From Chloroflexi bacterium CFX4 (GTDB lineage: Bacteria > Chloroflexota > Anaerolineae > Aggregatilineales > UBA2796), in the NCBI GenBank assembly GCA_021404685.1, contig QWHC01000004.1, forward strand, positions 162,697 to 226,696: DNA of 64,000 nt. Reading direction: 5' to 3'. The notes beneath the pieces are model-generated. The model was not told the DNA's origin and did not search any database. It was given only the letters and a program-made list of their open reading frames with translations. Below, in pieces: positions 1 through 64,000 of this stretch. Position 1 is the stretch's first letter. Each line of letters starts with the position of its first letter. The translations under genes were made by a program, and so were the position numbers.

Positions 1-1
1 C

Positions 2-1213
2 AACCCTGAAGTGGCTGCTCAGCTGGGCAGCCAAATCTGCCTTGCACTGGATTACGCGCACCGTGCCGGTATCATTCACCGCGATATTAAGCCCGCCAAC
101 ATCTATGTGACCCATGAAAACACCATCAAGATCATGGATTTCGGCTTGGCGATCCCGCTGGATGGCAGCCAAAAGCGCCTGACCGCACATGGTTCGATCA
201 TCGGCACGCCCGCTTACCTCTCACCTGAACAGGCACAAGGCAAACCGCTTGATCCGCGTACAGACCTATACTCGCTCGGCATTGTGTTATACGAGATGCT
301 GACGGGGCAACTACCCTTCGATGCCGATGACATCACCTCTATTTTGATCCAGCAGGTGAATAAGCAGCCCACGCCACCAAGCAATCTGGTCGGCACGCTG
401 CCACCCAGCCTAGAGGCGGTGATCCTAAAGGCGCTTGAAAAACAGCCCGACCGCCGCTTTGCGAATGCCCTTGAAATGGCAGCCGCGCTAAACGCTGCCT
501 TGCAAGCACCAACCGCAACCAGCCCTGTTGCCGCTGCCGCTGAGCTGCGCGCCAAACCGCGCATCCGCGCCGTGCTTGCCGATGATCATCCGAGCCTTCG
601 CACGCCGTTGGCTGCCTACCTAGAGCTTTCCGGCGATATTGTGGTGGTGGCAGAGGCAAGCGACGGCGTAGAGGCAATCGAGATGTGCCGCGAGCATTTA
701 CCAGACGTGCTGCTGCTTGACCTCAACATGCCCAACATGAGCGGCTTGGATGCCTTGCCGCAGATTAAGCACCTCAGCCCGACTATTAAGGTATTGGTGC
801 TGACCGCACGCGACGAGACGCCCTACATCATGCGCGCCCTCCGCAGCGGCGCCAACGGCTACATCCTGAAAACTGCCACCGAAGAAGAAGTGGTGAACGC
901 CGTGAAGGATGTTTACGCCGGCACCACAGTGCTTGGGCAAGGCGTGGCGGAACGCATCGTGGAAGGCTTGCGCGGCATGAGCCAGCTCGATCCGCTGAAC
1001 GAGGAAGAACATGCTGTGCTGCGCTGCATTGCCGCCGGCTACGAGGAAAATGATCAGATTGCCGAACGCCTGAACATTGACGAAGGCAGCGTGCCGCGCT
1101 TGCTGAAAAACACCATTGATAAGTTGGGCGTGAAAAATCGCTCGGAGGCGGCGCTGATGGCGCTGCGCGCTGGCTGGATCACGATGGAAGATATTCGCGG
1201 CATGACGGGCTGA
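2..1213 (+). CDS. Ser/Thr kinase - response regulator - LuxR-type HTH fusion (5' end outside window)
   Basis: The reading frame is open to the window edge, so the kinase N-lobe is missing from view. The visible part begins in the C-lobe with HRDIKPAN (about residue 23 of the visible part), DFG (43) and the [10 protein letters not shown] activation segment. A short Ala-rich linker leads to a receiver domain with acidic pair D191/D192, phospho-acceptor D237 (LLLDLNMP) and K287. A LuxR/NarL-like helix-turn-helix follows (about 327-390). Known of the families: PknB-type kinases phosphorylate Ser/Thr, and receivers are phosphorylated on Asp and switch DNA binding. Inference: one chain combines eukaryote-like kinase signalling with a transcription output. 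The final 30 residues hold no further domain I recognise. Confidence 0.85.
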
Positions 1214-1240
1214 TCGCACGCCAGAAAGCGCACCCATAGC

Positions 1241-2245
1241 ATGTATAATGTCCTGTTCCTGACGGATCGCGGCTTGCGCCACCAAGAGTCTGCGCTGCGT
1301 GCTGCGCCGCCTGAACTCAAGGTGACGATGCTGCGTGCGCCTAGCTTTGAACAAGCTGCCGCAGCCCTTGCCCAAGCGCACTTCATCATCTCAGAGCGCA
1401 ATCAGCCCGTCACTGCCGAGATGATCGCCGCCGCGCCACACCTCAAGCTGATTGTGCGGCTTGGCTCGCTCGCCTACGATATAGATCGAGCAGCCGCGGC
1501 GGCGCGTGGCGTTCAGGTGGTGGTGCAAGCGGTCATTGGCACGCTCTATTGCGCCGAACACGCCCTGATGATGACGCTTGCCTGCCTGAAGCGGCTTGGG
1601 CGCTCGCTGCACGCGGCGCTCTATACGCCCGCGCCATTCTCGCCGCAACGCGGTGATGAAGATACCTTTTCATTCAATTGGCTGAACTTTTCGGATGTTG
1701 GCACGCTGTTCGGCAAGACGGTGAGCATCATCGGCATGGGCGAGATCGGCGTAGAGCTAACGCGCTTGCTCAAGCCGTTCCGCGTTGGCGCAATCTGCTA
1801 CAACAAGCGCACGCCCTATCCAACCGCCGTTGAGGCGGAGCTTGGCGCGCACTTTGCCACCCTTGAGGATTGTTTGCAGCGCGCCGACGTGCTGATCAGC
1901 TTGCTGCCCTACGCACCCACGACCGATTACGCGCTAGGCGGCGGCTTAACAGCAGCTAAGCTGGCACTCCTGCCACCTACGGCGTGCCTCATCCACTTAG
2001 GCAGCGGCAGCGTGGTGGATGAGACGGAAGTCCTGCACATGCTACAAACACGCAAGCTGGCAGGCGCAGCCTTCGATACCTTTGAGTATGAGCCGCTGAC
2101 CGATGAACATCCGTTAGTGCTGTATGCGCGTGATCCGCAGCATAACTTGCTGCTGACGCCGCACACAGCCGCTGCTTCCGCGCCGAGCAATCGCGCCGAC
2201 GACTATGCTGCGATCATGGCATACCTTGCCGCTATGCAGTTGTGA
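1241..2245 (+). CDS. D-2-hydroxyacid dehydrogenase-like protein lacking the catalytic Arg
   Basis: The 334-residue protein has the two-domain layout of NAD-dependent D-2-hydroxyacid dehydrogenases. A Rossmann motif GMGEIG lies at 165-170, a Glu in FEYEPL near 284 and a His in TPHTA at 308. In the family the catalytic trio is Arg/Glu/His, with Arg in an NxARG motif. Here that motif reads HLGSGS (252-257), so the Arg is replaced by Ser; I checked this in the DNA near 2000. The substrate loop RLGSLAYDID is also divergent from RAGVGVDNID. It may bind NAD and a different ligand, or be a divergent dehydrogenase. It starts 27 bases after the kinase fusion and may share its transcript. Confidence 0.75.
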   Translation: MYNVLFLTDRGLRHQESALRAAPPELKVTMLRAPSFEQAAAALAQAHFIISERNQPVTAEMIAAAPHLKLIVRLGSLAYDIDRAAAAARGVQVVVQAVIGTLYCAEHALMMTLACLKRLGRSLHAALYTPAPFSPQRGDEDTFSFNWLNFSDVGTLFGKTVSIIGMGEIGVELTRLLKPFRVGAICYNKRTPYPTAVEAELGAHFATLEDCLQRADVLISLLPYAPTTDYALGGGLTAAKLALLPPTACLIHLGSGSVVDETEVLHMLQTRKLAGAAFDTFEYEPLTDEHPLVLYARDPQHNLLLTPHTAAASAPSNRADDYAAIMAYLAAMQL

Positions 2246-2273
2246 TTGCTTGACCGTGATTACGCGGCTGGGA

Positions 2274-3164
2274 TTACTCAACGGTGATTGTGCCGCCTGC
2301 CTCTAGGGTGAGCTGGGCTTGCGGCTCGGCTGCACCGGTTGGCACAAGCACATTGTCAATGCGCTGTGTGTAGGCGCTTTCATTAAAGCGCGGTGCGTTG
2401 GCGCCGCCGCCGCGCAGCGCGATCTCGGCTGCCAGTTCGGGCGGAATCCGCACGGTGATCGTGCCGCTTGCCCTCAAGTCCGCGATCAAGCCGGCGTTCG
2501 CGCTGAACTGTGCCGCTAGGTTGCCATTCGCCGCTGTGAGGCTGACATTCCGCAAGGCAAGGTCGGTGGCTGCCAGCGTTAGGTCGCCTTCTGCGGTGCT
2601 GATCGTCAGCGTTTCAATGGTCACCTCAGGTGGCAGCCGCAGCGTTAGGCGTCCGCGCCCAACCTGTGCAAGCGTGCTGAGCGCATCGCGCTGCGTCTCG
2701 CGGATATCTAGGATGGCGATGTTGCCTTCCACACGGTAATTGGGTGTCAGCAAGCTCTCTAGGCTGCCGCGAAATTCGCCGCTGATGCTGCGCGAGTCGG
2801 CTTGGCGCACTTCAACCAGCGTGCGGCGCAGTTCGGCGCTCAGGCGCAGCGTCGTGATGTTCGGCGGCAGGCTGTAGTCCAGCGGCTCGATGTAATCCTC
2901 ACGGAAGGCGCTTGCCTCACGGTTGAAGCTGATCGCCGCCACGCCGCCTACGACGCCAACAGTCAGCAAAACAGCGATCAGGTTGCCATAACGGGCGCGC
3001 TTGCCAAGCAGCAGCGCCAAGCCGAGCGCGATCAGCAGGGCAGGCGCGGCGCGTCCCAGCAGATCGGCAAGGGCAGGTGAAATTGCACCCAGCAAATGCG
3101 CGATCCACAAGGCGGCAGCCGCGATCACAAGTAGCGGTGCGACGAGGCGTTCAAGGGTGATCAT
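2274..3164 (-). CDS. Membrane-anchored LiaF/DUF4097-like envelope protein
   Basis: A 296-residue protein starting with about three hydrophobic segments (residues 8-24, 37-54 and 62-79). A long outer domain follows, rich in short beta-strand-like repeats (TLTISTAEGDL, ALRNVSLTAANG). This matches the layout of LiaF/DUF4097-type putative adhesin proteins, which have a small membrane anchor and a right-handed beta-repeat domain. Its start overlaps the stop of the PspC-domain gene by 4 bases (ATGA), so the two are translationally coupled. By analogy with LiaF/PspC systems it may sense envelope stress. That role is inference, and no kinase or regulator of the Lia type lies next to it. Confidence 0.65.
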   Translation of the reverse strand: MITLERLVAPLLVIAAAALWIAHLLGAISPALADLLGRAAPALLIALGLALLLGKRARYGNLIAVLLTVGVVGGVAAISFNREASAFREDYIEPLDYSLPPNITTLRLSAELRRTLVEVRQADSRSISGEFRGSLESLLTPNYRVEGNIAILDIRETQRDALSTLAQVGRGRLTLRLPPEVTIETLTISTAEGDLTLAATDLALRNVSLTAANGNLAAQFSANAGLIADLRASGTITVRIPPELAAEIALRGGGANAPRFNESAYTQRIDNVLVPTGAAEPQAQLTLEAGGTITVE

Positions 3165-3580
3165 GACATGTTCCTCAGCGCTTTCAGCAGCAGGGTGAAG
3201 CCGATCAGCGCCAGCATAATCGGCGCCAACAGATCGCCGCCGCCGCTCAGGCGCAGCACGCCGGTCGTCTCTGCCAGCACAACCACACCGATCAAAATCG
3301 CCAAGCCGCCTAAGGTCAACACGCCTTCAGGGCTGCTGTAGCGGCGTGGCGGCGGCTCGTCAGGGCGCGTGATCGGCGGTAGGTCAATCATCTTTTGCGG
3401 CGGGACGCTCAGCCAGAGCAGTAGGTACAGCAGCAGCGCAAACGAATAGTCCGTGAGCAGCAGCACGCCAAACAGCGCCCGCACCCACCAGCCGCTGATG
3501 CCCAAGCACGCGCCCGCGCCGCCACATAAGCCTGCTAAAATGCGATCTTGTGCGCTGCGCCGAAACCGAACCCGATACAT
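3161..3580 (-). CDS. PspC-domain membrane protein
   Basis: The ATG at 3580 gives MYRVRFRRSAQDRILAGLCGG, the normal beginning of a PspC domain; the ORF extends 12 codons further upstream to 3616 without family support. The PspC domain (about residues 6-66) has the usual amphipathic entry (AGLCGGAGACLGI) and one transmembrane helix. Two more hydrophobic stretches near 90-130 resemble the LiaI/DUF5668 type. PspC proteins act at the inner membrane in phage-shock or envelope-stress signalling. The gene is upstream of, and overlaps, the LiaF-like gene, which supports a shared envelope-stress role. No PspA is present in the window. Confidence 0.8.
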   Translation of the reverse strand: MYRVRFRRSAQDRILAGLCGGAGACLGISGWWVRALFGVLLLTDYSFALLLYLLLWLSVPPQKMIDLPPITRPDEPPPRRYSSPEGVLTLGGLAILIGVVVLAETTGVLRLSGGGDLLAPIMLALIGFTLLLKALRNMS

Positions 3581-3715
3581 GCCGCCTGCTTTCCGAACCT
3601 TGTGCGCCACAATCATACCAAAGGGATGTGCGATGCGCTACCCTTGCGCCTTTCATCACAAATGGGCAAAATAAAGTGCCGTACCTATCCGAACTGCGAA
3701 AGATAATTCCCAAGT

Positions 3716-4681
3716 ATGTACCACATTCTGGTTCCCGATAATCTGGATAAAGCGGGCTTGAAGCTGTTGGAAGCAGCCGAAGGCGTCACTGTGCAGGCAG
3801 CCGCCAAGATGAGCCGCGAAGAGGTGCTGGCAGCCATCCCCAACGCGGACGCGCTCATCATCCGCAGCGCCACCAAAGTAGACCGCGCCATGCTGGAAGC
3901 TGCGCCGAAACTGAAGCTGGTTGGGCGCGCCGGCGTTGGCGTGGATAACGTTGATCTGGCGGCAGCGACGGAGCGCGGCGTGATCGTCATGAATGCGCCG
4001 GACGGCAACACGGTTGCCACCGCCGAATTAGCGCTGGGCTTGATGTTGGCATTGGCGCGCCATATTCCCGCCGCCGACGGCAGCCTGAAAAGCGGTCAGT
4101 GGGAGCGCAAGGCGTATATGGGCATTGAACTGCGCGGCAAGACGCTCGGCTTGGTTGGCTTTGGGCGCGTTGGACGCGCCGTGGCAAAGCGCGCCGCCGC
4201 CTTCGAGATGACGATCATCGCCTACGATCCCTACATCAGCGCCGAAGTTGCCGCACCCTATGGCGTGCAGATGGTGACGCTGGATGAACTCTACGCCCGC
4301 GCCGATTTCATCTCGCTGCACGCACTGGTCACGCAAGAAAACTACCACATGATCAACGCCGAGAGCCTTGCCAAGATGAAGCACGGCGTGCGGATTGTGA
4401 ACGACTCCCGCGGCGCGCTGATTGACGAAGTTGCCCTTGCGGAGGCGATCAAGAGCGGCAAAGTGGCAGGCGCGGCATTGGATGTTTACGAGGAAGAGCC
4501 ACCCAAGCCCGATAATCCCCTGATCGGCTTGGCAGGCGTGATCCATACGCCGCATTTGGGCGCAAGCACGCTTGAAGCGCAGGATGAAGTGGCGGTGCAG
4601 ATCGCGCAGCAAACACTAGACGCGCTGTTCAAGGGCGACTATCGCAGTGTGGTGAATGTGGACGTCTTGAAAGGCAAATAA
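3716..4681 (+). CDS. serA: D-3-phosphoglycerate dehydrogenase-type SerA (short form)
   Basis: A 321-residue enzyme with substrate-domain motif VGRAGVGVDNVDL, NAD-binding motif GLVGFGRVGRAVA (about 143-155), catalytic Arg in NDSRGALID, Glu in DVYEEEPP and His in TPHLGAST. These are the features of SerA, which oxidises 3-phosphoglycerate in the first step of serine synthesis. It lacks the ACT/intervening domains of longer SerA forms, so allosteric serine inhibition is not expected from the sequence. A related hydroxyacid such as 2-hydroxyglutarate cannot be excluded. Its stop overlaps the next start by one base (TAATG). Confidence 0.8.
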   Translation: MYHILVPDNLDKAGLKLLEAAEGVTVQAAAKMSREEVLAAIPNADALIIRSATKVDRAMLEAAPKLKLVGRAGVGVDNVDLAAATERGVIVMNAPDGNTVATAELALGLMLALARHIPAADGSLKSGQWERKAYMGIELRGKTLGLVGFGRVGRAVAKRAAAFEMTIIAYDPYISAEVAAPYGVQMVTLDELYARADFISLHALVTQENYHMINAESLAKMKHGVRIVNDSRGALIDEVALAEAIKSGKVAGAALDVYEEEPPKPDNPLIGLAGVIHTPHLGASTLEAQDEVAVQIAQQTLDALFKGDYRSVVNVDVLKGK

Positions 4682-6558
4682 TGGCGCGCCGCCGCCTGAT
4701 CTACGCGCTCATCGGAATCTGTGCGCTCTACTGCATCCTGTTGGTGGCAGATCTCAGCCCGATAGCGCGTGGGCATTTGCCCTTTTTGCCTGAAACGTGG
4801 TATTTCCCATGGCTGCGCCTGAATCCGCGCCTTGTGTGGGTGCTGATCAGCATAGGCATGGCCGGCATATATGCGTTTGGCGCGTGGCATTTGGTGCGGC
4901 GTGCAGCGTTGACTCACTTGAAGGTATGGGCGTTTGGCGGCGCGGCGCTCTTGCCCTTAACCTTGATGGGCATGGAAGGTGCGCCGTTGTTCACGCTCTT
5001 TGCGCGGATCGCCTCGCCGGATTTGGGCGGTTACATCACGGCGGCTGCCCTCAGCGGCGATTTAGGCACCATGCTGCGCGATTGGCTCGGCTTCCTAGCG
5101 CGCTATCAGGCAGCCTATCCGCTGGGCGGCATCGCCCTCGCACCGCCGGGCTTGCCGATTTTGTTCCACGTCAGCGCGGCAGCCTTCGAGTTAGTGCCAC
5201 CACTGGCAGAGTCCTTTGGGACTCTGTTCCGCAGCTTGCAATGCCAAAACCCGGAGATGCTCCAATGGTCAGACGCGCAATGGGCAAGCGCTCTGCCTGC
5301 GCTGTTCATGCCGCTGTGGTCAGGGCTTGCCATCGCGCCGATCTACCGCTTGGGCGCCCGTTTGTTCAGCCGCCAAACAGCAGTGTGGGCAGTGGCGCTC
5401 TATCCGTTGCTGCCAAGCCTTGCCATCTTTGCGCCGCGCTTCAACACCTTTTACGCGCTGCTGTGCGCCGTGCTGTTGGTGTTGGTCTGGGAAGGGCTGC
5501 TGCGGAATCGGGCGTGGCTGATCGGCTTGGGTGGCTTTGTGGCAGGCATGGGCGTCTTTATGAATTTTGCGGCTGTGCCACTCGGCTTGATCGGCGGCTT
5601 TAGCATCCTGCTGTGGTGGTGGCGCGAACGGCGCAGCGCCAGCAGCCTAATGGTGCATATGGCAGCGTTCGGGCTTGGCACAGCGGCGATCTGGCTGATC
5701 TACGCGCTGCTGACGGGCATCACGCCCTTCGAGATTTTGCGCGCCTCGTTTGATCGGCACTTGGCGTTAGAGCGCCCCTACCTGATCTACCTCTTTTGGC
5801 ATCCTTACGAGATGTTCCTGTTCACAGGCATTCCGATTGCAGGGCTGGCACTGTGGCGCATCGGGCGCAGCAGGCACCTCGGCAGCCACGCCGATTTGTT
5901 CGCAGCAGCAGGCGCGCTCAGCTTGCTCTTGATCACGCTGAGCGGCACCGCACGCGGCGAGACGGCGCGAGTTTGGCTCTTTTTCGCGCCGATCTGGGTG
6001 CTGCTGGCAGCCGATGTTTTAGGGCGCACAGCACTGCGGACGCGCCAAAGCGTGATCGCGCTGCAAGTGCTTGTGCTGCTGAGCATGGGTAGCACCTTCC
6101 GCGCCAACTTTCACATCCTCACGCCCGTTCCCGATCCGCCGCCGCCAAACGCGCCGCCTAGCGTTGCCCTGCGCGAGGTGTTCAGCCTAAACGGCGATAC
6201 GCTGCACTTGCTTGGCTGGCGCGCCGAAACCGATTCCGAAGGTGTGACGCTGCACCTGTATTGGCAAGTGCCAGAGCGCCAAGTCCGCCGTTTGTACCAG
6301 TTAGCGCTCGTCCCGCTGCCGCCTGATGGATCAGCGCGCCCAAGCCTGAATTGGATACCACATGCGCGCAACTATCCGCCAAGCTGCTGGACGCCGCACA
6401 AAACCTTCATGGATAGCCTGCGCCTGCCACTGACCGACTCCGATCCGCGTGGCGCGTGGTGGTTCAGCCTCTCGGTGATTGACGTGCAAACGCGCCAACC
6501 CATGTTGGTAAATGGCACAGGGCAGCAAGTTGGCATTGGTGCGCTGCATATGCCATAG
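4681..6558 (+). CDS. Polytopic membrane protein, GT-C glycosyltransferase-like
   Basis: A 625-residue protein with roughly 11-13 hydrophobic helices spread over residues 5-480, followed by a soluble C-terminal domain of about 140 residues (after PDPPPPNAPP). The layout fits the GT-C family (ArnT/PMT-like enzymes that use polyprenyl-phosphate sugars outside the membrane). The first outer loop does not show a clear Asp-Asp or Asp-Glu pair, so the family call is tentative. The C-terminal domain looks beta-rich (GDTLHLLGWRAE...VTLHLYWQV), as in outer carbohydrate-binding or folding domains. It is translationally coupled to serA, which is an unusual partner. Confidence 0.55.
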   Translation: MARRRLIYALIGICALYCILLVADLSPIARGHLPFLPETWYFPWLRLNPRLVWVLISIGMAGIYAFGAWHLVRRAALTHLKVWAFGGAALLPLTLMGMEGAPLFTLFARIASPDLGGYITAAALSGDLGTMLRDWLGFLARYQAAYPLGGIALAPPGLPILFHVSAAAFELVPPLAESFGTLFRSLQCQNPEMLQWSDAQWASALPALFMPLWSGLAIAPIYRLGARLFSRQTAVWAVALYPLLPSLAIFAPRFNTFYALLCAVLLVLVWEGLLRNRAWLIGLGGFVAGMGVFMNFAAVPLGLIGGFSILLWWWRERRSASSLMVHMAAFGLGTAAIWLIYALLTGITPFEILRASFDRHLALERPYLIYLFWHPYEMFLFTGIPIAGLALWRIGRSRHLGSHADLFAAAGALSLLLITLSGTARGETARVWLFFAPIWVLLAADVLGRTALRTRQSVIALQVLVLLSMGSTFRANFHILTPVPDPPPPNAPPSVALREVFSLNGDTLHLLGWRAETDSEGVTLHLYWQVPERQVRRLYQLALVPLPPDGSARPSLNWIPHARNYPPSCWTPHKTFMDSLRLPLTDSDPRGAWWFSLSVIDVQTRQPMLVNGTGQQVGIGALHMP

Positions 6559-6667
6559 GCGGCAGAGCGTTGGGTAAGCGTCAGGTTGGCGGTGTGGCAG
6601 GCGCGCACAGTCCTTTGGTAGAGTGCTGTACAATCTAGCTAACGTTCTACTTTGGAGAGTGTGTGCC

Positions 6668-7699
6668 ATGAAGCGATTTTTCCATGTTGGTTTGATGATC
6701 ACCTTGCTGTTAGCAGGCTTCACCGCGTTGCCAAGCACTGCACAAGCGGATAACGGCTGTGCAGGCATTGTGCTTTCGGAAAGCTGCAAATATGGCTTGC
6801 CGTCGTGGGAATATGACGCGCTGCTGCCGCAAATTCTTGCCCATTCGCCGCGCAGCTTGCCGCGTGTGGGTGTGGATGGCGACGAACTGCGCCGCTACAG
6901 CATGTACCAACTGCCGCGCCGCGATGTCACTTTCTACGATGCGCCTAATGGCAACCCGACCGAGACAACCAATCCGGGCTATGCCTTCACCGGCGTGAAG
7001 GAACAGCAGGAAGGCTGGGTGCGCGTGGATGAGAACAAGTGGCTGCCCGCCGATCAGCTCAGCGGCACGCGTGCTTCTGCTTTTAGCGGCGTGCTGCTGA
7101 GTGGCAATCCGCCGTTCCCGTTAGGATGGATGGCAAATTCCGTCCATGCCGCAGAGGTGCCGGGTGGTAAAATGCTGCGCCGCTTGCCCGCGCTTGGCAA
7201 GCACACACCGCTTTACATCTTCAAGACGGTGCGCGTGGGCGATTGGGATTGGCATCTGGTGGGCGATGGCTTGTGGGTGGAACAGCGCAACATGGGCATT
7301 TTCCAGCCCGTTGAGCAAAAGCATGGCGGACGCTGGATCGCGGTTGATCTGTATGAGCAGGTGGCAGTTGCCTATGAAGGCGGCACGCCCGTCTTTGCAA
7401 CGCTGATCTCGTCCGGCTTGGCAAAGACACCCACGCGGGAAGGCATGTTTGCAGTCTGGGCAAAGCTGCGGACGGGCAGCATGAGCGGCTTTGAGGGCAA
7501 GCCCGAACAGTATAATATCCCTGTCGTGCCGTATATCCTCTACTTTGACGGCTCCATTGGCTTGCACGGCACATTCTGGCACAATGGGTTTGGCTATCGC
7601 CACAGCCGCGGTTGCGTGAATCTTTCAATCAGCGACGCCAAGTGGCTGTATAATTTTGCAGAGGTCGGCACGCCAGTCTACGTCTGGCGCAGCCGCTAG
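6668..7699 (+). CDS. Secreted L,D-transpeptidase (YkuD domain), first of a tandem pair
   Basis: The ATG at 6668 is preceded by a GGAG at about 6654 and begins a clear signal peptide (MKRFFHVGLMITLLLAGF, cleavage near AQA). The ORF extends 15 codons upstream without support. The mature protein (about 320 residues) has an N-terminal half that may hold two SH3-like modules and a C-terminal YkuD domain with GLHGTFWH and HSRGCVNLS, the conserved His and the catalytic Cys. L,D-transpeptidases crosslink peptidoglycan stems (3-3 links) or attach proteins to them. A homologous gene follows after 12 bases, so this looks like a tandem duplication. Confidence 0.88.
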   Translation: MKRFFHVGLMITLLLAGFTALPSTAQADNGCAGIVLSESCKYGLPSWEYDALLPQILAHSPRSLPRVGVDGDELRRYSMYQLPRRDVTFYDAPNGNPTETTNPGYAFTGVKEQQEGWVRVDENKWLPADQLSGTRASAFSGVLLSGNPPFPLGWMANSVHAAEVPGGKMLRRLPALGKHTPLYIFKTVRVGDWDWHLVGDGLWVEQRNMGIFQPVEQKHGGRWIAVDLYEQVAVAYEGGTPVFATLISSGLAKTPTREGMFAVWAKLRTGSMSGFEGKPEQYNIPVVPYILYFDGSIGLHGTFWHNGFGYRHSRGCVNLSISDAKWLYNFAEVGTPVYVWRSR

Positions 7700-7711
7700 A
7701 AAGAGAGACTT

Positions 7712-8773
7712 ATGCGACGTTTGCTTATGTTCGTGCTGATGGGCGCGCTGCTGTTCGGCGCTTTCCGAACGCCCGTTGCCGCCAGCGACGGCAGAGAGGC
7801 TGCCAACCCGTGCTTGGGCGAAAATATTCTCGGCTGCACGCACGGCTTGCCTTCCGCGCAATATCAACTGCTGCTGGCACAGATGCTGGCGCACCCTACA
7901 CCCAACGGACGCCTTGTGGAGGTTGATCAGTATGCGATCTACCGCCACAGCCTGTATCAGATCAACCGCAACGGCATTACGCTCTACAACGCGCCGAACG
8001 GTGCGCCAATTGGCAGCCTTCCGCCCGGCTTCATCTTCGTCGGGATGCGCCAGCGGCAAGACGGCTGGGCAGAAGTGCGCCCCGGTCAGTGGACGCCGCT
8101 CAGTGAGCTGACGGGCGTGCCTGCCTCGCGCTATAGCGGTGTGATTGTGGATATGCCCTTTGCTTACCCGATGGCGTGGATTCTGCAACCGACCAAGCCG
8201 AGCAGCTATCCCGGCGCCAAGCCCGATCCCAACACGCCCTTCCTAGATCGCTACACACGGGTGAACATCTACGCTACTGTCAGCGATGGTGCATGGGACT
8301 GGTATCTGATCGCGCCCGGTCAGTGGATTGAGCAGCGCCGCGTGGCGCGCATTGCCAAAGTGGAGAAGCCTGAAGGCGTCAAAGGGCGTTGGGTTTCGGT
8401 AGACCTGTTTGAGCAGGTGCTGACTGCCTATGAGGATGATCGGATGGTCTTTACGACCCTGATTTCTTCAGGGCGCCCGGAATGGTCTACCAATGAAGGG
8501 CTGTTCCGCATTTGGGCGCGTTTCCGTTCGGACGGCATGAGCGGCGGTGCCGGGCGCGCTGACTACTATCAACTGCCCGCCGTGCCGTATGTGATGTACT
8601 TTGATAACGATATTGGCTTGCACGGGACTTATTGGCACGATAGCTTCGGCTATCGCCATTCGCACGGTTGCGTAAATCTCTCGATCAGCGATGCGCGCTG
8701 GCTTTACGAATGGACGGATAACTTCTTTGCCGATACATGGGTCTATGTGTGGAGCAGCGGTCAGTACCGATGA
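7712..8773 (+). CDS. Secreted L,D-transpeptidase (YkuD domain), second of a tandem pair
   Basis: A 353-residue paralogue of the gene just upstream, with a signal peptide (residues 1-25), the same Cys-rich start (CLGENILGCTHGLPS), an SH3-like middle and a YkuD C-terminus with GLHGTYWHD and HSHGCVNLS. A purine-rich site (GAAAGAGAG) sits just before the ATG. Function as for its neighbour: peptidoglycan crosslinking outside the membrane. The stop codon overlaps the ATG of the metallopeptidase gene (ATGA), so all three genes probably form one transcript. Divergence between the two copies suggests different substrates or conditions, but this is inference. Confidence 0.88.
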   Translation: MRRLLMFVLMGALLFGAFRTPVAASDGREAANPCLGENILGCTHGLPSAQYQLLLAQMLAHPTPNGRLVEVDQYAIYRHSLYQINRNGITLYNAPNGAPIGSLPPGFIFVGMRQRQDGWAEVRPGQWTPLSELTGVPASRYSGVIVDMPFAYPMAWILQPTKPSSYPGAKPDPNTPFLDRYTRVNIYATVSDGAWDWYLIAPGQWIEQRRVARIAKVEKPEGVKGRWVSVDLFEQVLTAYEDDRMVFTTLISSGRPEWSTNEGLFRIWARFRSDGMSGGAGRADYYQLPAVPYVMYFDNDIGLHGTYWHDSFGYRHSHGCVNLSISDARWLYEWTDNFFADTWVYVWSSGQYR

Positions 8774-9345
8774 GCAAACGGGCAGAGCCATTCCGCGTTG
8801 AGCTGCCCATCGGCGACGAACGGCTGCATTTCATAGTGCAGCCAGATGCACGCTTGCGTGCCAACGGGCGGTGGACTCTGCATGGCGATACTGTGACGCT
8901 GCGCGTGCCGAACGGAATGCCACGCGCAGCCGTTGATGTGATGATCGAGCGCATTGCGGCGCGCATCAAGCGCAGCCGCGCCCGCGCCGATAAGCAAACT
9001 GATCAAGACCTGATGGCGCGTGCTGCACAGCTTAACGCTGAATACTTTGCAGGTGAGCTGGCGTGGCGCAGCATCCGTTGGGCAGAAAATATGCGGCTGC
9101 GCTTAGGCAGTTGCAGCAGCGGCGGCGCTTCCGATGGCGATATACGTATCAGTACGGTCTTGCGGCGCTATCCGCCTTACGTGCTGGACTATGTGATTGC
9201 CCACGAGATTTGCCACCGCAAATATCCCGATCACAGCGCGGCTTTTTGGGCATACCTTGCCCGTTTTCCATACACAGAACGCGCCCGCGGCTTTTTAGAA
9301 GGCGTTGCCTTTGCGGGCAGCACTGCCGACGCAGATGCCGACTAG
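8770..9345 (+). CDS. YgjP/SprT-like zinc metallopeptidase
   Basis: The ATG at 8770 overlaps the previous stop (ATGA) and gives 191 residues; the longer ORF from 8737 would overlap the transpeptidase by 37 bases. The zinc site is clear: HEICH at 145-149 and a third His at 155 in PDHSAAFW, the pattern of YgjP-like (DUF45/WLM-clan) metallopeptidases. There is no signal peptide, so it should act in the cytoplasm. The substrate is unknown. The C-terminal tail (FAGSTADADAD) is unstructured. Confidence 0.8.
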   Translation: MSKRAEPFRVELPIGDERLHFIVQPDARLRANGRWTLHGDTVTLRVPNGMPRAAVDVMIERIAARIKRSRARADKQTDQDLMARAAQLNAEYFAGELAWRSIRWAENMRLRLGSCSSGGASDGDIRISTVLRRYPPYVLDYVIAHEICHRKYPDHSAAFWAYLARFPYTERARGFLEGVAFAGSTADADAD

Positions 9346-9391
9346 ATCGCTAGATCAGTGGGAATTAGGCTTTTTCACAGGAAGGTTTACC

Positions 9392-10237
9392 ATGATCTCC
9401 AAATGGTTTTTGCGCGGGCTGCTGATGCTCGCGTTCGTGGCGGCAATTGGTGTGGGCAGCCTGGCACTTGCCGCGCCAAGCGCGCAAACCAACACACTGC
9501 CGCCTGCAATCCTCAGCTTCACGTCCGATGCACGCACGATCACCGTTGAGGCGCTTGAGTCGGGCGCGGCGCGCATTTCGTTGGCGTGGCACACGGTCGG
9601 GCTGACTGATGATTATTCGCTGCGCCTATTCGCCCTGAGCGTTAGTGAGTGGGTGCCATTAGTGGATCAAGACCTGCCGCCAACAGCTACGGTAACATTT
9701 CCCTTGCAGCCATCGCTCGATTTCAGCCCACCAACCTACCGCCTTGCCATCTTTGATCGGCAAGGGCGCTTGATCAACCAGCACTTTGTGACGCTGCCCT
9801 TTGATCCCAATGCGACACCGACTACACCGCAAATCGTGACCTTTGAGGCGACGGTTGGCGGTGTAGATTTCGTGGATTTGGCGCAGGATCGGGCGCGTGT
9901 GCCTGTGGTCTGGCGCGTGCGTGGGCGTGTGCCAACGGCAAACCTGATCTTTGAGCAGATTCTGCCCGATGGGCGCGCTGTCTCCGTCGAATTGCCGCGC
10001 CTGAACCGCTGGATTGCCTCTAGCGGCGAAGGTGTAGTCGCGCCGATCCTGCCCGATAACGACGCAGCGAACGTACAACTGCGCCTGCGCGTGGTGGACT
10101 TGATCAATGAGACCGTCTATGCTGAGCAAGTCATCACGCTGCCCATTGCACGTGGCGGCGCACCACTACCGACGGTTGCTGCGCCTGTCGCACCGCCTTC
10201 GCCTGTGGTGGTGGTCTCCGTCACACCCGGCAACTAA
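9392..10237 (+). CDS. Secreted protein of unknown function
   Basis: The ATG at 9392, after the strong ribosome site AGGAAGG, gives 281 residues starting with a signal peptide or membrane anchor (MISKWFLRGLLMLAFVAAIG, cleavage near LAAPSAQ). The rest is beta-rich with no catalytic motif I can see. It alternates phrases such as ARISLAWHTVGLTDDYSLRLF and VPVVWRVRGRVPTANLIFEQI, which suggests two related Ig-like modules. It ends in a Pro-rich tail (VAAPVAPPSP). It lies 46 bases after the metallopeptidase gene and before a strong hairpin terminator. Confidence 0.6.
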   Translation: MISKWFLRGLLMLAFVAAIGVGSLALAAPSAQTNTLPPAILSFTSDARTITVEALESGAARISLAWHTVGLTDDYSLRLFALSVSEWVPLVDQDLPPTATVTFPLQPSLDFSPPTYRLAIFDRQGRLINQHFVTLPFDPNATPTTPQIVTFEATVGGVDFVDLAQDRARVPVVWRVRGRVPTANLIFEQILPDGRAVSVELPRLNRWIASSGEGVVAPILPDNDAANVQLRLRVVDLINETVYAEQVITLPIARGGAPLPTVAAPVAPPSPVVVVSVTPGN

Positions 10238-10258
10238 GTGCCTTCAATCGAGAAGCAG

Positions 10259-10283
10259 ACGGGCGGGAATTTTTCCCGCCCGT
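10259..10283. terminator. Perfect 11-bp hairpin between convergent genes
   Basis: The arms 10259-10269 and 10273-10283 (ACGGGCGGGAA and its complement) pair perfectly around a TTT loop. The A/T part of the stem gives T residues on both strands. The hairpin sits between the ends of two convergent genes and could stop transcription from either side. Confidence 0.7.
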
Positions 10284-10303
10284 TGCATTGGGTGCGTTGC
10301 CTT

Positions 10304-12661
10304 TTACTGGCGCGGCACGAAGGTTGGTGCAACTTCTGGCGCGGCTGGCGGCGGCGTGATGGGCGCCCATCTGCCAGCAATCGGATTATCCGCTGCGACG
10401 CCGTAGATGATCTCAATATCAGCGAAGCCTGTCTCCAAAGCGTTTTTGAAGTAGGTGATGCCGTTCGTTGGGCGGAACACGCCAACACCATTGATGCCGT
10501 CGGCATTCCAGTCGCCGGAAAATGGCACATCGCCCGTGACGCCCAAGATAAAGATGTAATCCGCCGTTGGGACGCAGCCATTGCAGGTCTGGTTGGTCAG
10601 GAAGAATGTATCCCCACGATAGATGCCAATTGAGTCCTTGCCGTCACCGTTCCAGTCACCTGCCACCGGCTGATCATTGGGATTGCCAAAGACCATGCCG
10701 AAATCGGCAAAGCCTGTCGTCAGGGCATTTTTGAGGTAGACAATGCCGTTGCTTGGACGGAATACACCGACCGAGTCTTTGCCATCGCCATCCCAATCGC
10801 CAACCATTGGCACATCACCCGGGTTGCCCAGCACAAAACTGTAGACCACAGGTGCGCCGAAGGAATTTTCATCCTTCAAGAAGAACTCACCGGTGCTTTG
10901 GCGGTAAAGGCCAACGGTTGAGATGCCGTCACCGTTCCAGTCACCTGCCACCGGCAGATCGCTTGGATCACCGAACAGGATATCAATATCGGAAACGCCG
11001 GTCGTGTTGCTGTTGCGGAGGTAGAAGGTGGCGTTTGAGGGACGCCGAATGCCAATCGTATCCGGCGGCATCTTGCAGGTGACTGCGATGGTATAGGTCG
11101 GTTGCCCAAGCTCATTGGTGCGGAGCGTCACCGTACCGATGATCGGCGCTTTGGCGTGGGTGCAGCCAAGGCTGAATGTTTCGGCGGGGTCGCCTTCCAC
11201 CACAGCCAGCGGCAAGCCGTCCACAATGATCGCGCTGTTGGTGCTGCTCTCAAGGCTCAGCACAAGCGTCGTGCCGACCTGACCGATGTTTGCCACATCA
11301 AAGCTGGCGCTGCTCACATCACCCAAATTGGCGGTGAAGGTCAGCGTGGTAGGCAATTCGGGATCAGTCAGCATGATGGGCGTGGCAACGGTCACGCTCG
11401 CCACGTTAGAGGTGTTGTTGCCAAGCACTGGGTCAAGCGAGGTCGTCTGCACTGAGACTTGGTTGCTGATAGTGCTGCCGCCCACAGCGTTCACATCTAC
11501 GCGCACCGTCAGGATAAAGAGCAAATCGGCATCGCTAGGAATGTTCTGGCGCGCACAAACGACATCACCCGTACCGCCCACGGAGGGAGTCTGGCACGCC
11601 CAACCGGCAGGTGCATTCAGCGAACGATAAGTGGTTGTCTCTGGGATTGTAAATGTCCATACCACATCGGCAGCGCGGTCAGGTCCGTTGTTCACCAAAT
11701 TGATCAGGTAGGTTAGCACGCCGCCGCCTAGGATAGGATCCGGCGAGGCGCTAAGGCTCATCGCCAAATCCGCCACGCTGCGAACAATCGTCTCGACGTT
11801 ACCCGTCGTGTTATTGGCCGGCACAAGGTCAATCGAGGTGCCGCTGACGCTGGCGGTGTTGGTGATGAGCGTATCGTTTGGCACGCCGGGCAAAATCTGC
11901 GTGACGAGCGTAAAGTTGGCGGTGCCAACCTCGAACAGCTCACGTGTGCAGCTCACTGCGCCACTCGCACCGACGCTTGGCGTGGTGCAGTTCCAGCCGA
12001 TGGGCGCAGTGAGGGAGACGAAGCCGGTGTTGGTAGGTGCAGAGGTGCTCAGCGTGACATCCGTGCCAGCATCAGGACCGACGTTGCTGACCGTGATGCT
12101 GTAGGTCAGTTCGTCACCGGAGATAGGACGATCCGGCGCAGCCGTCATCTGTATGCCCAAGTTTGCGGTGTTATTGACGGTGATGGTGGTTTGGGCAGTG
12201 TTGTTCGATTCATCAGGATCATTGTTTGGATCGGCAACCGTGATGACCGAGTTGGTGATCGGCGTGCCGCCCAACACTGTAGATTTAACGCGCACCACCA
12301 CGGTGAAAACGGCGCTGGCGCTGGCGGCAAAGCTGGCGCGTGAACAGGAAACTGTGCCGTTGCCATCAATCGAAGGTGTGGTGCAGCTCCAGCCGCTCGG
12401 CGCGCTCAGCGAACGGTAGCCCGTTTCGAGCGGAATAATATCTTGCCACAAGACGTTGGTGGCAGCCTCAGGACCGTTATTGGTCAACGTGACTGTGTAG
12501 GTAATATCGCCGCCGATAGCAACAGGATTCGGCGTGGCACTGAGGGTAATGCTGAGATCAGCACCGCTTTGGGCTTGGGCAATCGGCGTGTTGACTGCCA
12601 CTAGTGCCAATGCTGCACAGACCAGCAAAAGCCACGCCTTTGCAAAAGATGATTTGAACAT
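10304..12661 (-). CDS. Large secreted protein with three DUF11 modules and FG-GAP-like repeats
   Basis: The ATG at 12661 has a GAGG nine bases upstream and starts a signal peptide (MFKSSFAKAWLLLVCAALA, cleavage near AQA), giving 785 residues; upstream starts at 12676 and 12742 have poorer sites. Three DUF11-type beta-sandwich modules follow, each with a TYxxNxxNxGPD-like core, at about 32-160, 165-290 and 290-420. An ASH-like module (about 425-520) comes next, then four to five repeats built on GDWNGDG and GVFRP (about 530-770). The repeats resemble calcium-binding FG-GAP/VCBS units. Such proteins are surface or matrix proteins; the ligand is unknown. No sorting signal or membrane anchor is visible at the C-terminus. 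Confidence 0.82.
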   Translation of the reverse strand: MFKSSFAKAWLLLVCAALALVAVNTPIAQAQSGADLSITLSATPNPVAIGGDITYTVTLTNNGPEAATNVLWQDIIPLETGYRSLSAPSGWSCTTPSIDGNGTVSCSRASFAASASAVFTVVVRVKSTVLGGTPITNSVITVADPNNDPDESNNTAQTTITVNNTANLGIQMTAAPDRPISGDELTYSITVSNVGPDAGTDVTLSTSAPTNTGFVSLTAPIGWNCTTPSVGASGAVSCTRELFEVGTANFTLVTQILPGVPNDTLITNTASVSGTSIDLVPANNTTGNVETIVRSVADLAMSLSASPDPILGGGVLTYLINLVNNGPDRAADVVWTFTIPETTTYRSLNAPAGWACQTPSVGGTGDVVCARQNIPSDADLLFILTVRVDVNAVGGSTISNQVSVQTTSLDPVLGNNTSNVASVTVATPIMLTDPELPTTLTFTANLGDVSSASFDVANIGQVGTTLVLSLESSTNSAIIVDGLPLAVVEGDPAETFSLGCTHAKAPIIGTVTLRTNELGQPTYTIAVTCKMPPDTIGIRRPSNATFYLRNSNTTGVSDIDILFGDPSDLPVAGDWNGDGISTVGLYRQSTGEFFLKDENSFGAPVVYSFVLGNPGDVPMVGDWDGDGKDSVGVFRPSNGIVYLKNALTTGFADFGMVFGNPNDQPVAGDWNGDGKDSIGIYRGDTFFLTNQTCNGCVPTADYIFILGVTGDVPFSGDWNADGINGVGVFRPTNGITYFKNALETGFADIEIIYGVAADNPIAGRWAPITPPPAAPEVAPTFVPRQ
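10388..11075 (-). repeat. Tandem FG-GAP-like coding repeats
   Basis: Within the DUF11 gene the DNA for the GDWNGDG...GVFRP units repeats about four to five times at a period near 140-150 bases, with several near-identical stretches. For example, the segment before GTCGGCATTCCAGTCGCC near 10500 matches segments near 10650, 10790 and 10930. The likeness in DNA as well as protein suggests recent unit duplication and possible length variation between strains. Confidence 0.6.
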
Positions 12662-12808
12662 AGCGGAATGCCTCATGACTCTATATAGAATGCCTTGCGC
12701 TGCGGGCAAAACAGGGCGAAACAAATCAGGCGGACAGCGCATTTCGCCTAATTGTATAGCTTAACCGAAGATAGGCATTCTATGGAACGTCAATTCATGA
12801 AATTTTCG

Positions 12809-14011
12809 TCAATGTGATGAGGTTGTAATTTGCCCGCTGCGTACTTGCCAGACCGCCGCTTTTTGCAGAAAGTCCGCCGTGAAAATATCAGGTTCTGTCG
12901 TGGTGAGCAGCGCTTGCGAGGCGCTGTGAATGCGTTCCAGCAGGAAGGCGCGCCGCTCAGAGTCCAGCTCGGCGATAAATTCATCCAGCAGCAGCACTGG
13001 TTCATCGCCCGTCGTAGCGCGCATCCATGCCAACTCTGCCAGTTTCAGGGCAAGCACAGCCGTGCGCGCCTGCCCGCGTGAGCCATATAAGCCGAGATCG
13101 CGCCCATTCACAGAGAAACGCAGTTCGTCGCGCTGCGGTCCGATCAAGGTGATGCCGCGGGCAAGTTCCTCACGCTGATTTTCGGCAAGCGCCTTACGGA
13201 GCTGAGGCGCAATTTCGCTTGGCGTCAACTGGCGGTGCAAATCTAAGCCCACAAGGTCAAACGAGAGCTGACCATCGGCACGGGCAGTTGGCAAAAAGCT
13301 GGGCAAATAATGCAGTTCAAGGCGTTCGGCATTGTTGGTGAGCTGGCGATGCACATCACTCGCCAATTGTTCCAGATCGCGCAGCAGGTGCTGCCTGCCC
13401 GCCACAATGACGCTGCCGGCATTCACCAACTGTTCATCCCAATAGGCAAGTTCGCGCAGCGTGGCGCGCCGCTCCGCAATTTGGCGCAGCAGGGCGTTCC
13501 GCTGTGTCAGCGCCTTATCAAAGGTCTGCAAGGCAGCCGCGTAGCTTGGGTTGGTCTGGGCAAGTGTGATGTTCAGGTAGCGGCGGCGGTCGGTGGGTGT
13601 GCCTTCCACCAACGCCAAATCTTGCGGCAAAAACATGACGACGTTTAGGACGCCCATCAAGTCCAGCACGCGCTTTTTGCTGCCATTGACACGAATTTCT
13701 TTGCGGAAGCCGCCGTTTTCCGTCTCTTTGTAAATGGTGATGTCTAGCCGCGTCAGGTCGCTACGGCGGCTGCATATCTCAGCGCTAACGCGGATGAAGG
13801 GCAACACTTCGCCTTCGGCGCGCCAATTGAGCAACTGCCGATCAGAGGTCGTCCACGGCGAGCGCCCTGTGGCAAGGTAGTAGATCGACTCCAGCAGGCT
13901 GGTTTTGCCCTGCGCGTTTGCGCCGCATAGCAGCACTGCCCCTTCGGGCATGGGCAGTTCAAGGCGCGCATAACCGCGAAAATTGGTCAGCGAGAGGTGC
14001 AGCAGGCGCAT
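12809..14011 (-). CDS. recF: DNA replication and repair protein RecF
   Basis: A 400-residue SMC-like ATPase. Walker A GANAQGKT lies at 30-37 after the typical start LHLSLTNFRGYARLEL; the signature motif is YGSRGQARTA and Walker B is PVLLLDEFIAELD. The FLPQDLALVEGTPTDRRRYLN stretch is typical of RecF. RecF binds gapped DNA with RecO/RecR and helps load RecA. It is the last gene of a four-gene minus-strand operon, 9 bases after the membrane-protein gene. No dnaA, dnaN or gyrB lies next to it, so it is away from the usual origin cluster. Confidence 0.93.
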   Translation of the reverse strand: MRLLHLSLTNFRGYARLELPMPEGAVLLCGANAQGKTSLLESIYYLATGRSPWTTSDRQLLNWRAEGEVLPFIRVSAEICSRRSDLTRLDITIYKETENGGFRKEIRVNGSKKRVLDLMGVLNVVMFLPQDLALVEGTPTDRRRYLNITLAQTNPSYAAALQTFDKALTQRNALLRQIAERRATLRELAYWDEQLVNAGSVIVAGRQHLLRDLEQLASDVHRQLTNNAERLELHYLPSFLPTARADGQLSFDLVGLDLHRQLTPSEIAPQLRKALAENQREELARGITLIGPQRDELRFSVNGRDLGLYGSRGQARTAVLALKLAELAWMRATTGDEPVLLLDEFIAELDSERRAFLLERIHSASQALLTTTEPDIFTADFLQKAAVWQVRSGQITTSSH

Positions 14012-14020
14012 CGTGCAGTC

Positions 14021-14692
14021 TTAAGGTTCGATCAGGCGGATGGCGTTGGTGACGGGCAAAAACACGCTCGCTTCATAGGCGCGGAAGAACGGTGCTTCTG
14101 CTTGTGCGCCAATGTAGAGCCAGCGCTTATCAGGCAGGCGCATCAGGACAATGGTCAGTTCGTTACCACGCTCAAAGCCGCGCACAATGGCGGCAGGATA
14201 AGGCGAGCCGCCGTAGGGCGTGGACTCTTTGAAGCGCGGGCCGTTGCGGTTTAGTGCGTCTACGAGGGCATCCAGCTGTTCGGTGGGTTGGTCGAGGTCG
14301 GTGCGGAAGTTCAACTGACGGCTGAAGACGGGCAGCGCGTCTACCACCACATACAGAAACGGTGCGGCAGTCGTGCGTGTATCGCCACTGCCATCGGCAG
14401 ATAGCACAAAACGGTTGCCGTCAAGGATGGTCGGCGCGCTCCAATTGGACGGCGCCAACAGGGTGATGCCGAACTGCGCTAAGGTGATTTCGCGCAATTC
14501 AGCGGGCTGGGCGTAGGTGCGCGTCGGCACGGCGGCAAGGCTCTGCCTGCCATAGTGTTCAATCGCCAACATGCTGATCAGGGTTAGGGTCGTAAAAACG
14601 GCGATCAGCACCAGCCACTCGCGGCGGAATGGCTTGCCGCTCTCGGTCGGATCAGCCGTGCCCTTCGGCAACGGCTCACGGTGGTCAGACAT
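14021..14692 (-). CDS. Single-pass membrane protein of unknown function
   Basis: A 223-residue protein with a short cytoplasmic start, one transmembrane helix at about 26-45 (LVLIAVFTTLTLISMLAI) and an outer domain of about 170 residues. The phrase ITLLAPSNWSA and the alternating strands resemble the PsbP/DcrB fold, but the likeness is weak and I do not assign it. It lies 8 bases after the TusA-like gene and 9 bases before recF, so it is probably co-transcribed with both. Confidence 0.6.
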   Translation of the reverse strand: MSDHREPLPKGTADPTESGKPFRREWLVLIAVFTTLTLISMLAIEHYGRQSLAAVPTRTYAQPAELREITLAQFGITLLAPSNWSAPTILDGNRFVLSADGSGDTRTTAAPFLYVVVDALPVFSRQLNFRTDLDQPTEQLDALVDALNRNGPRFKESTPYGGSPYPAAIVRGFERGNELTIVLMRLPDKRWLYIGAQAEAPFFRAYEASVFLPVTNAIRLIEP

Positions 14693-14700
14693 TCAGGCAA

Positions 14701-14949
14701 TCAGCCTTTCTTAATCACAAAGCGCCAGCGGTCATCGGGCAGGCGTTCAGAGCAGACGAGGGTGAACTCACGGGCTTCGCACCAGGCGCTAATCTTCGCG
14801 GCAGCCTCAGGATCGCCGCTGAGGTATTCGAGTGCCTCGCCAGCGGGCAGGCGCGCCATGCGGCTGGCAAGGTAGAGCAGCACCTCGTAACATATCTCAA
14901 GGTTGGAGGCGAACGTCTCGCCGATTGGCTGTTCCACCCTTTGCATCAT
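14701..14949 (-). CDS. TusA-like small protein with altered CPxP motif
   Basis: The start at 14949 overlaps the Rieske stop (ATGA) and gives 82 residues. The sequence follows the TusA fold: an N-terminal strand, a helix from LEICYEVLLYLASRMARL, the turn PAGEALEYLSGDPEAA, then a helix with SAWCEAREF and a final strand WRFVIKK. TusA proteins carry sulfur on a Cys in a CPxP motif. Here Cys20 sits at exactly the same distance (17 residues) from the PxGE turn, but the motif reads CYEV. It may keep a sulfur-carrier role or have become a binding protein. The longer ORF from 15189 is out of frame with the Rieske gene it would overlap and is rejected. Confidence 0.6.
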   Translation of the reverse strand: MMQRVEQPIGETFASNLEICYEVLLYLASRMARLPAGEALEYLSGDPEAAAKISAWCEAREFTLVCSERLPDDRWRFVIKKG

Positions 14950-15326
14950 GAGAGCCGCACACGCACTTTCTCGGCGCTTTCTGCGTTCCACGCCAAATAG
15001 AGGGCGCCATCGCGCACTTCGGTCTCGTAGACGCGCAATGCCTTGCGCTGTTTGATGTCCTCGGTGAGCGGCGTTGCCCAGCTCTGCACACTGCCATCGC
15101 GCAGATCGAATTGGCTGCCATGCAGGCTGCACGTGATCAGGCAGTTGCTCACTTCGGCATCTTTCAAAGCGTAGAGCATATGCGTGCAATAGCCTTGTAC
15201 AATATGCGCGCCTTCGCCGCAGCGGGCAATCACAAGGCGTTGGTTGTTGATGTGGACATTAACGGCGCGGTCGGCGGGCAAATCGCTCAGATCGCAAACG
15301 CGCACCCAAATTTTGTTGGCAGACAT
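14946..15326 (-). CDS. Rieske [2Fe-2S] protein
   Basis: The ATG at 15326 gives 126 residues; an upstream TTG at 15353 is less likely. The Rieske cluster ligands are all present: C47-T-H49 and C66-S-L-H69. The form is the short, soluble, ferredoxin-like type (NirD/BphF-like), with no membrane anchor or Tat signal. These proteins pass electrons to oxygenases or reductases, but no oxygenase is nearby. It heads the four-gene operon with the TusA-like protein, a membrane protein and recF. Confidence 0.85.
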   Translation of the reverse strand: MSANKIWVRVCDLSDLPADRAVNVHINNQRLVIARCGEGAHIVQGYCTHMLYALKDAEVSNCLITCSLHGSQFDLRDGSVQSWATPLTEDIKQRKALRVYETEVRDGALYLAWNAESAEKVRVRLS

Positions 15327-15604
15327 GGCAGCAGAGGCTCTCTGTAAGTTCAAGATATGCCTTAATTTTAGCAGCGCGGCGCTAGAATTCCAACATTTGT
15401 TCGTGGCGTCATTCTCCGCCCCTCAAGGCTGCTCACCCTCCGCCGCCCTGTGGGTAGGGAACAAAAAACAGGCGAGCATCGTCAAGCGCTTGACAGCGCT
15501 TTTATGCACTTTGAAGGGCAGGGTTTTCCGTGCGTAAAAAAGTGGTTGTCTCATGGGCAGTTCGGTGATAAAGTTAGCAGTGCTGCAAAGAAACAGGTGC
15601 GTGC
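15327..15604. other. Divergent intergenic region (278 bases)
   Basis: This gap separates the Rieske operon (minus) and the receptor kinase (plus). It holds a perfect 14-base palindrome GTCAAGCGCTTGAC at 15481-15494 and a sigma-70-like promoter for the kinase. I see no coding sequence of the expected type in it. Confidence 0.5.
15546..15574 (+). promoter_or_regulatory. Candidate sigma-70-like promoter of the receptor kinase
   Basis: TTGTCT at 15546-15551 and TAAAGT at 15569-15574 are separated by 17 bases and lie about 30 bases before the kinase start. Each box matches the consensus at four of six positions or better, so the call is moderate. Confidence 0.4.
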
Positions 15605-17983
15605 ATGGAATACTCTCGGTTTGTGGGAAGAACGCTAGGTCAATACACCCTTGAAGCGCCGCTTGGCAAAGGCGGCATGGCATCGGTCTACCGCGCACAT
15701 CAAGCAAGCGTAGATCGCTACGTGGCGATCAAAGTCATGACGCCTGAGATCGCCAACGATCCCGGCTTTGTAGAGCGTTTTCAGCGTGAGGCGCGCATCA
15801 TTGGGCGCTTGGAACACCCGCATATTTTGCCCGTTATTGACTTTGGCGAATCAGATGGCACTTACTACATTGTGATGCGCTACATGGATGGCGGCTCACT
15901 TGATGATCTGATGCGCCAAAAACGCTTGCCACCTGAAGAGGTTGCCCATTACCTTGATCAGATCGCCTCGGCGCTGGACTATGCACACCAAAAAGGCGTG
16001 GTTCACCGCGACCTGAAGCCGAACAATGTCCTGCTGGATCGCGCCAACAACTGCTACCTGACCGATTTTGGCATTGCCCGTATTGAAGGCGGTGAGCAAC
16101 GCAAACTGACCGCCACGGGCAGCGTGATGGGAACGCCCGCCTATATGTCGCCCGAACAGGCAATGGGCAGACCCGTTGACGGACGCTCTGATATTTACAC
16201 GCTTGGCGTCATGCTCTACGAGATGGCAACCGGCAAACTGCCCTTTATGGCAGATACCTCTGCGGCACTGATCTTCCATCACGTCTACGAAATGCCGCCC
16301 TCGCCGCGCCAAATCAATCCGAGCTTGCCGGAGGCGGTGGAGCCTGTCTTTATGCGTGTGTTGGCAAAAGCGCCGGAGATGCGCTACGGCACGGCGGAAG
16401 AATTCGCCCGCGATTTTTCGCAGGCGCTCGGCATTCGCAGCACACCTTCAAAGGCAGTGCCGTCTGTCGGCATCGCCTCGGATACAGATAAAACCTTTGT
16501 GGGCGATGCGTCCAGCGCGCCGCCACCCACAATGCCGCAAAAGCCTGATTTCACCAACCCACAGGCAGCACCTGCTCATGGGCGCGGCGGCACAGTGGCA
16601 GTTGGCTCGCCATTAGGCGAAAGCGCCATCCAAACGCCTGCCGCCACCCAGCGCGGCACGCCCACCGCCCTGATCGTCATCCTCGGCGTGGTGATTTTGG
16701 CTTTGATAGGTGGCGTGTTCTTACTGCTGAACAGCCAGAATGAGAGCACCGCGCAGACCGCCAACACCCAGACGGCAATCGCCTTCCAAGAGAGGACAAG
16801 CACCAGCGCCGCATTGGCTGCCACCAGCGCGCAAGAAACCCAGATTGCACTCTCGGCAACACCAACGCCCTCACCCACCCAAACACCTAGCCCTACGCCA
16901 AGCGAGACACCCACACCCAACCTGACCGAGACCTTTGTAGTGGCACGCCTTGCCACGGCAGAGGCGCTGGAGACCGCTCAGGCGCTTCAGACGCAAGCAG
17001 CCATAGAAGCAACTGAGACCGCTGAGGCACTCATCACCACTGGCACCGCGCAAGCTATGGCCGGTGCAACAGCGACTTTTATTGCCGGGCGCTTACAAAC
17101 GGCGGAAGCAGTTGAGCTAGGCATAACTGCCACCGTAGCCGCTCAGAACACCGCCATTGCGAATGTAACCGCCACCATTCAGGCTGCCGACCGTTTGCTG
17201 ACAGCAGAGGCGGAGAACATCGCCCGCACCCAAACCGCCATTGCGCTGCGCCCAACCGAAACAGCCACGCCCACGCCGCGCTTTGATCCACTGGCAACCC
17301 TGACCGCTGAAGCCATCTGGCTGACGCCAACACCGATTGCCGCCCTGCCACCGGGTGAGCAAATTCCTGAGCTGCTCGCTAGAGACCTGCTCAGCGCCAT
17401 TGATGTGCTGCGCGCCCAAGGCGTTATCCCTGAGAGCGCCAACCTCATTGCAGTGCCGGTGGTGACTGAGCCGCCCAATATGACGGGTAATGAAGAAGAA
17501 GAAAATGTCTTTGTGATAGAGCCATTCAGCCGTGCGCGCTTCTATGACTTTTTCTTCTCGGCGGATGTGATTATTGTGACGACTGAGAATGCCCGCAATC
17601 TCACCTCATGTGGTATCTATGTGGCTGCCACCAACGAGATGTATGGTGTAAGCCAACTGCGCGACGCTGATCTGAGCGCGTTTCACTTCTATCGCACACG
17701 AGACTATTTTCTTGAAAAACGCCAAAATAGAGACTGGGAAACGCCGCCGCTTGCGCGTGGTTCTAATGCGGTCATTCGTGAGAGCAACGGTGCGATCAAC
17801 CGTCTCAGCATGGTGATGGTGGAAGGGAGGCTGACCATTTACGTGAACGGTGTGCTGATCGCTCAAAACGATGATCCTCAATTCGCCGAAGGTGGCGGTT
17901 TAGGCTACTTCATGATCCGCGGCGCCAAGGGATCTAGTCAGTTGTGCAGCTTTGATAATGTGCAGCTCTGGCGGCTGAATTAA
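15605..17983 (+). CDS. PknB-type receptor Ser/Thr kinase with large outer domain
   Basis: A 792-residue protein. The kinase domain (about 14-275) has the Gly loop GKGGMASVYRA (21-31), Lys in VAIKVM (43), HRDLKPNN (134-141), DFG (154-156) and GTPAYMSPEQ (176-185). A linker leads to one transmembrane helix at about 353-376. Outside, a Thr/Ala/Gln-rich stretch with a TPTPSPTQTP run (about 380-590) forms a stalk. A C-terminal domain of about 190 residues ends in SFDNVQLWRL, a phrase typical of LamG/concanavalin-like sugar-binding domains. The outer part has no PASTA repeats, so the signal it senses is probably not the usual muropeptide. Substrates are unknown. Confidence 0.9.
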   Translation: MEYSRFVGRTLGQYTLEAPLGKGGMASVYRAHQASVDRYVAIKVMTPEIANDPGFVERFQREARIIGRLEHPHILPVIDFGESDGTYYIVMRYMDGGSLDDLMRQKRLPPEEVAHYLDQIASALDYAHQKGVVHRDLKPNNVLLDRANNCYLTDFGIARIEGGEQRKLTATGSVMGTPAYMSPEQAMGRPVDGRSDIYTLGVMLYEMATGKLPFMADTSAALIFHHVYEMPPSPRQINPSLPEAVEPVFMRVLAKAPEMRYGTAEEFARDFSQALGIRSTPSKAVPSVGIASDTDKTFVGDASSAPPPTMPQKPDFTNPQAAPAHGRGGTVAVGSPLGESAIQTPAATQRGTPTALIVILGVVILALIGGVFLLLNSQNESTAQTANTQTAIAFQERTSTSAALAATSAQETQIALSATPTPSPTQTPSPTPSETPTPNLTETFVVARLATAEALETAQALQTQAAIEATETAEALITTGTAQAMAGATATFIAGRLQTAEAVELGITATVAAQNTAIANVTATIQAADRLLTAEAENIARTQTAIALRPTETATPTPRFDPLATLTAEAIWLTPTPIAALPPGEQIPELLARDLLSAIDVLRAQGVIPESANLIAVPVVTEPPNMTGNEEEENVFVIEPFSRARFYDFFFSADVIIVTTENARNLTSCGIYVAATNEMYGVSQLRDADLSAFHFYRTRDYFLEKRQNRDWETPPLARGSNAVIRESNGAINRLSMVMVEGRLTIYVNGVLIAQNDDPQFAEGGGLGYFMIRGAKGSSQLCSFDNVQLWRLN

Positions 17984-18035
17984 GCATTCGCCAAGCGTCA
18001 GCAAGGCGTAGAGCAAAAGCCCATCTGTTTATGGT

Positions 18036-18064
18036 AGACTCCACACAGCGAAAGTGTGGAGTCT
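18036..18064 (+). promoter_or_regulatory. Perfect 11-bp hairpin covering the ribosome site of the ABC permease
   Basis: AGACTCCACAC (18036-18046) and GTGTGGAGTCT (18054-18064) are exact complements around the 7-base loop AGCGAAA. The GGAG at 18058-18061, correctly spaced from the ATG at 18069, lies inside the 3' arm. In RNA the hairpin would hide the ribosome site. As DNA it could be an operator, or it could end transcription from the kinase gene, but no T-run follows it. Confidence 0.6.
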
Positions 18065-18068
18065 TGCT

Positions 18069-19349
18069 ATGTTTGGCGAATTGGCACAGTTGGCGTTTGG
18101 TAACTTGCTACGCGCACGCGCACGCCTGATCATGACGGCGGGCGGCGTCTTGGTTGGCACAACGGCGGTGATCCTGTTAGTCGCGCTCACCATCGGCTTG
18201 CAAACCGTTGCAGAGGCGGGCATTGGCAGCGCTGCCTCGCTCACCGAGATGTACGTTTTCCCGAACTATGGGCGCGAACAGACAACTAACATCCCACAGT
18301 TGGATCAGGCAGCCATAGATGCCTTTTGGCGCCTCCCCGGCGTTGCCGTTGTGATTCCCATGATCAATTTGCAGAATCCGCAGTTGTTCGCGGGCAAATT
18401 GCAGGGCTATCCACAGATTTTCGGTATTGATCCCGCCATTTTGCCCTACCTAAACCTGACAGTTCGGGAAGGCGCCCTCTCGCTCAATGGCACAGATATG
18501 ATCGCGGGCAGCCGCGTTGGCGAGATGTTCTTTGATCCAACCGCCACGGAATACGCGCCCGTCAAGGTTGATCTGATGAAAGAACAACCGCGCCTGCGCG
18601 TGACCAAGTATGGCGCGGATGCCGCTACGCCGCGCCGCGTGGATGCGCGCTTTGTGGCGGTGCTGGAAGGCGGCGGCAATTTTGAGAACACCATCTTCAT
18701 GGCGCTGCCCGAAGTGATCAAGCTGAACGAATGGCTGATGGGCAAGAAGTATGACGAAAAGACCTTCCGCTACGATCAGGTCATTGTGCGTGCCAAAGAT
18801 CGAAACGTGACCAACGAGGTTTCAGAGGCGATCAAAAAGCTCGGCTATCAGACGGGTGGCGCCGGTGATTTTTTGAATATGCTGAACGGCTTCTTTGGCA
18901 CCATGCGGATCATGTTGGGTGGCATTGGTGCGGTGGCACTCTTGGTGGCTGCCTTCGGCGTTGCCAACACCATGACGATGGCAATTTTGGAGCGCACCAA
19001 AGAGATCGGCTTGATGAAGGCAATCGGTGCGACGGATCGGAACATCCTGACCGTCTTCCTGATCGAGTCAGGCTTAGTGGGCTTCTTAGGCGGTGTGGCG
19101 GGCGTGTTGGTGGCAATGCTGCTGCGGGATGTGATTAACAATGCTGTGCAGAATGTGCCGCCGGATAGCCCTGTGACTGCCTTCCTGCCGCTTGATCCAA
19201 GCAAGATCGGCGGCAATTTGGTGATCATCCCGACCGAGTTGATGGTGTTTGCGCTTGGCTTGGCAACCTGTGTTGGCTTGGCAGCAGGCTTTTTCCCGGC
19301 GCTGCGTGCCGCCAACTTGCCGCCGGTCATCGCCCTCAAAACGGAGTGA
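18069..19349 (+). CDS. MacB/FtsX-type ABC transporter permease
   Basis: The ATG at 18069 has GGAG eight bases upstream; a GTG at 18054 would add five residues. The 426-residue protein has the MacB layout: an N-terminal helix (LIMTAGGVLVGTTAVILLVA), an outer core domain of about 200 residues, and an FtsX domain with three C-terminal helices. Between the first two of these lies the conserved loop LERTKEIGLMKAIGATDRNI. MacB-type permeases do mechanotransmission for lipoprotein or toxin export and need a partner ATPase. No ATPase gene is next to it in this window. Its ribosome site lies in a perfect hairpin. Confidence 0.85.
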   Translation: MFGELAQLAFGNLLRARARLIMTAGGVLVGTTAVILLVALTIGLQTVAEAGIGSAASLTEMYVFPNYGREQTTNIPQLDQAAIDAFWRLPGVAVVIPMINLQNPQLFAGKLQGYPQIFGIDPAILPYLNLTVREGALSLNGTDMIAGSRVGEMFFDPTATEYAPVKVDLMKEQPRLRVTKYGADAATPRRVDARFVAVLEGGGNFENTIFMALPEVIKLNEWLMGKKYDEKTFRYDQVIVRAKDRNVTNEVSEAIKKLGYQTGGAGDFLNMLNGFFGTMRIMLGGIGAVALLVAAFGVANTMTMAILERTKEIGLMKAIGATDRNILTVFLIESGLVGFLGGVAGVLVAMLLRDVINNAVQNVPPDSPVTAFLPLDPSKIGGNLVIIPTELMVFALGLATCVGLAAGFFPALRAANLPPVIALKTE

Positions 19350-19425
19350 GCCTGCCCACGCTGCACGCAAACGGGCGCGTAGTGAAGGTTGCCCAAACTG
19401 TTGTGGCGCGCTACGATCTGCCGCT

Positions 19426-20265
19426 ATGACAACACCTGACCTTCCCACCGCCAGCCAGCCGATCTTTTCGCGGCGCACTGCCCTGATCGTTGCCTTTGGC
19501 GCACTGCTGACCTTTACGCTGTGGCTGTTCGGCACGCCAGAGGGTGTGCTTGGCAAAGCGGTTGCCGTTGGCTATGCCATTTGCCACCGCATTGCCGAAC
19601 GCACCTTCCCGATTGACGTGGATGCAAACCTGCTGATGCCGCTGTGTGCGCGCTGCACGGGCATTTATCTGGGCGTGCTGCTCAGCTACCTGCTGCTGAC
19701 GGCACGCGGCAGGCTGCGCGGCTATCGGTTTCCGCCGCCGCTGATTGTGGGCGTGCTGCTTGGCTTCATCGGGCTGCTTGGCATTGATGGACTCAACAGC
19801 TATCTAACGCTCTTTCCCAACTATGAACCTGTCTACACGCCCACCAATCCGCTGCGCCTGATCACTGGGTTGTTGACGGGCATCGCGGTTGCCCATTTGG
19901 TGGTGCCATTCTTCAACAGCACATTGTGGGCGCAGCCGCTGCCCGTCCGCAGTTTGGACGGCATCCGCGATCTGGCGGCGGTGTGCGCTGTGGCGGGCGG
20001 CGTGGCGCTGCTGGTGCTGAGTGGGCGTCCGCTGCTGCTGTGGGTGCTTGGCGTGCTGAGCAGCCTGAGCGTGCTGTGCCTGCTCAGCCTGATCGGTGCG
20101 GCGCTGTTCGTCTCGGTGCTGCGGCGAGATCGGCAGGCGCGCACCTGGCGCGATCTGGTGGTGCCGCTGCTGGCAGGCTTCACGTTGGCGCTGATTGAGC
20201 TGGGCGCGATCAGCATTGTGCGCTTCGCGCTGACTGGCACTTGGGATGGCTTCCTGCTGGGGTGA
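19426..20265 (+). CDS. DUF2085-domain membrane protein
   Basis: The ATG at 19426 gives 279 residues; the longer ORF from 19249 would overlap the permease. The DUF2085 signature is clear: [12 protein letters not shown] followed by [11 protein letters not shown], a conserved Cys/His set next to a helix. About seven hydrophobic helices are visible. The family is widespread in Chloroflexota and Firmicutes with unknown function. The paired His and Cys residues suggest a metal site, which is inference. It lies 76 bases after the permease. Confidence 0.75.
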
Positions 20266-20312
20266 GCCACACCGTAATTTTTCGCAACAAAGAAAGTTTG
20301 GATGTGCATTTT

Positions 20313-21233
20313 ATGAGTGTTTCGCGCACAGTACGCATTTTGGGCGTGCCTATGGATATGGGGCAGCAGCGGCGCGGCGTGGATATGGGACCGAGCGCGG
20401 TGCGCTACGCGGGCTTGCAAGAGCGTTTGCAGCGGCTGGGCTGCACCGTGCATGATTGCGGCAACCTTGATGTGCCGGTGGTCGAAGAAGTGACCGAACG
20501 CGAACAAGTGGCGCGCAGCGAGAATGAACGGGCGCGCCACGTCGAGACGGTGGCGGAGGTCTGCAACGCCATCTACCGCGAGATTTTGGCATGTATCCCT
20601 GAGGAGGACTTCGCCATCATCTTGGGTGGCGATCACAGCATTAGCATGGGCAGCATTTCCGCCATGACCCGCCGCCGCCCGACGGGCATTGTGTGGGTAG
20701 ATGCGCACGGCGATTTCAACATTCCCGAAACCTCACCCTCAGGCAATGTGCATGGGATGCCCGTGGCAGCGCTGATCGGGCAGGGCGCGCCTGCTTTGGT
20801 AAACATTGGCTATGAAGGCGCTAAGGTGCAGCCTTCGCAAATTGTGATGATCGGCGTGCGCGATCTGGACGCGCCTGAGCGTGCGCGCCTTGCCCAAAGC
20901 CACATCTCGGTTTTCACCATGACCGATATTGACGAACACGGCATCGCCGAAGTGACGCGCCGCGCCCTAGACCGCCTCAACTTCCTGGACGCGCTGCACG
21001 TCAGCCTTGATATGGACGCCCTTGATCCCGACGATGCACCCGGCGTTGGCACACCAGTGCGCGGCGGCATCAGCTACCGCGAGGTACACTTGCTCATGGA
21101 GATTTTGTCGTCATCCGGCAAGGTGCGCTCCATGGACATTGTGGAAATCAACCCGATCCTTGATGAGCGCAACCAAACGGCGGAGACAGCCGTCGAACTG
21201 GCTGCCAGCCTGCTTGGCAAGCGCATTCTGTAG
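20313..21233 (+). CDS. rocF: Arginase
   Basis: The ATG at 20313 gives 306 residues beginning [21 protein letters not shown], as in bacterial arginases. The dinuclear manganese motifs are complete: [19 protein letters not shown] and [11 protein letters not shown]. The arginase-type phrase [10 protein letters not shown] (substrate loop) favours arginase over agmatinase. The enzyme cleaves L-arginine to ornithine and urea in the cytoplasm. No urease or ornithine pathway gene is adjacent. Confidence 0.92.
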
Positions 21234-21266
21234 GGCAGCGTAGGCATAGCGTAGCCCACCAACGCT

Positions 21267-21294
21267 TTGCAGAGTTCGCGCTGAGTGTTACAAT
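21267..21294 (+). promoter_or_regulatory. Candidate sigma-70-like promoter
   Basis: TTGCAG at 21267-21272 and TACAAT at 21289-21294, with a 16-base spacer, lie 54 bases before the next gene start. The boxes match the consensus well. Confidence 0.45.
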
Positions 21295-21348
21295 ATTGTT
21301 TCGTACCTGTAAAAAACCCGTCAAGGTTCAGGAAGTTTCGCAGCGCAT

Positions 21349-23157
21349 ATGGCATCTTCAGCGGAAAAGGTGAGCAAAGAAAAGCGGCGCACAGCAACGC
21401 TTTCGCAGCCGCTGCGCCGTTCACAGAATGGCTTTGGCTGCGCGCTGAGCGTTCTCGCCCTGATCTTTGCGGCACTGCTGACCTTTTTAGCGCTCTTGCT
21501 GCCGCCTTTTTCGCTTGGCGAGCAGCTTTTCGGCACGCCCTTCGCGCCGCTGGCAAACCGCCTGACCTTTGGTGATCTGACGCTGACCGCTGCCTCTGCC
21601 AATAGCTTGAACATCCGCCTCAGCCGCCTTGAAGCGGCTGCTTTTAGCGGCTTGCCCGCGCCAAGCGATCCCTTGCTGCGCCAAGCGCGAGAGTCCTTGC
21701 CTAAGGCGCTGGCGCCCTTTGGCGCCGTCTACCGTTTGGAGCAGCGCGGCACACCGCCCGATGCACTGACGCTTGCCCTTGCCATCCCTAGCAGCGTTGA
21801 GCCTTCCCACGCTGATTTATACGGTTATGATGCTGAGGCGCGCCGCTGGCAGTTCATCCCTGCCCAACGCGCCCTAATTGATGAGAAACTCTCGTTAGTG
21901 GCAGTGCTAAATGGTGCGCAACGCTTGCCGGATGCCCTGATCGCGGCACGCCTTGCGCCGCAAGCGCCTATTGTCAGCGCGGTGATCGAGGCGGGACAGG
22001 CGTTCAAGCCCGAGATCGCTGCCGTTGCCAATGTGATTCATCCCGCCGGGCTGTTGCCCAACGCAGAAGGCGCCCTGGATGGCGCGCTGCCTTCAGGCAT
22101 CACCTTTGGGCGCGGCTATGCGGTCGTGCCGCTTATTCGCAACTACCGTGCCGACTCTGCGGCGGACGCTGCCCTGATCGAGTCACTCGTCAGCGATCCT
22201 GACCGCCGCGCCGCGCACATCGCACGCTTGGTCGAGTTTGCCGTCAGCCAACCCTACAGCGGCATCGCCCTTGAATACCTCAGCCTGCCTGCCACCATGC
22301 GCCAAAGCTACACGGCATTCGTCAGCGCATTGGCGGACGCACTGCGTGCAGAGCAGCGCACGCTCACGCTTGTGCTGCCATTCCCTGCCCTGGACGGCGC
22401 TCAGTTTGAGACGGGCGCCTACGACTGGCGGCAGCTTGGCGCGCTTGCCGATACGGTGCAGGTGATTCTGCCGCACGATCCGCGGGACTATCTGCCTGAG
22501 GGCACGGTGCGCCGTGCTTTGGCTTGGGCCGTTGGCGAGATCAGCCGCGCCAAGCTGCACGCCGTCATCAGTGCGCGCAGCGTTCAGCAGGAAGGCAACC
22601 AATGGCTGCCTATCAGCTACCAAGAGGCCTTGGCGCCCTTGTCCACGCTGCGCGTGACGCCTGAAGGGACGCTTGCCGCCAATACACCTGTGCAACTCCA
22701 GCTTGCGCCGGAGGTTGCCGCCTTCGGCATTGAGGCAAATATGCCCGTCGTGCGCTATAAATCGGTGGAAGGCAGCTTCACACGCGCCATCTGGCTAATG
22801 ACAAGCAGCGCCTTGCGTGATAGACTTGGCGCGCTCTTGGTTGGCAACTGGGCAGGCGCGCAAGTGCCAGACTTTGCCGCCAGCGGCGCGTACCTGCAAG
22901 GGACGCTTATCCTAGCGCAGTATAAAACCTATCGGGCAGGGCAAACATGGCTGGTGCCGATCCCTGCCGATCTCGCCGTTCATTGGCGTGCCAGCGCTGG
23001 CGAGCTGACGCTTGCCGAGCAGATCGAGGGGATCGGGCAACCGTTCACTTTCACGCCGGATGGCACTTATCGTGATATTCAGATCAGCGCCGTGCTAGAC
23101 GAAGTGGGCTATCCACTTGCCCGCACGACGCTGCAAGTGGCGCGCAACGAAGACTAA
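21349..23157 (+). CDS. Membrane-anchored GH18-like protein with degenerate active site
   Basis: A 602-residue protein with a cytoplasmic start and one transmembrane helix (about 31-52), then a long outer part. The middle resembles a GH18/YaaH-type barrel: AAHIARLVEFAVSQPYSGIA is the usual lead into strand 4, and a helix with SALADALRAEQRTLTLVLPFP follows. The strand-4 motif of active GH18 enzymes is DGIDIDYE. Here the matching stretch reads GIALEYL (305-311), so the catalytic Glu is not in place. It may bind glycans without cutting them. It is followed by two further secreted TIM-barrel genes. Confidence 0.5.
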   Translation: MASSAEKVSKEKRRTATLSQPLRRSQNGFGCALSVLALIFAALLTFLALLLPPFSLGEQLFGTPFAPLANRLTFGDLTLTAASANSLNIRLSRLEAAAFSGLPAPSDPLLRQARESLPKALAPFGAVYRLEQRGTPPDALTLALAIPSSVEPSHADLYGYDAEARRWQFIPAQRALIDEKLSLVAVLNGAQRLPDALIAARLAPQAPIVSAVIEAGQAFKPEIAAVANVIHPAGLLPNAEGALDGALPSGITFGRGYAVVPLIRNYRADSAADAALIESLVSDPDRRAAHIARLVEFAVSQPYSGIALEYLSLPATMRQSYTAFVSALADALRAEQRTLTLVLPFPALDGAQFETGAYDWRQLGALADTVQVILPHDPRDYLPEGTVRRALAWAVGEISRAKLHAVISARSVQQEGNQWLPISYQEALAPLSTLRVTPEGTLAANTPVQLQLAPEVAAFGIEANMPVVRYKSVEGSFTRAIWLMTSSALRDRLGALLVGNWAGAQVPDFAASGAYLQGTLILAQYKTYRAGQTWLVPIPADLAVHWRASAGELTLAEQIEGIGQPFTFTPDGTYRDIQISAVLDEVGYPLARTTLQVARNED

Positions 23158-23199
23158 GGCGCCGCATTCAAGCGAACACCTAGGGAGAAATACAACCTT

Positions 23200-24669
23200 A
23201 TGAGCAGCATTCGAGAGACGATGAACATAGGTGCGCTGCGGCAGCGCCAACAAATGCACCGACGCCAAGTGCGCTATTTCGCCATGGCTTGGACGGGCAT
23301 TACGCTGCTGCTTGGCGCGGCAACCTTTATCGCCGTCTATGCGGCAACGGGCGCACTTGCCGCCGAATTGCCCACCGGCAGCAGCATCCTGCCGCCACCT
23401 GCCGCCGAAAATGGTGTGGTGGTCGCCCAGATTACCGCAACACCCTTCCCAACCTTCCCACCGCCTGATCAGGCACAGCCCACCCAAGAGCCGCCGCCGC
23501 CAATTGTGATCACGGCGACGCCGAGCGTTCTGCCTACCGTAGCACCTATCCGCGACCTTGACTTTGACTTGGGCATTGCCGTGCAGAAGAACGCCGATCC
23601 CAACGTCTATGGGCTATGGGTGGCTATGGCACGCGATCAATTGCGCCTGAACTGGGTCAAATCCCAAGTGGTTTGGCGCGATACCGAGAAGGTGAAGGGG
23701 CAGATTGATTGGTCTGACCTTGATACCAGCCTCACGCTGCTGAGCGATGCCGGCGTGAAGGTGCTGCTGAGCATTACCAAAGCGCCTGACTGGGCGCGGG
23801 ATCCTGGTGCGCGCATCGTTGCCGATGTGAACGACGGACCGCCCGCCAACCCACAGGATTACGCCGACTTCCTCAGCGCGCTGCTGCGCCGCTATCCGGG
23901 CAAGATTCACGCCATTGAAGTCTGGAACGAGATCAACATTGACCGCGAATGGACGACCAATCCGCCCGCCATCAATGCACAGCGCTATGTGCAACTGCTT
24001 CAGGTTGCCTACAGCACCATCAAGAGCATTGATCCGAACATCATCGTGATCTCAGCAGGCTTAGCGCCCACGGGCGCCAATATTCCCGGCGCCGTCACCG
24101 ATGACTTTGTGTATATGGATCAGCTCATCGCCGCCGGCTTGCTGAACACCGTAGATTGCGTCGGCGCGCACCACAACGGCTTGAATGTGCCACCCAATCA
24201 GGACTGGAACAACCTGCCGGAGCGCAATCCACCGGCGCGCTTCCGCGGCCCATGGTCAAATCCGCACCACAGTTGGGCATTCAAAAGCACGCTGGAAGGC
24301 TATGCCAACCGCATTCGCGCCGCTGGCAGCGATAAAAAGCTGTGCGTCACCGAGTTCGGCTGGCCCAGCGTGGAGGATTTGCAAGGGCGCGGGCAACTGC
24401 GCGATGGCTTCGGCTTCGCTGCCGATAACACCTTGCAGGATCAGGCGAACTTCACCGTGCAGGCAATCGAGCTGATGCAGCAGTGGGGCTTTGTGCGCCT
24501 TGCCATGATCTGGAATTTGAACTATGGCGCGCAAGCGGGTTGGAACATCGGTGGCGCTGTGGGCGATAACGTCCCCTGGTCAATCCTCGGTCCCGATTTT
24601 CAGCCGCGCCCGGTCTGGCAGCGCATCGTAGACCTTGATTTCCGCAGCCGTCCGCGCCGCGAACAATAA
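23200..24669 (+). CDS. Membrane-anchored glycoside hydrolase (clan GH-A, GH39/GH5-like)
   Basis: A 489-residue protein with a transmembrane helix at about 28-52, a Pro/Thr-rich stalk to about 115 and a TIM-barrel domain (about 120-485). Clan GH-A catalytic residues are visible: acid/base Glu244 in VWNEIN and nucleophile Glu385 in CVTEFGW. Retaining glycosidases of this clan act outside the membrane on plant or microbial beta-glycans; the substrate cannot be read from sequence. The next gene encodes a paralogue. The ATG at 23200 has GGGAGA upstream (about 23184). Confidence 0.75.
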   Translation: MSSIRETMNIGALRQRQQMHRRQVRYFAMAWTGITLLLGAATFIAVYAATGALAAELPTGSSILPPPAAENGVVVAQITATPFPTFPPPDQAQPTQEPPPPIVITATPSVLPTVAPIRDLDFDLGIAVQKNADPNVYGLWVAMARDQLRLNWVKSQVVWRDTEKVKGQIDWSDLDTSLTLLSDAGVKVLLSITKAPDWARDPGARIVADVNDGPPANPQDYADFLSALLRRYPGKIHAIEVWNEINIDREWTTNPPAINAQRYVQLLQVAYSTIKSIDPNIIVISAGLAPTGANIPGAVTDDFVYMDQLIAAGLLNTVDCVGAHHNGLNVPPNQDWNNLPERNPPARFRGPWSNPHHSWAFKSTLEGYANRIRAAGSDKKLCVTEFGWPSVEDLQGRGQLRDGFGFAADNTLQDQANFTVQAIELMQQWGFVRLAMIWNLNYGAQAGWNIGGAVGDNVPWSILGPDFQPRPVWQRIVDLDFRSRPRREQ

Positions 24670-24689
24670 CAGCACACCTTACCACACAG

Positions 24690-24716
24690 GGCGGGAAAGG
24701 ATCATGCCTTCCCGCC
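24690..24716 (+). terminator. Hairpin after the first GH-A gene
   Basis: GGCGGGAAAGG (24690-24700) pairs with CCTTCCCGCC (24707-24716), one base bulged, around a 6-base loop. It resembles the GGGCGGGAA hairpin at 10259 and lies 20 bases after the stop codon. No long T-run follows. Confidence 0.45.
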
Positions 24717-24733
24717 TTGCCCAAAGAACACTT

Positions 24734-25978
24734 ATGCCTAAACGCACACGCAACCGCCTACTGCTCAGCGCCCTTGCCCTGAGCCTTTTTGCCGCCGCCC
24801 TGATCGGCTTCACCGCCTTGCGCCCGCCTTCACCACTCGGCGCAGAGCTAATCCGCCACAAGAAACTGCCCTCCATCGCCTATGGTGTGCATACCGCCCT
24901 GTGGTGGAATGACACGGCTCGCGCCCGCGACCTTGAGTTTGTGCGCCTGATGCGCTTTCAATATGCCAAGCAGATTTTTGGCTGGAAGGACATCCGCCCT
25001 GATCTGAGCTTGCCTGATAGCTGGACGCACGCCGATGAGGTGGTGGCAGAGGCGAATTATCGCGGTGTGAAGCTGATCGCACGCTTGGGCAAGCCGCCCG
25101 ACTGGGCGATCCGCCTTGATCGCAACCCATATGAGCCACCCTTTGATGAGGTGGCATTTGGGCAGTTCTGCGGCGATCTGGCGGCGCGCTACAAAGGGCG
25201 CATTGTCGGCTATCAGGTCTGGAACGAACCAAACCTAGACCGCGAATGGCTGAACAAAACACCGAACGCCGCTGCCTATGTGAAGGCGCTGGCAGCCTGC
25301 GCGAATGCTATCCGCAGCGCCGATCCCAACGCGATCATCATCACGGCGGGCTTGGCGCCCACGGGCAGCCTTTCGCCGCAGGTCATCCCGGATACGCTCT
25401 ATTTGCAGCAGATGTATGAAGCGGGTGCAGGGCGCTACTACGACGTGCTAGGGCTGAACGCGCCCGGCTACGCGCTGCCGCCAGAAACCGCACCCGATGA
25501 TCCGCGCCTGGATGGGCATAGCTGGCAGGTCTTTCGGCATGTGGAAGTCATGCGTGCTTTGCAGGTTGCCAACGGCGAAGGGCATAAACAGGTTGCCATC
25601 CTCGAAATGGGCTGGACAACCGATCAGCGCGATACGATCACAGCGCCCGACGGATCGCAGCAGCCCAACCCATACCGCTGGCACGCCGTCTCGGAAGAAC
25701 AGCAGGCAGAATATATCGTGGCTGCCTATGAATACGCTGCCCAACACTGGCGTCCTTGGATCAGCTTGATGGTCGTCCTCTACCTTGCCGATCCTGAATG
25801 GACGCCTGACAATGAGGAATATTGGTGGGCATTAAACGATGCTGGCTTTGAGACGCGAATGCGCCCTGCCTTTTTTGCGCTGGCAAATGCGCCGCGCTAT
25901 AGTGATGATACCTATCTGCCGCCTATCCTAGACGGCATTAATCCATACACACCTATGCCGCCGCGTCCCAAACCGTGA
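24734..25978 (+). CDS. Membrane-anchored glycoside hydrolase (clan GH-A), paralogue
   Basis: The ATG at 24734 gives 414 residues with a signal anchor (NRLLLSALALSLFAAALIGF). An alternative ATG at 24704 has a better ribosome site (GGAAAGGA) but lies in the loop of the hairpin just upstream. The barrel shares phrases with the previous gene (IRSADPNAIIITAGLAPTGS). Catalytic Glu165 in VWNEPN and Glu291 in ILEMGW are present. The long stalk of the upstream paralogue is missing. Function: retaining glycosidase outside the cell; substrate unknown. Confidence 0.75.
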   Translation: MPKRTRNRLLLSALALSLFAAALIGFTALRPPSPLGAELIRHKKLPSIAYGVHTALWWNDTARARDLEFVRLMRFQYAKQIFGWKDIRPDLSLPDSWTHADEVVAEANYRGVKLIARLGKPPDWAIRLDRNPYEPPFDEVAFGQFCGDLAARYKGRIVGYQVWNEPNLDREWLNKTPNAAAYVKALAACANAIRSADPNAIIITAGLAPTGSLSPQVIPDTLYLQQMYEAGAGRYYDVLGLNAPGYALPPETAPDDPRLDGHSWQVFRHVEVMRALQVANGEGHKQVAILEMGWTTDQRDTITAPDGSQQPNPYRWHAVSEEQQAEYIVAAYEYAAQHWRPWISLMVVLYLADPEWTPDNEEYWWALNDAGFETRMRPAFFALANAPRYSDDTYLPPILDGINPYTPMPPRPKP

Positions 25979-25990
25979 GGTGAACTGAGC

Positions 25991-26710
25991 ATGACCGAAT
26001 TACTCTATCCGCTAGACAGCTACATCCAAACCTTTGATGCGCTTGTGACCAACATTGATGCAGCAAACCATGCCGTGCTGCTTAACCGCACCGCCTTTTA
26101 TCCCGGCGGTGGCGGGCAGCCCTGCGATGTTGGCACGCTTATGATGGATGGCGTGCCGTTGCGCGTGGTAAAGGTGCAAAAAGCAGGCGGTGCGGTTGCC
26201 CACAGCCTAGAGGCTGAGTCACCACTGCCTGAAGTCGGCGCGGCGGTGGTCGGTCAGCTTGATTGGGAACGCCGCTACCGCCTGATGCGGACGCACACCG
26301 CGATGCACATCCTGAGCGCGGTCATCTTCCGTGATTACGGCGCACAGGTGACAGGCGGCAACATGGAACCCGGCGAAGGACGCATGGATTTCGAGTTCGA
26401 GACGCTGCAAGGCGATTTTGTGCGCGCTGTGGAGACAGCCATCAACGCGGAAGTGGCAGCCGCACGCCCAATCAGCGTTCGCATTCTGCCGCGTGAAGAG
26501 GCGTTCCAAATCCCTGACCTGATCCGCACCAAGATCAACCTGTTGCCCGAAGGCATTACTGAAGTGCGCGTTGTGCAGATTGACGGGCTGGACTTGCAGG
26601 CGGATGGCGGCACGCACGTGCGGAACACCGCCGAGGTTGGGCATATCCGCGTCGCGGATTATAAGAGCAAAGGCAAGATCAACAAGCGTATTTACATCAG
26701 CCTAGCATGA
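25991..26710 (+). CDS. alaX: AlaX-type alanyl-tRNA editing protein
   Basis: A 239-residue protein matching the free-standing second additional domain of alanyl-tRNA synthetase. It has an N-terminal barrel part (FYPGGGGQPCD), then the editing domain with HTAMHIL and GGTHVRNTAEVG. AlaX proteins remove Ser or Gly wrongly joined to tRNA-Ala. Zinc ligands in the family are HxxxH and CxxxH; here the Cys position before GGTHV reads Asp (ADGGTHV). The length fits AlaX-M. It starts 12 bases after the glycosidase gene. Confidence 0.87.
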   Translation: MTELLYPLDSYIQTFDALVTNIDAANHAVLLNRTAFYPGGGGQPCDVGTLMMDGVPLRVVKVQKAGGAVAHSLEAESPLPEVGAAVVGQLDWERRYRLMRTHTAMHILSAVIFRDYGAQVTGGNMEPGEGRMDFEFETLQGDFVRAVETAINAEVAAARPISVRILPREEAFQIPDLIRTKINLLPEGITEVRVVQIDGLDLQADGGTHVRNTAEVGHIRVADYKSKGKINKRIYISLA

Positions 26711-26817
26711 GTTTTCTACAATATAGATTTACAAGCAATTGTTAAGAAAACTTGCCAACCTGCCCTGAGTCAGAGTACGCTTAAGCTGTCATCCGCACTT
26801 AAGTAAGGTAGGTCGCT

Positions 26818-26970
26818 ATGTTGTATCTACCAAGCGAAAGCGGACAGGGCTTGGTCGAATATGCTATGATTCTCGTGTTCGTTGCCATAGTAATCATCAT
26901 CATCCTGACCGTTTTCGGCGCAACAGTGGGCAACCTCTACAGCACAGTCACAGGGGCATTGCCAAACTGA
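26818..26970 (+). CDS. Orphan Flp/Fap-type pilin
   Basis: A 50-residue gene. The ATG at 26818 follows GTAAGGTAGG. The protein begins MLYLPSESGQGLVEYAMILV and continues with a long Val/Ile run to TVFGATVGNLY. The GQGLVEYAMIL phrase is the class III (type IVb) prepilin processing and assembly signature: cleavage is expected after the Gly, and the conserved Glu and Tyr follow. Flp pilins form thin adhesive fibres and need a tad locus, of which no gene is in the window. A strong terminator follows directly, so it is a one-gene transcript. Confidence 0.8.
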   Translation: MLYLPSESGQGLVEYAMILVFVAIVIIIILTVFGATVGNLYSTVTGALPN

Positions 26971-26976
26971 TACACA

Positions 26977-27016
26977 ACAAGGGCAGCTCGATAAGATGCT
27001 GCCCTTGTGTGTTTTT
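26977..27016 (+). terminator. Rho-independent terminator after the pilin gene
   Basis: Arms ACAAGGGCAGC (26977-26987) and its exact complement (26998-27008) form an 11-bp stem, followed by GTGTTTTT. It ends the pilin transcript and may also serve the convergent P450 gene. Confidence 0.82.
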
Positions 27017-27029
27017 GGCGCAATTCAGC

Positions 27030-28406
27030 TTAGGCAGGGGCAAGGGCGGGCTGGCGCACTTTTGCCACCACCTGCACGCCATATTTCGGGCGGATGGTGA
27101 ACAGCAGTTCAGGCACAATCGGATGCCCTTCCACCAGCGATAATTTGAAGCGCTGCGCGATGGTTGCCAGCAGCAAACGCGCCTCCAGCATGGCGAAGGC
27201 ATTGCCGATGCAAATGCGCGGGCCTGCGCCGAACGGTATATAGGCGTAGCGCGGAATATCTGCCTCGCGTTCCTTGCTGAAGCGCTCTGGGATGAACTTC
27301 TCTGGCTCTGGGAAGTAGCGCGGATCGCGGTGCATGACATGCGTGCTGACGAACACATTCGAGCCTTTGGGCATCACGTACTCGCCAACTTGAATATCGG
27401 TCAGCGGTGTGCGCGTTAGGCCGCCAGCCGGCGGATACAAACGCATGGCTTCCTTGATGATCATCTCGGTGTAGGGCAAATTCGCCAAGTCTGCCAGCGT
27501 GGGTGGGCGTCCGCCTAGCACGCTGTCCAGCTCTGCCCAAAGTTTCGCCTCAACGTCTGGGTTCTGCGCCAAAAGCGCCCATGCCCATGCCAGCGTAACG
27601 GCAGTTGTCTCATGCCCGGCAAGGAAGATCGTGATGACCTCATCGCGCAGTTGTTGGTCGCTCATGCTGTTGCCGTCCTCATCTTTGGCGGCAAGCAGCA
27701 TCGAGAGCAGATCGCCGTTATCGGTGCCGCGGGCGCGGTGTTTGCGGATGATCTGACTGAGCAGGGCGTCAATCTCTTGGAGGGCTTGTTTCTCTTGGCG
27801 CTTGTTGGGAGTCGGCAGCAAGTCGTACAGTGTGGTAAAGAGCGCCACGCGGTTGTTGGCAGCCTCTAGCAGAACGCTTGCCAGTTGGCTTACCCGTGCC
27901 GCAACATCGCTCACATCGGCACTGAACATGGTGCGCGCCACGATGTTCAGCGCGAGTTTGGTCATCTCAGCCATCACGTTGAAGGGCTGGTCGGTTTGCC
28001 AGGTGGCAAGCACGCGCTCTGTCTCTTCGACCATGGCGGTGGCGTATGCCTCAATGCGTTTGTGGTGAAAGGCGGGTTGTGCCAGTTTGCGCTGCTTGCG
28101 CCAGAAATCATCCTCGCTGAGCAGCAACCCATTGCCAGTGATCGGGCGCAGCGAACGGTTTATTAAATCGTCCTTGTGAAACTGATCGGCTTGCGTCACC
28201 AAGACTTGGTGTGCGATTTCTGGGTTGCTGATCTGAAAGACCAGCTTATGACCGACACGCATACAGGCAAAATCGCCAAAGCGCTTGAAGGTGTCCATTG
28301 CAACCTGCATTGAGTCCGGGCGCGTTTTGAAGGGCATGGCTTGCATCAAGCGTATGACCCACATCGGGTAGACGGGGCCGGGCGGCACATTCTGAGGGGA
28401 TGCCAT
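27030..28406 (-). CDS. Cytochrome P450
   Basis: The ATG at 28406 follows AAGGTAGGTG and gives 458 residues; the ORF extends 14 codons upstream. All P450 marks are present: the I-helix AGHETTAVTLAWAW, the K-helix ExxR in KEAMR, the PERF motif (IPERFSKE) and the haem loop FGAGPRICIGNAF with the axial Cys near 399. It is soluble, like CYP102-haem-domain or CYP110-type bacterial enzymes. P450s insert oxygen into organic substrates; the substrate is unknown. No ferredoxin or reductase is adjacent, so its redox partner is elsewhere. Confidence 0.92.
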   Translation of the reverse strand: MASPQNVPPGPVYPMWVIRLMQAMPFKTRPDSMQVAMDTFKRFGDFACMRVGHKLVFQISNPEIAHQVLVTQADQFHKDDLINRSLRPITGNGLLLSEDDFWRKQRKLAQPAFHHKRIEAYATAMVEETERVLATWQTDQPFNVMAEMTKLALNIVARTMFSADVSDVAARVSQLASVLLEAANNRVALFTTLYDLLPTPNKRQEKQALQEIDALLSQIIRKHRARGTDNGDLLSMLLAAKDEDGNSMSDQQLRDEVITIFLAGHETTAVTLAWAWALLAQNPDVEAKLWAELDSVLGGRPPTLADLANLPYTEMIIKEAMRLYPPAGGLTRTPLTDIQVGEYVMPKGSNVFVSTHVMHRDPRYFPEPEKFIPERFSKEREADIPRYAYIPFGAGPRICIGNAFAMLEARLLLATIAQRFKLSLVEGHPIVPELLFTIRPKYGVQVVAKVRQPALAPA

Positions 28407-28788
28407 AATACACCTACCTTCTGACCTGAAATTTAGGATCGAGAACAATTGAGATAGCCTTGTATGTGAATAATATCACAAATTCTTATGGCAAGTTGCA
28501 AAAATCGTATAAAAAATTCTGATGGAACTGTAACAGCAGGGGCAGCCTCTTTGCGGCACAATTAGTAAAGCAAGGTAAGTGTGATGAGGCGTATGAATGA
28601 CGCTGTCCACCCCTATCCTGATCCTTTCCCGCAGCGAGGGAAGGGAATCAGAGCCTGTGTGAAGTCCCGCCCTGCGTGCGGGGCGGGATTTAGGGTGGGG
28701 TAAATGTTACTGTTGCGCCCGTACCCATTATTCATTTTTTTTGAAATTGACACACAAATGCAGCAATCTGCTTGGAAACAACAGCCCA
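28407..28788. other. Divergent intergenic region (382 bases)
   Basis: It lies between the P450 and fpg genes. The P450-proximal part (about 28440-28540) is very A/T-rich and probably holds the P450 promoter, but no clear pair of boxes stands out. The middle holds a dispersed hairpin element (28623-28649) and a second hairpin, TCCCGCCC at 28665-28672 with its complement at 28681-28688. No gene is evident. Confidence 0.5.
28623..28649 (-). repeat. Dispersed intergenic hairpin element, copy 1
   Basis: On the minus strand it reads GATTCCCTTCCCTCGCTGCG followed by GGAAAGG, a short stem-loop. Two related elements lie at 32334 and 44305. Confidence 0.4.
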
Positions 28789-29616
28789 ATGCCTGAGCTA
28801 CCTGAAGTCGAAACTGCGGTGCGCGCCTTGCGCCCGCCGCTTGCCGAACGTACCATCCTCAGCGCGCACTTTCCGAAGCCGCCGCGCCGCATGATCAACC
28901 TTGAGGCGGAGGCGTTCGCGGCACGCATTGCCAACCAGACCATCCACAGCGTGGCGCGCCGCGCCAAATATCTGCTCTTTCAGCTTAGCGCCGATATGCT
29001 CATCATCCACCTCAAAATGACGGGGCATCTTTATGTGCTGCCTGCCGCACAAGAAAATCCGATGGATCGTTGGCTGCGCGTGCGCTTTCCGCTGGATAAC
29101 GGTACAGAACTGCGCTTCTCGGATGCGCGCCGCTTTGGGCGTGTGCTGTTGGCGGCGCAGCCGGCGGATGTGCTGCCGCCGCTTGGCCCTGAACCTTTGG
29201 AGGAGAGTTTTACGCTGGCAGCCTTCAAGGAGCGCCTGAAAGGGCGCAGCGGCGTGCTGAAAAGCCTGCTGCTCGATCAAGCATTCATCGCCGGTGTGGG
29301 TAACATTTACGCTGATGAGGCGCTCCATATTGCGCGGCTGCATCCGCTGCGGCGTGCCGATAGCCTGAGCGCGGCAGAATGCGAACGGCTCTACCATGCG
29401 GTGCGCCAAGCACTCAACGACGGTCTGGCGCATATGGGCGCCAGCATCGGTTGGTACCGCCAACCAGATGGCAAGCGTGGCGAGGCACAAAATCACCTAC
29501 GCGCTTATCGTGGGCGTGGTGATGCGCGCCCTTGCCCTGTCTGCGGCACGCCCATCAGCACCATTCGGGTTGGGCAGCGCGGCACGCATTTTTGTCCCAC
29601 TTGCCAAACGCCATAA
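28789..29616 (+). CDS. mutM: Formamidopyrimidine-DNA glycosylase
   Basis: The ATG at 28789 gives the diagnostic start MPELPEVETAVRAL, with the catalytic Pro2 and Glu3; the ORF extends 16 codons upstream. The 275-residue protein has the helix-two-turns-helix phrase AGVGNIYADEALH and a C-terminal zinc finger with two CxxC pairs (CPVCGT and CPTC). Fpg removes 8-oxoguanine and formamidopyrimidines and nicks the DNA by beta,delta-elimination. The ribosome site is weak. Confidence 0.95.
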   Translation: MPELPEVETAVRALRPPLAERTILSAHFPKPPRRMINLEAEAFAARIANQTIHSVARRAKYLLFQLSADMLIIHLKMTGHLYVLPAAQENPMDRWLRVRFPLDNGTELRFSDARRFGRVLLAAQPADVLPPLGPEPLEESFTLAAFKERLKGRSGVLKSLLLDQAFIAGVGNIYADEALHIARLHPLRRADSLSAAECERLYHAVRQALNDGLAHMGASIGWYRQPDGKRGEAQNHLRAYRGRGDARPCPVCGTPISTIRVGQRGTHFCPTCQTP

Positions 29617-29665
29617 AAATGCCTGATAATTGCCTTAACGGCGCAGAAAAGGACGGCAATCTGTA

Positions 29666-30592
29666 ATGTCTGGCTCAAGCGAACTTGATTTCTTCTCGCA
29701 GCTTTTCTCGCAAGCGGCATGGCTGCCCTTAACCGTCTTGTTTTTCGGCGGTCTGTATCTCTTTCTGATGACGATGATCTTTCGGCGCGCCGCAGAACGC
29801 CGCCGCAAGGCACGCATGGCACTTGGCGAGACAGCAGGCTTCCAACCTGCACCGCAGCTTGCCACACCGCCGCCCTCGCGCCTCAACCGCTTTTCAGAGG
29901 CGGCAAAGCTGCCCGAACCCGATCTGGATTTGTTGGTTGGCAGCACTGCGCCCGAATCGACTCAACCTGCCGCCACCTTTGCGGCTGAGCCTGTGCCAGA
30001 GGACTTGCTGACGCCGCCTTTAGCAATGCGTTACGAAGAAAGCATCCCTATGCCTGAAACAACTGCCCACGAACCGATCACGCTGCCCGAAGATGCCGTT
30101 GAAGTGATGCGCTTGTGGCGGGACGTGAGCGATGGCAGCCTGATCATTCAGCTTGGCGACCAGTATTACCGCCACAGCGCCGCCATTGGCAACCCTGAGC
30201 AGAAGCGCCGCTTTGAGGCAGTCGTCCGCACGCTCAGCGGCATGATCGGCTTGCCGAACGCCGCGCCGCGCAAGGCTGTGCCAGCCCCAAGCAGCCCATC
30301 CTTCAGCACACCCGCTGCCGAGCCGCCTAAGCGCGGTCTGTTTGGAAAGGCAAAGCCCACCGAGCCTGAGCAGCCGAGCGGCATTGCCAACCAGATTGAG
30401 GAATTTTTGCAGGCGCGCTTGCTTACCTCACCAGAGTTTGCGGCACGCAGCATTCACGTACGCCCAACCCTCGATCATGGCTTGCGGATTGAGGTGGACG
30501 GTCACTTTTACGATAGCGTTGCCGAAGTGATCGATCCCGACGTGCGCGAGTTTCTCGCCACGATGATGCGCGAGTGGGAAGCCCGCCACTAG
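29666..30592 (+). CDS. Single-pass membrane protein of unknown function
   Basis: A 308-residue protein with one transmembrane helix near the start (about 15-35, LPLTVLFFGGLYLFLMTMIF), then basic residues (RRAAERRRKARM) which place the rest in the cytoplasm. A Pro/Ala-rich stretch (60-130) links to two small conserved-looking parts. One contains VEVMRLWRDVSDGSLIIQLGDQYYR and the other has HVRPTLDHGLRIEVDGHFYDSVAEV. The repeated theme of a residue block ending in (G)D/H-Q/F-Y suggests two related modules. I do not recognise the family. Confidence 0.6.
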   Translation: MSGSSELDFFSQLFSQAAWLPLTVLFFGGLYLFLMTMIFRRAAERRRKARMALGETAGFQPAPQLATPPPSRLNRFSEAAKLPEPDLDLLVGSTAPESTQPAATFAAEPVPEDLLTPPLAMRYEESIPMPETTAHEPITLPEDAVEVMRLWRDVSDGSLIIQLGDQYYRHSAAIGNPEQKRRFEAVVRTLSGMIGLPNAAPRKAVPAPSSPSFSTPAAEPPKRGLFGKAKPTEPEQPSGIANQIEEFLQARLLTSPEFAARSIHVRPTLDHGLRIEVDGHFYDSVAEVIDPDVREFLATMMREWEARH

Positions 30593-30597
30593 CTACC

Positions 30598-32220
30598 CTA
30601 GCCGAGCGCAATCAGGCAGCCCTCATGGGCGCGCAGACGTAGCTCGCGCTCGGTGCGCCCACCACGATCCATGTGTGTAGAGATCAGCACGCGCCCGCCG
30701 CTTGGCAGCGGCAGCACCTGTTCGCGCCCGTTGAAATTGAGCGCCACCACCAACCGTTCGCCCGCTGTGGTGCGGTAGTAGGCATAGCAGCCTTGCGGCG
30801 CACCTTCCAGCGTGCGGTAAGCGCCTTGTTGCAGGGTGCGGCTGTTTTGGCGCAGGCGCAGCAAGTGGCGCGTAAAGTTGAGCATCGAGCGCGGATCGGC
30901 AAGCTGCGCCTCTACATTGCGCGTAGCGTAGTCGGGATTGGCGGGCAGCCACGCCGCCACGCCTTCCGCGCAAAAGCCGCCGTTGGGCGAGGCATCCCAT
31001 TGCATGGGCGTGCGGGCAGGGTCGCGCCCAAACAACGGATTATTCTTGCCCCACGGATCGCGGATTTGGTCGGGCGTGAACTCGCCGTTGAGCATCCCGA
31101 TCTCATCACCATAATAGAGGGTTGGTGTGCCGCGCAACGTCAGCAGCAGCAAGGTTGCCAGGCGCGCTTGCTCAGCGCCCAAACGGCTGGCAAGGCGCGG
31201 CTCATCATGGTTGCCCAGCACGTAGTTGCCCCAGGCGCCAGCAGGCAGCGCACGCTCCATGCCTTCCACCACACCGCGCACAACCTCTGGTTGCCATGCC
31301 GCGCCCACCAACCCGAAGTTATAGGGCATATGCAGTTCGTCTAGGCGCTCACCGTAGAACTTCACCCACTCCTGCCAGTCGAAGATGTGAATTTCGCCAA
31401 CGGCAAAGCGCGGCTGATCAGCGGTGCTGTAGGAGTCGATCAGTTGGCGGTAGGCGCGAAAGACCTCATGGCAATCCGAATGCCCTTTGTCGTACAAGTG
31501 CAGTTGGGAGTCATACTCGCCCAGTGCGCGTGCCACGGGTGAGCGTGGCGCTGTGTTGGGCGGGTTATCGCGCAGATCAGGGTCTTTCAAAATCCAGTGG
31601 GCAGCATCTATGCGGAAGCCATCCACGCCACGCGCCAGCCAAAAGCGCGCCACATCCAGCATTGCCTCGCGCACTTCAGGGTTGCGCCAATTCAAGTCGG
31701 GCTGGTGCTTGGTGAACGAATGGTAGTAGTATTGCCCGGTGGTGGCATCCAGCTCCCAACCGCTGCCGCCAAAGGCACTTTGCCAGTTGTTGGGCGGTGC
31801 GCCGCTCTGCTTAGGACTCGCCCACATATACCAATCGCGTTTGGCGCTCTGGCGCGAACGGCGCGCCTCGACGAACCAAGGGTGCTGATCAGAAGTGTAG
31901 GTGACGATCAGATCAATGATCAGCTTCATGCGGCGGGCGTGAATTTCGCTGAGCAGGGCGTCAAAGGTCTCAAGCGTGCCTAAGCGCGGATCAACTGCCT
32001 TGAAATCGGTGATGTCGTAGCCAAAATCGGCATCGGGCGAAGGGTAGAAGGGCGAGAGCCAGATCGCATCCACGCCGAGTGTTTCGCTCAGATAGTCAAG
32101 GCGTTGCAGCACGCCATTTAGATCGCCAATGCCATCATTGTTGGTATCTTGGAAGCTGCGCGGATAAACTTGGTAAATGACAGCGTGCTGCCACCACAAC
32201 TGACCGGGCGCATCGAACAT
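30598..32220 (-). CDS. GH13 alpha-glucosidase / trehalose synthase-like enzyme
   Basis: A 540-residue protein starting FDAPGQLWWQHAVIYQVYPRS as in oligo-1,6-glucosidases. The three catalytic acids are present: nucleophile Asp205 (GFRIDAAH), acid/base Glu276 (AVGEIHIF) and Asp339 (GNHDEPR). The calcium-type loop DTNNDGIGDL marks the GH13 oligosaccharide branch. Region I, normally DxVxNH, here reads DLIVTYTSD (103-111): the Asn-His pair has become Thr107-Tyr108, which I checked in the DNA. No signal peptide, so it is cytoplasmic. It probably cleaves or rearranges alpha-glucosides such as isomaltose, sucrose or trehalose. The exact activity cannot be read. Confidence 0.85.
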   Translation of the reverse strand: MFDAPGQLWWQHAVIYQVYPRSFQDTNNDGIGDLNGVLQRLDYLSETLGVDAIWLSPFYPSPDADFGYDITDFKAVDPRLGTLETFDALLSEIHARRMKLIIDLIVTYTSDQHPWFVEARRSRQSAKRDWYMWASPKQSGAPPNNWQSAFGGSGWELDATTGQYYYHSFTKHQPDLNWRNPEVREAMLDVARFWLARGVDGFRIDAAHWILKDPDLRDNPPNTAPRSPVARALGEYDSQLHLYDKGHSDCHEVFRAYRQLIDSYSTADQPRFAVGEIHIFDWQEWVKFYGERLDELHMPYNFGLVGAAWQPEVVRGVVEGMERALPAGAWGNYVLGNHDEPRLASRLGAEQARLATLLLLTLRGTPTLYYGDEIGMLNGEFTPDQIRDPWGKNNPLFGRDPARTPMQWDASPNGGFCAEGVAAWLPANPDYATRNVEAQLADPRSMLNFTRHLLRLRQNSRTLQQGAYRTLEGAPQGCYAYYRTTAGERLVVALNFNGREQVLPLPSGGRVLISTHMDRGGRTERELRLRAHEGCLIALG

Positions 32221-32333
32221 GAGAAGCTCTTTTCTCGCCGCAGAAGCCGTTAGGAATACGTTTCAATCACCTATTGTACCACGTCCCGCCATGTGCTTCA
32301 GCGAGCGGGGAAAGCCTGATCGCGCCCGCTTCC

Positions 32334-32360
32334 GATTCCCTTTCGCTGCCTGCGGGGAAC
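32334..32360 (+). repeat. Dispersed intergenic hairpin element, copy 2
   Basis: GATTCCCTTTCGCTGCCTGC followed by GGGGAAC, in the 186-base gap between the GH13 and der genes. It is closely similar to the copy at 44305 and related to that at 28623. Confidence 0.4.
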
Positions 32361-32406
32361 TTGGCATACCCGCTTCGCCACACTGGCAGACCGCACGCAC
32401 CTACGG

Positions 32407-33789
32407 TTATTCCGGTGCGCCGCCATCGCGTTCGCGCTCACGGAAGCTGAGCCGCAGCGGCGTGCCGAGGAAGCCGTAAGCCTCTCTGATTTGGTTTTCA
32501 AGGTAGCGCTCGTAGCTAAAGTGCAGCAGATCGCGGCTGTTGATGTACATCAGGAAGGTAGGCGGATCAACGCGCACCTGTGTGCCATAGTAAATCTTCA
32601 GGCGGCGCCCGGTGCTGCTTGGTGGTGCGTGCTTCAGGACTGCCTCACGCAGCAGCTTGTTAAAGGCGCTGGTTGGGATGCGCGTCAGGCGTTCTTCCTG
32701 CACGCGGGCAGCCGTGGGCAGCACGCTATGAATGCGCTGACCGGTTAGCGCGCTGATGAACAAGATCGGCGCGTAGCTGATGAAATCGAAACGGTGGCGA
32801 ATAATGCGCGTGAACTCGTTCATGGTCTGGTCATCTTTTTCGATGGCATCCCACTTGTTCACGACGATCACGCAACTGCGGTGGGCATCTTTCACCATGC
32901 CGGCGATGTGCGTATCTTGCGCGGTGACGCCTTCGGTGGCGTCAATCAGCAGCAAGGCAACCTCAGCACGTTCGAGCGCCTTCAGCGCACGGATGACGCT
33001 GAATTTTTCGATGCCGGGCGCAATGCTGCCGCGCCGCCGCAAGCCTGCCGTATCAATGAGTGTGATCGGCAAGCCTTCCCACGTCAGCTTGATATCTATG
33101 GCATCGCGGGTGGTGCCGGCAATCGGGCTGACAATGGCGCGTTCTTCGCCAAGCAGTCGGTTTAGCAAGCTGCTTTTGCCCACATTCGGGCGCCCAACAA
33201 TGGCAATTTTCAGGCTCTCGTCTTCGGGCGCGTCAGGGTCTTCGGGTGGCGCTTTTTTGAAGGCGTCTACGATTGCATCCAGCAAATCGCCCGTGCCTGT
33301 GCCGTGCAGCGCGCTGATGGCGAACACTTCTTCGCCAAGCCCAAGCGCATAAAACTCAAAGGCATCTGTGCGGCGGGCTTCATTATCCGCCTTGTTGGCA
33401 GCGATGATGATCGGCTTCTGGGTGCGGCGCAGAATTTCCGCCACCTCTTGATCGGCAGCCGTGATGCCTTGCGCGGCGTCCACCAGCATCACGATCACGT
33501 CGGCATCCTGAATGGCGATCAGCGCCTGTGCGCGGATTTGTGGCACAAAATCGGTGCTTGCTTCCGAAAGCGGCGCGGCGTCCATATGCGCCTCGTACAT
33601 CTCAATCCCGCCGGTATCCACAATGGTAAAGACAACGCCGCGCCAATCCGAATCGCCATAGACGCGGTCGCGCGTGGTGCCGGGAATATCGCTGGTCACT
33701 GAGCGTTGCTCACCGATCAGGCGGTTAAACAGGGTGGATTTACCAACATTGGGGCGCCCCACAAGGGCAACAATCGGTTTCCGCATCAC
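32407..33789 (-). CDS. der: Ribosome-assembly GTPase Der (EngA)
   Basis: A 460-residue protein with two GTPase domains in tandem, the Der hallmark. The first has GRPNVGKSTLFNRL, DTGG and NKAD; the second has GRPNVGKSSLLNRL, DTAGL and NKWD. A KH-like C-terminal domain follows (about 350-440). Der acts in maturation of the 50S subunit. Between the domains is an acidic linker (APPEDPDAPEDESL). It lies downstream of the tRNA-Val gene on the same strand, separated from it by a terminator. Confidence 0.96.
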   Translation of the reverse strand: MMRKPIVALVGRPNVGKSTLFNRLIGEQRSVTSDIPGTTRDRVYGDSDWRGVVFTIVDTGGIEMYEAHMDAAPLSEASTDFVPQIRAQALIAIQDADVIVMLVDAAQGITAADQEVAEILRRTQKPIIIAANKADNEARRTDAFEFYALGLGEEVFAISALHGTGTGDLLDAIVDAFKKAPPEDPDAPEDESLKIAIVGRPNVGKSSLLNRLLGEERAIVSPIAGTTRDAIDIKLTWEGLPITLIDTAGLRRRGSIAPGIEKFSVIRALKALERAEVALLLIDATEGVTAQDTHIAGMVKDAHRSCVIVVNKWDAIEKDDQTMNEFTRIIRHRFDFISYAPILFISALTGQRIHSVLPTAARVQEERLTRIPTSAFNKLLREAVLKHAPPSSTGRRLKIYYGTQVRVDPPTFLMYINSRDLLHFSYERYLENQIREAYGFLGTPLRLSFRERERDGGAPE

Positions 33790-33827
33790 CTACCTCCTCA
33801 AAACGGTGAGGTCGTTTCTCTCAAACG

Positions 33828-33851
33828 AAAAATCCCCGTCGCGGCGGGGAT
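33828..33851 (-). terminator. Terminator after tRNA-Val
   Basis: On the minus strand ATCCCCG (33845-33851) pairs with CGGGGAT (33832-33838), followed by TTTTT. It lies eight bases after the tRNA 3' end and so separates the tRNA transcript from der. Confidence 0.75.
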
Positions 33852-33858
33852 GAACACA

Positions 33859-33931
33859 TGGGCGCTAAGGGACTCGAACCCCTGACACCTTCGGTGTAAA
33901 CGAAGTGCTCTGCCAACTGAGCTAAGCGCCC
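33859..33931 (-). tRNA. tRNA-Val (anticodon TAC)
   Basis: On the minus strand the 73-base sequence folds as a full cloverleaf: acceptor GGGCGCT with AGCGCCC, D arm around AGCTCAGTTGGCAGAGC, anticodon stem CTTCG/CGAAG with loop TTTACAC (anticodon TAC), variable loop and T arm with GTTCGAGTC. The discriminator base is A. CCA is not encoded (TGT follows), so it must be added by the CCA enzyme. Confidence 0.95.
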
Positions 33932-34069
33932 AACTCTGGTGCGTATTGTACACCGTGTGCGGTGTATTGGTCAAGGTGGAGGGCGCAGACGGCGTGGTAA
34001 ATTACAGGCTGTTCAGCGTGTGGGAGTCCCCTTTCCCGCTTGCCAAGACCACAAGCTGAGCCAGTGGCA

Positions 34070-34078
34070 TGGTATAAT
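34070..34078 (+). promoter_or_regulatory. Extended -10 promoter of glmM
   Basis: TGGTATAAT contains a perfect TATAAT (34073-34078) with the TGn extension. No good -35 box lies at 16-18 bases. It precedes the glmM start by 74 bases. Confidence 0.5.
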
Positions 34079-34151
34079 GCTGCCCAGTAGCAGCCCCGCT
34101 TACGACTTGCGGTATGATTAAGCAGTGCAGAATCACAACACGGGGAAAAGC

Positions 34152-35600
34152 ATGGAACATCCTAACACAATCGAGTTCGGCACGGACGGCATTCGCGGTG
34201 TAGCGGGCGTCTTCCCACTTGATCCGATCACAGTCCTGCGAATTGGGCGCGCCATTGGGCAGTGGCTATCGGCGCAGGTGCAAGGTGCGCCAAGCGTCCT
34301 GATCGGGCGCGATACGCGGCTGAGCGGCGATATGTTGGCGAGTGCGCTCACAGCGGGCTTGTTGGCGCAGGGCGTGCAGGTGGCGGATACAGGCGTCATC
34401 AGCACGCCGGGCGTTGCCTTCCTGACCAAGCAAGGCGGCTTTGGGCTGGGCATTGTGATCAGCGCCAGCCACAATCCGTTTGAACAGAACGGCATTAAAC
34501 TCTTTGGCGCGGATGGCTTCAAGCTGCCCGATGCTGCCGAAGAAGCCATTGAAGCGCTGATCGCTGCCCAAACGGACAGCACACCAAGCGCGCCGACGTT
34601 AGGCACTTGCCAATTATTGAATGCCCGAAATATTTATGTGAAACATTTGGTAGAGAGTTTGCCTGCACAAGCACTGCAAGGGCTAAGCGTCGTGCTGGAC
34701 TGCGCGCACGGTGCGGCGTTTTCCGTAGCGCCGCAGGCGTTTGCCGAATGTGGCGCGACAGTATTCGTCCTGAATGCAGAACCGAACGGCGTGAACATCA
34801 ATGTGAACGCTGGCAGTGAGCATGTGCGCCGTGATCGCTCGGCGATGCTGGCAATGCTCAGGGCAAATAATGCCGATTTGGGCATTGCCTTTGATGGCGA
34901 CGCCGACCGTGTGATCTGCGTCACGACGGACGGTATGTTGATTGATGGCGATCACATGCTCGGCATGCTTGCCGTTGCGCTTCAAGAGCGCGGTCAGTTA
35001 GCGGGCGAGAGCGTGGTTGCCACCGAGATGAGCAACAGTGGGCTTGCCGACTACCTTGCCGCACACGGCATCGCGCTCAGCCGCACCAAAGTTGGAGATC
35101 GCTACGTGATGGAGCGCCTGCGCGAAGGGCTGTTCACGCTTGGCGGCGAGCAAGCAGGGCATATCATCATCTTGGATGGCGTGCATGGCGCCGGCGATGG
35201 CATTTATGTCGGCTTGCTGATGGCTGCGCTTGCCGCAGCGCGCAAAGCCAAAGGGCTTGGCAGCCTTAGCGCGATTGCCACACAGATTCCGCGCTACCCA
35301 CAGGTGATTGCCTCTGCACACCTGAAAGCGCGGGTAGACCTAGCCACTGTGGAAGGGCTTGCCGAAGCAGTGGAGGCTGTTCACGCCCTTTTTGAGCATA
35401 GCGGGCGCGTCAATCTGCGCTTCAGCGGCACAGAGCCGAACCTGCTGCGCGCTATGGTGGAAGGCGGCGCCAAGAACACTATGCAGCAGGTCATCGAGAG
35501 CGCGTTGCGCTTGTGCGGCATGGTTGCGGCTGCCAGCGGCACAGAAAATCCGACGATTGATATTGTAGATTGCGTCAGTGGTGAGCCGATTCATCTCTAG
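34152..35600 (+). CDS. glmM: Phosphoglucosamine mutase GlmM
   Basis: The ATG at 34152 follows CGGGGAAAAG and gives 482 residues starting IEFGTDGIRGVAG. Phosphoserine loop ISASHNP with Ser106, metal loop FDGDADR (Asp248, Asp250, Asp252) and phosphate-binding RFSGTEPNLLR are intact. GlmM turns glucosamine-6-phosphate into glucosamine-1-phosphate for UDP-GlcNAc and peptidoglycan synthesis. The C-terminus is about 25 residues longer than usual, ending in a short variable tail. A second phosphohexomutase follows 32 bases later. Confidence 0.88.
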   Translation: MEHPNTIEFGTDGIRGVAGVFPLDPITVLRIGRAIGQWLSAQVQGAPSVLIGRDTRLSGDMLASALTAGLLAQGVQVADTGVISTPGVAFLTKQGGFGLGIVISASHNPFEQNGIKLFGADGFKLPDAAEEAIEALIAAQTDSTPSAPTLGTCQLLNARNIYVKHLVESLPAQALQGLSVVLDCAHGAAFSVAPQAFAECGATVFVLNAEPNGVNINVNAGSEHVRRDRSAMLAMLRANNADLGIAFDGDADRVICVTTDGMLIDGDHMLGMLAVALQERGQLAGESVVATEMSNSGLADYLAAHGIALSRTKVGDRYVMERLREGLFTLGGEQAGHIIILDGVHGAGDGIYVGLLMAALAAARKAKGLGSLSAIATQIPRYPQVIASAHLKARVDLATVEGLAEAVEAVHALFEHSGRVNLRFSGTEPNLLRAMVEGGAKNTMQQVIESALRLCGMVAAASGTENPTIDIVDCVSGEPIHL

Positions 35601-35632
35601 CGTTCTTTCAGATAAACAGAAAGGTACCTTTT

Positions 35633-37051
35633 ATGCAGTTTCCAAGTGCAATCTTCCGCAAGTATGACATTCGCGGCAGCGTGGCAGGTGATAATCCACA
35701 GATCACGCCCGAACTCGCCAATGCGGTTGGCAAGGGCTATGGCACGTATATGCAGCGCACCCATCACACAGAGCGCGTCTACGTTGGTTGTGATAACCGC
35801 CCAACCTCGCCCCTTTTGAAAAAGGCACTCATTGAAGGGCTGCTCAGCACGGGCGTAGATGTGACCGATATTGGCGATGTGATGACGCCAAGCGTCTACT
35901 ATGCCAGCGCGCAGCACGGCGCACGGGCGGGCGGCATTCAGATCACCGGCAGCCACCTCTCGCTAGAATTTAACGGCATCAAGATGGCATATGATCGGTT
36001 CGCGCTCTATGGCGATCAGATTCAGGCAATCCGCGCCCTGATCGAGGCGGATGATTTTCTGAGTGGCAGCGGCACATTGACGCATGACACAAGCCTTGTT
36101 GCCAAGCACATGCAGACCATTGCAAGCAAGGTGACGATGGGCAGCCGCAAACTCAAAATCGTGCTGGATGCTGGCAACAGCCTCAGCGGCTTGTATATGC
36201 AGCCCGTCTATGCACAGCTTGGCATTGAGGTGATCTGCCTCTACTGTGAGCCGGATGGCACCTTCCCGAATCATCTGCCCAACCCGGAAGACCCTGAGAC
36301 GACCAAAGACTTGGAGCGCGCCGTCGTCGAAAATGGTGCCGATTTGGGCATTGGCTTTGATGGCGATGCCGACCGCTGCGGCATTATTGATGAGCATGGG
36401 CATCACATCGCGGCGGATCGGCTGTTGGCGCTGCTAGCACGTGATATGCTGACGCGCCTTCCGGGCGCAAAAGTCGTCTTTGATGTGAAGGCAAGCCAAG
36501 CCCTTGATGATGAAATCCGCGGGCACGGCGGCATTCCGATCATGTGGAAGACGGGGCATAGCCTGATGAAAGCGAAGATGGCGGAAGAAGGTGCGCCGCT
36601 CGGTGGCGAAGTCAGCGGTCACTTGTTCATCGGTGAGGACTACTACGGCTTTGATGATGCGCCGCTGGTCTCGCTGAAAGTGCTGGAGATTTTCAGCAAA
36701 GAGACGCGCACCGTGAGCGAAGTGTTCGACACGATCCCGAAGTTGGTCGCCACGCCTGAGATCATCGTTTCCGCGCCAGATGATCGCAAATTCGAGATCA
36801 TCGAGGCACTTCAGCGCGAATTCGCCGCCGAACACGAGGTGATCACGCTGGACGGCGCACGGGTGACCTTTGATCACGGCTGGGGCTTGGTACGCGCCAG
36901 CAACACGCAGCCGGCGGTCACCATGCGCTTTGAGGCACGCACAAAGGCTGATATTGTCGCCATCATGCAGGATTTCGACAGGCGCTTGGCGCAGTATCCA
37001 GAGGTTGCCCGCGATAAGCTGCAAGAGCAGATCGCGGCGTTCAGCGCTTAA
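35633..37051 (+). CDS. Phosphomannomutase/phosphoglucomutase
   Basis: A 472-residue protein of the alpha-D-phosphohexomutase superfamily, starting SAIFRKYDIRGSVAG like ManB/AlgC. The metal loop FDGDADR (243-248) and the phosphate loop RASNTQPAVTMRFEA are intact. The active-site loop is unusual: TGSHLS (105-110) where TASHNP is normal, keeping the phospho-Ser (Ser107) and His but not Asn-Pro. It should interconvert hexose-6- and hexose-1-phosphates for nucleotide-sugar supply. It lies in an operon with glmM and ends in a hairpin terminator. Confidence 0.85.
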   Translation: MQFPSAIFRKYDIRGSVAGDNPQITPELANAVGKGYGTYMQRTHHTERVYVGCDNRPTSPLLKKALIEGLLSTGVDVTDIGDVMTPSVYYASAQHGARAGGIQITGSHLSLEFNGIKMAYDRFALYGDQIQAIRALIEADDFLSGSGTLTHDTSLVAKHMQTIASKVTMGSRKLKIVLDAGNSLSGLYMQPVYAQLGIEVICLYCEPDGTFPNHLPNPEDPETTKDLERAVVENGADLGIGFDGDADRCGIIDEHGHHIAADRLLALLARDMLTRLPGAKVVFDVKASQALDDEIRGHGGIPIMWKTGHSLMKAKMAEEGAPLGGEVSGHLFIGEDYYGFDDAPLVSLKVLEIFSKETRTVSEVFDTIPKLVATPEIIVSAPDDRKFEIIEALQREFAAEHEVITLDGARVTFDHGWGLVRASNTQPAVTMRFEARTKADIVAIMQDFDRRLAQYPEVARDKLQEQIAAFSA

Positions 37052-37062
37052 GACGTTGTGTG

Positions 37063-37090
37063 TGGGTCGGCAGGAACCGACCCATATTTC
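37063..37090 (+). terminator. Hairpin terminator after the phosphohexomutase genes
   Basis: TGGGTCGG (37063-37070) and CCGACCCA (37077-37084) pair perfectly around CAGGAA and are followed by TATTT. It lies between convergent genes. Confidence 0.6.
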
Positions 37091-37100
37091 CCCCGCCCGT

Positions 37101-38396
37101 TTAATCGGCGCCTTGTGGCACAGCCTCTGGGGCGGGTGCTGCTTTGGTCTGCCCACTGAGATGCTGCGGCAGCAGCAGCGCCAAGAAGCCTGCGATGACC
37201 GCGCCAACTGCCACCACTTGAAAAGTCGCTTGGATGCCGATACCTGCAAACCCAGTGTTTTGGACGCCGTCTGCCAGAAAGCCCATCAAGGTGTTACCCA
37301 CTGCGCCGGCGCCGAAAATCATGCCCAGCGTTAGCCCTGCCGCAAAGCCTTTGGCGTTCGGCAGCAGGCTCTGCGCCATCACCACAATCAACGGGAAACT
37401 TGCACCGAGCAGCGCACCCGATGCCAACGCCAGCAGGGGCGCAGCGAGACCTTCGGCGATGGGCAGCACAAAGAGCAGCGGCGCACCTAGCCACACGCTG
37501 ATCGCAACCATGCGGCGGCGGTCGTGCTTATCGGCAAGCGCGCCCAGCAGCACACCGCTAAAGGCAGAGGCGATCCAATACAGGCTGGTCACAAAGCCAT
37601 AGTCGCTCACCAACCAGCCGCGCCGCTCAAAGAGGACTGGCACAAAGTTCACAATGCCAATGTGTGAGATGCTCCGCAGCAGCAGCACGACCATGAACAA
37701 GGCAAAGGTGCCAACCATCAGGCGCGTGATCGGTTGGCGCGCTTTCGGCGTGGCAATCGCGGCGCTCTGTGCGGCGCGCACGGTGCGTTGGCTTGGGATG
37801 TGCCTCGCCATCAAAAAGACAGCCGGCAAAGCGGCAAGGCTAAGCGCCAGCAAGCCAATCAGGTTGCCCTCAATGGTTGGCTGCAAACGCACCACCTCGC
37901 CCTGCTTGAAGGTGAGCGCCGCCAGCAATATGCCAGCAAAAGCAGGTCCCGTGCCTAAGCCAATCTGCCCAAACAAAAAGAAATAGCTGCTGTTGCGTGC
38001 AGCGTTCTCTTTTTCAATGTTGGAGGCGTACATCGTGCCGACGGGATGAAAAGCACCGCTGCCCAACGCCGCCGAGCAGTAGAAAAGCAGGGTGAGCAAA
38101 CCATTGCCCGAAAGCGCCATAACCAACGCCGCCGACATATTGAGCGCCGTCCATGCCACGCCCAGCGCTGCCAACCAGCGCCCGCCGCTGCGATCCGTCA
38201 GCACGCCGAAAAATGGCTGCGAAACAGCGCCAATCAGCTCGCGCAGGCTGATCGCCAGCCCAATGGCGGCGGCGTTCGCGTTCAGGAAGTGTGCGCCGGC
38301 AAAAGCAAGCAGCACAGGACCCATACTCATGAAGATGTCGTTGGTCAAATGCCCGATTAGCACTGCCCGAAATAGCACGCTGCGAGGGAAACGCAC
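37101..38396 (-). CDS. MFS exporter (Fsr-like)
   Basis: A 431-residue protein with about 12 hydrophobic helices and the loop-2/3 motif GVLTDRSGGRWLA of major-facilitator transporters. A second such motif, GALADKHDRRRM, lies in the second half. The start (LIGHLTNDIFMSMGPVLLAF) matches the fosmidomycin-resistance (Fsr) group. Such proteins export small molecules using the proton gradient. The cargo is unknown. It lies 74 bases after the methyltransferase gene, with its own start region. Confidence 0.82.
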   Translation of the reverse strand: MRFPRSVLFRAVLIGHLTNDIFMSMGPVLLAFAGAHFLNANAAAIGLAISLRELIGAVSQPFFGVLTDRSGGRWLAALGVAWTALNMSAALVMALSGNGLLTLLFYCSAALGSGAFHPVGTMYASNIEKENAARNSSYFFLFGQIGLGTGPAFAGILLAALTFKQGEVVRLQPTIEGNLIGLLALSLAALPAVFLMARHIPSQRTVRAAQSAAIATPKARQPITRLMVGTFALFMVVLLLRSISHIGIVNFVPVLFERRGWLVSDYGFVTSLYWIASAFSGVLLGALADKHDRRRMVAISVWLGAPLLFVLPIAEGLAAPLLALASGALLGASFPLIVVMAQSLLPNAKGFAAGLTLGMIFGAGAVGNTLMGFLADGVQNTGFAGIGIQATFQVVAVGAVIAGFLALLLPQHLSGQTKAAPAPEAVPQGAD

Positions 38397-38470
38397 AGCA
38401 AACGCTCCTGATTGTGTGGATAGTCGGTGATGTTTGGAATTTTAGCACAGTTTGCTGCGAAAGGGCTGTG

Positions 38471-39247
38471 CTAATCGGCTGCCTTCTTGGTGGCGATTGC
38501 CAACAGCGAAGTGCCAATTGGCAGGCGGCGGCGGGCAGCCACAAAGCGCGCTTCTAAGCCTAAAACCGCTGTCAGCATACCGTTCAGAATCGGCACAATC
38601 TTTAACTCGTTCTCGGCAAGCGCTGCCGACTCAGCGTCTTTGCGCGTTGCCAGGCGGCGTCCCAGCCAGACCAACGGAAAAATGCTCGCCATATAATGTG
38701 TGAGGAAGGTGACTTCAAAGCCTGTCTCGGTCAGCTTTTGGTGCAGTTCGCGCCGTTGATAGCGCCGATAATGGTGAGAGGCTTCATCAAAATAGCTCCA
38801 CAGGCTCATATGGGCGGGAACGGTGATCAGCAGCGTCCCGTTGTCTGCCAGCAGCGCGTGGAGCGCACGCAGCACTGAACGATCATCGGGCAAATGCTCC
38901 AGCACGTCGAAGATGCCGATCAGTGCGAAGCGCGTTTTGAAGGGCGGCTGGTGGATATCCGCTTGCACCAAAGGGCAGGTTACGCGCTGCCGCGCATAGA
39001 TCAGCCCTTCCAGAAATAAATCCAGCCCAACGACTTGCCCTTGCGCGCAAACCTGCTCCACATGGCGCAGCACATTGCCTGTGCCGCAGCCAACTTCCAA
39101 AACGCGGTAGCCTTTGGGCAGACGGCTAACCACGCGCTGCAACGTGCCGCGAATGGCAGCGTTGCGCGCCCGAAACCAAAAGTGCTGATCTTCCACCTGC
39201 CACAGCTTGGCGAAAAAGGTCGGATCGTATGACGTTTCAGGCATCAT
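38471..39247 (-). CDS. Class I SAM-dependent methyltransferase
   Basis: A 258-residue protein with SAM motif I VLEVGCGTG (about 45-53) and the following motifs ADIHQPPF and FDVLEHLPDD, typical of the UbiE/Methyltransf_11-like group. A C-terminal hydrophobic stretch (YMASIFPLVWLGRR) suggests contact with the membrane or a lipid-linked substrate. Its start overlaps the stop of the aminotransferase (ATGA), so it belongs to the sugar-modification set upstream. Substrate unknown; a lipid-linked or nucleotide sugar is a reasonable guess. Confidence 0.85.
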   Translation of the reverse strand: MMPETSYDPTFFAKLWQVEDQHFWFRARNAAIRGTLQRVVSRLPKGYRVLEVGCGTGNVLRHVEQVCAQGQVVGLDLFLEGLIYARQRVTCPLVQADIHQPPFKTRFALIGIFDVLEHLPDDRSVLRALHALLADNGTLLITVPAHMSLWSYFDEASHHYRRYQRRELHQKLTETGFEVTFLTHYMASIFPLVWLGRRLATRKDAESAALAENELKIVPILNGMLTAVLGLEARFVAARRRLPIGTSLLAIATKKAAD

Positions 39248-40389
39248 GTGCGGTCAACCTTGAAGGTCAACACGGCTTCAATCACCCGTCCCTGCAATGC
39301 CTCATCCAGATCGTTGAAGAAAGGCAGCCGCACCAGCTGGTCGCTAATGCGCTCCGTCACAGGGCAATCGCCAGGTTTTCCGCCAAACTTCAAGCCCATC
39401 TCCGAAAGGTGCAGCGGCAAATAGTGAAAGACAGCCAGAATGCCGTGCGCTTTTAGGTGCGCGATGAACGCCTGCCGTGCTTCTAAGGAAGGCATGAGCA
39501 GATAGAACATATGGTATGCCTGTTCGCAGTGTTCAGGCACATGCGGCAGCTGCACACCATTTTCGGCTGCCCAGTTGCTCAAGTGTGCCGCGTAGGTCTC
39601 CCAAATGCGGCGGCGAATGCCCTGAATGCGCTCATGCACCTCGAATTGTGCGTACAAGAATGCCGCCAGCAAATCTGAGGGCAAATAGCTTGAGCCAACG
39701 TCTACCCACGTGTATTTATCCACCTGCCCGCGAAAGAAGCGGCTGCGATTCGTCCCCTTCTCGCGGATGATCTCGGCGCGCTCGGCATACTGCGGATCGT
39801 TGATGAGCAGCGCGCCGCCTTCGCCGCAGGTGAAATTCTTCGTCTCGTGGAAGCTCTGCGTTGCCAGCGCGCCAAAGGTGCCGAGATAGCGCCCGCGATA
39901 TTTGCCGAACAAGCCGTGCGCGTTATCTTCCACTACAGCAAGGTTGTGGTGCGCGGCAAGCGCTAGGATAGCCTCCATCTCACAGCCAACGCCAGCATAA
40001 TGGACAGGCACAAGGGCGCGTGTGCGCGGCGTGATCAAGCGCTCAAGCTGGCGCTCATCAAGGTTGAGCGTATCCGAACGCACATCGGCGAAAATGGGGC
40101 GCACGCCGCGCAGCACGAAGGCGTTCACCGTCGAAACGAAGGTGAAGGACGGGAAAATGACCTCATCGCCTGCGCGCAGATCGAGCAGCAGCGCTGCCAT
40201 TTCAAGGGCATGGGTGCAGTTGGTCGTCAGCAGTGCCTTCGGCACGCCAAAGGTTTGTTCTAGGAAGGCGTGGCATTTTTTGGTGAAACTGCCATCACCA
40301 GAGGCGTGACCGTTGGCAATCGCCTGCAAGATGTACGCCTGCTCATTGCTGAGCAGGCAGGGTCGGTTAAAAGGGATGGTGATGGTCAT
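39244..40389 (-). CDS. wecE: dTDP-4-amino-4,6-dideoxygalactose transaminase (WecE/RffA type)
   Basis: A 381-residue PLP enzyme of the DegT/DnrJ/EryC1/StrS family. The PLP Lys is Lys184 in SFHETKNFTCGEGG. The phrases EKGTNRSRFFRG and KYTWVDVGSSYLPSD are highly typical of the WecE branch. That branch transfers an amino group from glutamate to dTDP-4-keto-6-deoxyglucose, giving dTDP-4-amino-4,6-dideoxygalactose (dTDP-Fuc4N). It lies between a methyltransferase and a sugar N-formyltransferase. RmlA and RmlB, which make the substrate, are not in the window. Confidence 0.9.
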   Translation of the reverse strand: MTITIPFNRPCLLSNEQAYILQAIANGHASGDGSFTKKCHAFLEQTFGVPKALLTTNCTHALEMAALLLDLRAGDEVIFPSFTFVSTVNAFVLRGVRPIFADVRSDTLNLDERQLERLITPRTRALVPVHYAGVGCEMEAILALAAHHNLAVVEDNAHGLFGKYRGRYLGTFGALATQSFHETKNFTCGEGGALLINDPQYAERAEIIREKGTNRSRFFRGQVDKYTWVDVGSSYLPSDLLAAFLYAQFEVHERIQGIRRRIWETYAAHLSNWAAENGVQLPHVPEHCEQAYHMFYLLMPSLEARQAFIAHLKAHGILAVFHYLPLHLSEMGLKFGGKPGDCPVTERISDQLVRLPFFNDLDEALQGRVIEAVLTFKVDRT

Positions 40390-40394
40390 AGCTG

Positions 40395-41321
40395 CTACCT
40401 TCCTAGTGTAAGTGACAGACTGTTGAGAACTTCATCCGCGCCCTTCAGTGGATTTTGCCCTAATTGAACTTCTTGAACAAGCAGACCGCCATCACCAGTT
40501 AGAATAACGCTTCCTACACCTTTTTTTACCTCGATAACTCGCCCTGTCACACGCCCAACATAACGCGGAAAATCCGCGATCATGGCTGCTTGCCAGATGA
40601 TGAGTTTTTCACCGTGCAAAGTCGTATAAGCGCCTGTGTAAGGTCGTGTCACAGCGCGAATCAAGTTGAAAATCTCCCGCGATGGACACTGCCAATCAAT
40701 CCGATTATCTTCAGGTAGCCGCTTGCAGGTGTACGTGGCTTGTGTCACATCTTGCGGATAGTAGACTACCTGACCAGAGATCAGCTTGGGCAGATTTTCT
40801 TCAAGCAACCTCAGATAAGTGAGGGTGACTCGTTCCATTACGATCGAGATTGTCTCATCAGCTTCAATGGTCACTGAGTATTGTGCCAATATTTCGCCTG
40901 CATCAACTTGCTGAGCAATTCTGAACAAGGTGACGCCTGTTTGCGTCTCACCATTGATCATTGCCCACACTGTCGGTGAAAAGCCTCGATAGGCTGGCAA
41001 CAGTGAGTCGTGAAAGACAAAAGCACCTAGCCGAATACGCTCATAAACTGACGCAGGAATCAAAAAGCGCCAGCTCACCACGAGCATGAGATCAACAGAC
41101 TCCCAAAGTGCGGACAATTGTGGCGCGCCTACTTGTTTGGTTTCGATGAATGTTGCACCTAACTTTTCCGCTGCTGCGCGGATTTCTTCGAAAAAGGGTG
41201 GTTCCCACTGCTCTTCTTTGAAAGTGATCACCAATAACTCTGTGTGTGGTGGCATAATTGCTGCCAATTTATGCAAAACACGCAAGCCGCGCTGCGTAGC
41301 ACATAACAAAGCTATTTTCAT
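40395..41321 (-). CDS. Sugar N-formyltransferase (ArnA-N/Fmt-like)
   Basis: A 308-residue protein of the formyltransferase fold. His104 in FHDSLLPAYRGFSP and Asp140 in VDAGEI match the catalytic His104 and Asp140 of ArnA by position. The third member of the ArnA trio, Asn102, is Val here (FVFH). The C-terminal part (about 205-300) resembles the Fmt C-terminal barrel. It would use 10-formyl-tetrahydrofolate to formylate a sugar amine, most likely the dTDP-Fuc4N made by the neighbouring transaminase. The gene is lower in GC than its neighbours: 28 of 60 in each of two lines counted, against 36 of 60 in a line of the transaminase gene. This suggests separate acquisition. Confidence 0.8.
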   Translation of the reverse strand: MKIALLCATQRGLRVLHKLAAIMPPHTELLVITFKEEQWEPPFFEEIRAAAEKLGATFIETKQVGAPQLSALWESVDLMLVVSWRFLIPASVYERIRLGAFVFHDSLLPAYRGFSPTVWAMINGETQTGVTLFRIAQQVDAGEILAQYSVTIEADETISIVMERVTLTYLRLLEENLPKLISGQVVYYPQDVTQATYTCKRLPEDNRIDWQCPSREIFNLIRAVTRPYTGAYTTLHGEKLIIWQAAMIADFPRYVGRVTGRVIEVKKGVGSVILTGDGGLLVQEVQLGQNPLKGADEVLNSLSLTLGR

Positions 41322-42262
41322 GACACTTCGCCTTCCGACGGGTTAGTTTGGTATTTCACAGCATAAGCTGGACGATCCATGCTGCGGAAGTGCATCCGCG
41401 CTAAATATTCACCAATAATGCCCAATGAAAATAGCTGCACACCGGAAAAAATGGCGATGATTGAGGCGAGGAACGGAAAGCCCGGCACGCTGCCCCCTTC
41501 AGCAAAATAGCGCACAATGACGAATAAGAAAATGAAGATGCCAAAAACTGTGAAGGTGAAGCCAAGCAGGCTGGCAAGTTGCAGCGGCATGACGCTGAAG
41601 CCCGTCACCATATTGAAGGTGTGTGCGATCAACTTTCGCAGCGTGTAGTTGGACTTGCCGTAGCGGCGCGGCGCGTGTTCAACAGCGACGGCGGCAAAGC
41701 GCGTCGTCCCCCATGTTAGCAGCACATCAATCGAAACATACGGACTGTTATAGTTGGCAAACGCCTTCCGCACTTCCTGCCGAAAGGCGCGGAACGCGCT
41801 CACATTGCGGGCGCTCTGAACGCCCATCGCGCTTTGCAGGGCAAGTTTCGTCACCTGAGAGGCAAGATCGCGCAGCAAGCCGTGGTGTTCTTTTTGCGGC
41901 GTGCCATAGACCACATCATAGCCTTCCTCAAGTTTCGCCAGAAGTTTGTGAATTTCGGCGGGCGGATGCTGCAAATCATCATCCATCGTCACGATGATGG
42001 CGTGCTGCGCTGCGCGAATGCCACACAACAGCGCATTATGCTGCCCATAGTTTCGCATCAAGTCAATGCCTGTGATCCACGCATGGCGCGCCGCAAGGTC
42101 TTGCACCACTGCCCAACTTTGGTCGCGGCTGCCATCGTTCACAAGGATTAGCTCAATTGGCGCACCGTAATCCGTGAATGCCTCGCTCAGGGCTGCCACT
42201 AACAAAGGCAGGCTCTGCTCACTGTTATAGACAGGAACAACAATCGAAAGCGCGTTTGGCAT
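41318..42262 (-). CDS. ArnC/DPM1-like family 2 glycosyltransferase
   Basis: A 314-residue GT2 enzyme with a cytoplasmic catalytic domain: LSIVVPVYNSE, LVNDGSRD, then the metal motif DDDLQHPP. Two transmembrane helices follow at about 230-250 and 262-285 (FGIFIFLFVIVRYF). This is the ArnC/GtrB layout, an enzyme that loads a sugar from a nucleotide onto polyprenyl phosphate. Its stop overlaps the start of the formyltransferase gene (ATGA). In the arn pathway the equivalent enzyme loads a formylated amino sugar, which fits this context. Confidence 0.87.
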   Translation of the reverse strand: MPNALSIVVPVYNSEQSLPLLVAALSEAFTDYGAPIELILVNDGSRDQSWAVVQDLAARHAWITGIDLMRNYGQHNALLCGIRAAQHAIIVTMDDDLQHPPAEIHKLLAKLEEGYDVVYGTPQKEHHGLLRDLASQVTKLALQSAMGVQSARNVSAFRAFRQEVRKAFANYNSPYVSIDVLLTWGTTRFAAVAVEHAPRRYGKSNYTLRKLIAHTFNMVTGFSVMPLQLASLLGFTFTVFGIFIFLFVIVRYFAEGGSVPGFPFLASIIAIFSGVQLFSLGIIGEYLARMHFRSMDRPAYAVKYQTNPSEGEVS

Positions 42263-42323
42263 GGCTCAGGCTCACTTCTCCTCGAAAGCCTACCTTAATT
42301 GTAGGTGTATTGCTAACCGAAAC

Positions 42324-44135
42324 TTAGTCGCTGGCAGTGAGGCGCGGCTGAATCCACAGCACTTGGACTGCCCCTTCAGACGAGCGCGTTTCATAGACCA
42401 ACAAGATGGTTTTACCACGCCACGCGCTTAGGTCAACGCGGATTGGCAGCGCCACGCCACCTTCAAGGCTGCCTTCATGCAACGGGCTGATGGTGCGCCC
42501 ATCGCGCACAGCGAAACGAAAGGTAGCCGTTCGCAGCGGCTCGGCGTAGAGTTCTGCCTCAAAAAAGATGTATGGCGCAGCGGGCAACTGCACATATTGC
42601 TCAACGGTGATCGGCGCAGGCAGCGCGAATGCATCCACTTCGGAATCGCCCACCCTATGTTTGACGAAGGTTGGCTGCACGCCGGCTACGCCGTTTAGGT
42701 GCTGAATAGGCGCATCAACTGGTTGTGCGGCAGGCTGCAAGCCCGCATACCAATCTCTGAATCCCGTTAGGCGGTGATGGGCGAGGTATTGCATATCCAC
42801 ATGCCGCCATACCGATTCGTAGAAGCGGTTCAGGCATGGCGCATCGGGTGCGTTCAAGTAATTCAACATACACAAACGGTCTTGCTCAGTCAACGTTACC
42901 GGATAATATTCGCTACCCACCTGCCAAGAGGCAGCATTGACGATGATAAACACTGGTAGCAGGCTTATGAACACGGCACGGTTAAGTTTTTGGGCGCTGT
43001 GGCGGCGTGTTTTGGGTGCGTGCCAGAGCGCCAGCGCAGAGATCATCAGCACTGCCAACCAAAACCAATTGGCAGCGACAGCATAGCGCGCCGCCAACGG
43101 CTGAGAATCGAACACATAGTACATAATATCTGCACGCGCTGCGGCAGCGATCACAGCATTGCCCACTGCCATTAGGATAAGCACGCTTGGCAGCGCAAAG
43201 AAAGAAAGCGGCACCTGCTTTCGCAGCAAGAAGTGTGTGTTGAACAACAGGACACCTAGCCCAATCCCAAAACACAGAATGCTGGCGAAATACAGCCCGT
43301 TAAGTTCTAAGGCGAATGGCGCGCCCAGAAACGCCAACACATAGAGCAGATAAATCGGCAACGGCACCTCAGGCTTTTCAACACCTGAAAAGCTGACTGT
43401 AAAATCGTAGTTCAGGAAGAAAATGCCGATAAAGATCACGGTGGCAGCCAGCCATGCCGCGAAATAGCGCCAGTCGCGGTAGCCGCGCAGCCACAACGCA
43501 GGCACCAGCGCAATCCACAACGGCAAGCCGCCCGCATTGCTGAACGTCGCGCCGATTACACAAAACATCAAGAGCAGTAAGGTCTGGCGGCTGACCTTTA
43601 AGGCAGCCAGCACCCACAGCGCCGCAAACATGAAAAGCTGCCCCCAGTAAAAGCCAAGATACAGGGCAAAGGTTGGGCGCTGGCGCAGCGCAAAGAGCAG
43701 CAGGGCAAAGGGCAGCACCAACCACGCTGCCGTTGGCGGATGCACACGCTTCCAGGCATTGTGCAGCAGCACAAAGCTGGCAACCAGCAGCACAAAATTC
43801 ACCCACATCTCAACGCGCAAGTCCCAGCCTGTCAGCAGCGTGTTCAATGCAACGGTTAGCTTGGTGAACACCAAACGATGATTGCTCTCTTGCTGGAAAA
43901 AGTAGCTTGGCTGCAAAAGCCCTTCAGCGGTGGCAACTGCCACAGGCGCAGTGACGGCATATTCATCACCAAACGGCACATTCACACCCTGCACCGCGAT
44001 GAACAACGCCAGCAGCAGCATAGGAATCAAGGTTGCATAGTGAAGAAGGCTGTTCACCCGTGTTCCGAATACGCCCAAAATAAAGTCCCTCAGTGTGTGC
44101 TGTGAAACTGCACAAAGACTGCACAAATAGCGCAT
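42324..44135 (-). CDS. Polytopic membrane protein, GT-C-like, possible final transferase
   Basis: A 603-residue protein with about 11-12 hydrophobic helices (residues 30-430) and a C-terminal outer domain of about 170 residues. The first outer loop carries an acidic pair in NVPFGDEYAV, as expected for GT-C enzymes such as ArnT, where it contacts the acceptor or the lipid sugar. It lies just upstream of the ArnC-like gene on the same strand. A role in moving a polyprenyl-linked sugar to an outer acceptor is an inference. The ATG at 44135 has a weak ribosome site, and a GTG start some 20 codons later is possible. Confidence 0.6.
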   Translation of the reverse strand: MRYLCSLCAVSQHTLRDFILGVFGTRVNSLLHYATLIPMLLLALFIAVQGVNVPFGDEYAVTAPVAVATAEGLLQPSYFFQQESNHRLVFTKLTVALNTLLTGWDLRVEMWVNFVLLVASFVLLHNAWKRVHPPTAAWLVLPFALLLFALRQRPTFALYLGFYWGQLFMFAALWVLAALKVSRQTLLLLMFCVIGATFSNAGGLPLWIALVPALWLRGYRDWRYFAAWLAATVIFIGIFFLNYDFTVSFSGVEKPEVPLPIYLLYVLAFLGAPFALELNGLYFASILCFGIGLGVLLFNTHFLLRKQVPLSFFALPSVLILMAVGNAVIAAAARADIMYYVFDSQPLAARYAVAANWFWLAVLMISALALWHAPKTRRHSAQKLNRAVFISLLPVFIIVNAASWQVGSEYYPVTLTEQDRLCMLNYLNAPDAPCLNRFYESVWRHVDMQYLAHHRLTGFRDWYAGLQPAAQPVDAPIQHLNGVAGVQPTFVKHRVGDSEVDAFALPAPITVEQYVQLPAAPYIFFEAELYAEPLRTATFRFAVRDGRTISPLHEGSLEGGVALPIRVDLSAWRGKTILLVYETRSSEGAVQVLWIQPRLTASD

Positions 44136-44304
44136 GCGCCATCATAAGTATATGTCATATCCTGTTAAGCCTGCTGTACAAGGGCAAGCAATTGATATGC
44201 GGTTGTGATGATTAGCGTGCTGCACAGTGCTGCCTGCGGGCGTGGCGAAGATCAGCGGCAGGGGTTGCCGTGTGAAGCGCGCCTCAGGGCAACTGCTACC
44301 CTCC

Positions 44305-44332
44305 GCTTCCCTGTCCCTGCCTGCTGGGAAAG
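44305..44332 (+). repeat. Dispersed intergenic hairpin element, copy 3
   Basis: GCTTCCCTGTCCCTGCCTGC followed by TGGGAAAG, just past the WD40 stop codon. It shares the TTCCCT...CTGCCTGC...GGGAA frame with the copy at 32334. Confidence 0.4.
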
Positions 44333-44334
44333 GG

Positions 44335-46293
44335 CTAGGGATAGGCTAAAATAAGCACCGTATTCGCCGCCGTGCTGACGATCAGATGCTTCCCATCCGC
44401 ACGCCAGTCCACCGCACGCACCGCGCTGCCATCCGTCACCATCTTCCCGACTGGCTGATAGGCGTCTGTGTCCCAGATAATGACTTGCCCATCCGCCGAA
44501 GCAGATGCCAACAGCGTCCCGTTTGTTTGCCAAGATAGGGCGTATACCCAATCGGTGTGTCCAGCGAGAGTAGCCAGCAGCGCTCCAGAGGCAGCGTCCC
44601 AGAGCTGCACACCATAGTCTAGCGCGCCCGACGAAGGCGCCGTAGGCGTTTGGCTGGGTTGCGGGATGCCGCCGCCCGTGGCGACCTGTTTGCCGTCGGC
44701 GCGCCAGCTCAGGGCGGTGATCCGCTGGCGGCTTGGCAATTTAACCTCTGGACTGCTGCCGGTGATGTCGAAAATTAGGGCAAAATCAAGCCCTGCCGCG
44801 CTTAAAATCTTGGTGCTGTCGGGACTCCAAGCCAAGGTGCCGCCAAGTGTATTGGTAAAAACCTGAGGCTTGCCCTGTAAATCCGCCGACCACACCAACA
44901 TGGCGCCGGCAATCGGCACAGCGATATAGCGCCCATCAGGACTCCACTGCGCTGTGAAAATGCCGATCTGCATCGTCTCTGCGCGCCCTGCTTCCTTGCA
45001 GGTTGTGGCGTCCCACAGGCGCACCATCTGGTCATCCCGATCCAACCTGCCCGCGCCACTGACAAGATTTCTGCCATCAGGGCTCCAACTCACGTCGTTG
45101 ACTGAACTGCGATGTCCTTCCAACACACAGCGCAACCTGCCGCTTGGAAAATCCCACAAGCGAATTCGATAATCGGCGGTGCCGCTGGCGCCGTGGGCAG
45201 TCGCAATGCGCGCCCCGTCCGCGCTCCATGCCACAGCATTCGCGGCAGTCATGAACTCGGCAAAGCGCGCCAAGGGCTTTGCGGTTAGGCTATCCCAGAT
45301 CACCACCATGCCCGGCGTATTCATCAGCAGGCGTTGGCTATCACGGTGCCAAGTGACGTTAGCCACTGCTGCATCATTGCCTGAGGGCAGCCCAAAATTG
45401 CGTAGCGGCTTCAAGGTTTGGGCGTCCCACAGCCAGATGGTCTCCTGATCATCCATGGCGGCAAGCGTTGTGCCGTCCGCGCTCCAATCGAGCGACCTCA
45501 GCCATTTGCCGAGCGGGATGTTGCTCTCTGCCTCGGCGTCCAAGGCGCCGTTGTCCACATTGAAAACATACAGCTTATTGACCAACGTATCGGTTGGCGC
45601 CAGTGCCACCTGTGTGCGGTTGGCATTCCATGCAATGCGGAGGAAGTTTTCGATCAGCGGGCTTCGCAGCGCCTGCGGCACTTGCAGTGCCACCGATTCG
45701 CTTTCGGTGCTGGCATCCCACTGCTTAAGCGTGCCGCTTGCATCCAAACTGAGCAAACACGGCTGGGTACACGGCGCCCGCCACGCCAAACTGAGAATAT
45801 CTGTGGGCGCGGTGCGTGGCGTCAGGCGAAAAGTGCGCCCTGTTTGCGGCAGCCATGTCCAGATGCGGTTGGATGCATCGGACAAGGCAATCACCGTATC
45901 GTCGGCATTCCAGGCTGCTGTTTTCATGCCGCCGCGATCCAGGGAGATTGCCGTTCCATCGCGCACCGTCCACACCACCGTCTCGGTGGCACTGAGGGTT
46001 AGGATGAACTGTCCGTTGTTGCTCCAAAAGAATGCATCTATAGGCTTTGGAACGAGCTGTACGGGCGGCTGATCCCACGCCGAATAGACCCATAAGCCGC
46101 TGCTGCTGGAGACGGCAAAAGCATCGCCAATCGGGCTCCATGCACTGTCCTGTGCTTGTCCATAGCCAAGTTGCAACACGGGCTTTAACCGAACAGCGGA
46201 TTGTGCTTCTGCTTTGGGTACGCTCCATATAGCAAGCATCAATAGGCAGCCAACAAGCCACACCACGCCAGATTGGGAAGCTTTGTTTTTCAT
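44335..46293 (-). CDS. Secreted WD40-repeat protein
   Basis: A 652-residue protein with a signal peptide (VVWLVGCLLMLAIWSV, cleavage near AEA) and WD40-like repeats over the rest. I count about 12-13 units with W-S-P-D-G or W-(R/S)-A-D-G turns and closing W-D (for example SWSPDGRNLVSGAG and LWDAATCK). That would make two seven-bladed propellers or one large one. It is a protein-binding scaffold outside the cell. A Pro/Ser insert lies between blades (PQPSQTPTAPSSG). It lies 26 bases downstream of the WXG100 fusion gene and is probably co-transcribed. Confidence 0.82.
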   Translation of the reverse strand: MKNKASQSGVVWLVGCLLMLAIWSVPKAEAQSAVRLKPVLQLGYGQAQDSAWSPIGDAFAVSSSSGLWVYSAWDQPPVQLVPKPIDAFFWSNNGQFILTLSATETVVWTVRDGTAISLDRGGMKTAAWNADDTVIALSDASNRIWTWLPQTGRTFRLTPRTAPTDILSLAWRAPCTQPCLLSLDASGTLKQWDASTESESVALQVPQALRSPLIENFLRIAWNANRTQVALAPTDTLVNKLYVFNVDNGALDAEAESNIPLGKWLRSLDWSADGTTLAAMDDQETIWLWDAQTLKPLRNFGLPSGNDAAVANVTWHRDSQRLLMNTPGMVVIWDSLTAKPLARFAEFMTAANAVAWSADGARIATAHGASGTADYRIRLWDFPSGRLRCVLEGHRSSVNDVSWSPDGRNLVSGAGRLDRDDQMVRLWDATTCKEAGRAETMQIGIFTAQWSPDGRYIAVPIAGAMLVWSADLQGKPQVFTNTLGGTLAWSPDSTKILSAAGLDFALIFDITGSSPEVKLPSRQRITALSWRADGKQVATGGGIPQPSQTPTAPSSGALDYGVQLWDAASGALLATLAGHTDWVYALSWQTNGTLLASASADGQVIIWDTDAYQPVGKMVTDGSAVRAVDWRADGKHLIVSTAANTVLILAYP

Positions 46294-46319
46294 CAGCAGA
46301 TCATGACCTCTCAGGTGTT

Positions 46320-47783
46320 TTAAGCGGCTGGCGTAGCCGTCGGTGTTGGTGTTTGGGTGGGCGTTACGGGCAACGCAGGGATGGGGACGGTGACCATGAC
46401 CACCGTTCCGTTGGCTGATGGCACAGTTTCAGTATAGGGTCTCGGATAGCCTGCTGGCGTCTCACCACCGGAATCAACAGCCCACGGAGTTAATGAAACG
46501 TTAGTCCCGTAATAGGCTTGTGCCTCTTGCTGGGTTGGGAAAAATGGCTGCGTTGGCGGCGGACTGTAATTTGCCACGTTCGGACCCCAACCAACAACCA
46601 TCGAGACGTGATTGGTCGAAGCTGCTGTGAGCGTTGTTCCTGTATAGCTGAAAACCAGCGTGCCTGGCGCAATGTTGGATTCCCAACCTGTCTCACCAGG
46701 CGTAACACGCGTTGTGCCGTGTACATTAATCAAGGCATTGTAGAGAGGCGTGACGCCACGAAACGCATCGGTGCCTTGAAAGAAATTTTCAATGCCATCG
46801 TGGGTTTGCTCTTCGGGCGAGTAAGAGTCGGAGTTGCGGTAGTAATCCAAGACACGACCAGGCCCCCAAAGTTGATCACTACCAGGGGGTACAACACCTG
46901 GAATGGATGTAACATTAGGAAGGGGTATAACCGGAAACCCAGACATAAATAACCCGACTGAGACAAACATAGCACAGTTGCCGCCATCTACTTCGACACC
47001 ATCAAGCGCACCTGTCAAATTTGACAAATAAGGATTGCTTTTCCCATAATAAGCAAATCCCGTCCCGTTCTCGAAAGCCAGATAATTAGTGCCTTGGGCG
47101 TTGGCAAACGCAATCGTATAGAGCGCTGCTAACGCGCCAGCATTGCCTTGTTGTGCGCTGGCAATCAAAGCATCTACCGAAGTGCGATCAATACGCCCCT
47201 CAGCAATGGCTTGCTCTAAACCGTTGGCGACGTTAAGTGCGTTGTTGATATTAACGTAAGGAACGCCTTCTGAATTTAGACGCGTATTTCGATAATCGTA
47301 GGTTAAAAGGGATTGCAGAACAGGATAATACACGCTATCTTGCCCAGATATTGGCGTTGGTTCTGGTGTAGGCGTAACTGTTCCAATCTGCATGATAGCG
47401 GGTTTTGCGAACCCATTTGAAACAAGCAAATATTCGTGTTCAGCCGCCGAGGCGCCTCCATCTGCTTCGATGTCGGTTAATTCGCCCATAAAGAGCCTTG
47501 CCGCCTGTTCTTCGTAGTCTTTGAAAGTATCATGCGTTCTGATTATTTCGTCGCTGACGAGTTGAAGCGCATTTTCCAATCTGTGCAGTGCCGGAAAGAT
47601 GAGTTCTTTCATCTCCGCAAAAAAGCGCTCAGCGGCACGCCCCTGCCAGCCACCCGCATAGAGCTTATTGTAATGGTCTTCAAGTTGGTAGGTAAGTGCT
47701 GCTGTGGTATCGGTATAGCGTGCGAATGTTTTGGAGGTGTTTTTGAGGAAGTCGTAATCAGCTTGGATTACTTTTGAAGGCAT
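46320..47783 (-). CDS. WXG100-domain protein fused to a cysteine amidase/peptidase-like domain
   Basis: A 487-residue protein without signal peptide. Residues 1-100 form a helical hairpin with the turn GGWQGRAAERF (W46-x-G48), the mark of WXG100 proteins exported by type VII secretion. A linker with TPTPEPTP follows. The C-terminal domain has Cys270 in GGNCAMFVSVG and His392 in NHVSMVVGW. The spacing and context match papain-fold amidases (Amidase_6/NlpC-P60-like), where Cys and His are catalytic. The tail is Thr/Pro-rich (TPTQTPTPTATPAA). It looks like a secreted effector or wall hydrolase. GC is low in parts of this gene (24 of 60 in the line at 47281). Confidence 0.75.
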   Translation of the reverse strand: MPSKVIQADYDFLKNTSKTFARYTDTTAALTYQLEDHYNKLYAGGWQGRAAERFFAEMKELIFPALHRLENALQLVSDEIIRTHDTFKDYEEQAARLFMGELTDIEADGGASAAEHEYLLVSNGFAKPAIMQIGTVTPTPEPTPISGQDSVYYPVLQSLLTYDYRNTRLNSEGVPYVNINNALNVANGLEQAIAEGRIDRTSVDALIASAQQGNAGALAALYTIAFANAQGTNYLAFENGTGFAYYGKSNPYLSNLTGALDGVEVDGGNCAMFVSVGLFMSGFPVIPLPNVTSIPGVVPPGSDQLWGPGRVLDYYRNSDSYSPEEQTHDGIENFFQGTDAFRGVTPLYNALINVHGTTRVTPGETGWESNIAPGTLVFSYTGTTLTAASTNHVSMVVGWGPNVANYSPPPTQPFFPTQQEAQAYYGTNVSLTPWAVDSGGETPAGYPRPYTETVPSANGTVVMVTVPIPALPVTPTQTPTPTATPAA

Positions 47784-47996
47784 TCTACCGTCCTCCCTTT
47801 CTGAAAATATGGCACGCTGATCATTCTAACAACACGCCGTTTTTTAACGCAATAGAACGCCTATTTCGTTTGAGAGCCGAATTGTGTTGGGCTTGCTCTG
47901 CCCCTTAAAAGCACGCCCTACACCCTTACCCCAAAAATCGAGTACAATAGTGCGTGCAGCATACGCATAATCCGCAAATGCATAAGGACAAGTGCA

Positions 47997-48848
47997 GTGG
48001 CAACCAACACCCGCTGGACGAGCTTCGATCTGATCTTTTTCGACTGCGATAGCACCCTCTCTGCCATTGAAGGCGTAGATGAATTGGCGCGCATGAAGGG
48101 CAAGGATTTGCGCGTCGGCTTGCTCACCCAAAAGGCAATGGATGGCGACCTTGACCTTGCCGAAGTCTATGGCAAGCGCCTACAGGCAATTCGCCCAACC
48201 CGCGCCCAACTGGCTGCCATAGAGCAGCTTTACTGGGATACCCTTGTGCCAGATGCACAAGCAGTCATTGCCGCGCTGCTCTATCTGGGCAAGCGCGTGT
48301 TCATCATCAGCGGCGGCTTGGCGGCGCCCGTGCGCGGACTCGGCGCAAGGCTTGGCATTCCGCCGCAGCAAGTGCGCGCCGTCGAGCTAGAATTTAATGA
48401 GCTGAGCGGCGCCTGGTGGAAGTATTACGATCAAGCGGCGGTTGGCGGTGCCGCTTACCTTGCCTATGAACACGGTCCCCTGACGATCTCTGCCGGCAAG
48501 CCTGATATTGTGCGCGACCTCTCCCGCGGCATGTGGGGACGCAAATTGTTCATTGGCGATGGTGTGAGCGATATGCACACGCGCCCAGTTGTTGATCTGT
48601 TCGTTGGCTTTGGCGGTGTGGCGCGCCGTGAAAAGGTCGAACGCGGCGCGGAAGCCTTTGTCGTCGCCAATAGCCTTGCGCCCATTCTGCCAATGGCAAT
48701 TGGCGAGGCAGGCGCGGCAGCTTTGCACGGCACGCCTCATGCCGACGTGCTGGCGCGTGGTTTGGCGCTCTGCCGCGATCCTGAGGCAGTCAAACTCAGC
48801 GAACCACTGCGTCATGCATTTAATGGCACTTTCACAGTGAGCAGCTAA
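47997..48848 (+). CDS. HAD-family phosphatase, SerB-like
   Basis: A 283-residue enzyme starting at a GTG with AAGGA eight bases upstream. HAD motifs are complete: FFDCDST (nucleophile Asp16 and acid Asp18), ISGG (motif II) and GDGVSD (motif IV). The EGVDELARMKG phrase resembles the phosphoserine phosphatase cap. It may dephosphorylate phosphoserine, which would fit the SerA gene elsewhere in the window, but other substrates are possible. The C-terminus is longer than in SerB. The stop overlaps the start of the Hsp70-like gene by one base (TAATG). Confidence 0.75.
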   Translation: MATNTRWTSFDLIFFDCDSTLSAIEGVDELARMKGKDLRVGLLTQKAMDGDLDLAEVYGKRLQAIRPTRAQLAAIEQLYWDTLVPDAQAVIAALLYLGKRVFIISGGLAAPVRGLGARLGIPPQQVRAVELEFNELSGAWWKYYDQAAVGGAAYLAYEHGPLTISAGKPDIVRDLSRGMWGRKLFIGDGVSDMHTRPVVDLFVGFGGVARREKVERGAEAFVVANSLAPILPMAIGEAGAAALHGTPHADVLARGLALCRDPEAVKLSEPLRHAFNGTFTVSS

Positions 48849-50449
48849 TGGGCTACACACTCGCGCTCGATTTTGGGACGACCAACTCTGCTTTGGCGGT
48901 ATGGAATACGGCAGCAGGGCGTGCCGATCTGCTGGCTTTGCCCGCGCTCAGTCTAGATCACGCTGCCCTGCCGCCGCTGATCCCATCCCTGCTTTATGTG
49001 CGGCAGGGCGCGCCGCCTGATCTTGTCATTGGGCAGGCTGTGCGCGCCGCAGGCTTGGATAAGAGCCGTGATCGGCGGTTGTTCCGCAACTTTAAGCGCG
49101 GCGTCGTGACGCTGCCCGTACCACCGCCGCGCCTGCTGGATGAAACCGCCTGGGGCGACCGTCAAGCAGGGCGTGCTTTCCTAGGCGCGCTCCGCGATGC
49201 GCTGCCGTTTTCCGCTGCTGAGGTTGATCACTTGGTGATCACCGCGCCCATTGCCGCCTTTGACCACTATCTAGATTGGCTGCGCGACGCGCTAGAGTCG
49301 CTCGGTTTCCCTTCAGAGCGCGTCCGTGTTGTGGATGAATCCACAGCCGCGGCGCTCGGCTATGCGGTGCGTTCGCCGGGTGCGCCGCTCTTGGTGGTGG
49401 ATTTCGGCGGCGGCACGCTCGATCTGTCGCTCGTTCAGCTTCCGCAGCGCCGTGAGCGCGTTGGCGGCTTGCTAAACGTGTTGCGGCGCGGCGAGACGGC
49501 GAATTACACCGCCCGCGTGATTGCCAAAGGCGGCAGGCTGCTTGGCGGCAGCGATATTGATCAGTGGCTGATGCAGGCAGTGCTGGGGCTTGCCAACCTT
49601 GACGCTGCAACACTCGGTGAGGACATGCCCGCATTGCTCACCGCTTGCGAGACGGCAAAAATCGCGCTCTCCACAACGGAGCAGACCACCATCGCCTTCA
49701 CGGTAGGCGACACAGCCTATCACGTGCCGATCACACGCGCCATGTTCGAGAGCATCCTTGATCAGCACGGCTTCTTTAGCACGCTGCGCCACCTGATTGA
49801 CAAGGTGATGCACGAGGCAGGGCGCGAAGGCATTTTCACCGAAGACATTCGGCATGTGCTGCTCGTTGGCGGCACTGCCCTGATTCCATCGGTGCGGCGC
49901 GCCTTGCACCAGTACTTCCGCAAGGCAGAACTCTATGCTGATAAGCCGTTCACGGCTGTGGTGGAAGGCGCGCTGGAGGCAGCACAGGGCATCAGCCTTG
50001 AAGATTTTCTGGTGAACAGCTACGGCTTGCGCCACCTTGATCCACAGACAGGCGCACACGCCTACGAAGAAATCATCCCGATGGGCAGCCGCTATCCTTC
50101 CACCAGACCCTATGAGGTGCTGCTTGGCGCTGCCCACGATGGACAGACTGAACTTGAGTTTGTGATCGGCATGATTGACGCTGAATCGGCTGCGATGGTC
50201 GAGATCGGCTATGAGGACGGGCGCGCTGTGTTCCTTGCACGCGCTGATGCCGAAACCAACCGCGTGATCGCCTTGAACGAATTTGCGCCACCAATTTGCG
50301 TGCCGCTTGATCCGCCGGCAACGCTTGGCGAAGACCGCATTCGTGCCGCCTTTCGTGTAGACAGCGAAAAACGCCTGCGCGTGACCGTGACCGACCTTAA
50401 GACGCACCGCACGCTTTTGCAAGACATGGTTGTTGTTGCGCTGCGCTGA
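48848..50449 (+). CDS. Hsp70/DnaK-like ATPase with short C-terminus
   Basis: A 533-residue protein. The actin-type ATPase domain has phosphate 1 DFGTTNSALAVW (8-19), connect 1 VVDESTAAALGYAV, phosphate 2 LLVVDFGGGTLDLSLV and the adenosine motif HVLLVGGTALIPSVRR. The rest (about 160 residues after the ATPase) is a shortened beta-domain without the helical lid of DnaK. Such proteins are often specialised chaperones or regulators. No J-domain or GrpE gene is near. It is coupled to the HAD gene and followed by a HEAT-repeat gene. Confidence 0.85.
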   Translation: MGYTLALDFGTTNSALAVWNTAAGRADLLALPALSLDHAALPPLIPSLLYVRQGAPPDLVIGQAVRAAGLDKSRDRRLFRNFKRGVVTLPVPPPRLLDETAWGDRQAGRAFLGALRDALPFSAAEVDHLVITAPIAAFDHYLDWLRDALESLGFPSERVRVVDESTAAALGYAVRSPGAPLLVVDFGGGTLDLSLVQLPQRRERVGGLLNVLRRGETANYTARVIAKGGRLLGGSDIDQWLMQAVLGLANLDAATLGEDMPALLTACETAKIALSTTEQTTIAFTVGDTAYHVPITRAMFESILDQHGFFSTLRHLIDKVMHEAGREGIFTEDIRHVLLVGGTALIPSVRRALHQYFRKAELYADKPFTAVVEGALEAAQGISLEDFLVNSYGLRHLDPQTGAHAYEEIIPMGSRYPSTRPYEVLLGAAHDGQTELEFVIGMIDAESAAMVEIGYEDGRAVFLARADAETNRVIALNEFAPPICVPLDPPATLGEDRIRAAFRVDSEKRLRVTVTDLKTHRTLLQDMVVVALR

Positions 50450-50471
50450 GCTGCGCCTTTGGAGATGCTTT

Positions 50472-51683
50472 ATGGGCAATAGACCCGATCAGATCAGTGG
50501 GCGTGAGCCGCGCCTTTCCGCCAAGCACAGCACCTATGGCGCACGCCGCCTTTCGCTGCGCGGCTTGGCAACGCTGCTGCACGCCTTGCCGCCGGAACAG
50601 ATTTCCCTAGAAGTGGCGGAGGCAGCGCTCCGCAGCGAAGATTTTTATGTGCGTTATCACGCCGCGCAGATGCTTGGCAAACGCGCTGACCGTGACGCAC
50701 GGCTGATCATGGGTGCGGTGCTGGCGGATGGCGAAGCGCCATCGCGTGCCAGCGTTGCCCGACATTTGGGCGCTTTCTCGTGGTTCAGCGCTGAGCCACT
50801 GCTGCGGCAAGCACTCGCCGATCCTGATCTGCGCGTGCGCGAAGGTGCCGTTTATGCCTTGTGTGACATGCGCAATCTTCAGGCGTTTCGGCTGTTAGCG
50901 GAGACGTTGGACACTGCGCCCGACCTGCTGCGTGCGGCGGCTGCCTACGGCTTGCGCGATTGTCAGGATTCCGCCGCTGTGCCTGCCCTTGCGGCTGCCC
51001 TGCGCGCTACCGATCCGGATGTGCGCTCGGCAACACTCGAAGCCCTTGGCGCCAACGGCACCGCCGACGCTGTGCCACTGGTGCGCGGCGCATTGAACGA
51101 TCCTGATCCCGAAGTGCAGTATGCTGCGGCGCTCACCTTGCTAGAGCTGATCGGTGAAAATGGCTTGGCAGAGCTGGCTGCTGCCATTCGTGCAGCGCAG
51201 GGTGCGGCGCGTGCCGCGCTGCTGCGTGGTCTGTTCCATGCCACCAATTATCTGGGCATTGAGATCGCCGAAGATGACGCCAGCGGCGCCCTCTTGGACG
51301 CTGTTGAAGAATCGCTTCATAGCGCTGCGCCTGAAGTGCGGCGCGCTGCGGTGTGGCTGGCGGCATGGGTGCGGCATCCACGCGCAGAGGCATTGCTCGA
51401 AACTGCCTACTATGGTGAGCCTGATCCTGAGGTGAAGGCGCACGCGCTGCATGTCGCCGTCAACCTGATGGTTGAGCAGAGCGAGGCTTTCCTGAGCGAC
51501 GGCTTGGCGAGCGATCTGATCGAAGTGCGCGAAGTGGCAACACACATCGTCAACAATCGCAGCAGCGGCACAGTGGCGCGCTATGATAAAGACGACAAAG
51601 CGCGGCACGGCTTGGCGCTGCCACACATGGGCGATGATGATTGGTCGGATGTGGATATACACTTCACGCCGCTGGATGGCTGA
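50472..51683 (+). CDS. HEAT-repeat protein
   Basis: The ATG at 50472 has GGAG seven bases upstream and gives 403 residues. From residue 35 on it is a run of about 30-residue helical repeats: LRSEDFYVRYHAAQMLG, LADPDLRVREGAVYALCD, LNDPDPEVQYAAALTLLE and so on, about 10 units. These are PBS-lyase/HEAT-type scaffold repeats. They bind other proteins. It lies 22 bases after the Hsp70-like gene, which suggests that it works with that chaperone. The last 40 residues are acidic and may be disordered. Confidence 0.82.
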   Translation: MGNRPDQISGREPRLSAKHSTYGARRLSLRGLATLLHALPPEQISLEVAEAALRSEDFYVRYHAAQMLGKRADRDARLIMGAVLADGEAPSRASVARHLGAFSWFSAEPLLRQALADPDLRVREGAVYALCDMRNLQAFRLLAETLDTAPDLLRAAAAYGLRDCQDSAAVPALAAALRATDPDVRSATLEALGANGTADAVPLVRGALNDPDPEVQYAAALTLLELIGENGLAELAAAIRAAQGAARAALLRGLFHATNYLGIEIAEDDASGALLDAVEESLHSAAPEVRRAAVWLAAWVRHPRAEALLETAYYGEPDPEVKAHALHVAVNLMVEQSEAFLSDGLASDLIEVREVATHIVNNRSSGTVARYDKDDKARHGLALPHMGDDDWSDVDIHFTPLDG

Positions 51684-51686
51684 GCC

Positions 51687-52496
51687 GTGCCGCGCATCAG
51701 CAGCTCTGCCAACGCCACCATCAAGGCGTACCGTGCGTTGCGCCAGCGCAAAGAACGTGCCGAAAGTGGGCTGTTCCTTGTCGAAGGCATTCGCCTTGTG
51801 GCAGAGGCAGTTCAGCTCCGCGCACCGCTAGAGGCGCTCATCTACGCACCCGATCTGCTCACCAGTCCCTTTGGGCAGCAGGTTGTGGAAGAAGCGCGAA
51901 CAGGCGGCATCCGCACCCTTGAGGTGACCGCCGAAGTGTTCGAGAGCCTTGCCGCGAAAGAAAATCCGACAGGGCTGGCGGCAGTGGTGCGTCAACGCTG
52001 GCTGCCGCTGCCTGAAGTGACCTTCTCGGCAAACAAGCTGTGTTGGGTTGCCCTTGACGCACCGCAAGACCCAGGCAACATCGGCACAATCATGCGGACG
52101 TGCGATGCTGTTGGCGCGGAAGGCGTCATTTTGCTGGGCAAAGCCGCTGATCCGTATGATCCAAGCTGCGTGCGCGCCAGCATGGGCGCGATCTTTTCGC
52201 TGAAGGTGGTGCGCGCCACACACAGCGATTTCTTGGCATGGGCTGCCACGTCGGCGGCGCGGCTGGTTGGCACTTCCGGCGCCGCCAGCACGGATTACGA
52301 GGCAGCCGAGTACACCAAACCACTCATTTTGCTGATGGGCAGCGAACGCGAAGGCTTGCCTGCTGCGCTTCAGGCTGCCTGCCACAGCCTTGTGCGCTTG
52401 CCGATGCTTGGGCGTGGCGATTCGCTCAATCTGGCGGTTGCCTGTGGCGTTATGCTCTACACCATCCTCAGGGCGCAACACACCAGCAACCTTTAG
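51687..52496 (+). CDS. SpoU/TrmH-family RNA 2'-O-methyltransferase
   Basis: A 269-residue protein starting at a GTG three bases after the HEAT stop. An N-terminal substrate-binding domain (RQRKERAESGLFLVEGIRLV) is followed by the SPOUT motifs NIGTIMRTCDAVGAEGVIL, LLMGSEREGLP and LPMLGRGDSLNLAVA, which form the SAM-binding knot. Enzymes of this group (RlmB, TsnR) methylate ribose in 23S rRNA. The exact site cannot be told. Confidence 0.9.
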   Translation: MPRISSSANATIKAYRALRQRKERAESGLFLVEGIRLVAEAVQLRAPLEALIYAPDLLTSPFGQQVVEEARTGGIRTLEVTAEVFESLAAKENPTGLAAVVRQRWLPLPEVTFSANKLCWVALDAPQDPGNIGTIMRTCDAVGAEGVILLGKAADPYDPSCVRASMGAIFSLKVVRATHSDFLAWAATSAARLVGTSGAASTDYEAAEYTKPLILLMGSEREGLPAALQAACHSLVRLPMLGRGDSLNLAVACGVMLYTILRAQHTSNL

Positions 52497-52558
52497 CGTA
52501 TTGAAGCGCACAAGGCTATGATATATCCCATCGTTGCAATGTAAAGTGTGGAGATGCC

Positions 52559-52957
52559 GTGAGCAATCAGAGTTACGAGGCAGCCCGCAAGGCTGCCGAA
52601 AAGCGCATTAAGAACCGTGTGGAATTTTATCAGCACATTGCTGCCTATGTCGTCATCAATATGATGCTTGCGCTTGCCTTCCGCGATCAATGGTGGATTA
52701 TCTTTCCGATTTTTGGGTGGGGACTGGGCGTTATTATTCACGGACTAGAGGTCTTTCTGGATGATCCGCTGCGCCGTGAGCGCGCCATTGAGCGCGAGAT
52801 GCGAAAGCTAGGCTTTACTGCGACCGACATTGAGGCGGAAAAGCCAAAGCGCGGCGAGCGTGTGGCGCTCTCTGAGGATGGTGAGTTGATCTATGAGGAA
52901 GATGACGACGATCCCGAGGAAGAAGAAGCACCGCGCCGTAGGCGGCAGCGCAGCTAG
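52559..52957 (+). CDS. 2TM-domain membrane protein, first copy
   Basis: A 132-residue protein from a GTG with GGAG just upstream. It opens with an amphipathic stretch (AARKAAEKRIKNRVEFYQHI), then two transmembrane helices (about 27-43 and 47-64) and a charged C-terminal tail ending in acid runs and RRRRQRS. This fits the 2TM family (PF13239-like). The phrase LDDPLRRERAIEREM is shared with the next gene. The family function is unknown. Confidence 0.75.
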   Translation: MSNQSYEAARKAAEKRIKNRVEFYQHIAAYVVINMMLALAFRDQWWIIFPIFGWGLGVIIHGLEVFLDDPLRRERAIEREMRKLGFTATDIEAEKPKRGERVALSEDGELIYEEDDDDPEEEEAPRRRRQRS

Positions 52958-52969
52958 GAGCAGCACCTG

Positions 52970-53356
52970 ATGAGTAGACTAGACTATGAGGAGGTTCGCC
53001 GTGCGGCTGAAAAGCGCGTCAAGAAGCGCACGGAATTTTACCAGCACCTTATTGCCTATGTGGGCGTTAACCTGATCCTGATAATTGCCTCAAGCGGTGG
53101 TGCGCTGCCTGTTGCTTTCTTTTGGGGCATTGGGTTGGCTTTCCACGCTGCTGATGTTTTTCTGGATGATCCGCTGCGCCGTGAACGCGCCATTCGGCGT
53201 GAGATGGAAAAGCTGGGCTACACAGCCGCCGATCTTGAGGCGGAAAAGCCAAAGCGTGATCGTGTGGCGCTCTCTGAGGATGGCGAGTTGATCTACGAAG
53301 ATGAAGACAACTTCGACGAGGAAGAAGTGCCACGCCGCAAACGGCAGCGCGACTAA
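52970..53356 (+). CDS. 2TM-domain membrane protein, second copy
   Basis: A 128-residue paralogue of the gene 12 bases upstream, with the same order: amphipathic start, two helices, LDDPLRRERAIRREM, a VALSEDGELIYED acidic tail and a basic end. Tandem duplication is clear. The second helix pair has diverged most. Its end overlaps the end of the convergent SRPBCC gene by 4 bases. Confidence 0.75.
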   Translation: MSRLDYEEVRRAAEKRVKKRTEFYQHLIAYVGVNLILIIASSGGALPVAFFWGIGLAFHAADVFLDDPLRRERAIRREMEKLGYTAADLEAEKPKRDRVALSEDGELIYEDEDNFDEEEVPRRKRQRD

Positions 53357-54780
53357 CGCACTTTTAGGCGGCTGCGCTGTGCCAAGCGCGCTTTCACACG
53401 CTCTGTGGCGGCGGGCAGCTGGCGCACGCGCAAATGTGCCTTACGGCGCAGCGTTGCGCGGCGCGGCGGGTGCTGCACGCGCTCCGATGCAGCTGTGGCG
53501 CTTGGCGCGCTATCCAGCTCAGGCGGGCGGCTCTCCTCAGCAGGCGTAATAAAACTGGCAACAATGGCGTGCAGGTCGGTGCGCGTTTTTTCGCTGGGGC
53601 GCGGCACGCCAAACACATCCCAAATGCTCACCTCACCCGTATCGTAAATGGTGGTTGGCTGAGCTGATTCATCGGCTGCCTCAGGCTGTGGGGCAGGCGT
53701 ATTTTGCTCAACGGCTGCCAGTGTGCCAGAGGGTGCCTTTTCGCGGTTGGGCAAGGGCGTGGTTGGCTTGGCGGGCGGCGTATCGCCTTCGCGCATAGGC
53801 ACTTTGGGCAAGGGCAAGCCAGCGGCGGGCGTCGGCGCGATCTCTGGCAAGGTGCGCGGTGCTGGCGTGGGCTTGGGCGGCGTGGCTTCCAAGGCTTGGG
53901 TCGGTTCGGCAGGCGCAAGCGGCGGCGCAACCAATGAGATTGGCACGGTGCGTGCGGATGAATCCCACACAATGTCATCATCGGTCGGACGGACGGGCTT
54001 AGGCGACGGCGTTTGTTGAAGCGCTTCTGCCAAGCCTTTCGGTTTGCGCGGCTTGGTATCGGCTTGGGCGGAACTGGATGGCGGCGGAACAGCGACTGCC
54101 GGCATCTCGACTGCGCTTAGCTTGCTCACAAAGGATGGATCGGCAACAGGCTGCGGCTGATGAACAAGCGTTGGTGCACTGGTGAGCGGTTCGGGCAAAT
54201 CGTCCTCACCGATCACGATTGGCTTTGCCTGTTGGGCAAGCAGCTCTTGGGTGCGGATGACCTCTGCGCCGCGGGCAGCGCGGGCAGCTGCATCGGGCGC
54301 CGCCTGCATCGCCACACGCGCTTGGCGCTCAGGGTCTAGCCGTGCGCCGCTGCGCTCCACCAATTTCCGCAAGGCACGCAGGCTTTCCACCATGCGCGCT
54401 TCGGTGCGGCGGCGTCCGCCGAAGGCTTCACGCAGCCCGCTGAAAGCACCACGCCGACGGTATTCAACGACCCAGTTCACAATGGTGCCTTCCGGCGCCG
54501 GTTGCAGGCGAAAACGCGCCCGAAAAGCGCGATAAGGACCATCTACCACCCTATATTCGTAGCCAATGTTCTCGATCCATGCCGTGATTTCTTCAACAAT
54601 GCTCTTGCCGCGCTGATCTGTGCAGCGGCGGCGCGCACCAACGCCTTGCGTGTGCGTGGTGAGCATCGAAAGCTGCTTGCAGCCCAAATGCCAGCGTGTC
54701 ACGTATTCCGGCTTGGTTAGGTATGTCCAGATGGCATCAGCGGCGGCGGCGATCAAGATACGTTGGTCAATTAAAGGCAC
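53353..54780 (-). CDS. SRPBCC (START-like) protein with a long Pro-rich tail
   Basis: A 475-residue protein. Residues 1-145 match the SRPBCC/polyketide-cyclase fold (IAAAADAIWTYLTKPEYVTRW near the start, then alternating strands and the C-terminal helix SLRALRKLVERSG). The rest, about 330 residues, is low-complexity, rich in Pro, Ala and Thr (APPLAPAEPTQALEATPPKP). It ends in basic residues (TLRRKAHLRVRQLP). The N-terminal domain binds small hydrophobic ligands; the tail may bind proteins or nucleic acid. No known full-length match comes to mind. Confidence 0.65.
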   Translation of the reverse strand: MPLIDQRILIAAAADAIWTYLTKPEYVTRWHLGCKQLSMLTTHTQGVGARRRCTDQRGKSIVEEITAWIENIGYEYRVVDGPYRAFRARFRLQPAPEGTIVNWVVEYRRRGAFSGLREAFGGRRRTEARMVESLRALRKLVERSGARLDPERQARVAMQAAPDAAARAARGAEVIRTQELLAQQAKPIVIGEDDLPEPLTSAPTLVHQPQPVADPSFVSKLSAVEMPAVAVPPPSSSAQADTKPRKPKGLAEALQQTPSPKPVRPTDDDIVWDSSARTVPISLVAPPLAPAEPTQALEATPPKPTPAPRTLPEIAPTPAAGLPLPKVPMREGDTPPAKPTTPLPNREKAPSGTLAAVEQNTPAPQPEAADESAQPTTIYDTGEVSIWDVFGVPRPSEKTRTDLHAIVASFITPAEESRPPELDSAPSATAASERVQHPPRRATLRRKAHLRVRQLPAATERVKARLAQRSRLKVR

Positions 54781-54873
54781 GATCTCTTTTCCTGCTGCGA
54801 CAACGGTAGTGGCAACCTACGCTTAGGCTACGCCTAGCCTATGATACCAAAAAATCGCCGTGCAGTCATGGGT

Positions 54874-55653
54874 TTAATAATCTGGTGGCAATGGGCTGTA
54901 GTTCGTCCAGCCGCCGTCAATAATCAGTGTTTGCCCTGAAATATGCCGCGCGCCCGCCGAACATAGGAACAAAACCGCCGCCGCAATGTCCTCCACATGC
55001 GCAACACGGCGCGTCGGCGTGATGCTGCCCCAGTCGCGCTCATAGTTGGCAGTTTCTTGGGCAGTGCGCTCGGTGAGCGTGGCGCCGGGCGCCACCGCGT
55101 TCACAGTGATGTGATAAGCGCCTAGCTCGTAGGCAAGCGTGCGCGCCATCATGCGTAAGCCCGCTTTGGAGATGCCATAGGTGCCAAGCCCGCCAATTGC
55201 CTGCACGCCTGCCACGGAAGACATCAAAATGATGCGCCCATTGATCTGCCGTGAAACCATCTCCCGCGCTGCTGCCTGCGCTGTGAAAAAGCTGCCGCGC
55301 AAATTAACCGCCAACAGCCGATCAAAGTTTTCTGGCTCATACTCCAAAAAGCGCCCAAACAGCGTGATTCCAGCGTTGGCAACCGCAATATCCAAGCGTC
55401 CCAAGCGCAGGGCAAGGCGCTCCACCAAAGCGCGCATTGCTGCCACATCTGCCACATCAGCCGGATAGGCATACACCCGCGTTACGCCCAGCGCACGGTT
55501 AAGCGTATCCGCCGCTTGGTCAGCCAGCTCAGCGTTTAGGTCGTTCAGGGCAACCACTGCGCCCGCCTCTGCCAAGGCGCGGCACAGCGCGTAACCAATG
55601 CCCATGCCCGCGCCCGTCACCAAGGCCACCTTGCCCGTAAAAGAGTCTGTCAT
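54874..55653 (-). CDS. Short-chain dehydrogenase/reductase (FabG-like)
   Basis: A 259-residue SDR with cofactor loop TGAGMGIG (14-21), NAG motif (ANAGI) and catalytic Ser-Tyr-Lys in SSVAGV and YGISKAG. The C-terminal GQTLIIDGGW is the usual FabG-like ending. It uses NAD(P)H to reduce or oxidise an alcohol or ketone; the substrate is unknown. It stands alone in the minus direction, with no terminator clearly visible after it. Confidence 0.88.
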   Translation of the reverse strand: MTDSFTGKVALVTGAGMGIGYALCRALAEAGAVVALNDLNAELADQAADTLNRALGVTRVYAYPADVADVAAMRALVERLALRLGRLDIAVANAGITLFGRFLEYEPENFDRLLAVNLRGSFFTAQAAAREMVSRQINGRIILMSSVAGVQAIGGLGTYGISKAGLRMMARTLAYELGAYHITVNAVAPGATLTERTAQETANYERDWGSITPTRRVAHVEDIAAAVLFLCSAGARHISGQTLIIDGGWTNYSPLPPDY

Positions 55654-55811
55654 CCTTAAAAATCCTTTTGAATAAAGCGGCTGCGCCCAGCAGTTGAGCG
55701 TTTTCCTTCTATCTTACGTAGGATGCGCTAGAGCGCAACACGGCAACACTCATCTAGCCTTAAACGCGCATACCTTGCTAAGATGTGACCGTTGTTGCCA
55801 TAATTGCACGC

Positions 55812-56411
55812 ATGAAGACACGAACGCTGAGATACCTCCTCTTTTCTTTGGCAGTGCTTACCGTCGGGCTGCCGCTGCTGGGCGCGACGGTCATCTATGC
55901 TTATGGGCAGGTAGACCGCGCCGCACCTGCTGACGTGATCGTCATTCTTGGCGCCGGCACACGCTACGACGGGACGCCCTCATTCAGCTACGCACGCCGC
56001 ATTCGGCACGCTTTGGCGCTCTACAGGCAAGGTTATGCACCGCGCCTGATCTGCACCGGCGGCTACACCCAGCAACGCCCTAAATCCGAGGGCGCTGCCT
56101 GTGCGGATATGTTGCGTGCTAACGGCATTCCCGAATCAGCTATTTTTTATGAGGAAAGCAGCCGCAATACTGAGGAAAACGCACTGTACACCTACCAGAT
56201 CATGGCGGCGAACGGCTGGCAGAGCGTCCTCATCGTCAGCGATAACTATCACCTATTCCGCGCCGAGGCGATGTTCCGCACGCACGGACTGACGGTTAGC
56301 AGCAGTCCCGCCCAAATGAGCAGCGGCACGCTGACGTGGCAAACGGCACTGCGGAATATGTTCCGCGAAACAGCCGCCTTTGCTTGGTGGATGCTTAGAA
56401 GTTGGTTTTAG
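55812..56411 (+). CDS. YdcF/SanA-like DUF218 membrane protein
   Basis: The ATG at 55812 gives 199 residues; the ORF extends nine codons upstream to a GTG. It has one N-terminal helix (YLLFSLAVLTVGLPLLGATVIY), then the DUF218 domain with DVIVILGAG, ICTGGYTQ, SEGAACADML, ESSRNTEENA and VSDNYHLFRAEAMF. The SanA/YdcF group is linked to envelope integrity. The biochemical activity is not established. It overlaps the end of the FAH gene by 4 bases. Confidence 0.85.
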   Translation: MKTRTLRYLLFSLAVLTVGLPLLGATVIYAYGQVDRAAPADVIVILGAGTRYDGTPSFSYARRIRHALALYRQGYAPRLICTGGYTQQRPKSEGAACADMLRANGIPESAIFYEESSRNTEENALYTYQIMAANGWQSVLIVSDNYHLFRAEAMFRTHGLTVSSSPAQMSSGTLTWQTALRNMFRETAAFAWWMLRSWF

Positions 56412-57352
56412 GCGATCACATTCCGCAACACGCCAATCCGCTCAATTTCCAGCTCCACCACGTCGCCACGTTGCAGCCAAGGTCCTTCGCCGCGTGTTAG
56501 CTCTAGCAGGCAGCCTGTGCCAACCGTGCCGCTGCCAATAACATCGCCTGCTTGCAAGGTGACCGCCTCAGAAGCGCGGGCGATCATCTGCCCGAACGAC
56601 CAATATAAATCCGCCATGTTCCCGCGTGAGCGCTCTACGCCGTTCACACGGGCGACCATGCTCAGATCGAAAACAGCGTGCCGCTCTGTGCGGCGATCTG
56701 CCAATGCGTCTAAGGTCAGGATGCACGGACCGAGCGATTTGGCGAAATCTTTGCCCTTAGCAGGACCTAAGCCAACCTTCATCTCAAGGCGCTGTACGTC
56801 TCGCGCCGACCAATCGTTCAGAATGGTGAAGCCAAGGATGTGCGCCGCCGCCGCTTCGGGCGAAATATCGCGCCCTGCCTTGCCGATTACCGCCGCGATC
56901 TCTAGCTCATAGTCTAGGGCAGCCGTATAAGGTGGATGCGAAAGGCTATCGCCATCACCACACAAGGCGCCTGCGTGCGTATAATAGAAAACGGGGAAGC
57001 GATACCATTCAGGCGGCACTTCCCGTCCGCGGTTAGCGTTGGCAGTGACGACGTGCTGCTCAAAGGCGTAAAAGTCGCGCAGGGTGCGCGGCTGAACAGG
57101 CGGATGCAAGACCACCGCCTCCAATGGAAACGTGCGGCGTGTGCGTCCGCGCAGATTAGGTGGCGCGCCATCCAGATAGGCGGCATACATGGCGCGAACG
57201 TCCTCAAGGGCAGGCGCACCCTGCCAGATGAAGGCAGAGAGGCTGCCGCGGGCGCTCTCGCCCACCTCGATAACCTGATCGCGTGCCAGCACGCCAAAGC
57301 GCGGATAATCAGGTTCGTTTGGGAATTTGGGTGAAAACTCGACAAGGCGCAT
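56408..57352 (-). CDS. Fumarylacetoacetate hydrolase-family protein
   Basis: A 314-residue protein of the FAH fold. Metal ligands are expected from the motifs ALDYELEIAAVIGK and LNDWSARDVQ, and GSGTVGTGCLLEL resembles the GTP(A/V)G motif. The family cleaves C-C bonds in acylpyruvates (fumarylpyruvate, acylpyruvate and related). The length (314) is near the acylpyruvase/fumarylacetoacetase-like branch. Pathway genes are not nearby. Confidence 0.85.
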   Translation of the reverse strand: MRLVEFSPKFPNEPDYPRFGVLARDQVIEVGESARGSLSAFIWQGAPALEDVRAMYAAYLDGAPPNLRGRTRRTFPLEAVVLHPPVQPRTLRDFYAFEQHVVTANANRGREVPPEWYRFPVFYYTHAGALCGDGDSLSHPPYTAALDYELEIAAVIGKAGRDISPEAAAAHILGFTILNDWSARDVQRLEMKVGLGPAKGKDFAKSLGPCILTLDALADRRTERHAVFDLSMVARVNGVERSRGNMADLYWSFGQMIARASEAVTLQAGDVIGSGTVGTGCLLELTRGEGPWLQRGDVVELEIERIGVLRNVIA

Positions 57353-57761
57353 GGCTGATCAAGGCTTTCCAAAATGTGTTCGGGGCAAACTTAGCGTTTG
57401 CTAACTATAGCACGCCTGGCGGCGCAGACCAAACCGCGGAAGGCGCATTGATGCCCTAAACGGCAGCTTTCAAAGGCGGCTGAACCGCGCCAACTTTGTG
57501 CGATTTTACCAATTCTTATAAAACGTATAGATGTAGGGGACTCGTCAGGGCGCATGGTTATGCGTATAATTATGGGTAACCTAGCGCTAAGCGCCGCGCT
57601 GCGCTCCGCTAGATTCAAGTTACAGCGCTCGAAACGGCTTGTTTTCCAGCTTGCGCCGCGTCCCGAATGTCTATTTGGCGCACAATCGCCCGAAGTGCGG
57701 AAAAAACAGCCTTTCGTTATGAATTATCGTGGGGAAGCTGGGGCGATGGAGGTAGTTCGAC
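57353..57761. other. Divergent intergenic region upstream of clpC (409 bases)
   Basis: It holds the clpC promoter (57542-57570) and a long leader of about 185 bases before the GTG start. A G/C-rich palindromic stretch lies near 57582-57600 (AGCGCTAAGCGCC). No CtsR or CIRCE site could be read with confidence. No gene is evident in it. Confidence 0.45.
57542..57570 (+). promoter_or_regulatory. Candidate sigma-70-like promoter of clpC
   Basis: TCGTCA at 57542-57547 (four of six) and a perfect TATAAT at 57565-57570, with the ideal 17-base spacer. Transcription would begin about 185 bases before clpC. Confidence 0.5.
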
Positions 57762-60353
57762 GTGGCAGATAAAATGGAACGCTTTACCCAACGCGCAAGA
57801 CGAGTTTTTAGTCTGGCGCAAGAGGAAGCTGAACGCCTGCAACATAGCTATGTTGGCACAGAGCATCTCTTGCTCGGTTTGATGCGTGAAGATGGTGGCG
57901 TCGCAGGGCGCGTCCTGCGCGATCTTGGTGTCGAACCGCGCAAGGTCGAAGAACTGGTTGAGCGCATGACCCGTGCTGGTCAGCGCCCGCCTAACGCACG
58001 CTTAGACCTTTCGCCCGGTACGCGCCGTGTGCTTGAACTCGCTATTGAGGAAGCCCGCCGTATGGGGCATCACTACATCGGCACGGAACACCTGCTCTTG
58101 GGATTAGTGCGCCAAGAAGAGGGTATCGCCATTGAAGTGCTGAAGAAGCTCGGCATCAAGCCGGATGATATTCGTAAGCAGACGCGCCGTGTGCTGCAAG
58201 AAAGCCCCGTGCAGCCCAACAAGCCGCAGCCGCCACAGCCACAGACCAGCAGCAGCACGCCCACACCGCCGCCCGCACCGCGCCGCCAAAACGTGAAAAC
58301 ACCGTTGGTCGATCAATTGGCAACCGATCTGACTGCCCTTGCCGAAGAAGGCAAACTCGATCCCGTCATTGGGCGCGAGGTCGAGATTGAGCGCGTCATC
58401 CAGATTCTGAGCCGCCGCACCAAGAATAACCCGGCGCTGATCGGTGAGCCGGGCGTGGGCAAGACTGCGATTGTGGAAGGCTTGGCACAGCGCATCATCA
58501 ACCGCGAAACGCCCGCCACGCTGCTGGATAAGCGCGTGTTGCAGCTAGATGTGGGCAGCCTTGTGGCAGGCACCATGTATCGCGGTCAGTTTGAGGAACG
58601 CCTGAAGCGCGTGATTGAGGAACTCAAATCCTCAGACAGCATCCTCTTCATAGACGAAGTGCATATGCTGGTTGGTGCAGGCTCAGCTGGCAGCAGTGTA
58701 GATGCCGCCAACATCCTGAAGCCTGCCCTTGCCCGCGGCGAATTGCAGTGCATTGGCGCCACAACCTTTGATGAGTATCGCAAGCACATCGAGAGCGATG
58801 CTGCCCTTGCACGGCGCTTCCAGCCGATCTTCGTGGATGAGCCGACCATCGAGGAAACCATCGAGATTTTGCAGGGCATCAAAGAGCCATATGAAGCGCA
58901 CCACAACCTTGAGATCATGCAAGAGGCAATCGAGGCAGCCGCGCACCTCTCGGCGCGCTACGTGCCAGACCGCTTCTTGCCCGATAAGGCGATTGACCTG
59001 ATTGATGAAGGCGCCAGCCGCGTCCGCATGTATAAATCGCCAGAGGCGATCCGCGTGCGCCGCGCTGAGGCAGAACTTGCCCAAATCAATGAGGAACTTG
59101 AGGAGAGCGGCGAACTGCTGGATGACGATCAGCGCTCAGAGATGCGCGCCCGCGCTGCTGAACTCTCCACACAGCTCACTGCCCTGAAGTCGGGCTGGAA
59201 CCCTGAGACCAATAAGCCGCGCCTGACCGCTGAGGACGTGGCAGAAGTCGTCTCCATGTGGACGGGCATTCCCGTCACCAGCATCAGCGGTGATGAATCC
59301 GAGCGCCTGCTGCACATGGAAGACTTTTTGCACAAGCGCATTGTCGGGCAGCATGAGGCAATCGAGGCGATTGCGAAGGCAGTTCGCCGTGCGCGTGCCG
59401 GCTTGAAAGACCCACGCCGTCCCATTGGCTCGTTCATCTTCCTTGGCCCAACTGGCGTCGGCAAAACGGAACTGACCAAAGCGCTTGCCGAGTTCATGTT
59501 TGGCAGCGAGGACGCGCTCATTCAGCTTGACATGAGCGAATTTATGGAGCGCCACACCGTCGCACGCTTGGTTGGTGCGCCGCCCGGCTACGTCGGCTAC
59601 GAAGATGCCGGTCAGCTTACCGAAGCGCTGCGCCGCCGACCGTACTCAATCGTCGTCTTTGACGAAATTGAGAAAGCACACCCTGAAGCCTTCAACATGC
59701 TGCTCCAGATCATGGAGGAAGGGCGCCTTTCGGACGCACGCGGACGCAAGGTAGACTTCCGCAACGCGATCATCGTCATGACCAGCAACGTTGGCGCGGA
59801 TGTGATCAAGCGCGGCAATACGCTCGGCTTTGACCTGCCGCGTGATGAAAGCGCTGAACAAGCCCGTGACTACGACGAAATGCGTAAGAAGGTGATGGAT
59901 CAACTGCGCCGCGCCTTCCGTCCAGAGTTCTTGAACCGCGTCAGCGGCACCATCGTGTTCCGTTCGCTGACCCGTGATGAACTGATGGAGATTGTTGATC
60001 TGGAGATCAACAAGGTGCGCGAACGCCTTGCCGAACACGCCCTGACCCTAGAAGTGACCGATGCCGCCAAAGGCTTGCTGGGCGAAAAAGGCTATGATCC
60101 AGAGTATGGTGCGCGTCCACTGCGCCGCGTGATCACCAACATGGTTGAAGATCGCCTCTCAGATGGCATTCTGGCTGGCACTTTCAAGATTGCCAGCACC
60201 GTGTTGGTGGATGCCGCCGACGGCGAACTGATCATGCAGATGATCGAGAGCCAGAACGGCAGCGCACATGATCACGCCCTGATTGAATATCCGCCGAGTG
60301 CGCTGATCGAAGGTGCTGTGGATATTGCCTCCTCTTCACCTGAGGTAAATTAG
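57762..60353 (+). CDS. clpC: ATP-dependent Clp protease ATPase subunit ClpC
   Basis: GTG at 57762 lies eight bases after GGAGGT; a later ATG at 57774 is possible. The 863-residue chain has two Clp-N repeats (1-145), a Pro-rich linker (150-175), AAA1 with Walker A GEPGVGKT (228-235) and Walker B ILFIDE (292-297). A short M domain (about 425-475) follows, then AAA2 with GPTGVGKT (560-567). The loop [10 protein letters not shown] near 690 fits the ClpP-binding loop. ClpC unfolds proteins for ClpP. The C-terminus is extended by about 40 residues after the usual end. Confidence 0.95.
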
Positions 60354-60378
60354 CTTCACGCACATAAACCAAATCAAG

Positions 60379-60410
60379 CAGAGCGGCAACAACCGCTCTG
60401 TTTGTGTTTC
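60379..60410 (+). terminator. Rho-independent terminator after clpC
   Basis: CAGAGCGG (60379-60386) pairs with CCGCTCTG (60393-60400), with weaker base pairs beyond. It is followed by TTTGTGTTT. Confidence 0.75.
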
Positions 60411-60418
60411 GTCCCTTT

Positions 60419-60446
60419 TTGAAACCGCCTATAGGTATGCTATGAT
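60419..60446 (+). promoter_or_regulatory. Sigma-70-like promoter of the CDGSH gene
   Basis: TTGAAA at 60419-60424 and TATGAT at 60441-60446, with a 16-base spacer. Both match the consensus at five of six bases. Confidence 0.55.
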
Positions 60447-60461
60447 CGGACGACAGTCCGA
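60446..60461. promoter_or_regulatory. Palindromic operator candidate over the start site
   Basis: TCGGAC (60446-60451) and GTCCGA (60456-60461) are exact complements with a 4-base spacer. The palindrome spans the expected transcription start, about seven bases beyond the -10 box, where a bound repressor would block RNA polymerase. Confidence 0.5.
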
Positions 60462-60487
60462 ATAAGTTAGCAAAGGTGATCCGCCTG

Positions 60488-61150
60488 ATGACAGATAAAT
60501 ATCGCGGCAAGGGTATGGATCGGCGCTACAGCGGTGAGGCGGTAGACATCACCTACAACCTGAAGCGCTGCATTCACGCAGCAGAGTGCGTTCAGCGTCT
60601 TTCGGAAGTGTTCAACACACAGCGCCGCCCTTGGATCACAGCCGACGCCGCCAGCGCTGATCAAATCGCGGCAACGGTCGAACACTGTCCATCCGGTGCG
60701 CTGCACTATGAACGCAAAGATGGCGGCAGCAGTGAACGCACACCCAACACCAATCGCATTGTTATTTGGCAGAACGGGCCGTTGCAATTCAGTGGCGATC
60801 TGCGGATTGAAGGCGCAGCCGTAGACGTGCAGGACGAAACACGCGCCACGTTGTGCCGCTGCGGTGCTTCTCATAACAAGCCTTTTTGCGATAACAGCCA
60901 CAAAGATATTGCCTTTGACGGCAGCTTAGGCGCGCCGTTACAGGCAGTGCCAAACGAAGAAGGCGGCACACTGCGGATCACGGTCAATCCGAACGGATCG
61001 CTGCGGATCGAAGGCGCATTCACGCTCTATGATGAGCAGGGTAACGCCTTGTTCAGCGGCACGGAAACATGGCTGTGCCGCTGCGGCGGCTCTCAGGATA
61101 AGCCTTTTTGCGATGGCAGCCATCGGGCAAATGGCTTCAAGGCAGATTAG
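60488..61150 (+). CDS. Ferredoxin-like (Fer4_19) protein with two CDGSH iron-sulfur domains
   Basis: The ATG at 60488 follows AAAGGTGAT and gives 220 residues. The N-terminal part (15-75) fits the divergent 4Fe-4S mono-cluster domain (Cys28, Cys34, Cys67 in HCPSGAL). Two CDGSH-type domains follow: CRCGASHNKPFCDNSH and CRCGGSQDKPFCDGSH, each with the three Cys and one His that bind a labile [2Fe-2S] cluster. Such proteins are thought to act in iron-sulfur or redox balance. The promoter carries a palindrome at its start site. A GNAT gene follows 9 bases on. Confidence 0.87.
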   Translation: MTDKYRGKGMDRRYSGEAVDITYNLKRCIHAAECVQRLSEVFNTQRRPWITADAASADQIAATVEHCPSGALHYERKDGGSSERTPNTNRIVIWQNGPLQFSGDLRIEGAAVDVQDETRATLCRCGASHNKPFCDNSHKDIAFDGSLGAPLQAVPNEEGGTLRITVNPNGSLRIEGAFTLYDEQGNALFSGTETWLCRCGGSQDKPFCDGSHRANGFKAD

Positions 61151-61159
61151 GGGATCGCT

Positions 61160-61468
61160 ATGAGCGACGATTTAAACAGTTCCGAAGTCGTGCATAACCC
61201 AGAACAGAAGCGCTTTGAGCTGCCCATCGGCGACCATTTGGCGCTGGTGGAATACATTCCCGCTGGGACGAACATTGTCTTTACGCATACCGAAGTGCCG
61301 CCAGCCCTGGAAGGGCAGGGCGTTGGCAGCCGCTTGGCAAAGCACGCCCTCGATTATGCAGTAGAAAATGGTTTGAAAATTCAGCCACTTTGCCCGTTCA
61401 TTGCGGCGTATATCCGCCGTCATCCTGAGTATCAAGCGCACGTTTTCGGCGCACGCAAACAGGACTAA
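61160..61468 (+). CDS. Small GNAT-family acetyltransferase-like protein
   Basis: A 102-residue protein matching the short acetyltransferase group (PF14542-like, YjdJ). It has a beta-hairpin start (QKRFELPIGDHLALVEY), the acetyl-CoA loop with PPALEGQGVGSRLAKHAL, and the final phrase IQPLCPFIAAYIRRHPEY. It lacks the N- and C-terminal parts of full GNAT enzymes. Substrate unknown. It is in an operon with the double-CDGSH gene. Confidence 0.87.
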   Translation: MSDDLNSSEVVHNPEQKRFELPIGDHLALVEYIPAGTNIVFTHTEVPPALEGQGVGSRLAKHALDYAVENGLKIQPLCPFIAAYIRRHPEYQAHVFGARKQD

Positions 61469-61475
61469 GCAGGCA

Positions 61476-61500
61476 CGGGATGGTCTTATAAGCCATCCCG
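61476..61500 (+). terminator. Hairpin after the GNAT gene
   Basis: CGGGATGG (61476-61483) and CCATCCCG (61493-61500) pair perfectly. There is no T-run, so it may act with other factors or only stabilise the transcript end. Confidence 0.45.
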
Positions 61501-61658
61501 ACAAAGCTGCTGTGCATCTTCACAAATTGCTACACCCTCTTAACCCTTCCTCGACAACCGCACCGTAAATGTGGTAGCCTTGAGGTGCTTTGTGGCATAT
61601 CACACTCCCTTTCTAGCACGCGCAGGGCTTGTTTATCGGCTTGGAAGGAGTTACTTCG

Positions 61659-62546
61659 ATGTTTAAGACCTTTCGGCGCAGTTGGGAACTGACCAAAGTT
61701 TCGTGGGCTATCCTGCAAAAGGATAAGGAACTGTTGGCGTTTCCGCTCATGTCTATGATCGGCGTGTTTGTCATTTCGCTCGTCTTCGCTATCCCACTGA
61801 TGGGATCAGGCTTCTTGCAATCCGTGGCAGGGGATGGCGATTCTGGTTTCGTCTCCTACATCATCGGCATCGTGATCCTGTTTTTCTACTACCTTGCTAT
61901 TTCGATTGTCGTCACCTATAGCAACGCAGCCCTGACGGGTGCTGTGTTCATGCGCTTTGATGGCAAAGACCCTAAGCTGAGCGATGGCTTTGCCATTGCC
62001 AACAGCCACTTGGCTGCCATTGTGACTTTTGCCGCCATGAACGCGACGGTGGGCGTGATCAGCACCTTGATCCGCAACGCCGGACGGGATAGCAACAATG
62101 TGGTTGGGCGCATCATCGCAAGCATCCTTGCCAGCATCATTGACGCGGCATGGGCAGTCGTGACCTTCCTCGTGGTGCCGGTCATGGTGCGCGAAGGCAA
62201 GGGCGCGTTGGAGTCTGTGAAGCGCAGCGGGCAGTTGCTGCGGGATACGTGGGGCAGCCAAATTGTGGGCAGCGGCGGCATTGGGCTTGTATTCGGCTTG
62301 ATTGCCTTTCTTGCCTTCTTGGTGATTGGGCTACCATTGTTCCTGTTGGCAGCCGCAACCAATTCAAGTTTCTTGCTGTTTCTTGCTGTGCTGGTCATCA
62401 TTGTGCTAGTGGCGGGCATCAGCCTTGTGGGTGGCGCCTTGAACAGCATCTACCGCGTGGCGCTCTACCACTACGCGCACGATCAGAAGGTCGAGTTCTT
62501 TGAAGAAGAGGTGCTGCGGAGCGCGTTCACGCCCTCGACCGCCTAG
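61659..62546 (+). CDS. DUF6159-like polytopic membrane protein
   Basis: The ATG at 61659 follows GGAAGGAG and gives 295 residues; the ORF extends ten codons upstream. It starts with MFKTFRRSWELTKVSWAILQKDKELLAFPL, a phrase common to this family, and has six hydrophobic helices in pairs (about 27-49, 65-84, 105-130, 150-172, 202-230 and 237-262). The family is found next to many functions and its role is unknown. Confidence 0.78.
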   Translation: MFKTFRRSWELTKVSWAILQKDKELLAFPLMSMIGVFVISLVFAIPLMGSGFLQSVAGDGDSGFVSYIIGIVILFFYYLAISIVVTYSNAALTGAVFMRFDGKDPKLSDGFAIANSHLAAIVTFAAMNATVGVISTLIRNAGRDSNNVVGRIIASILASIIDAAWAVVTFLVVPVMVREGKGALESVKRSGQLLRDTWGSQIVGSGGIGLVFGLIAFLAFLVIGLPLFLLAAATNSSFLLFLAVLVIIVLVAGISLVGGALNSIYRVALYHYAHDQKVEFFEEEVLRSAFTPSTA

Positions 62547-62572
62547 CAGGCATCGCGCATTGTGTTCCGTTT

Positions 62573-62613
62573 GGGCAGCACCTCTCGCCGCAAGGGCTGC
62601 CCTCTGTTTGCTT
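62573..62613 (+). terminator. Hairpin terminator after the DUF6159-like gene
   Basis: GGGCAGC (62573-62579) pairs with GCTGCCC (62596-62602), followed by TCTGTTTGCTT. It has a 16-base loop. Confidence 0.5.
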
Positions 62614-62736
62614 AAAGTGTTTTAACGATGAAAAGTTTGAATATGGCGCACCTCAGGGCAGTTTCTTACAGTTTCAGCGTATTTGTGTGTACAATCTACA
62701 GCAATCATGTGACTCTGCTCAGGCGACACGAAGGGA

Positions 62737-63876
62737 ATGATCGGTGTGAAGACGCCTACGCGCAAATGCCCGCGCTGCAACTATGAGAATGTGCCGCAGG
62801 CGATCTATTGTTTCCGCTGTAACCGCCACCTGAATGATGCGCCTGTGGTGAATGGCTTAGATGGCACCGGCAGCCTGATCGAAGGTGCGCTGCGCTTTAT
62901 TCGCCAACGCGATCACAGCTTATTTGAGCCGGGACGGATCGAACGCTTGCGAAAGGCAAGGTCAAAAGTGCTACCCGAAAATCTAAACGGCGAACCGCTC
63001 ACCTGTTTAAGCTGTGGCACTTATAACCTACCAACTGCCACACACTGCACGCATTGTAATGCGCCTTTACTGATCCCTGATGAAGATTTTGGCACGCTGC
63101 TGCGCCTGAGTGCGCGCACCAATGTTGGCAAGGTGCGGAGCAACAATGAAGATAGCCTTGCCTTGTGGTCTGTGGATGGCTTGGCGCTGGCGCTGGTTGC
63201 CGATGGCATGGGTGGTGCCGCCGCTGGCGAAGAAGCCAGCCGCCTCGTCGTGGAGGCGGTGCAAGCCAGCTTTGCCGGCACAGAGCGCGGCAGTGATACG
63301 CTGGTGGCACTTAGCGAGGATGAGCTGAGCAAGCGCCTGCACGCCGCCATTGATCAGGCGAACCGCACCGTTGTGGATCGTGCCAAGCGCGATGCCTCGC
63401 GGCGCGGGATGGGAACCACTGCCACCCTCGCGTTGGTGCGGAACAACCGCGTTTTTGTGGCGCACGTTGGCGATAGCCGCCTGTATCTGGTTGACCCACA
63501 CGACCGCACCATTAGCCAAATTACCAATGACCACAGCTTTGTGCAGGCTTTGGTCGCCTCCGGCCACCTCACCGCCGATCAGGCGCGCTATCACCCGATG
63601 GGGCATGTGCTATACCGTGCGCTTGGGCAGTCGGCTGATCTGGAGATTGACCTGTATCGGCACACCTTGCGCGGCGGTGATCGGATTGTGATCTGTTCGG
63701 ATGGCTTGACGCGCCACCTTGAAGATCACGAGATTGCCGAGATTGTGTTGCAAACTGAAAATCCGACCGAAGCCACCCTTGATCTGGTCGAGCTGACCAA
63801 CGAACGCGGCGGCGAAGATAACGTCAGCGTGGTGGTGCTTCAAGTGGATTCGGTTGGGAGCGTAGGGGAAGCGTAG
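62737..63876 (+). CDS. PP2C-type Ser/Thr phosphatase with two N-terminal zinc ribbons
   Basis: A 379-residue protein. The ATG at 62737 lies very close to AAGGGA, and a GTG at 62746 is better spaced and removes three residues. Zinc ribbon 1 has Cys11, Cys14, Cys25 and Cys28 (CPRC and CFRC), and ribbon 2 has Cys90, Cys93, Cys104 and Cys107. The PP2C domain (about 118-375) has RSNNEDS, VADGMGG, GTTATLA, VAHVGDSR, NDHS and GGEDNVSVVV, so the metal-binding Asp residues are present. PP2C enzymes reverse Ser/Thr kinase signalling. The two ribbons may bind partner proteins or RNA. Confidence 0.88.
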   Translation: MIGVKTPTRKCPRCNYENVPQAIYCFRCNRHLNDAPVVNGLDGTGSLIEGALRFIRQRDHSLFEPGRIERLRKARSKVLPENLNGEPLTCLSCGTYNLPTATHCTHCNAPLLIPDEDFGTLLRLSARTNVGKVRSNNEDSLALWSVDGLALALVADGMGGAAAGEEASRLVVEAVQASFAGTERGSDTLVALSEDELSKRLHAAIDQANRTVVDRAKRDASRRGMGTTATLALVRNNRVFVAHVGDSRLYLVDPHDRTISQITNDHSFVQALVASGHLTADQARYHPMGHVLYRALGQSADLEIDLYRHTLRGGDRIVICSDGLTRHLEDHEIAEIVLQTENPTEATLDLVELTNERGGEDNVSVVVLQVDSVGSVGEA

Positions 63877-64000
63877 GGTTCAACTCATAGCGCGCTAATG
63901 TCCGCTTAAGCTATGGCTCAGCCATGTGGCGCATACTGTAATCAACTTGCCGTGCCGTATTGAGCATGAGATGGAATGCACGCGCAAGCTACCCAATTGC
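63877..64000. other. Non-coding end of the window
   Basis: These 124 bases hold no gene, hairpin or promoter I could support. Confidence 0.4.

Follow-up and report, generated by a model that had tools for sequence, protein, structure and literature searches.

A predicted dTDP-Fuc4N glycosylation operon in a seemingly monoderm Chloroflexota genome, with a formyltransferase in the slot of a WecD-like acetyltransferase

Results

Organization of the locus

The window analyzed here, a 64,000-nucleotide stretch of an Anaerolineae-order Chloroflexota MAG, carries five genes that run on one strand from a polytopic membrane protein (GTC) through an ArnC/GtrB-like glycosyltransferase (GT), a formyltransferase (FT), and a WecE-type transaminase to a methyltransferase (MT; Table 1). 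These are the five minus-strand open reading frames described in the initial annotation, and their coordinates agree with it. Of the families that it had assigned, four are recovered by profile matches: methyltransferase, DegT/WecE, the N- and C-terminal domains of a formyltransferase, and a GT2 of the ArnC/GtrB kind; its GT-C-like label has no such match. The tight linkage is likewise present, with an ATGA overlap between ArnC and FT, a 5-base gap between FT and WecE, and a 4-base overlap between WecE and MT; by its coordinates, GTC lies upstream, with the start of ArnC 61 bp downstream of it. The MFS transporter gene beyond MT has no counterpart in the related cassettes that we compared.

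Table 1. Features of the locus, in window coordinates
Feature	Coordinates	Strand	Assignment and remarks
GTC-like membrane protein (603 aa, polytopic, beta-sandwich at the C-terminus)	42324..44135	-	candidate extracytoplasmic glycosyltransferase
ArnC/GtrB-like GT2	41318..42262	-	predicted polyprenyl-phosphate (acylamino-dideoxygalactosyl) transferase; PF00535
Formyltransferase (FT, ArnA-N fold)	40395..41321	-	predicted dTDP-Fuc4N N-formyltransferase; PF00551 + PF02911
WecE-type dTDP-4-amino-4,6-dideoxygalactose transaminase	39244..40389	-	NF008687, TIGR02379; PDB WecE 6blg
SAM-dependent methyltransferase (MT)	38471..39247	-	PF13489; optional cassette member
Exchanged segment: FT and last ~50 nt of ArnC	40384..41368	-	without DNA similarity to the operon of a congener
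MFS transporter	37101..38396	-	PF07690; 74 bp downstream; possible but unsupported operon member

Sugar supply, glycosyltransferases, and comparison with the arn operon

The transaminase scores above the cut-offs of both WecE models (NF008687, 563.8 bits vs. 375; TIGR02379, 518.2 vs. 434.85) and matches WecE in the PDB at 1.8e-127. RmlB and RmlA, which the initial annotation had named as genes to look for, are both encoded in the host genome, outside the locus (TIGR01181, 460 > 365; RmlA_long, 438 > 320), as judged, like all genome-wide statements here, by family searches of the assembly. The same kind of search, with positive controls, found neither LpxC nor Omp85 in the whole assembly, which extends to that scale the earlier claim that lipid A and LPS genes are absent; LpxC was also missing from eight relatives (controls positive). 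The host seems to be of monoderm type, without an outer membrane.

The ArnC-like GT matches ArnC (PDB 9hwj, 1.6e-50) and sll0501 (8e-42), retains the motifs DDDLQHP and RRYGKSNYT, and falls under the ArnC equivalog cut-off (NF007986, 188.6 vs. 529). By family assignment, it is a polyprenyl-phosphate GT of the GtrB/ArnC/DPM kind, as would be expected in a three-component glycosylation system. GTC has about 10 TM segments, and its AF2 model (pLDDT 88.5) consists of TM helices followed by a CBM-like jelly roll. A [D/E][E/D/Q][W/Y] motif after TM1 is kept in 16 of 16 homologues and, together with the TM count and the CBM-like domain, fits a GT-C enzyme. The TM part itself has no family or fold match by phmmer, profile-PDB searches, hhalign against a PMT_2 protein, or AF2/Foldseek, and Pfam gave no family for the protein; the Foldseek hits were to the CBM-like domain at the C-terminus, with only a weak match to AftD. 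The family is genus-centred, with six copies in the host genome, and the gene 5' of ArnC differs between loci.

The locus resembles the arn operon in that FT folds like the N-terminal domain of ArnA and the GT belongs to the ArnC/GtrB family. It differs in that WecE replaces ArnB, FT is free-standing without a dehydrogenase, the cluster has no ArnD, no ArnT homologue was found, and there is no lipid A. The transaminase reaches 197.4 against the ArnB equivalog (NF008658, cut-off 631) and FT 176.8 against bifunctional ArnA (NF005998, cut-off 777), the dehydrogenase half of which is absent; a scan of eight genes, beginning with the MFS gene (37101) and ending with a WXG gene (47783), found no ArnD-like deformylase. 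Because the cut-offs of ArnA, ArnB, and ArnC are all missed, we dropped identity as an arn operon, and "Arn-like" describes two folds and not a pathway. Of the pathway originally read from these genes, a WecE-type amino sugar on dTDP, N-acylation, loading onto polyprenyl phosphate by the GT, and a genome without LPS genes still stand, whereas the Arn-like label for the pathway as a whole does not, given the missed cut-offs and the lack of an ArnD-like gene in the cluster.

Exchange of formyl- and acetyltransferases within a recurrent cassette

An ArnC-like GT, an acyltransferase, and WecE form a recurrent cassette in Anaerolineae, the middle gene of which is usually a WecD-like GNAT acetyltransferase. 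Among the 62 genomes of the class with a close WecE, such a GNAT adjoins WecE in 24 and an FT of the window type is present in four, one of which has both; the ArnC-like gene is present in every class genome with a GNAT or FT beside WecE. All members of the FT clade that were found (11 of 11) adjoin ArnC and WecE genes. Rather than lying scattered in relatives, a pattern that the initial annotation had held to count against it, the three genes keep their order. The five-gene order, in contrast, is conserved only in this ArnC, acyltransferase, and WecE part: GTC is mostly confined to the genus, and MT is optional, with relatives adjoining WecE in L033, L150, L071, L203, and L204 and none in most related cassettes.

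The association of ArnC with these genes bears on whether the nucleotide-sugar genes might instead supply a Wzx/Wzy-type repeat-unit polymer assembled by other GTs, with the ArnC-like GT and GTC serving another sugar. RmlA adjoins genes that read, from their sequence, as Wzz/BY-kinase-like exopolysaccharide genes, and some WecE loci are flanked by RmlB-like and RmlA-like genes instead (L152). However, the most constant neighbour of acyltransferase and WecE is the ArnC-like gene, across families and even in Opitutaceae, and we consider this alternative very unlikely.

Two congeners (L108 and L210) carry a GNAT in the slot that FT occupies in the window, between flanking genes with 75-82% DNA identity to those of the window. 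In a blastn comparison with L108, the alignment ends at 41369 and restarts at 40383, with 78% identity on the ArnC side, 81% on the WecE side, and an unaligned slot between them. When the GNATs of L108 and L036 are compared with NCBIfam, WecD models come out on top, at 70.7 and 97.9 bits, which is below cut-off; GNAT scores are 70.7-97.9 bits for NF008212 (cut-off 219) and 58-66 for TIGR02382 (cut-off 195). FT has the lowest GC3 of the 47 window genes (0.46; mean 0.669, sd 0.053), and the host genome holds no relative of the G003 GNAT at E <= 1e-6. FT probably arrived by horizontal transfer and took the place of a WecD-like GNAT. On the ArnC tree, the alternation of FT and GNAT needs 7 changes, and the starred branches force at least 5 for the FT-only group; the WecE tree gives a similar alternation. 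FT has replaced GNAT as a single gene, and the two have alternated repeatedly.

Since the slot normally holds a WecD-like acetyltransferase, formyl is more likely to be the final N-acyl group than a transient protecting group as in Arn. The ArnA-N fold and the ArnC-like GT, and with them the analogy drawn in the initial annotation, would suit a scheme in which formylation is temporary, needed for loading and transport alone, and a deformylase encoded elsewhere then exposes cationic Fuc4N at the cell surface, for instance as a defence against cationic peptides. Yet the product of the usual acetyltransferase is a stable amide, and the absence of a deformylase-like gene from the cluster, the sub-threshold Arn models, and the lack of lipid A also speak against this scheme, which we regard as quite unlikely.

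Active site of the predicted formyltransferase

FT has the Formyl_trans_N/C domains and the fold of sugar N-formyltransferases: its AF2 model (pLDDT 93.6) has ArnA-N (2bln) as top PDB match, with a TM score of 0.88/0.91. From sequence and model, it is predicted to be a dTDP-Fuc4N N-formyltransferase, although it falls under every sugar-formyltransferase equivalog cut-off tested. An Asn-His-Asp triad is defining for formyltransferases such as ArnA and Fmt. FT retains the His (H104) and Asp (D140), but the Asn is missing, the canonical Asn102 being a Val. This substitution is Val or Ala throughout the clade and Gly or Ala in the relatives of the clade. Our search of the papers available to us returned nothing on sugar formyltransferases without the Asn, and nothing on PseJ.

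The substitution raises the possibility that FT does not formylate Fuc4N, because it transfers another group, uses another substrate, or is inactive, leaving the sugar unacylated or acylated by an unrecognised enzyme. Such a reading would also fit the two loci that hold FT and GNAT together (L036 and L196), a combination not expected under a strict either/or swap, and L178, where no acyltransferase lies between ArnC and WecE. Against it, the His and Asp of the triad are invariant in the clade, as is the SLLPxYRG loop, the ArnA-N-like model is of high confidence, and the repeated exchange with an acetyltransferase implies a common substrate. In addition, clade members are 46-57% identical to the window FT across families, as would be expected of a protein under selection. 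We consider it unlikely that FT is not a formyltransferase for this sugar.

Discussion

We put the probability at about two in three that these genes form a monoderm-type operon for extracytoplasmic glycosylation that starts from dTDP-Fuc4N, with FT replacing a WecD-like enzyme. RmlA and RmlB would provide dTDP-4-keto-6-deoxyglucose, which WecE would aminate to dTDP-Fuc4N; FT would convert this to dTDP-Fuc4NFo, in place of the WecD-like step to dTDP-Fuc4NAc in relatives. The ArnC/GtrB-like GT would then load the acylamino sugar onto polyprenyl phosphate, the loaded lipid would be flipped across the membrane, and GTC may transfer the sugar to an acceptor on the outer surface. This order of reactions is an inference, as are the retention of formyl in the finished sugar, a GT-C function for GTC, the involvement of a flippase, and the nature of the acceptor.

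The proposed pathway shares its transaminase family and its source of dTDP-4-keto-6-deoxyglucose with the wec pathway of enterobacterial common antigen (RmlA, RmlB, WecE, and WecD; PMC7439462), and the Chloroflexota relatives carry a WecD-like GNAT as well. In contrast to the lipid II intermediate formed via WecF, transfer here is predicted to be to polyprenyl monophosphate via the ArnC-like GT; a formyltransferase stands in the place of WecD, and the host lacks LpxC and Omp85. The layout also resembles that of three-component extracytoplasmic glycosylation (GtrA/GtrB/Gtr; GT136), in that a polyprenyl-phosphate GT is combined with a polytopic membrane protein bearing a CBM-like domain, as described for GT136 systems (PMC11127046). 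The donor sugar differs, however, no similarity of GTC to known GT-C families was detected at the sequence level, and the operon contains no flippase; two GtrA-family genes are encoded elsewhere in the genome.

The surface glycans of Chloroflexota have received little study, and the cassette allows one particular sugar to be predicted, Fuc4NFo or Fuc4NAc. It also offers naturally matched pairs with core operons one gene apart, of which the window and its congeners are an example, and the FT clade poses the question of whether the triad Asn is required for sugar N-formylation. In Brucella, the addition of an acetyltransferase to an N-formyl-sugar pathway gives rise to a new LPS antigenic structure (PMC5981137), so that repeated formyl/acetyl exchange is a plausible route to antigenic or phage-receptor change. 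We give even odds to the broader proposal that Chloroflexota without an outer membrane glycosylate their surface from a Fuc4N donor that they make on polyprenyl phosphate, the chemistry of which would have been changed repeatedly by a one-gene exchange of a WecD-like acetyltransferase for an FT with a new type of active site (Asn to Val/Ala).

Operon layout and enzyme identities

The five minus-strand open reading frames (ORFs) of the initial annotation, with their coordinates, match the sequence exactly, and the linkage described there is present as well: an ATGA overlap between the genes of the ArnC-like glycosyltransferase (GT) and the formyltransferase (FT), a five-base gap between FT and WecE, and a 4-base overlap between WecE and the methyltransferase (MT). 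The family labels held for four of the five proteins, the exception being the GT-C-like membrane protein (GTC).

Genes of the operon and the gene that follows it, in window positions
Gene	Position	Strand	Remark
GTC-like membrane protein	42324-44135	minus	ORF confirmed
ArnC-like GT	41318-42262	minus	ORF confirmed; family by Pfam/NCBIfam
FT	40395-41321	minus	ORF confirmed; family by Pfam/NCBIfam
WecE transaminase	39244-40389	minus	ORF confirmed; family by Pfam/NCBIfam
MT	38471-39247	minus	ORF confirmed; family by Pfam/NCBIfam
MFS gene	37101-38396	minus	after MT, same strand

The transaminase scores above the WecE cut-offs, matches WecE structures at 1e-127, and does not reach the ArnB cut-off. 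In the enterobacterial common antigen pathway, the WecE product dTDP-Fuc4N is acetylated by WecD (PMC7439462). The FT model has the fold of the ArnA formyltransferase (AF2 pLDDT 93.6; best PDB match 2bln, TM 0.88/0.91), although the protein is not an ArnA equivalog, and the GT belongs with the ArnC/GtrB enzymes, yet scores under the ArnC cut-off. The "Arn-like" label originally given to the set therefore applies to two folds, those of the FT and the GT, rather than to a pathway.

Active site of the formyltransferase

His104 and Asp140, numbered as in Escherichia coli ArnA, are invariant in the FT clade, and the residue aligned to ArnA Asn102 is Val in the window and Ala in locus L033. Among 73 FT-family ORFs from the fetched loci, a few of which are one gene fetched twice, this position is Asn in 28 (Fmt and others), Gly in 32, Val in 11, and Ala in 2, with His and Asp present in all 73. 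FT-family matches from many phyla (L039-L069) have Gly or Ala for the Fmt/ArnA catalytic Asn and keep His and Asp. A literature search of limited reach found no paper on Asn-less FT-family enzymes of sugar clusters. Enzymes of sugar clusters may be able to do without this Asn, or else they may catalyze a different reaction.

A recurrent cassette in relatives

A WecE scan of 396 genomes of the window's class, Anaerolineae in the phylum Chloroflexota, yielded 62 close homologs, whose neighborhoods share a recurrent gene order: ArnC-like GT, acyltransferase, WecE. Of the 62 neighborhoods, 24 have a WecD-like GNAT as the acyltransferase, 4 have FT (1 with a GNAT too, 2 with FT before ArnC), and the remainder have other neighbors or none recognized in this analysis. 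For the two GNATs scanned, the best NCBIfam matches were WecD models, below cut-off. Of the proposed five-gene order, only this core of three genes is kept in relatives; GTC is mostly limited to the genus and MT is optional. At L178 (7069-9161), the ArnC and WecE genes overlap each other and no acyltransferase separates them; that genome carries another FT-family gene elsewhere (L008).

FT is found in only 2 of 400 genomes in a phylum-wide sample, namely the window's and one matching the contig coordinates of L033. The FT version of the cassette also occurs outside Chloroflexota, in Opitutaceae (L037 and L038), where the cassettes have their own membrane protein and their own methyltransferase.

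Proposed exchange of acetyltransferase and formyltransferase

Two congeners carry a GNAT in the FT slot: G003, with GTC (59% identity to the window), ArnC (83%), GNAT, and WecE (89%), and G002, with ArnC (77%), GNAT, and WecE. At the DNA level, ArnC and WecE are 78 and 81% identical between the window and G003, and window positions 40384-41368 between them give no alignment. The GC3 of FT (0.46) is the lowest of the 47 window genes (mean 0.669, SD 0.053), with ArnC, WecE, MT, and GTC at 0.63-0.70, and a search of the window's genome gave no relative of the G003 GNAT at E <= 1e-6. The second lowest GC3 (0.467) belongs to a gene at 46320-47783, encoding a protein with a WXG100 N-terminal domain and a long C-terminal extension, which was therefore possibly also acquired.

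The two GNAT congeners form the sister group of the window in the ArnC tree (100/98). FT and GNAT states alternate across this tree: seven changes are needed when all FT-bearing loci are set against the GNAT loci, and starred branches force five or more when the FT-only group is taken. These counts do not distinguish gain from loss, and because FT loci were partly gathered by FT search, the tree set does not show how frequent they are. The WecE tree alternates similarly. At L036 (7986-11804) and L196 (5382-9217), FT and a WecD-like GNAT both surround one ArnC-WecE pair, and these loci may be intermediates of the exchange. What speaks most strongly for dTDP-Fuc4N as the substrate of FT is that the FT clade is monophyletic (97/97), with ArnC and WecE genes beside FT in 11 of 11 members. 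The gene replacement in the window operon reads as one from acetyl to formyl.

The membrane protein

The 603-aa GTC-like protein has no family match in Pfam, NCBIfam, or further searches. It has about 10 transmembrane (TM) segments and a conserved acidic motif following TM1. The protein ends in a jelly roll, for which Foldseek gives matches to CBMs and a weak one to AftD. GT-C with CBM is an already known layout (PMC11127046). A PMT_2-family protein lies directly upstream of ArnC at L033 and L150, and polytopic proteins with 6 to 14 predicted TM segments precede ArnC at several other loci. GTC is plausibly a GT-C. GTC paralogs at L111, L112, L114, and L115 adjoin BatA/VWA and PMT_2-like genes, as scanned at L111 and as gene sizes and order resembling L111 indicate for the other three.

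Host genome and proposed pathway

The assembly comprises 4.35 Mb in 39 contigs, with the window on a 289-kb contig. A search with positive controls found neither LpxC nor Omp85 in this genome or eight relatives. RmlB is encoded on the window's own contig (TIGR01181, 460 > 365) and RmlA on another (RmlA_long, 438 > 320); dTDP-4-keto-6-deoxyglucose can therefore be made. A different WecE context, read from sequence, is seen at L152 (5751-11122), where WbqC-like, WecE, RmlB-like, and RmlA-like genes lie on one strand.

RmlA and RmlB would convert Glc-1-P via dTDP-Glc to dTDP-4-keto-6-deoxyglucose, from which WecE would form dTDP-Fuc4N. For the steps past WecE, we infer that FT would produce the N-formylated dTDP-Fuc4NFo and the ArnC-like GT would transfer the sugar to give polyprenyl-P-Fuc4NFo. 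This lipid would be flipped by some protein, perhaps of the GtrA type (the genome encodes two), before the membrane protein transfers the sugar on the outside; MT may methylate the sugar. The original observation is confirmed and its interpretation supported in part: the operon probably specifies a Fuc4N-based, lipid-phosphate-linked decoration in bacteria without outer-membrane markers.
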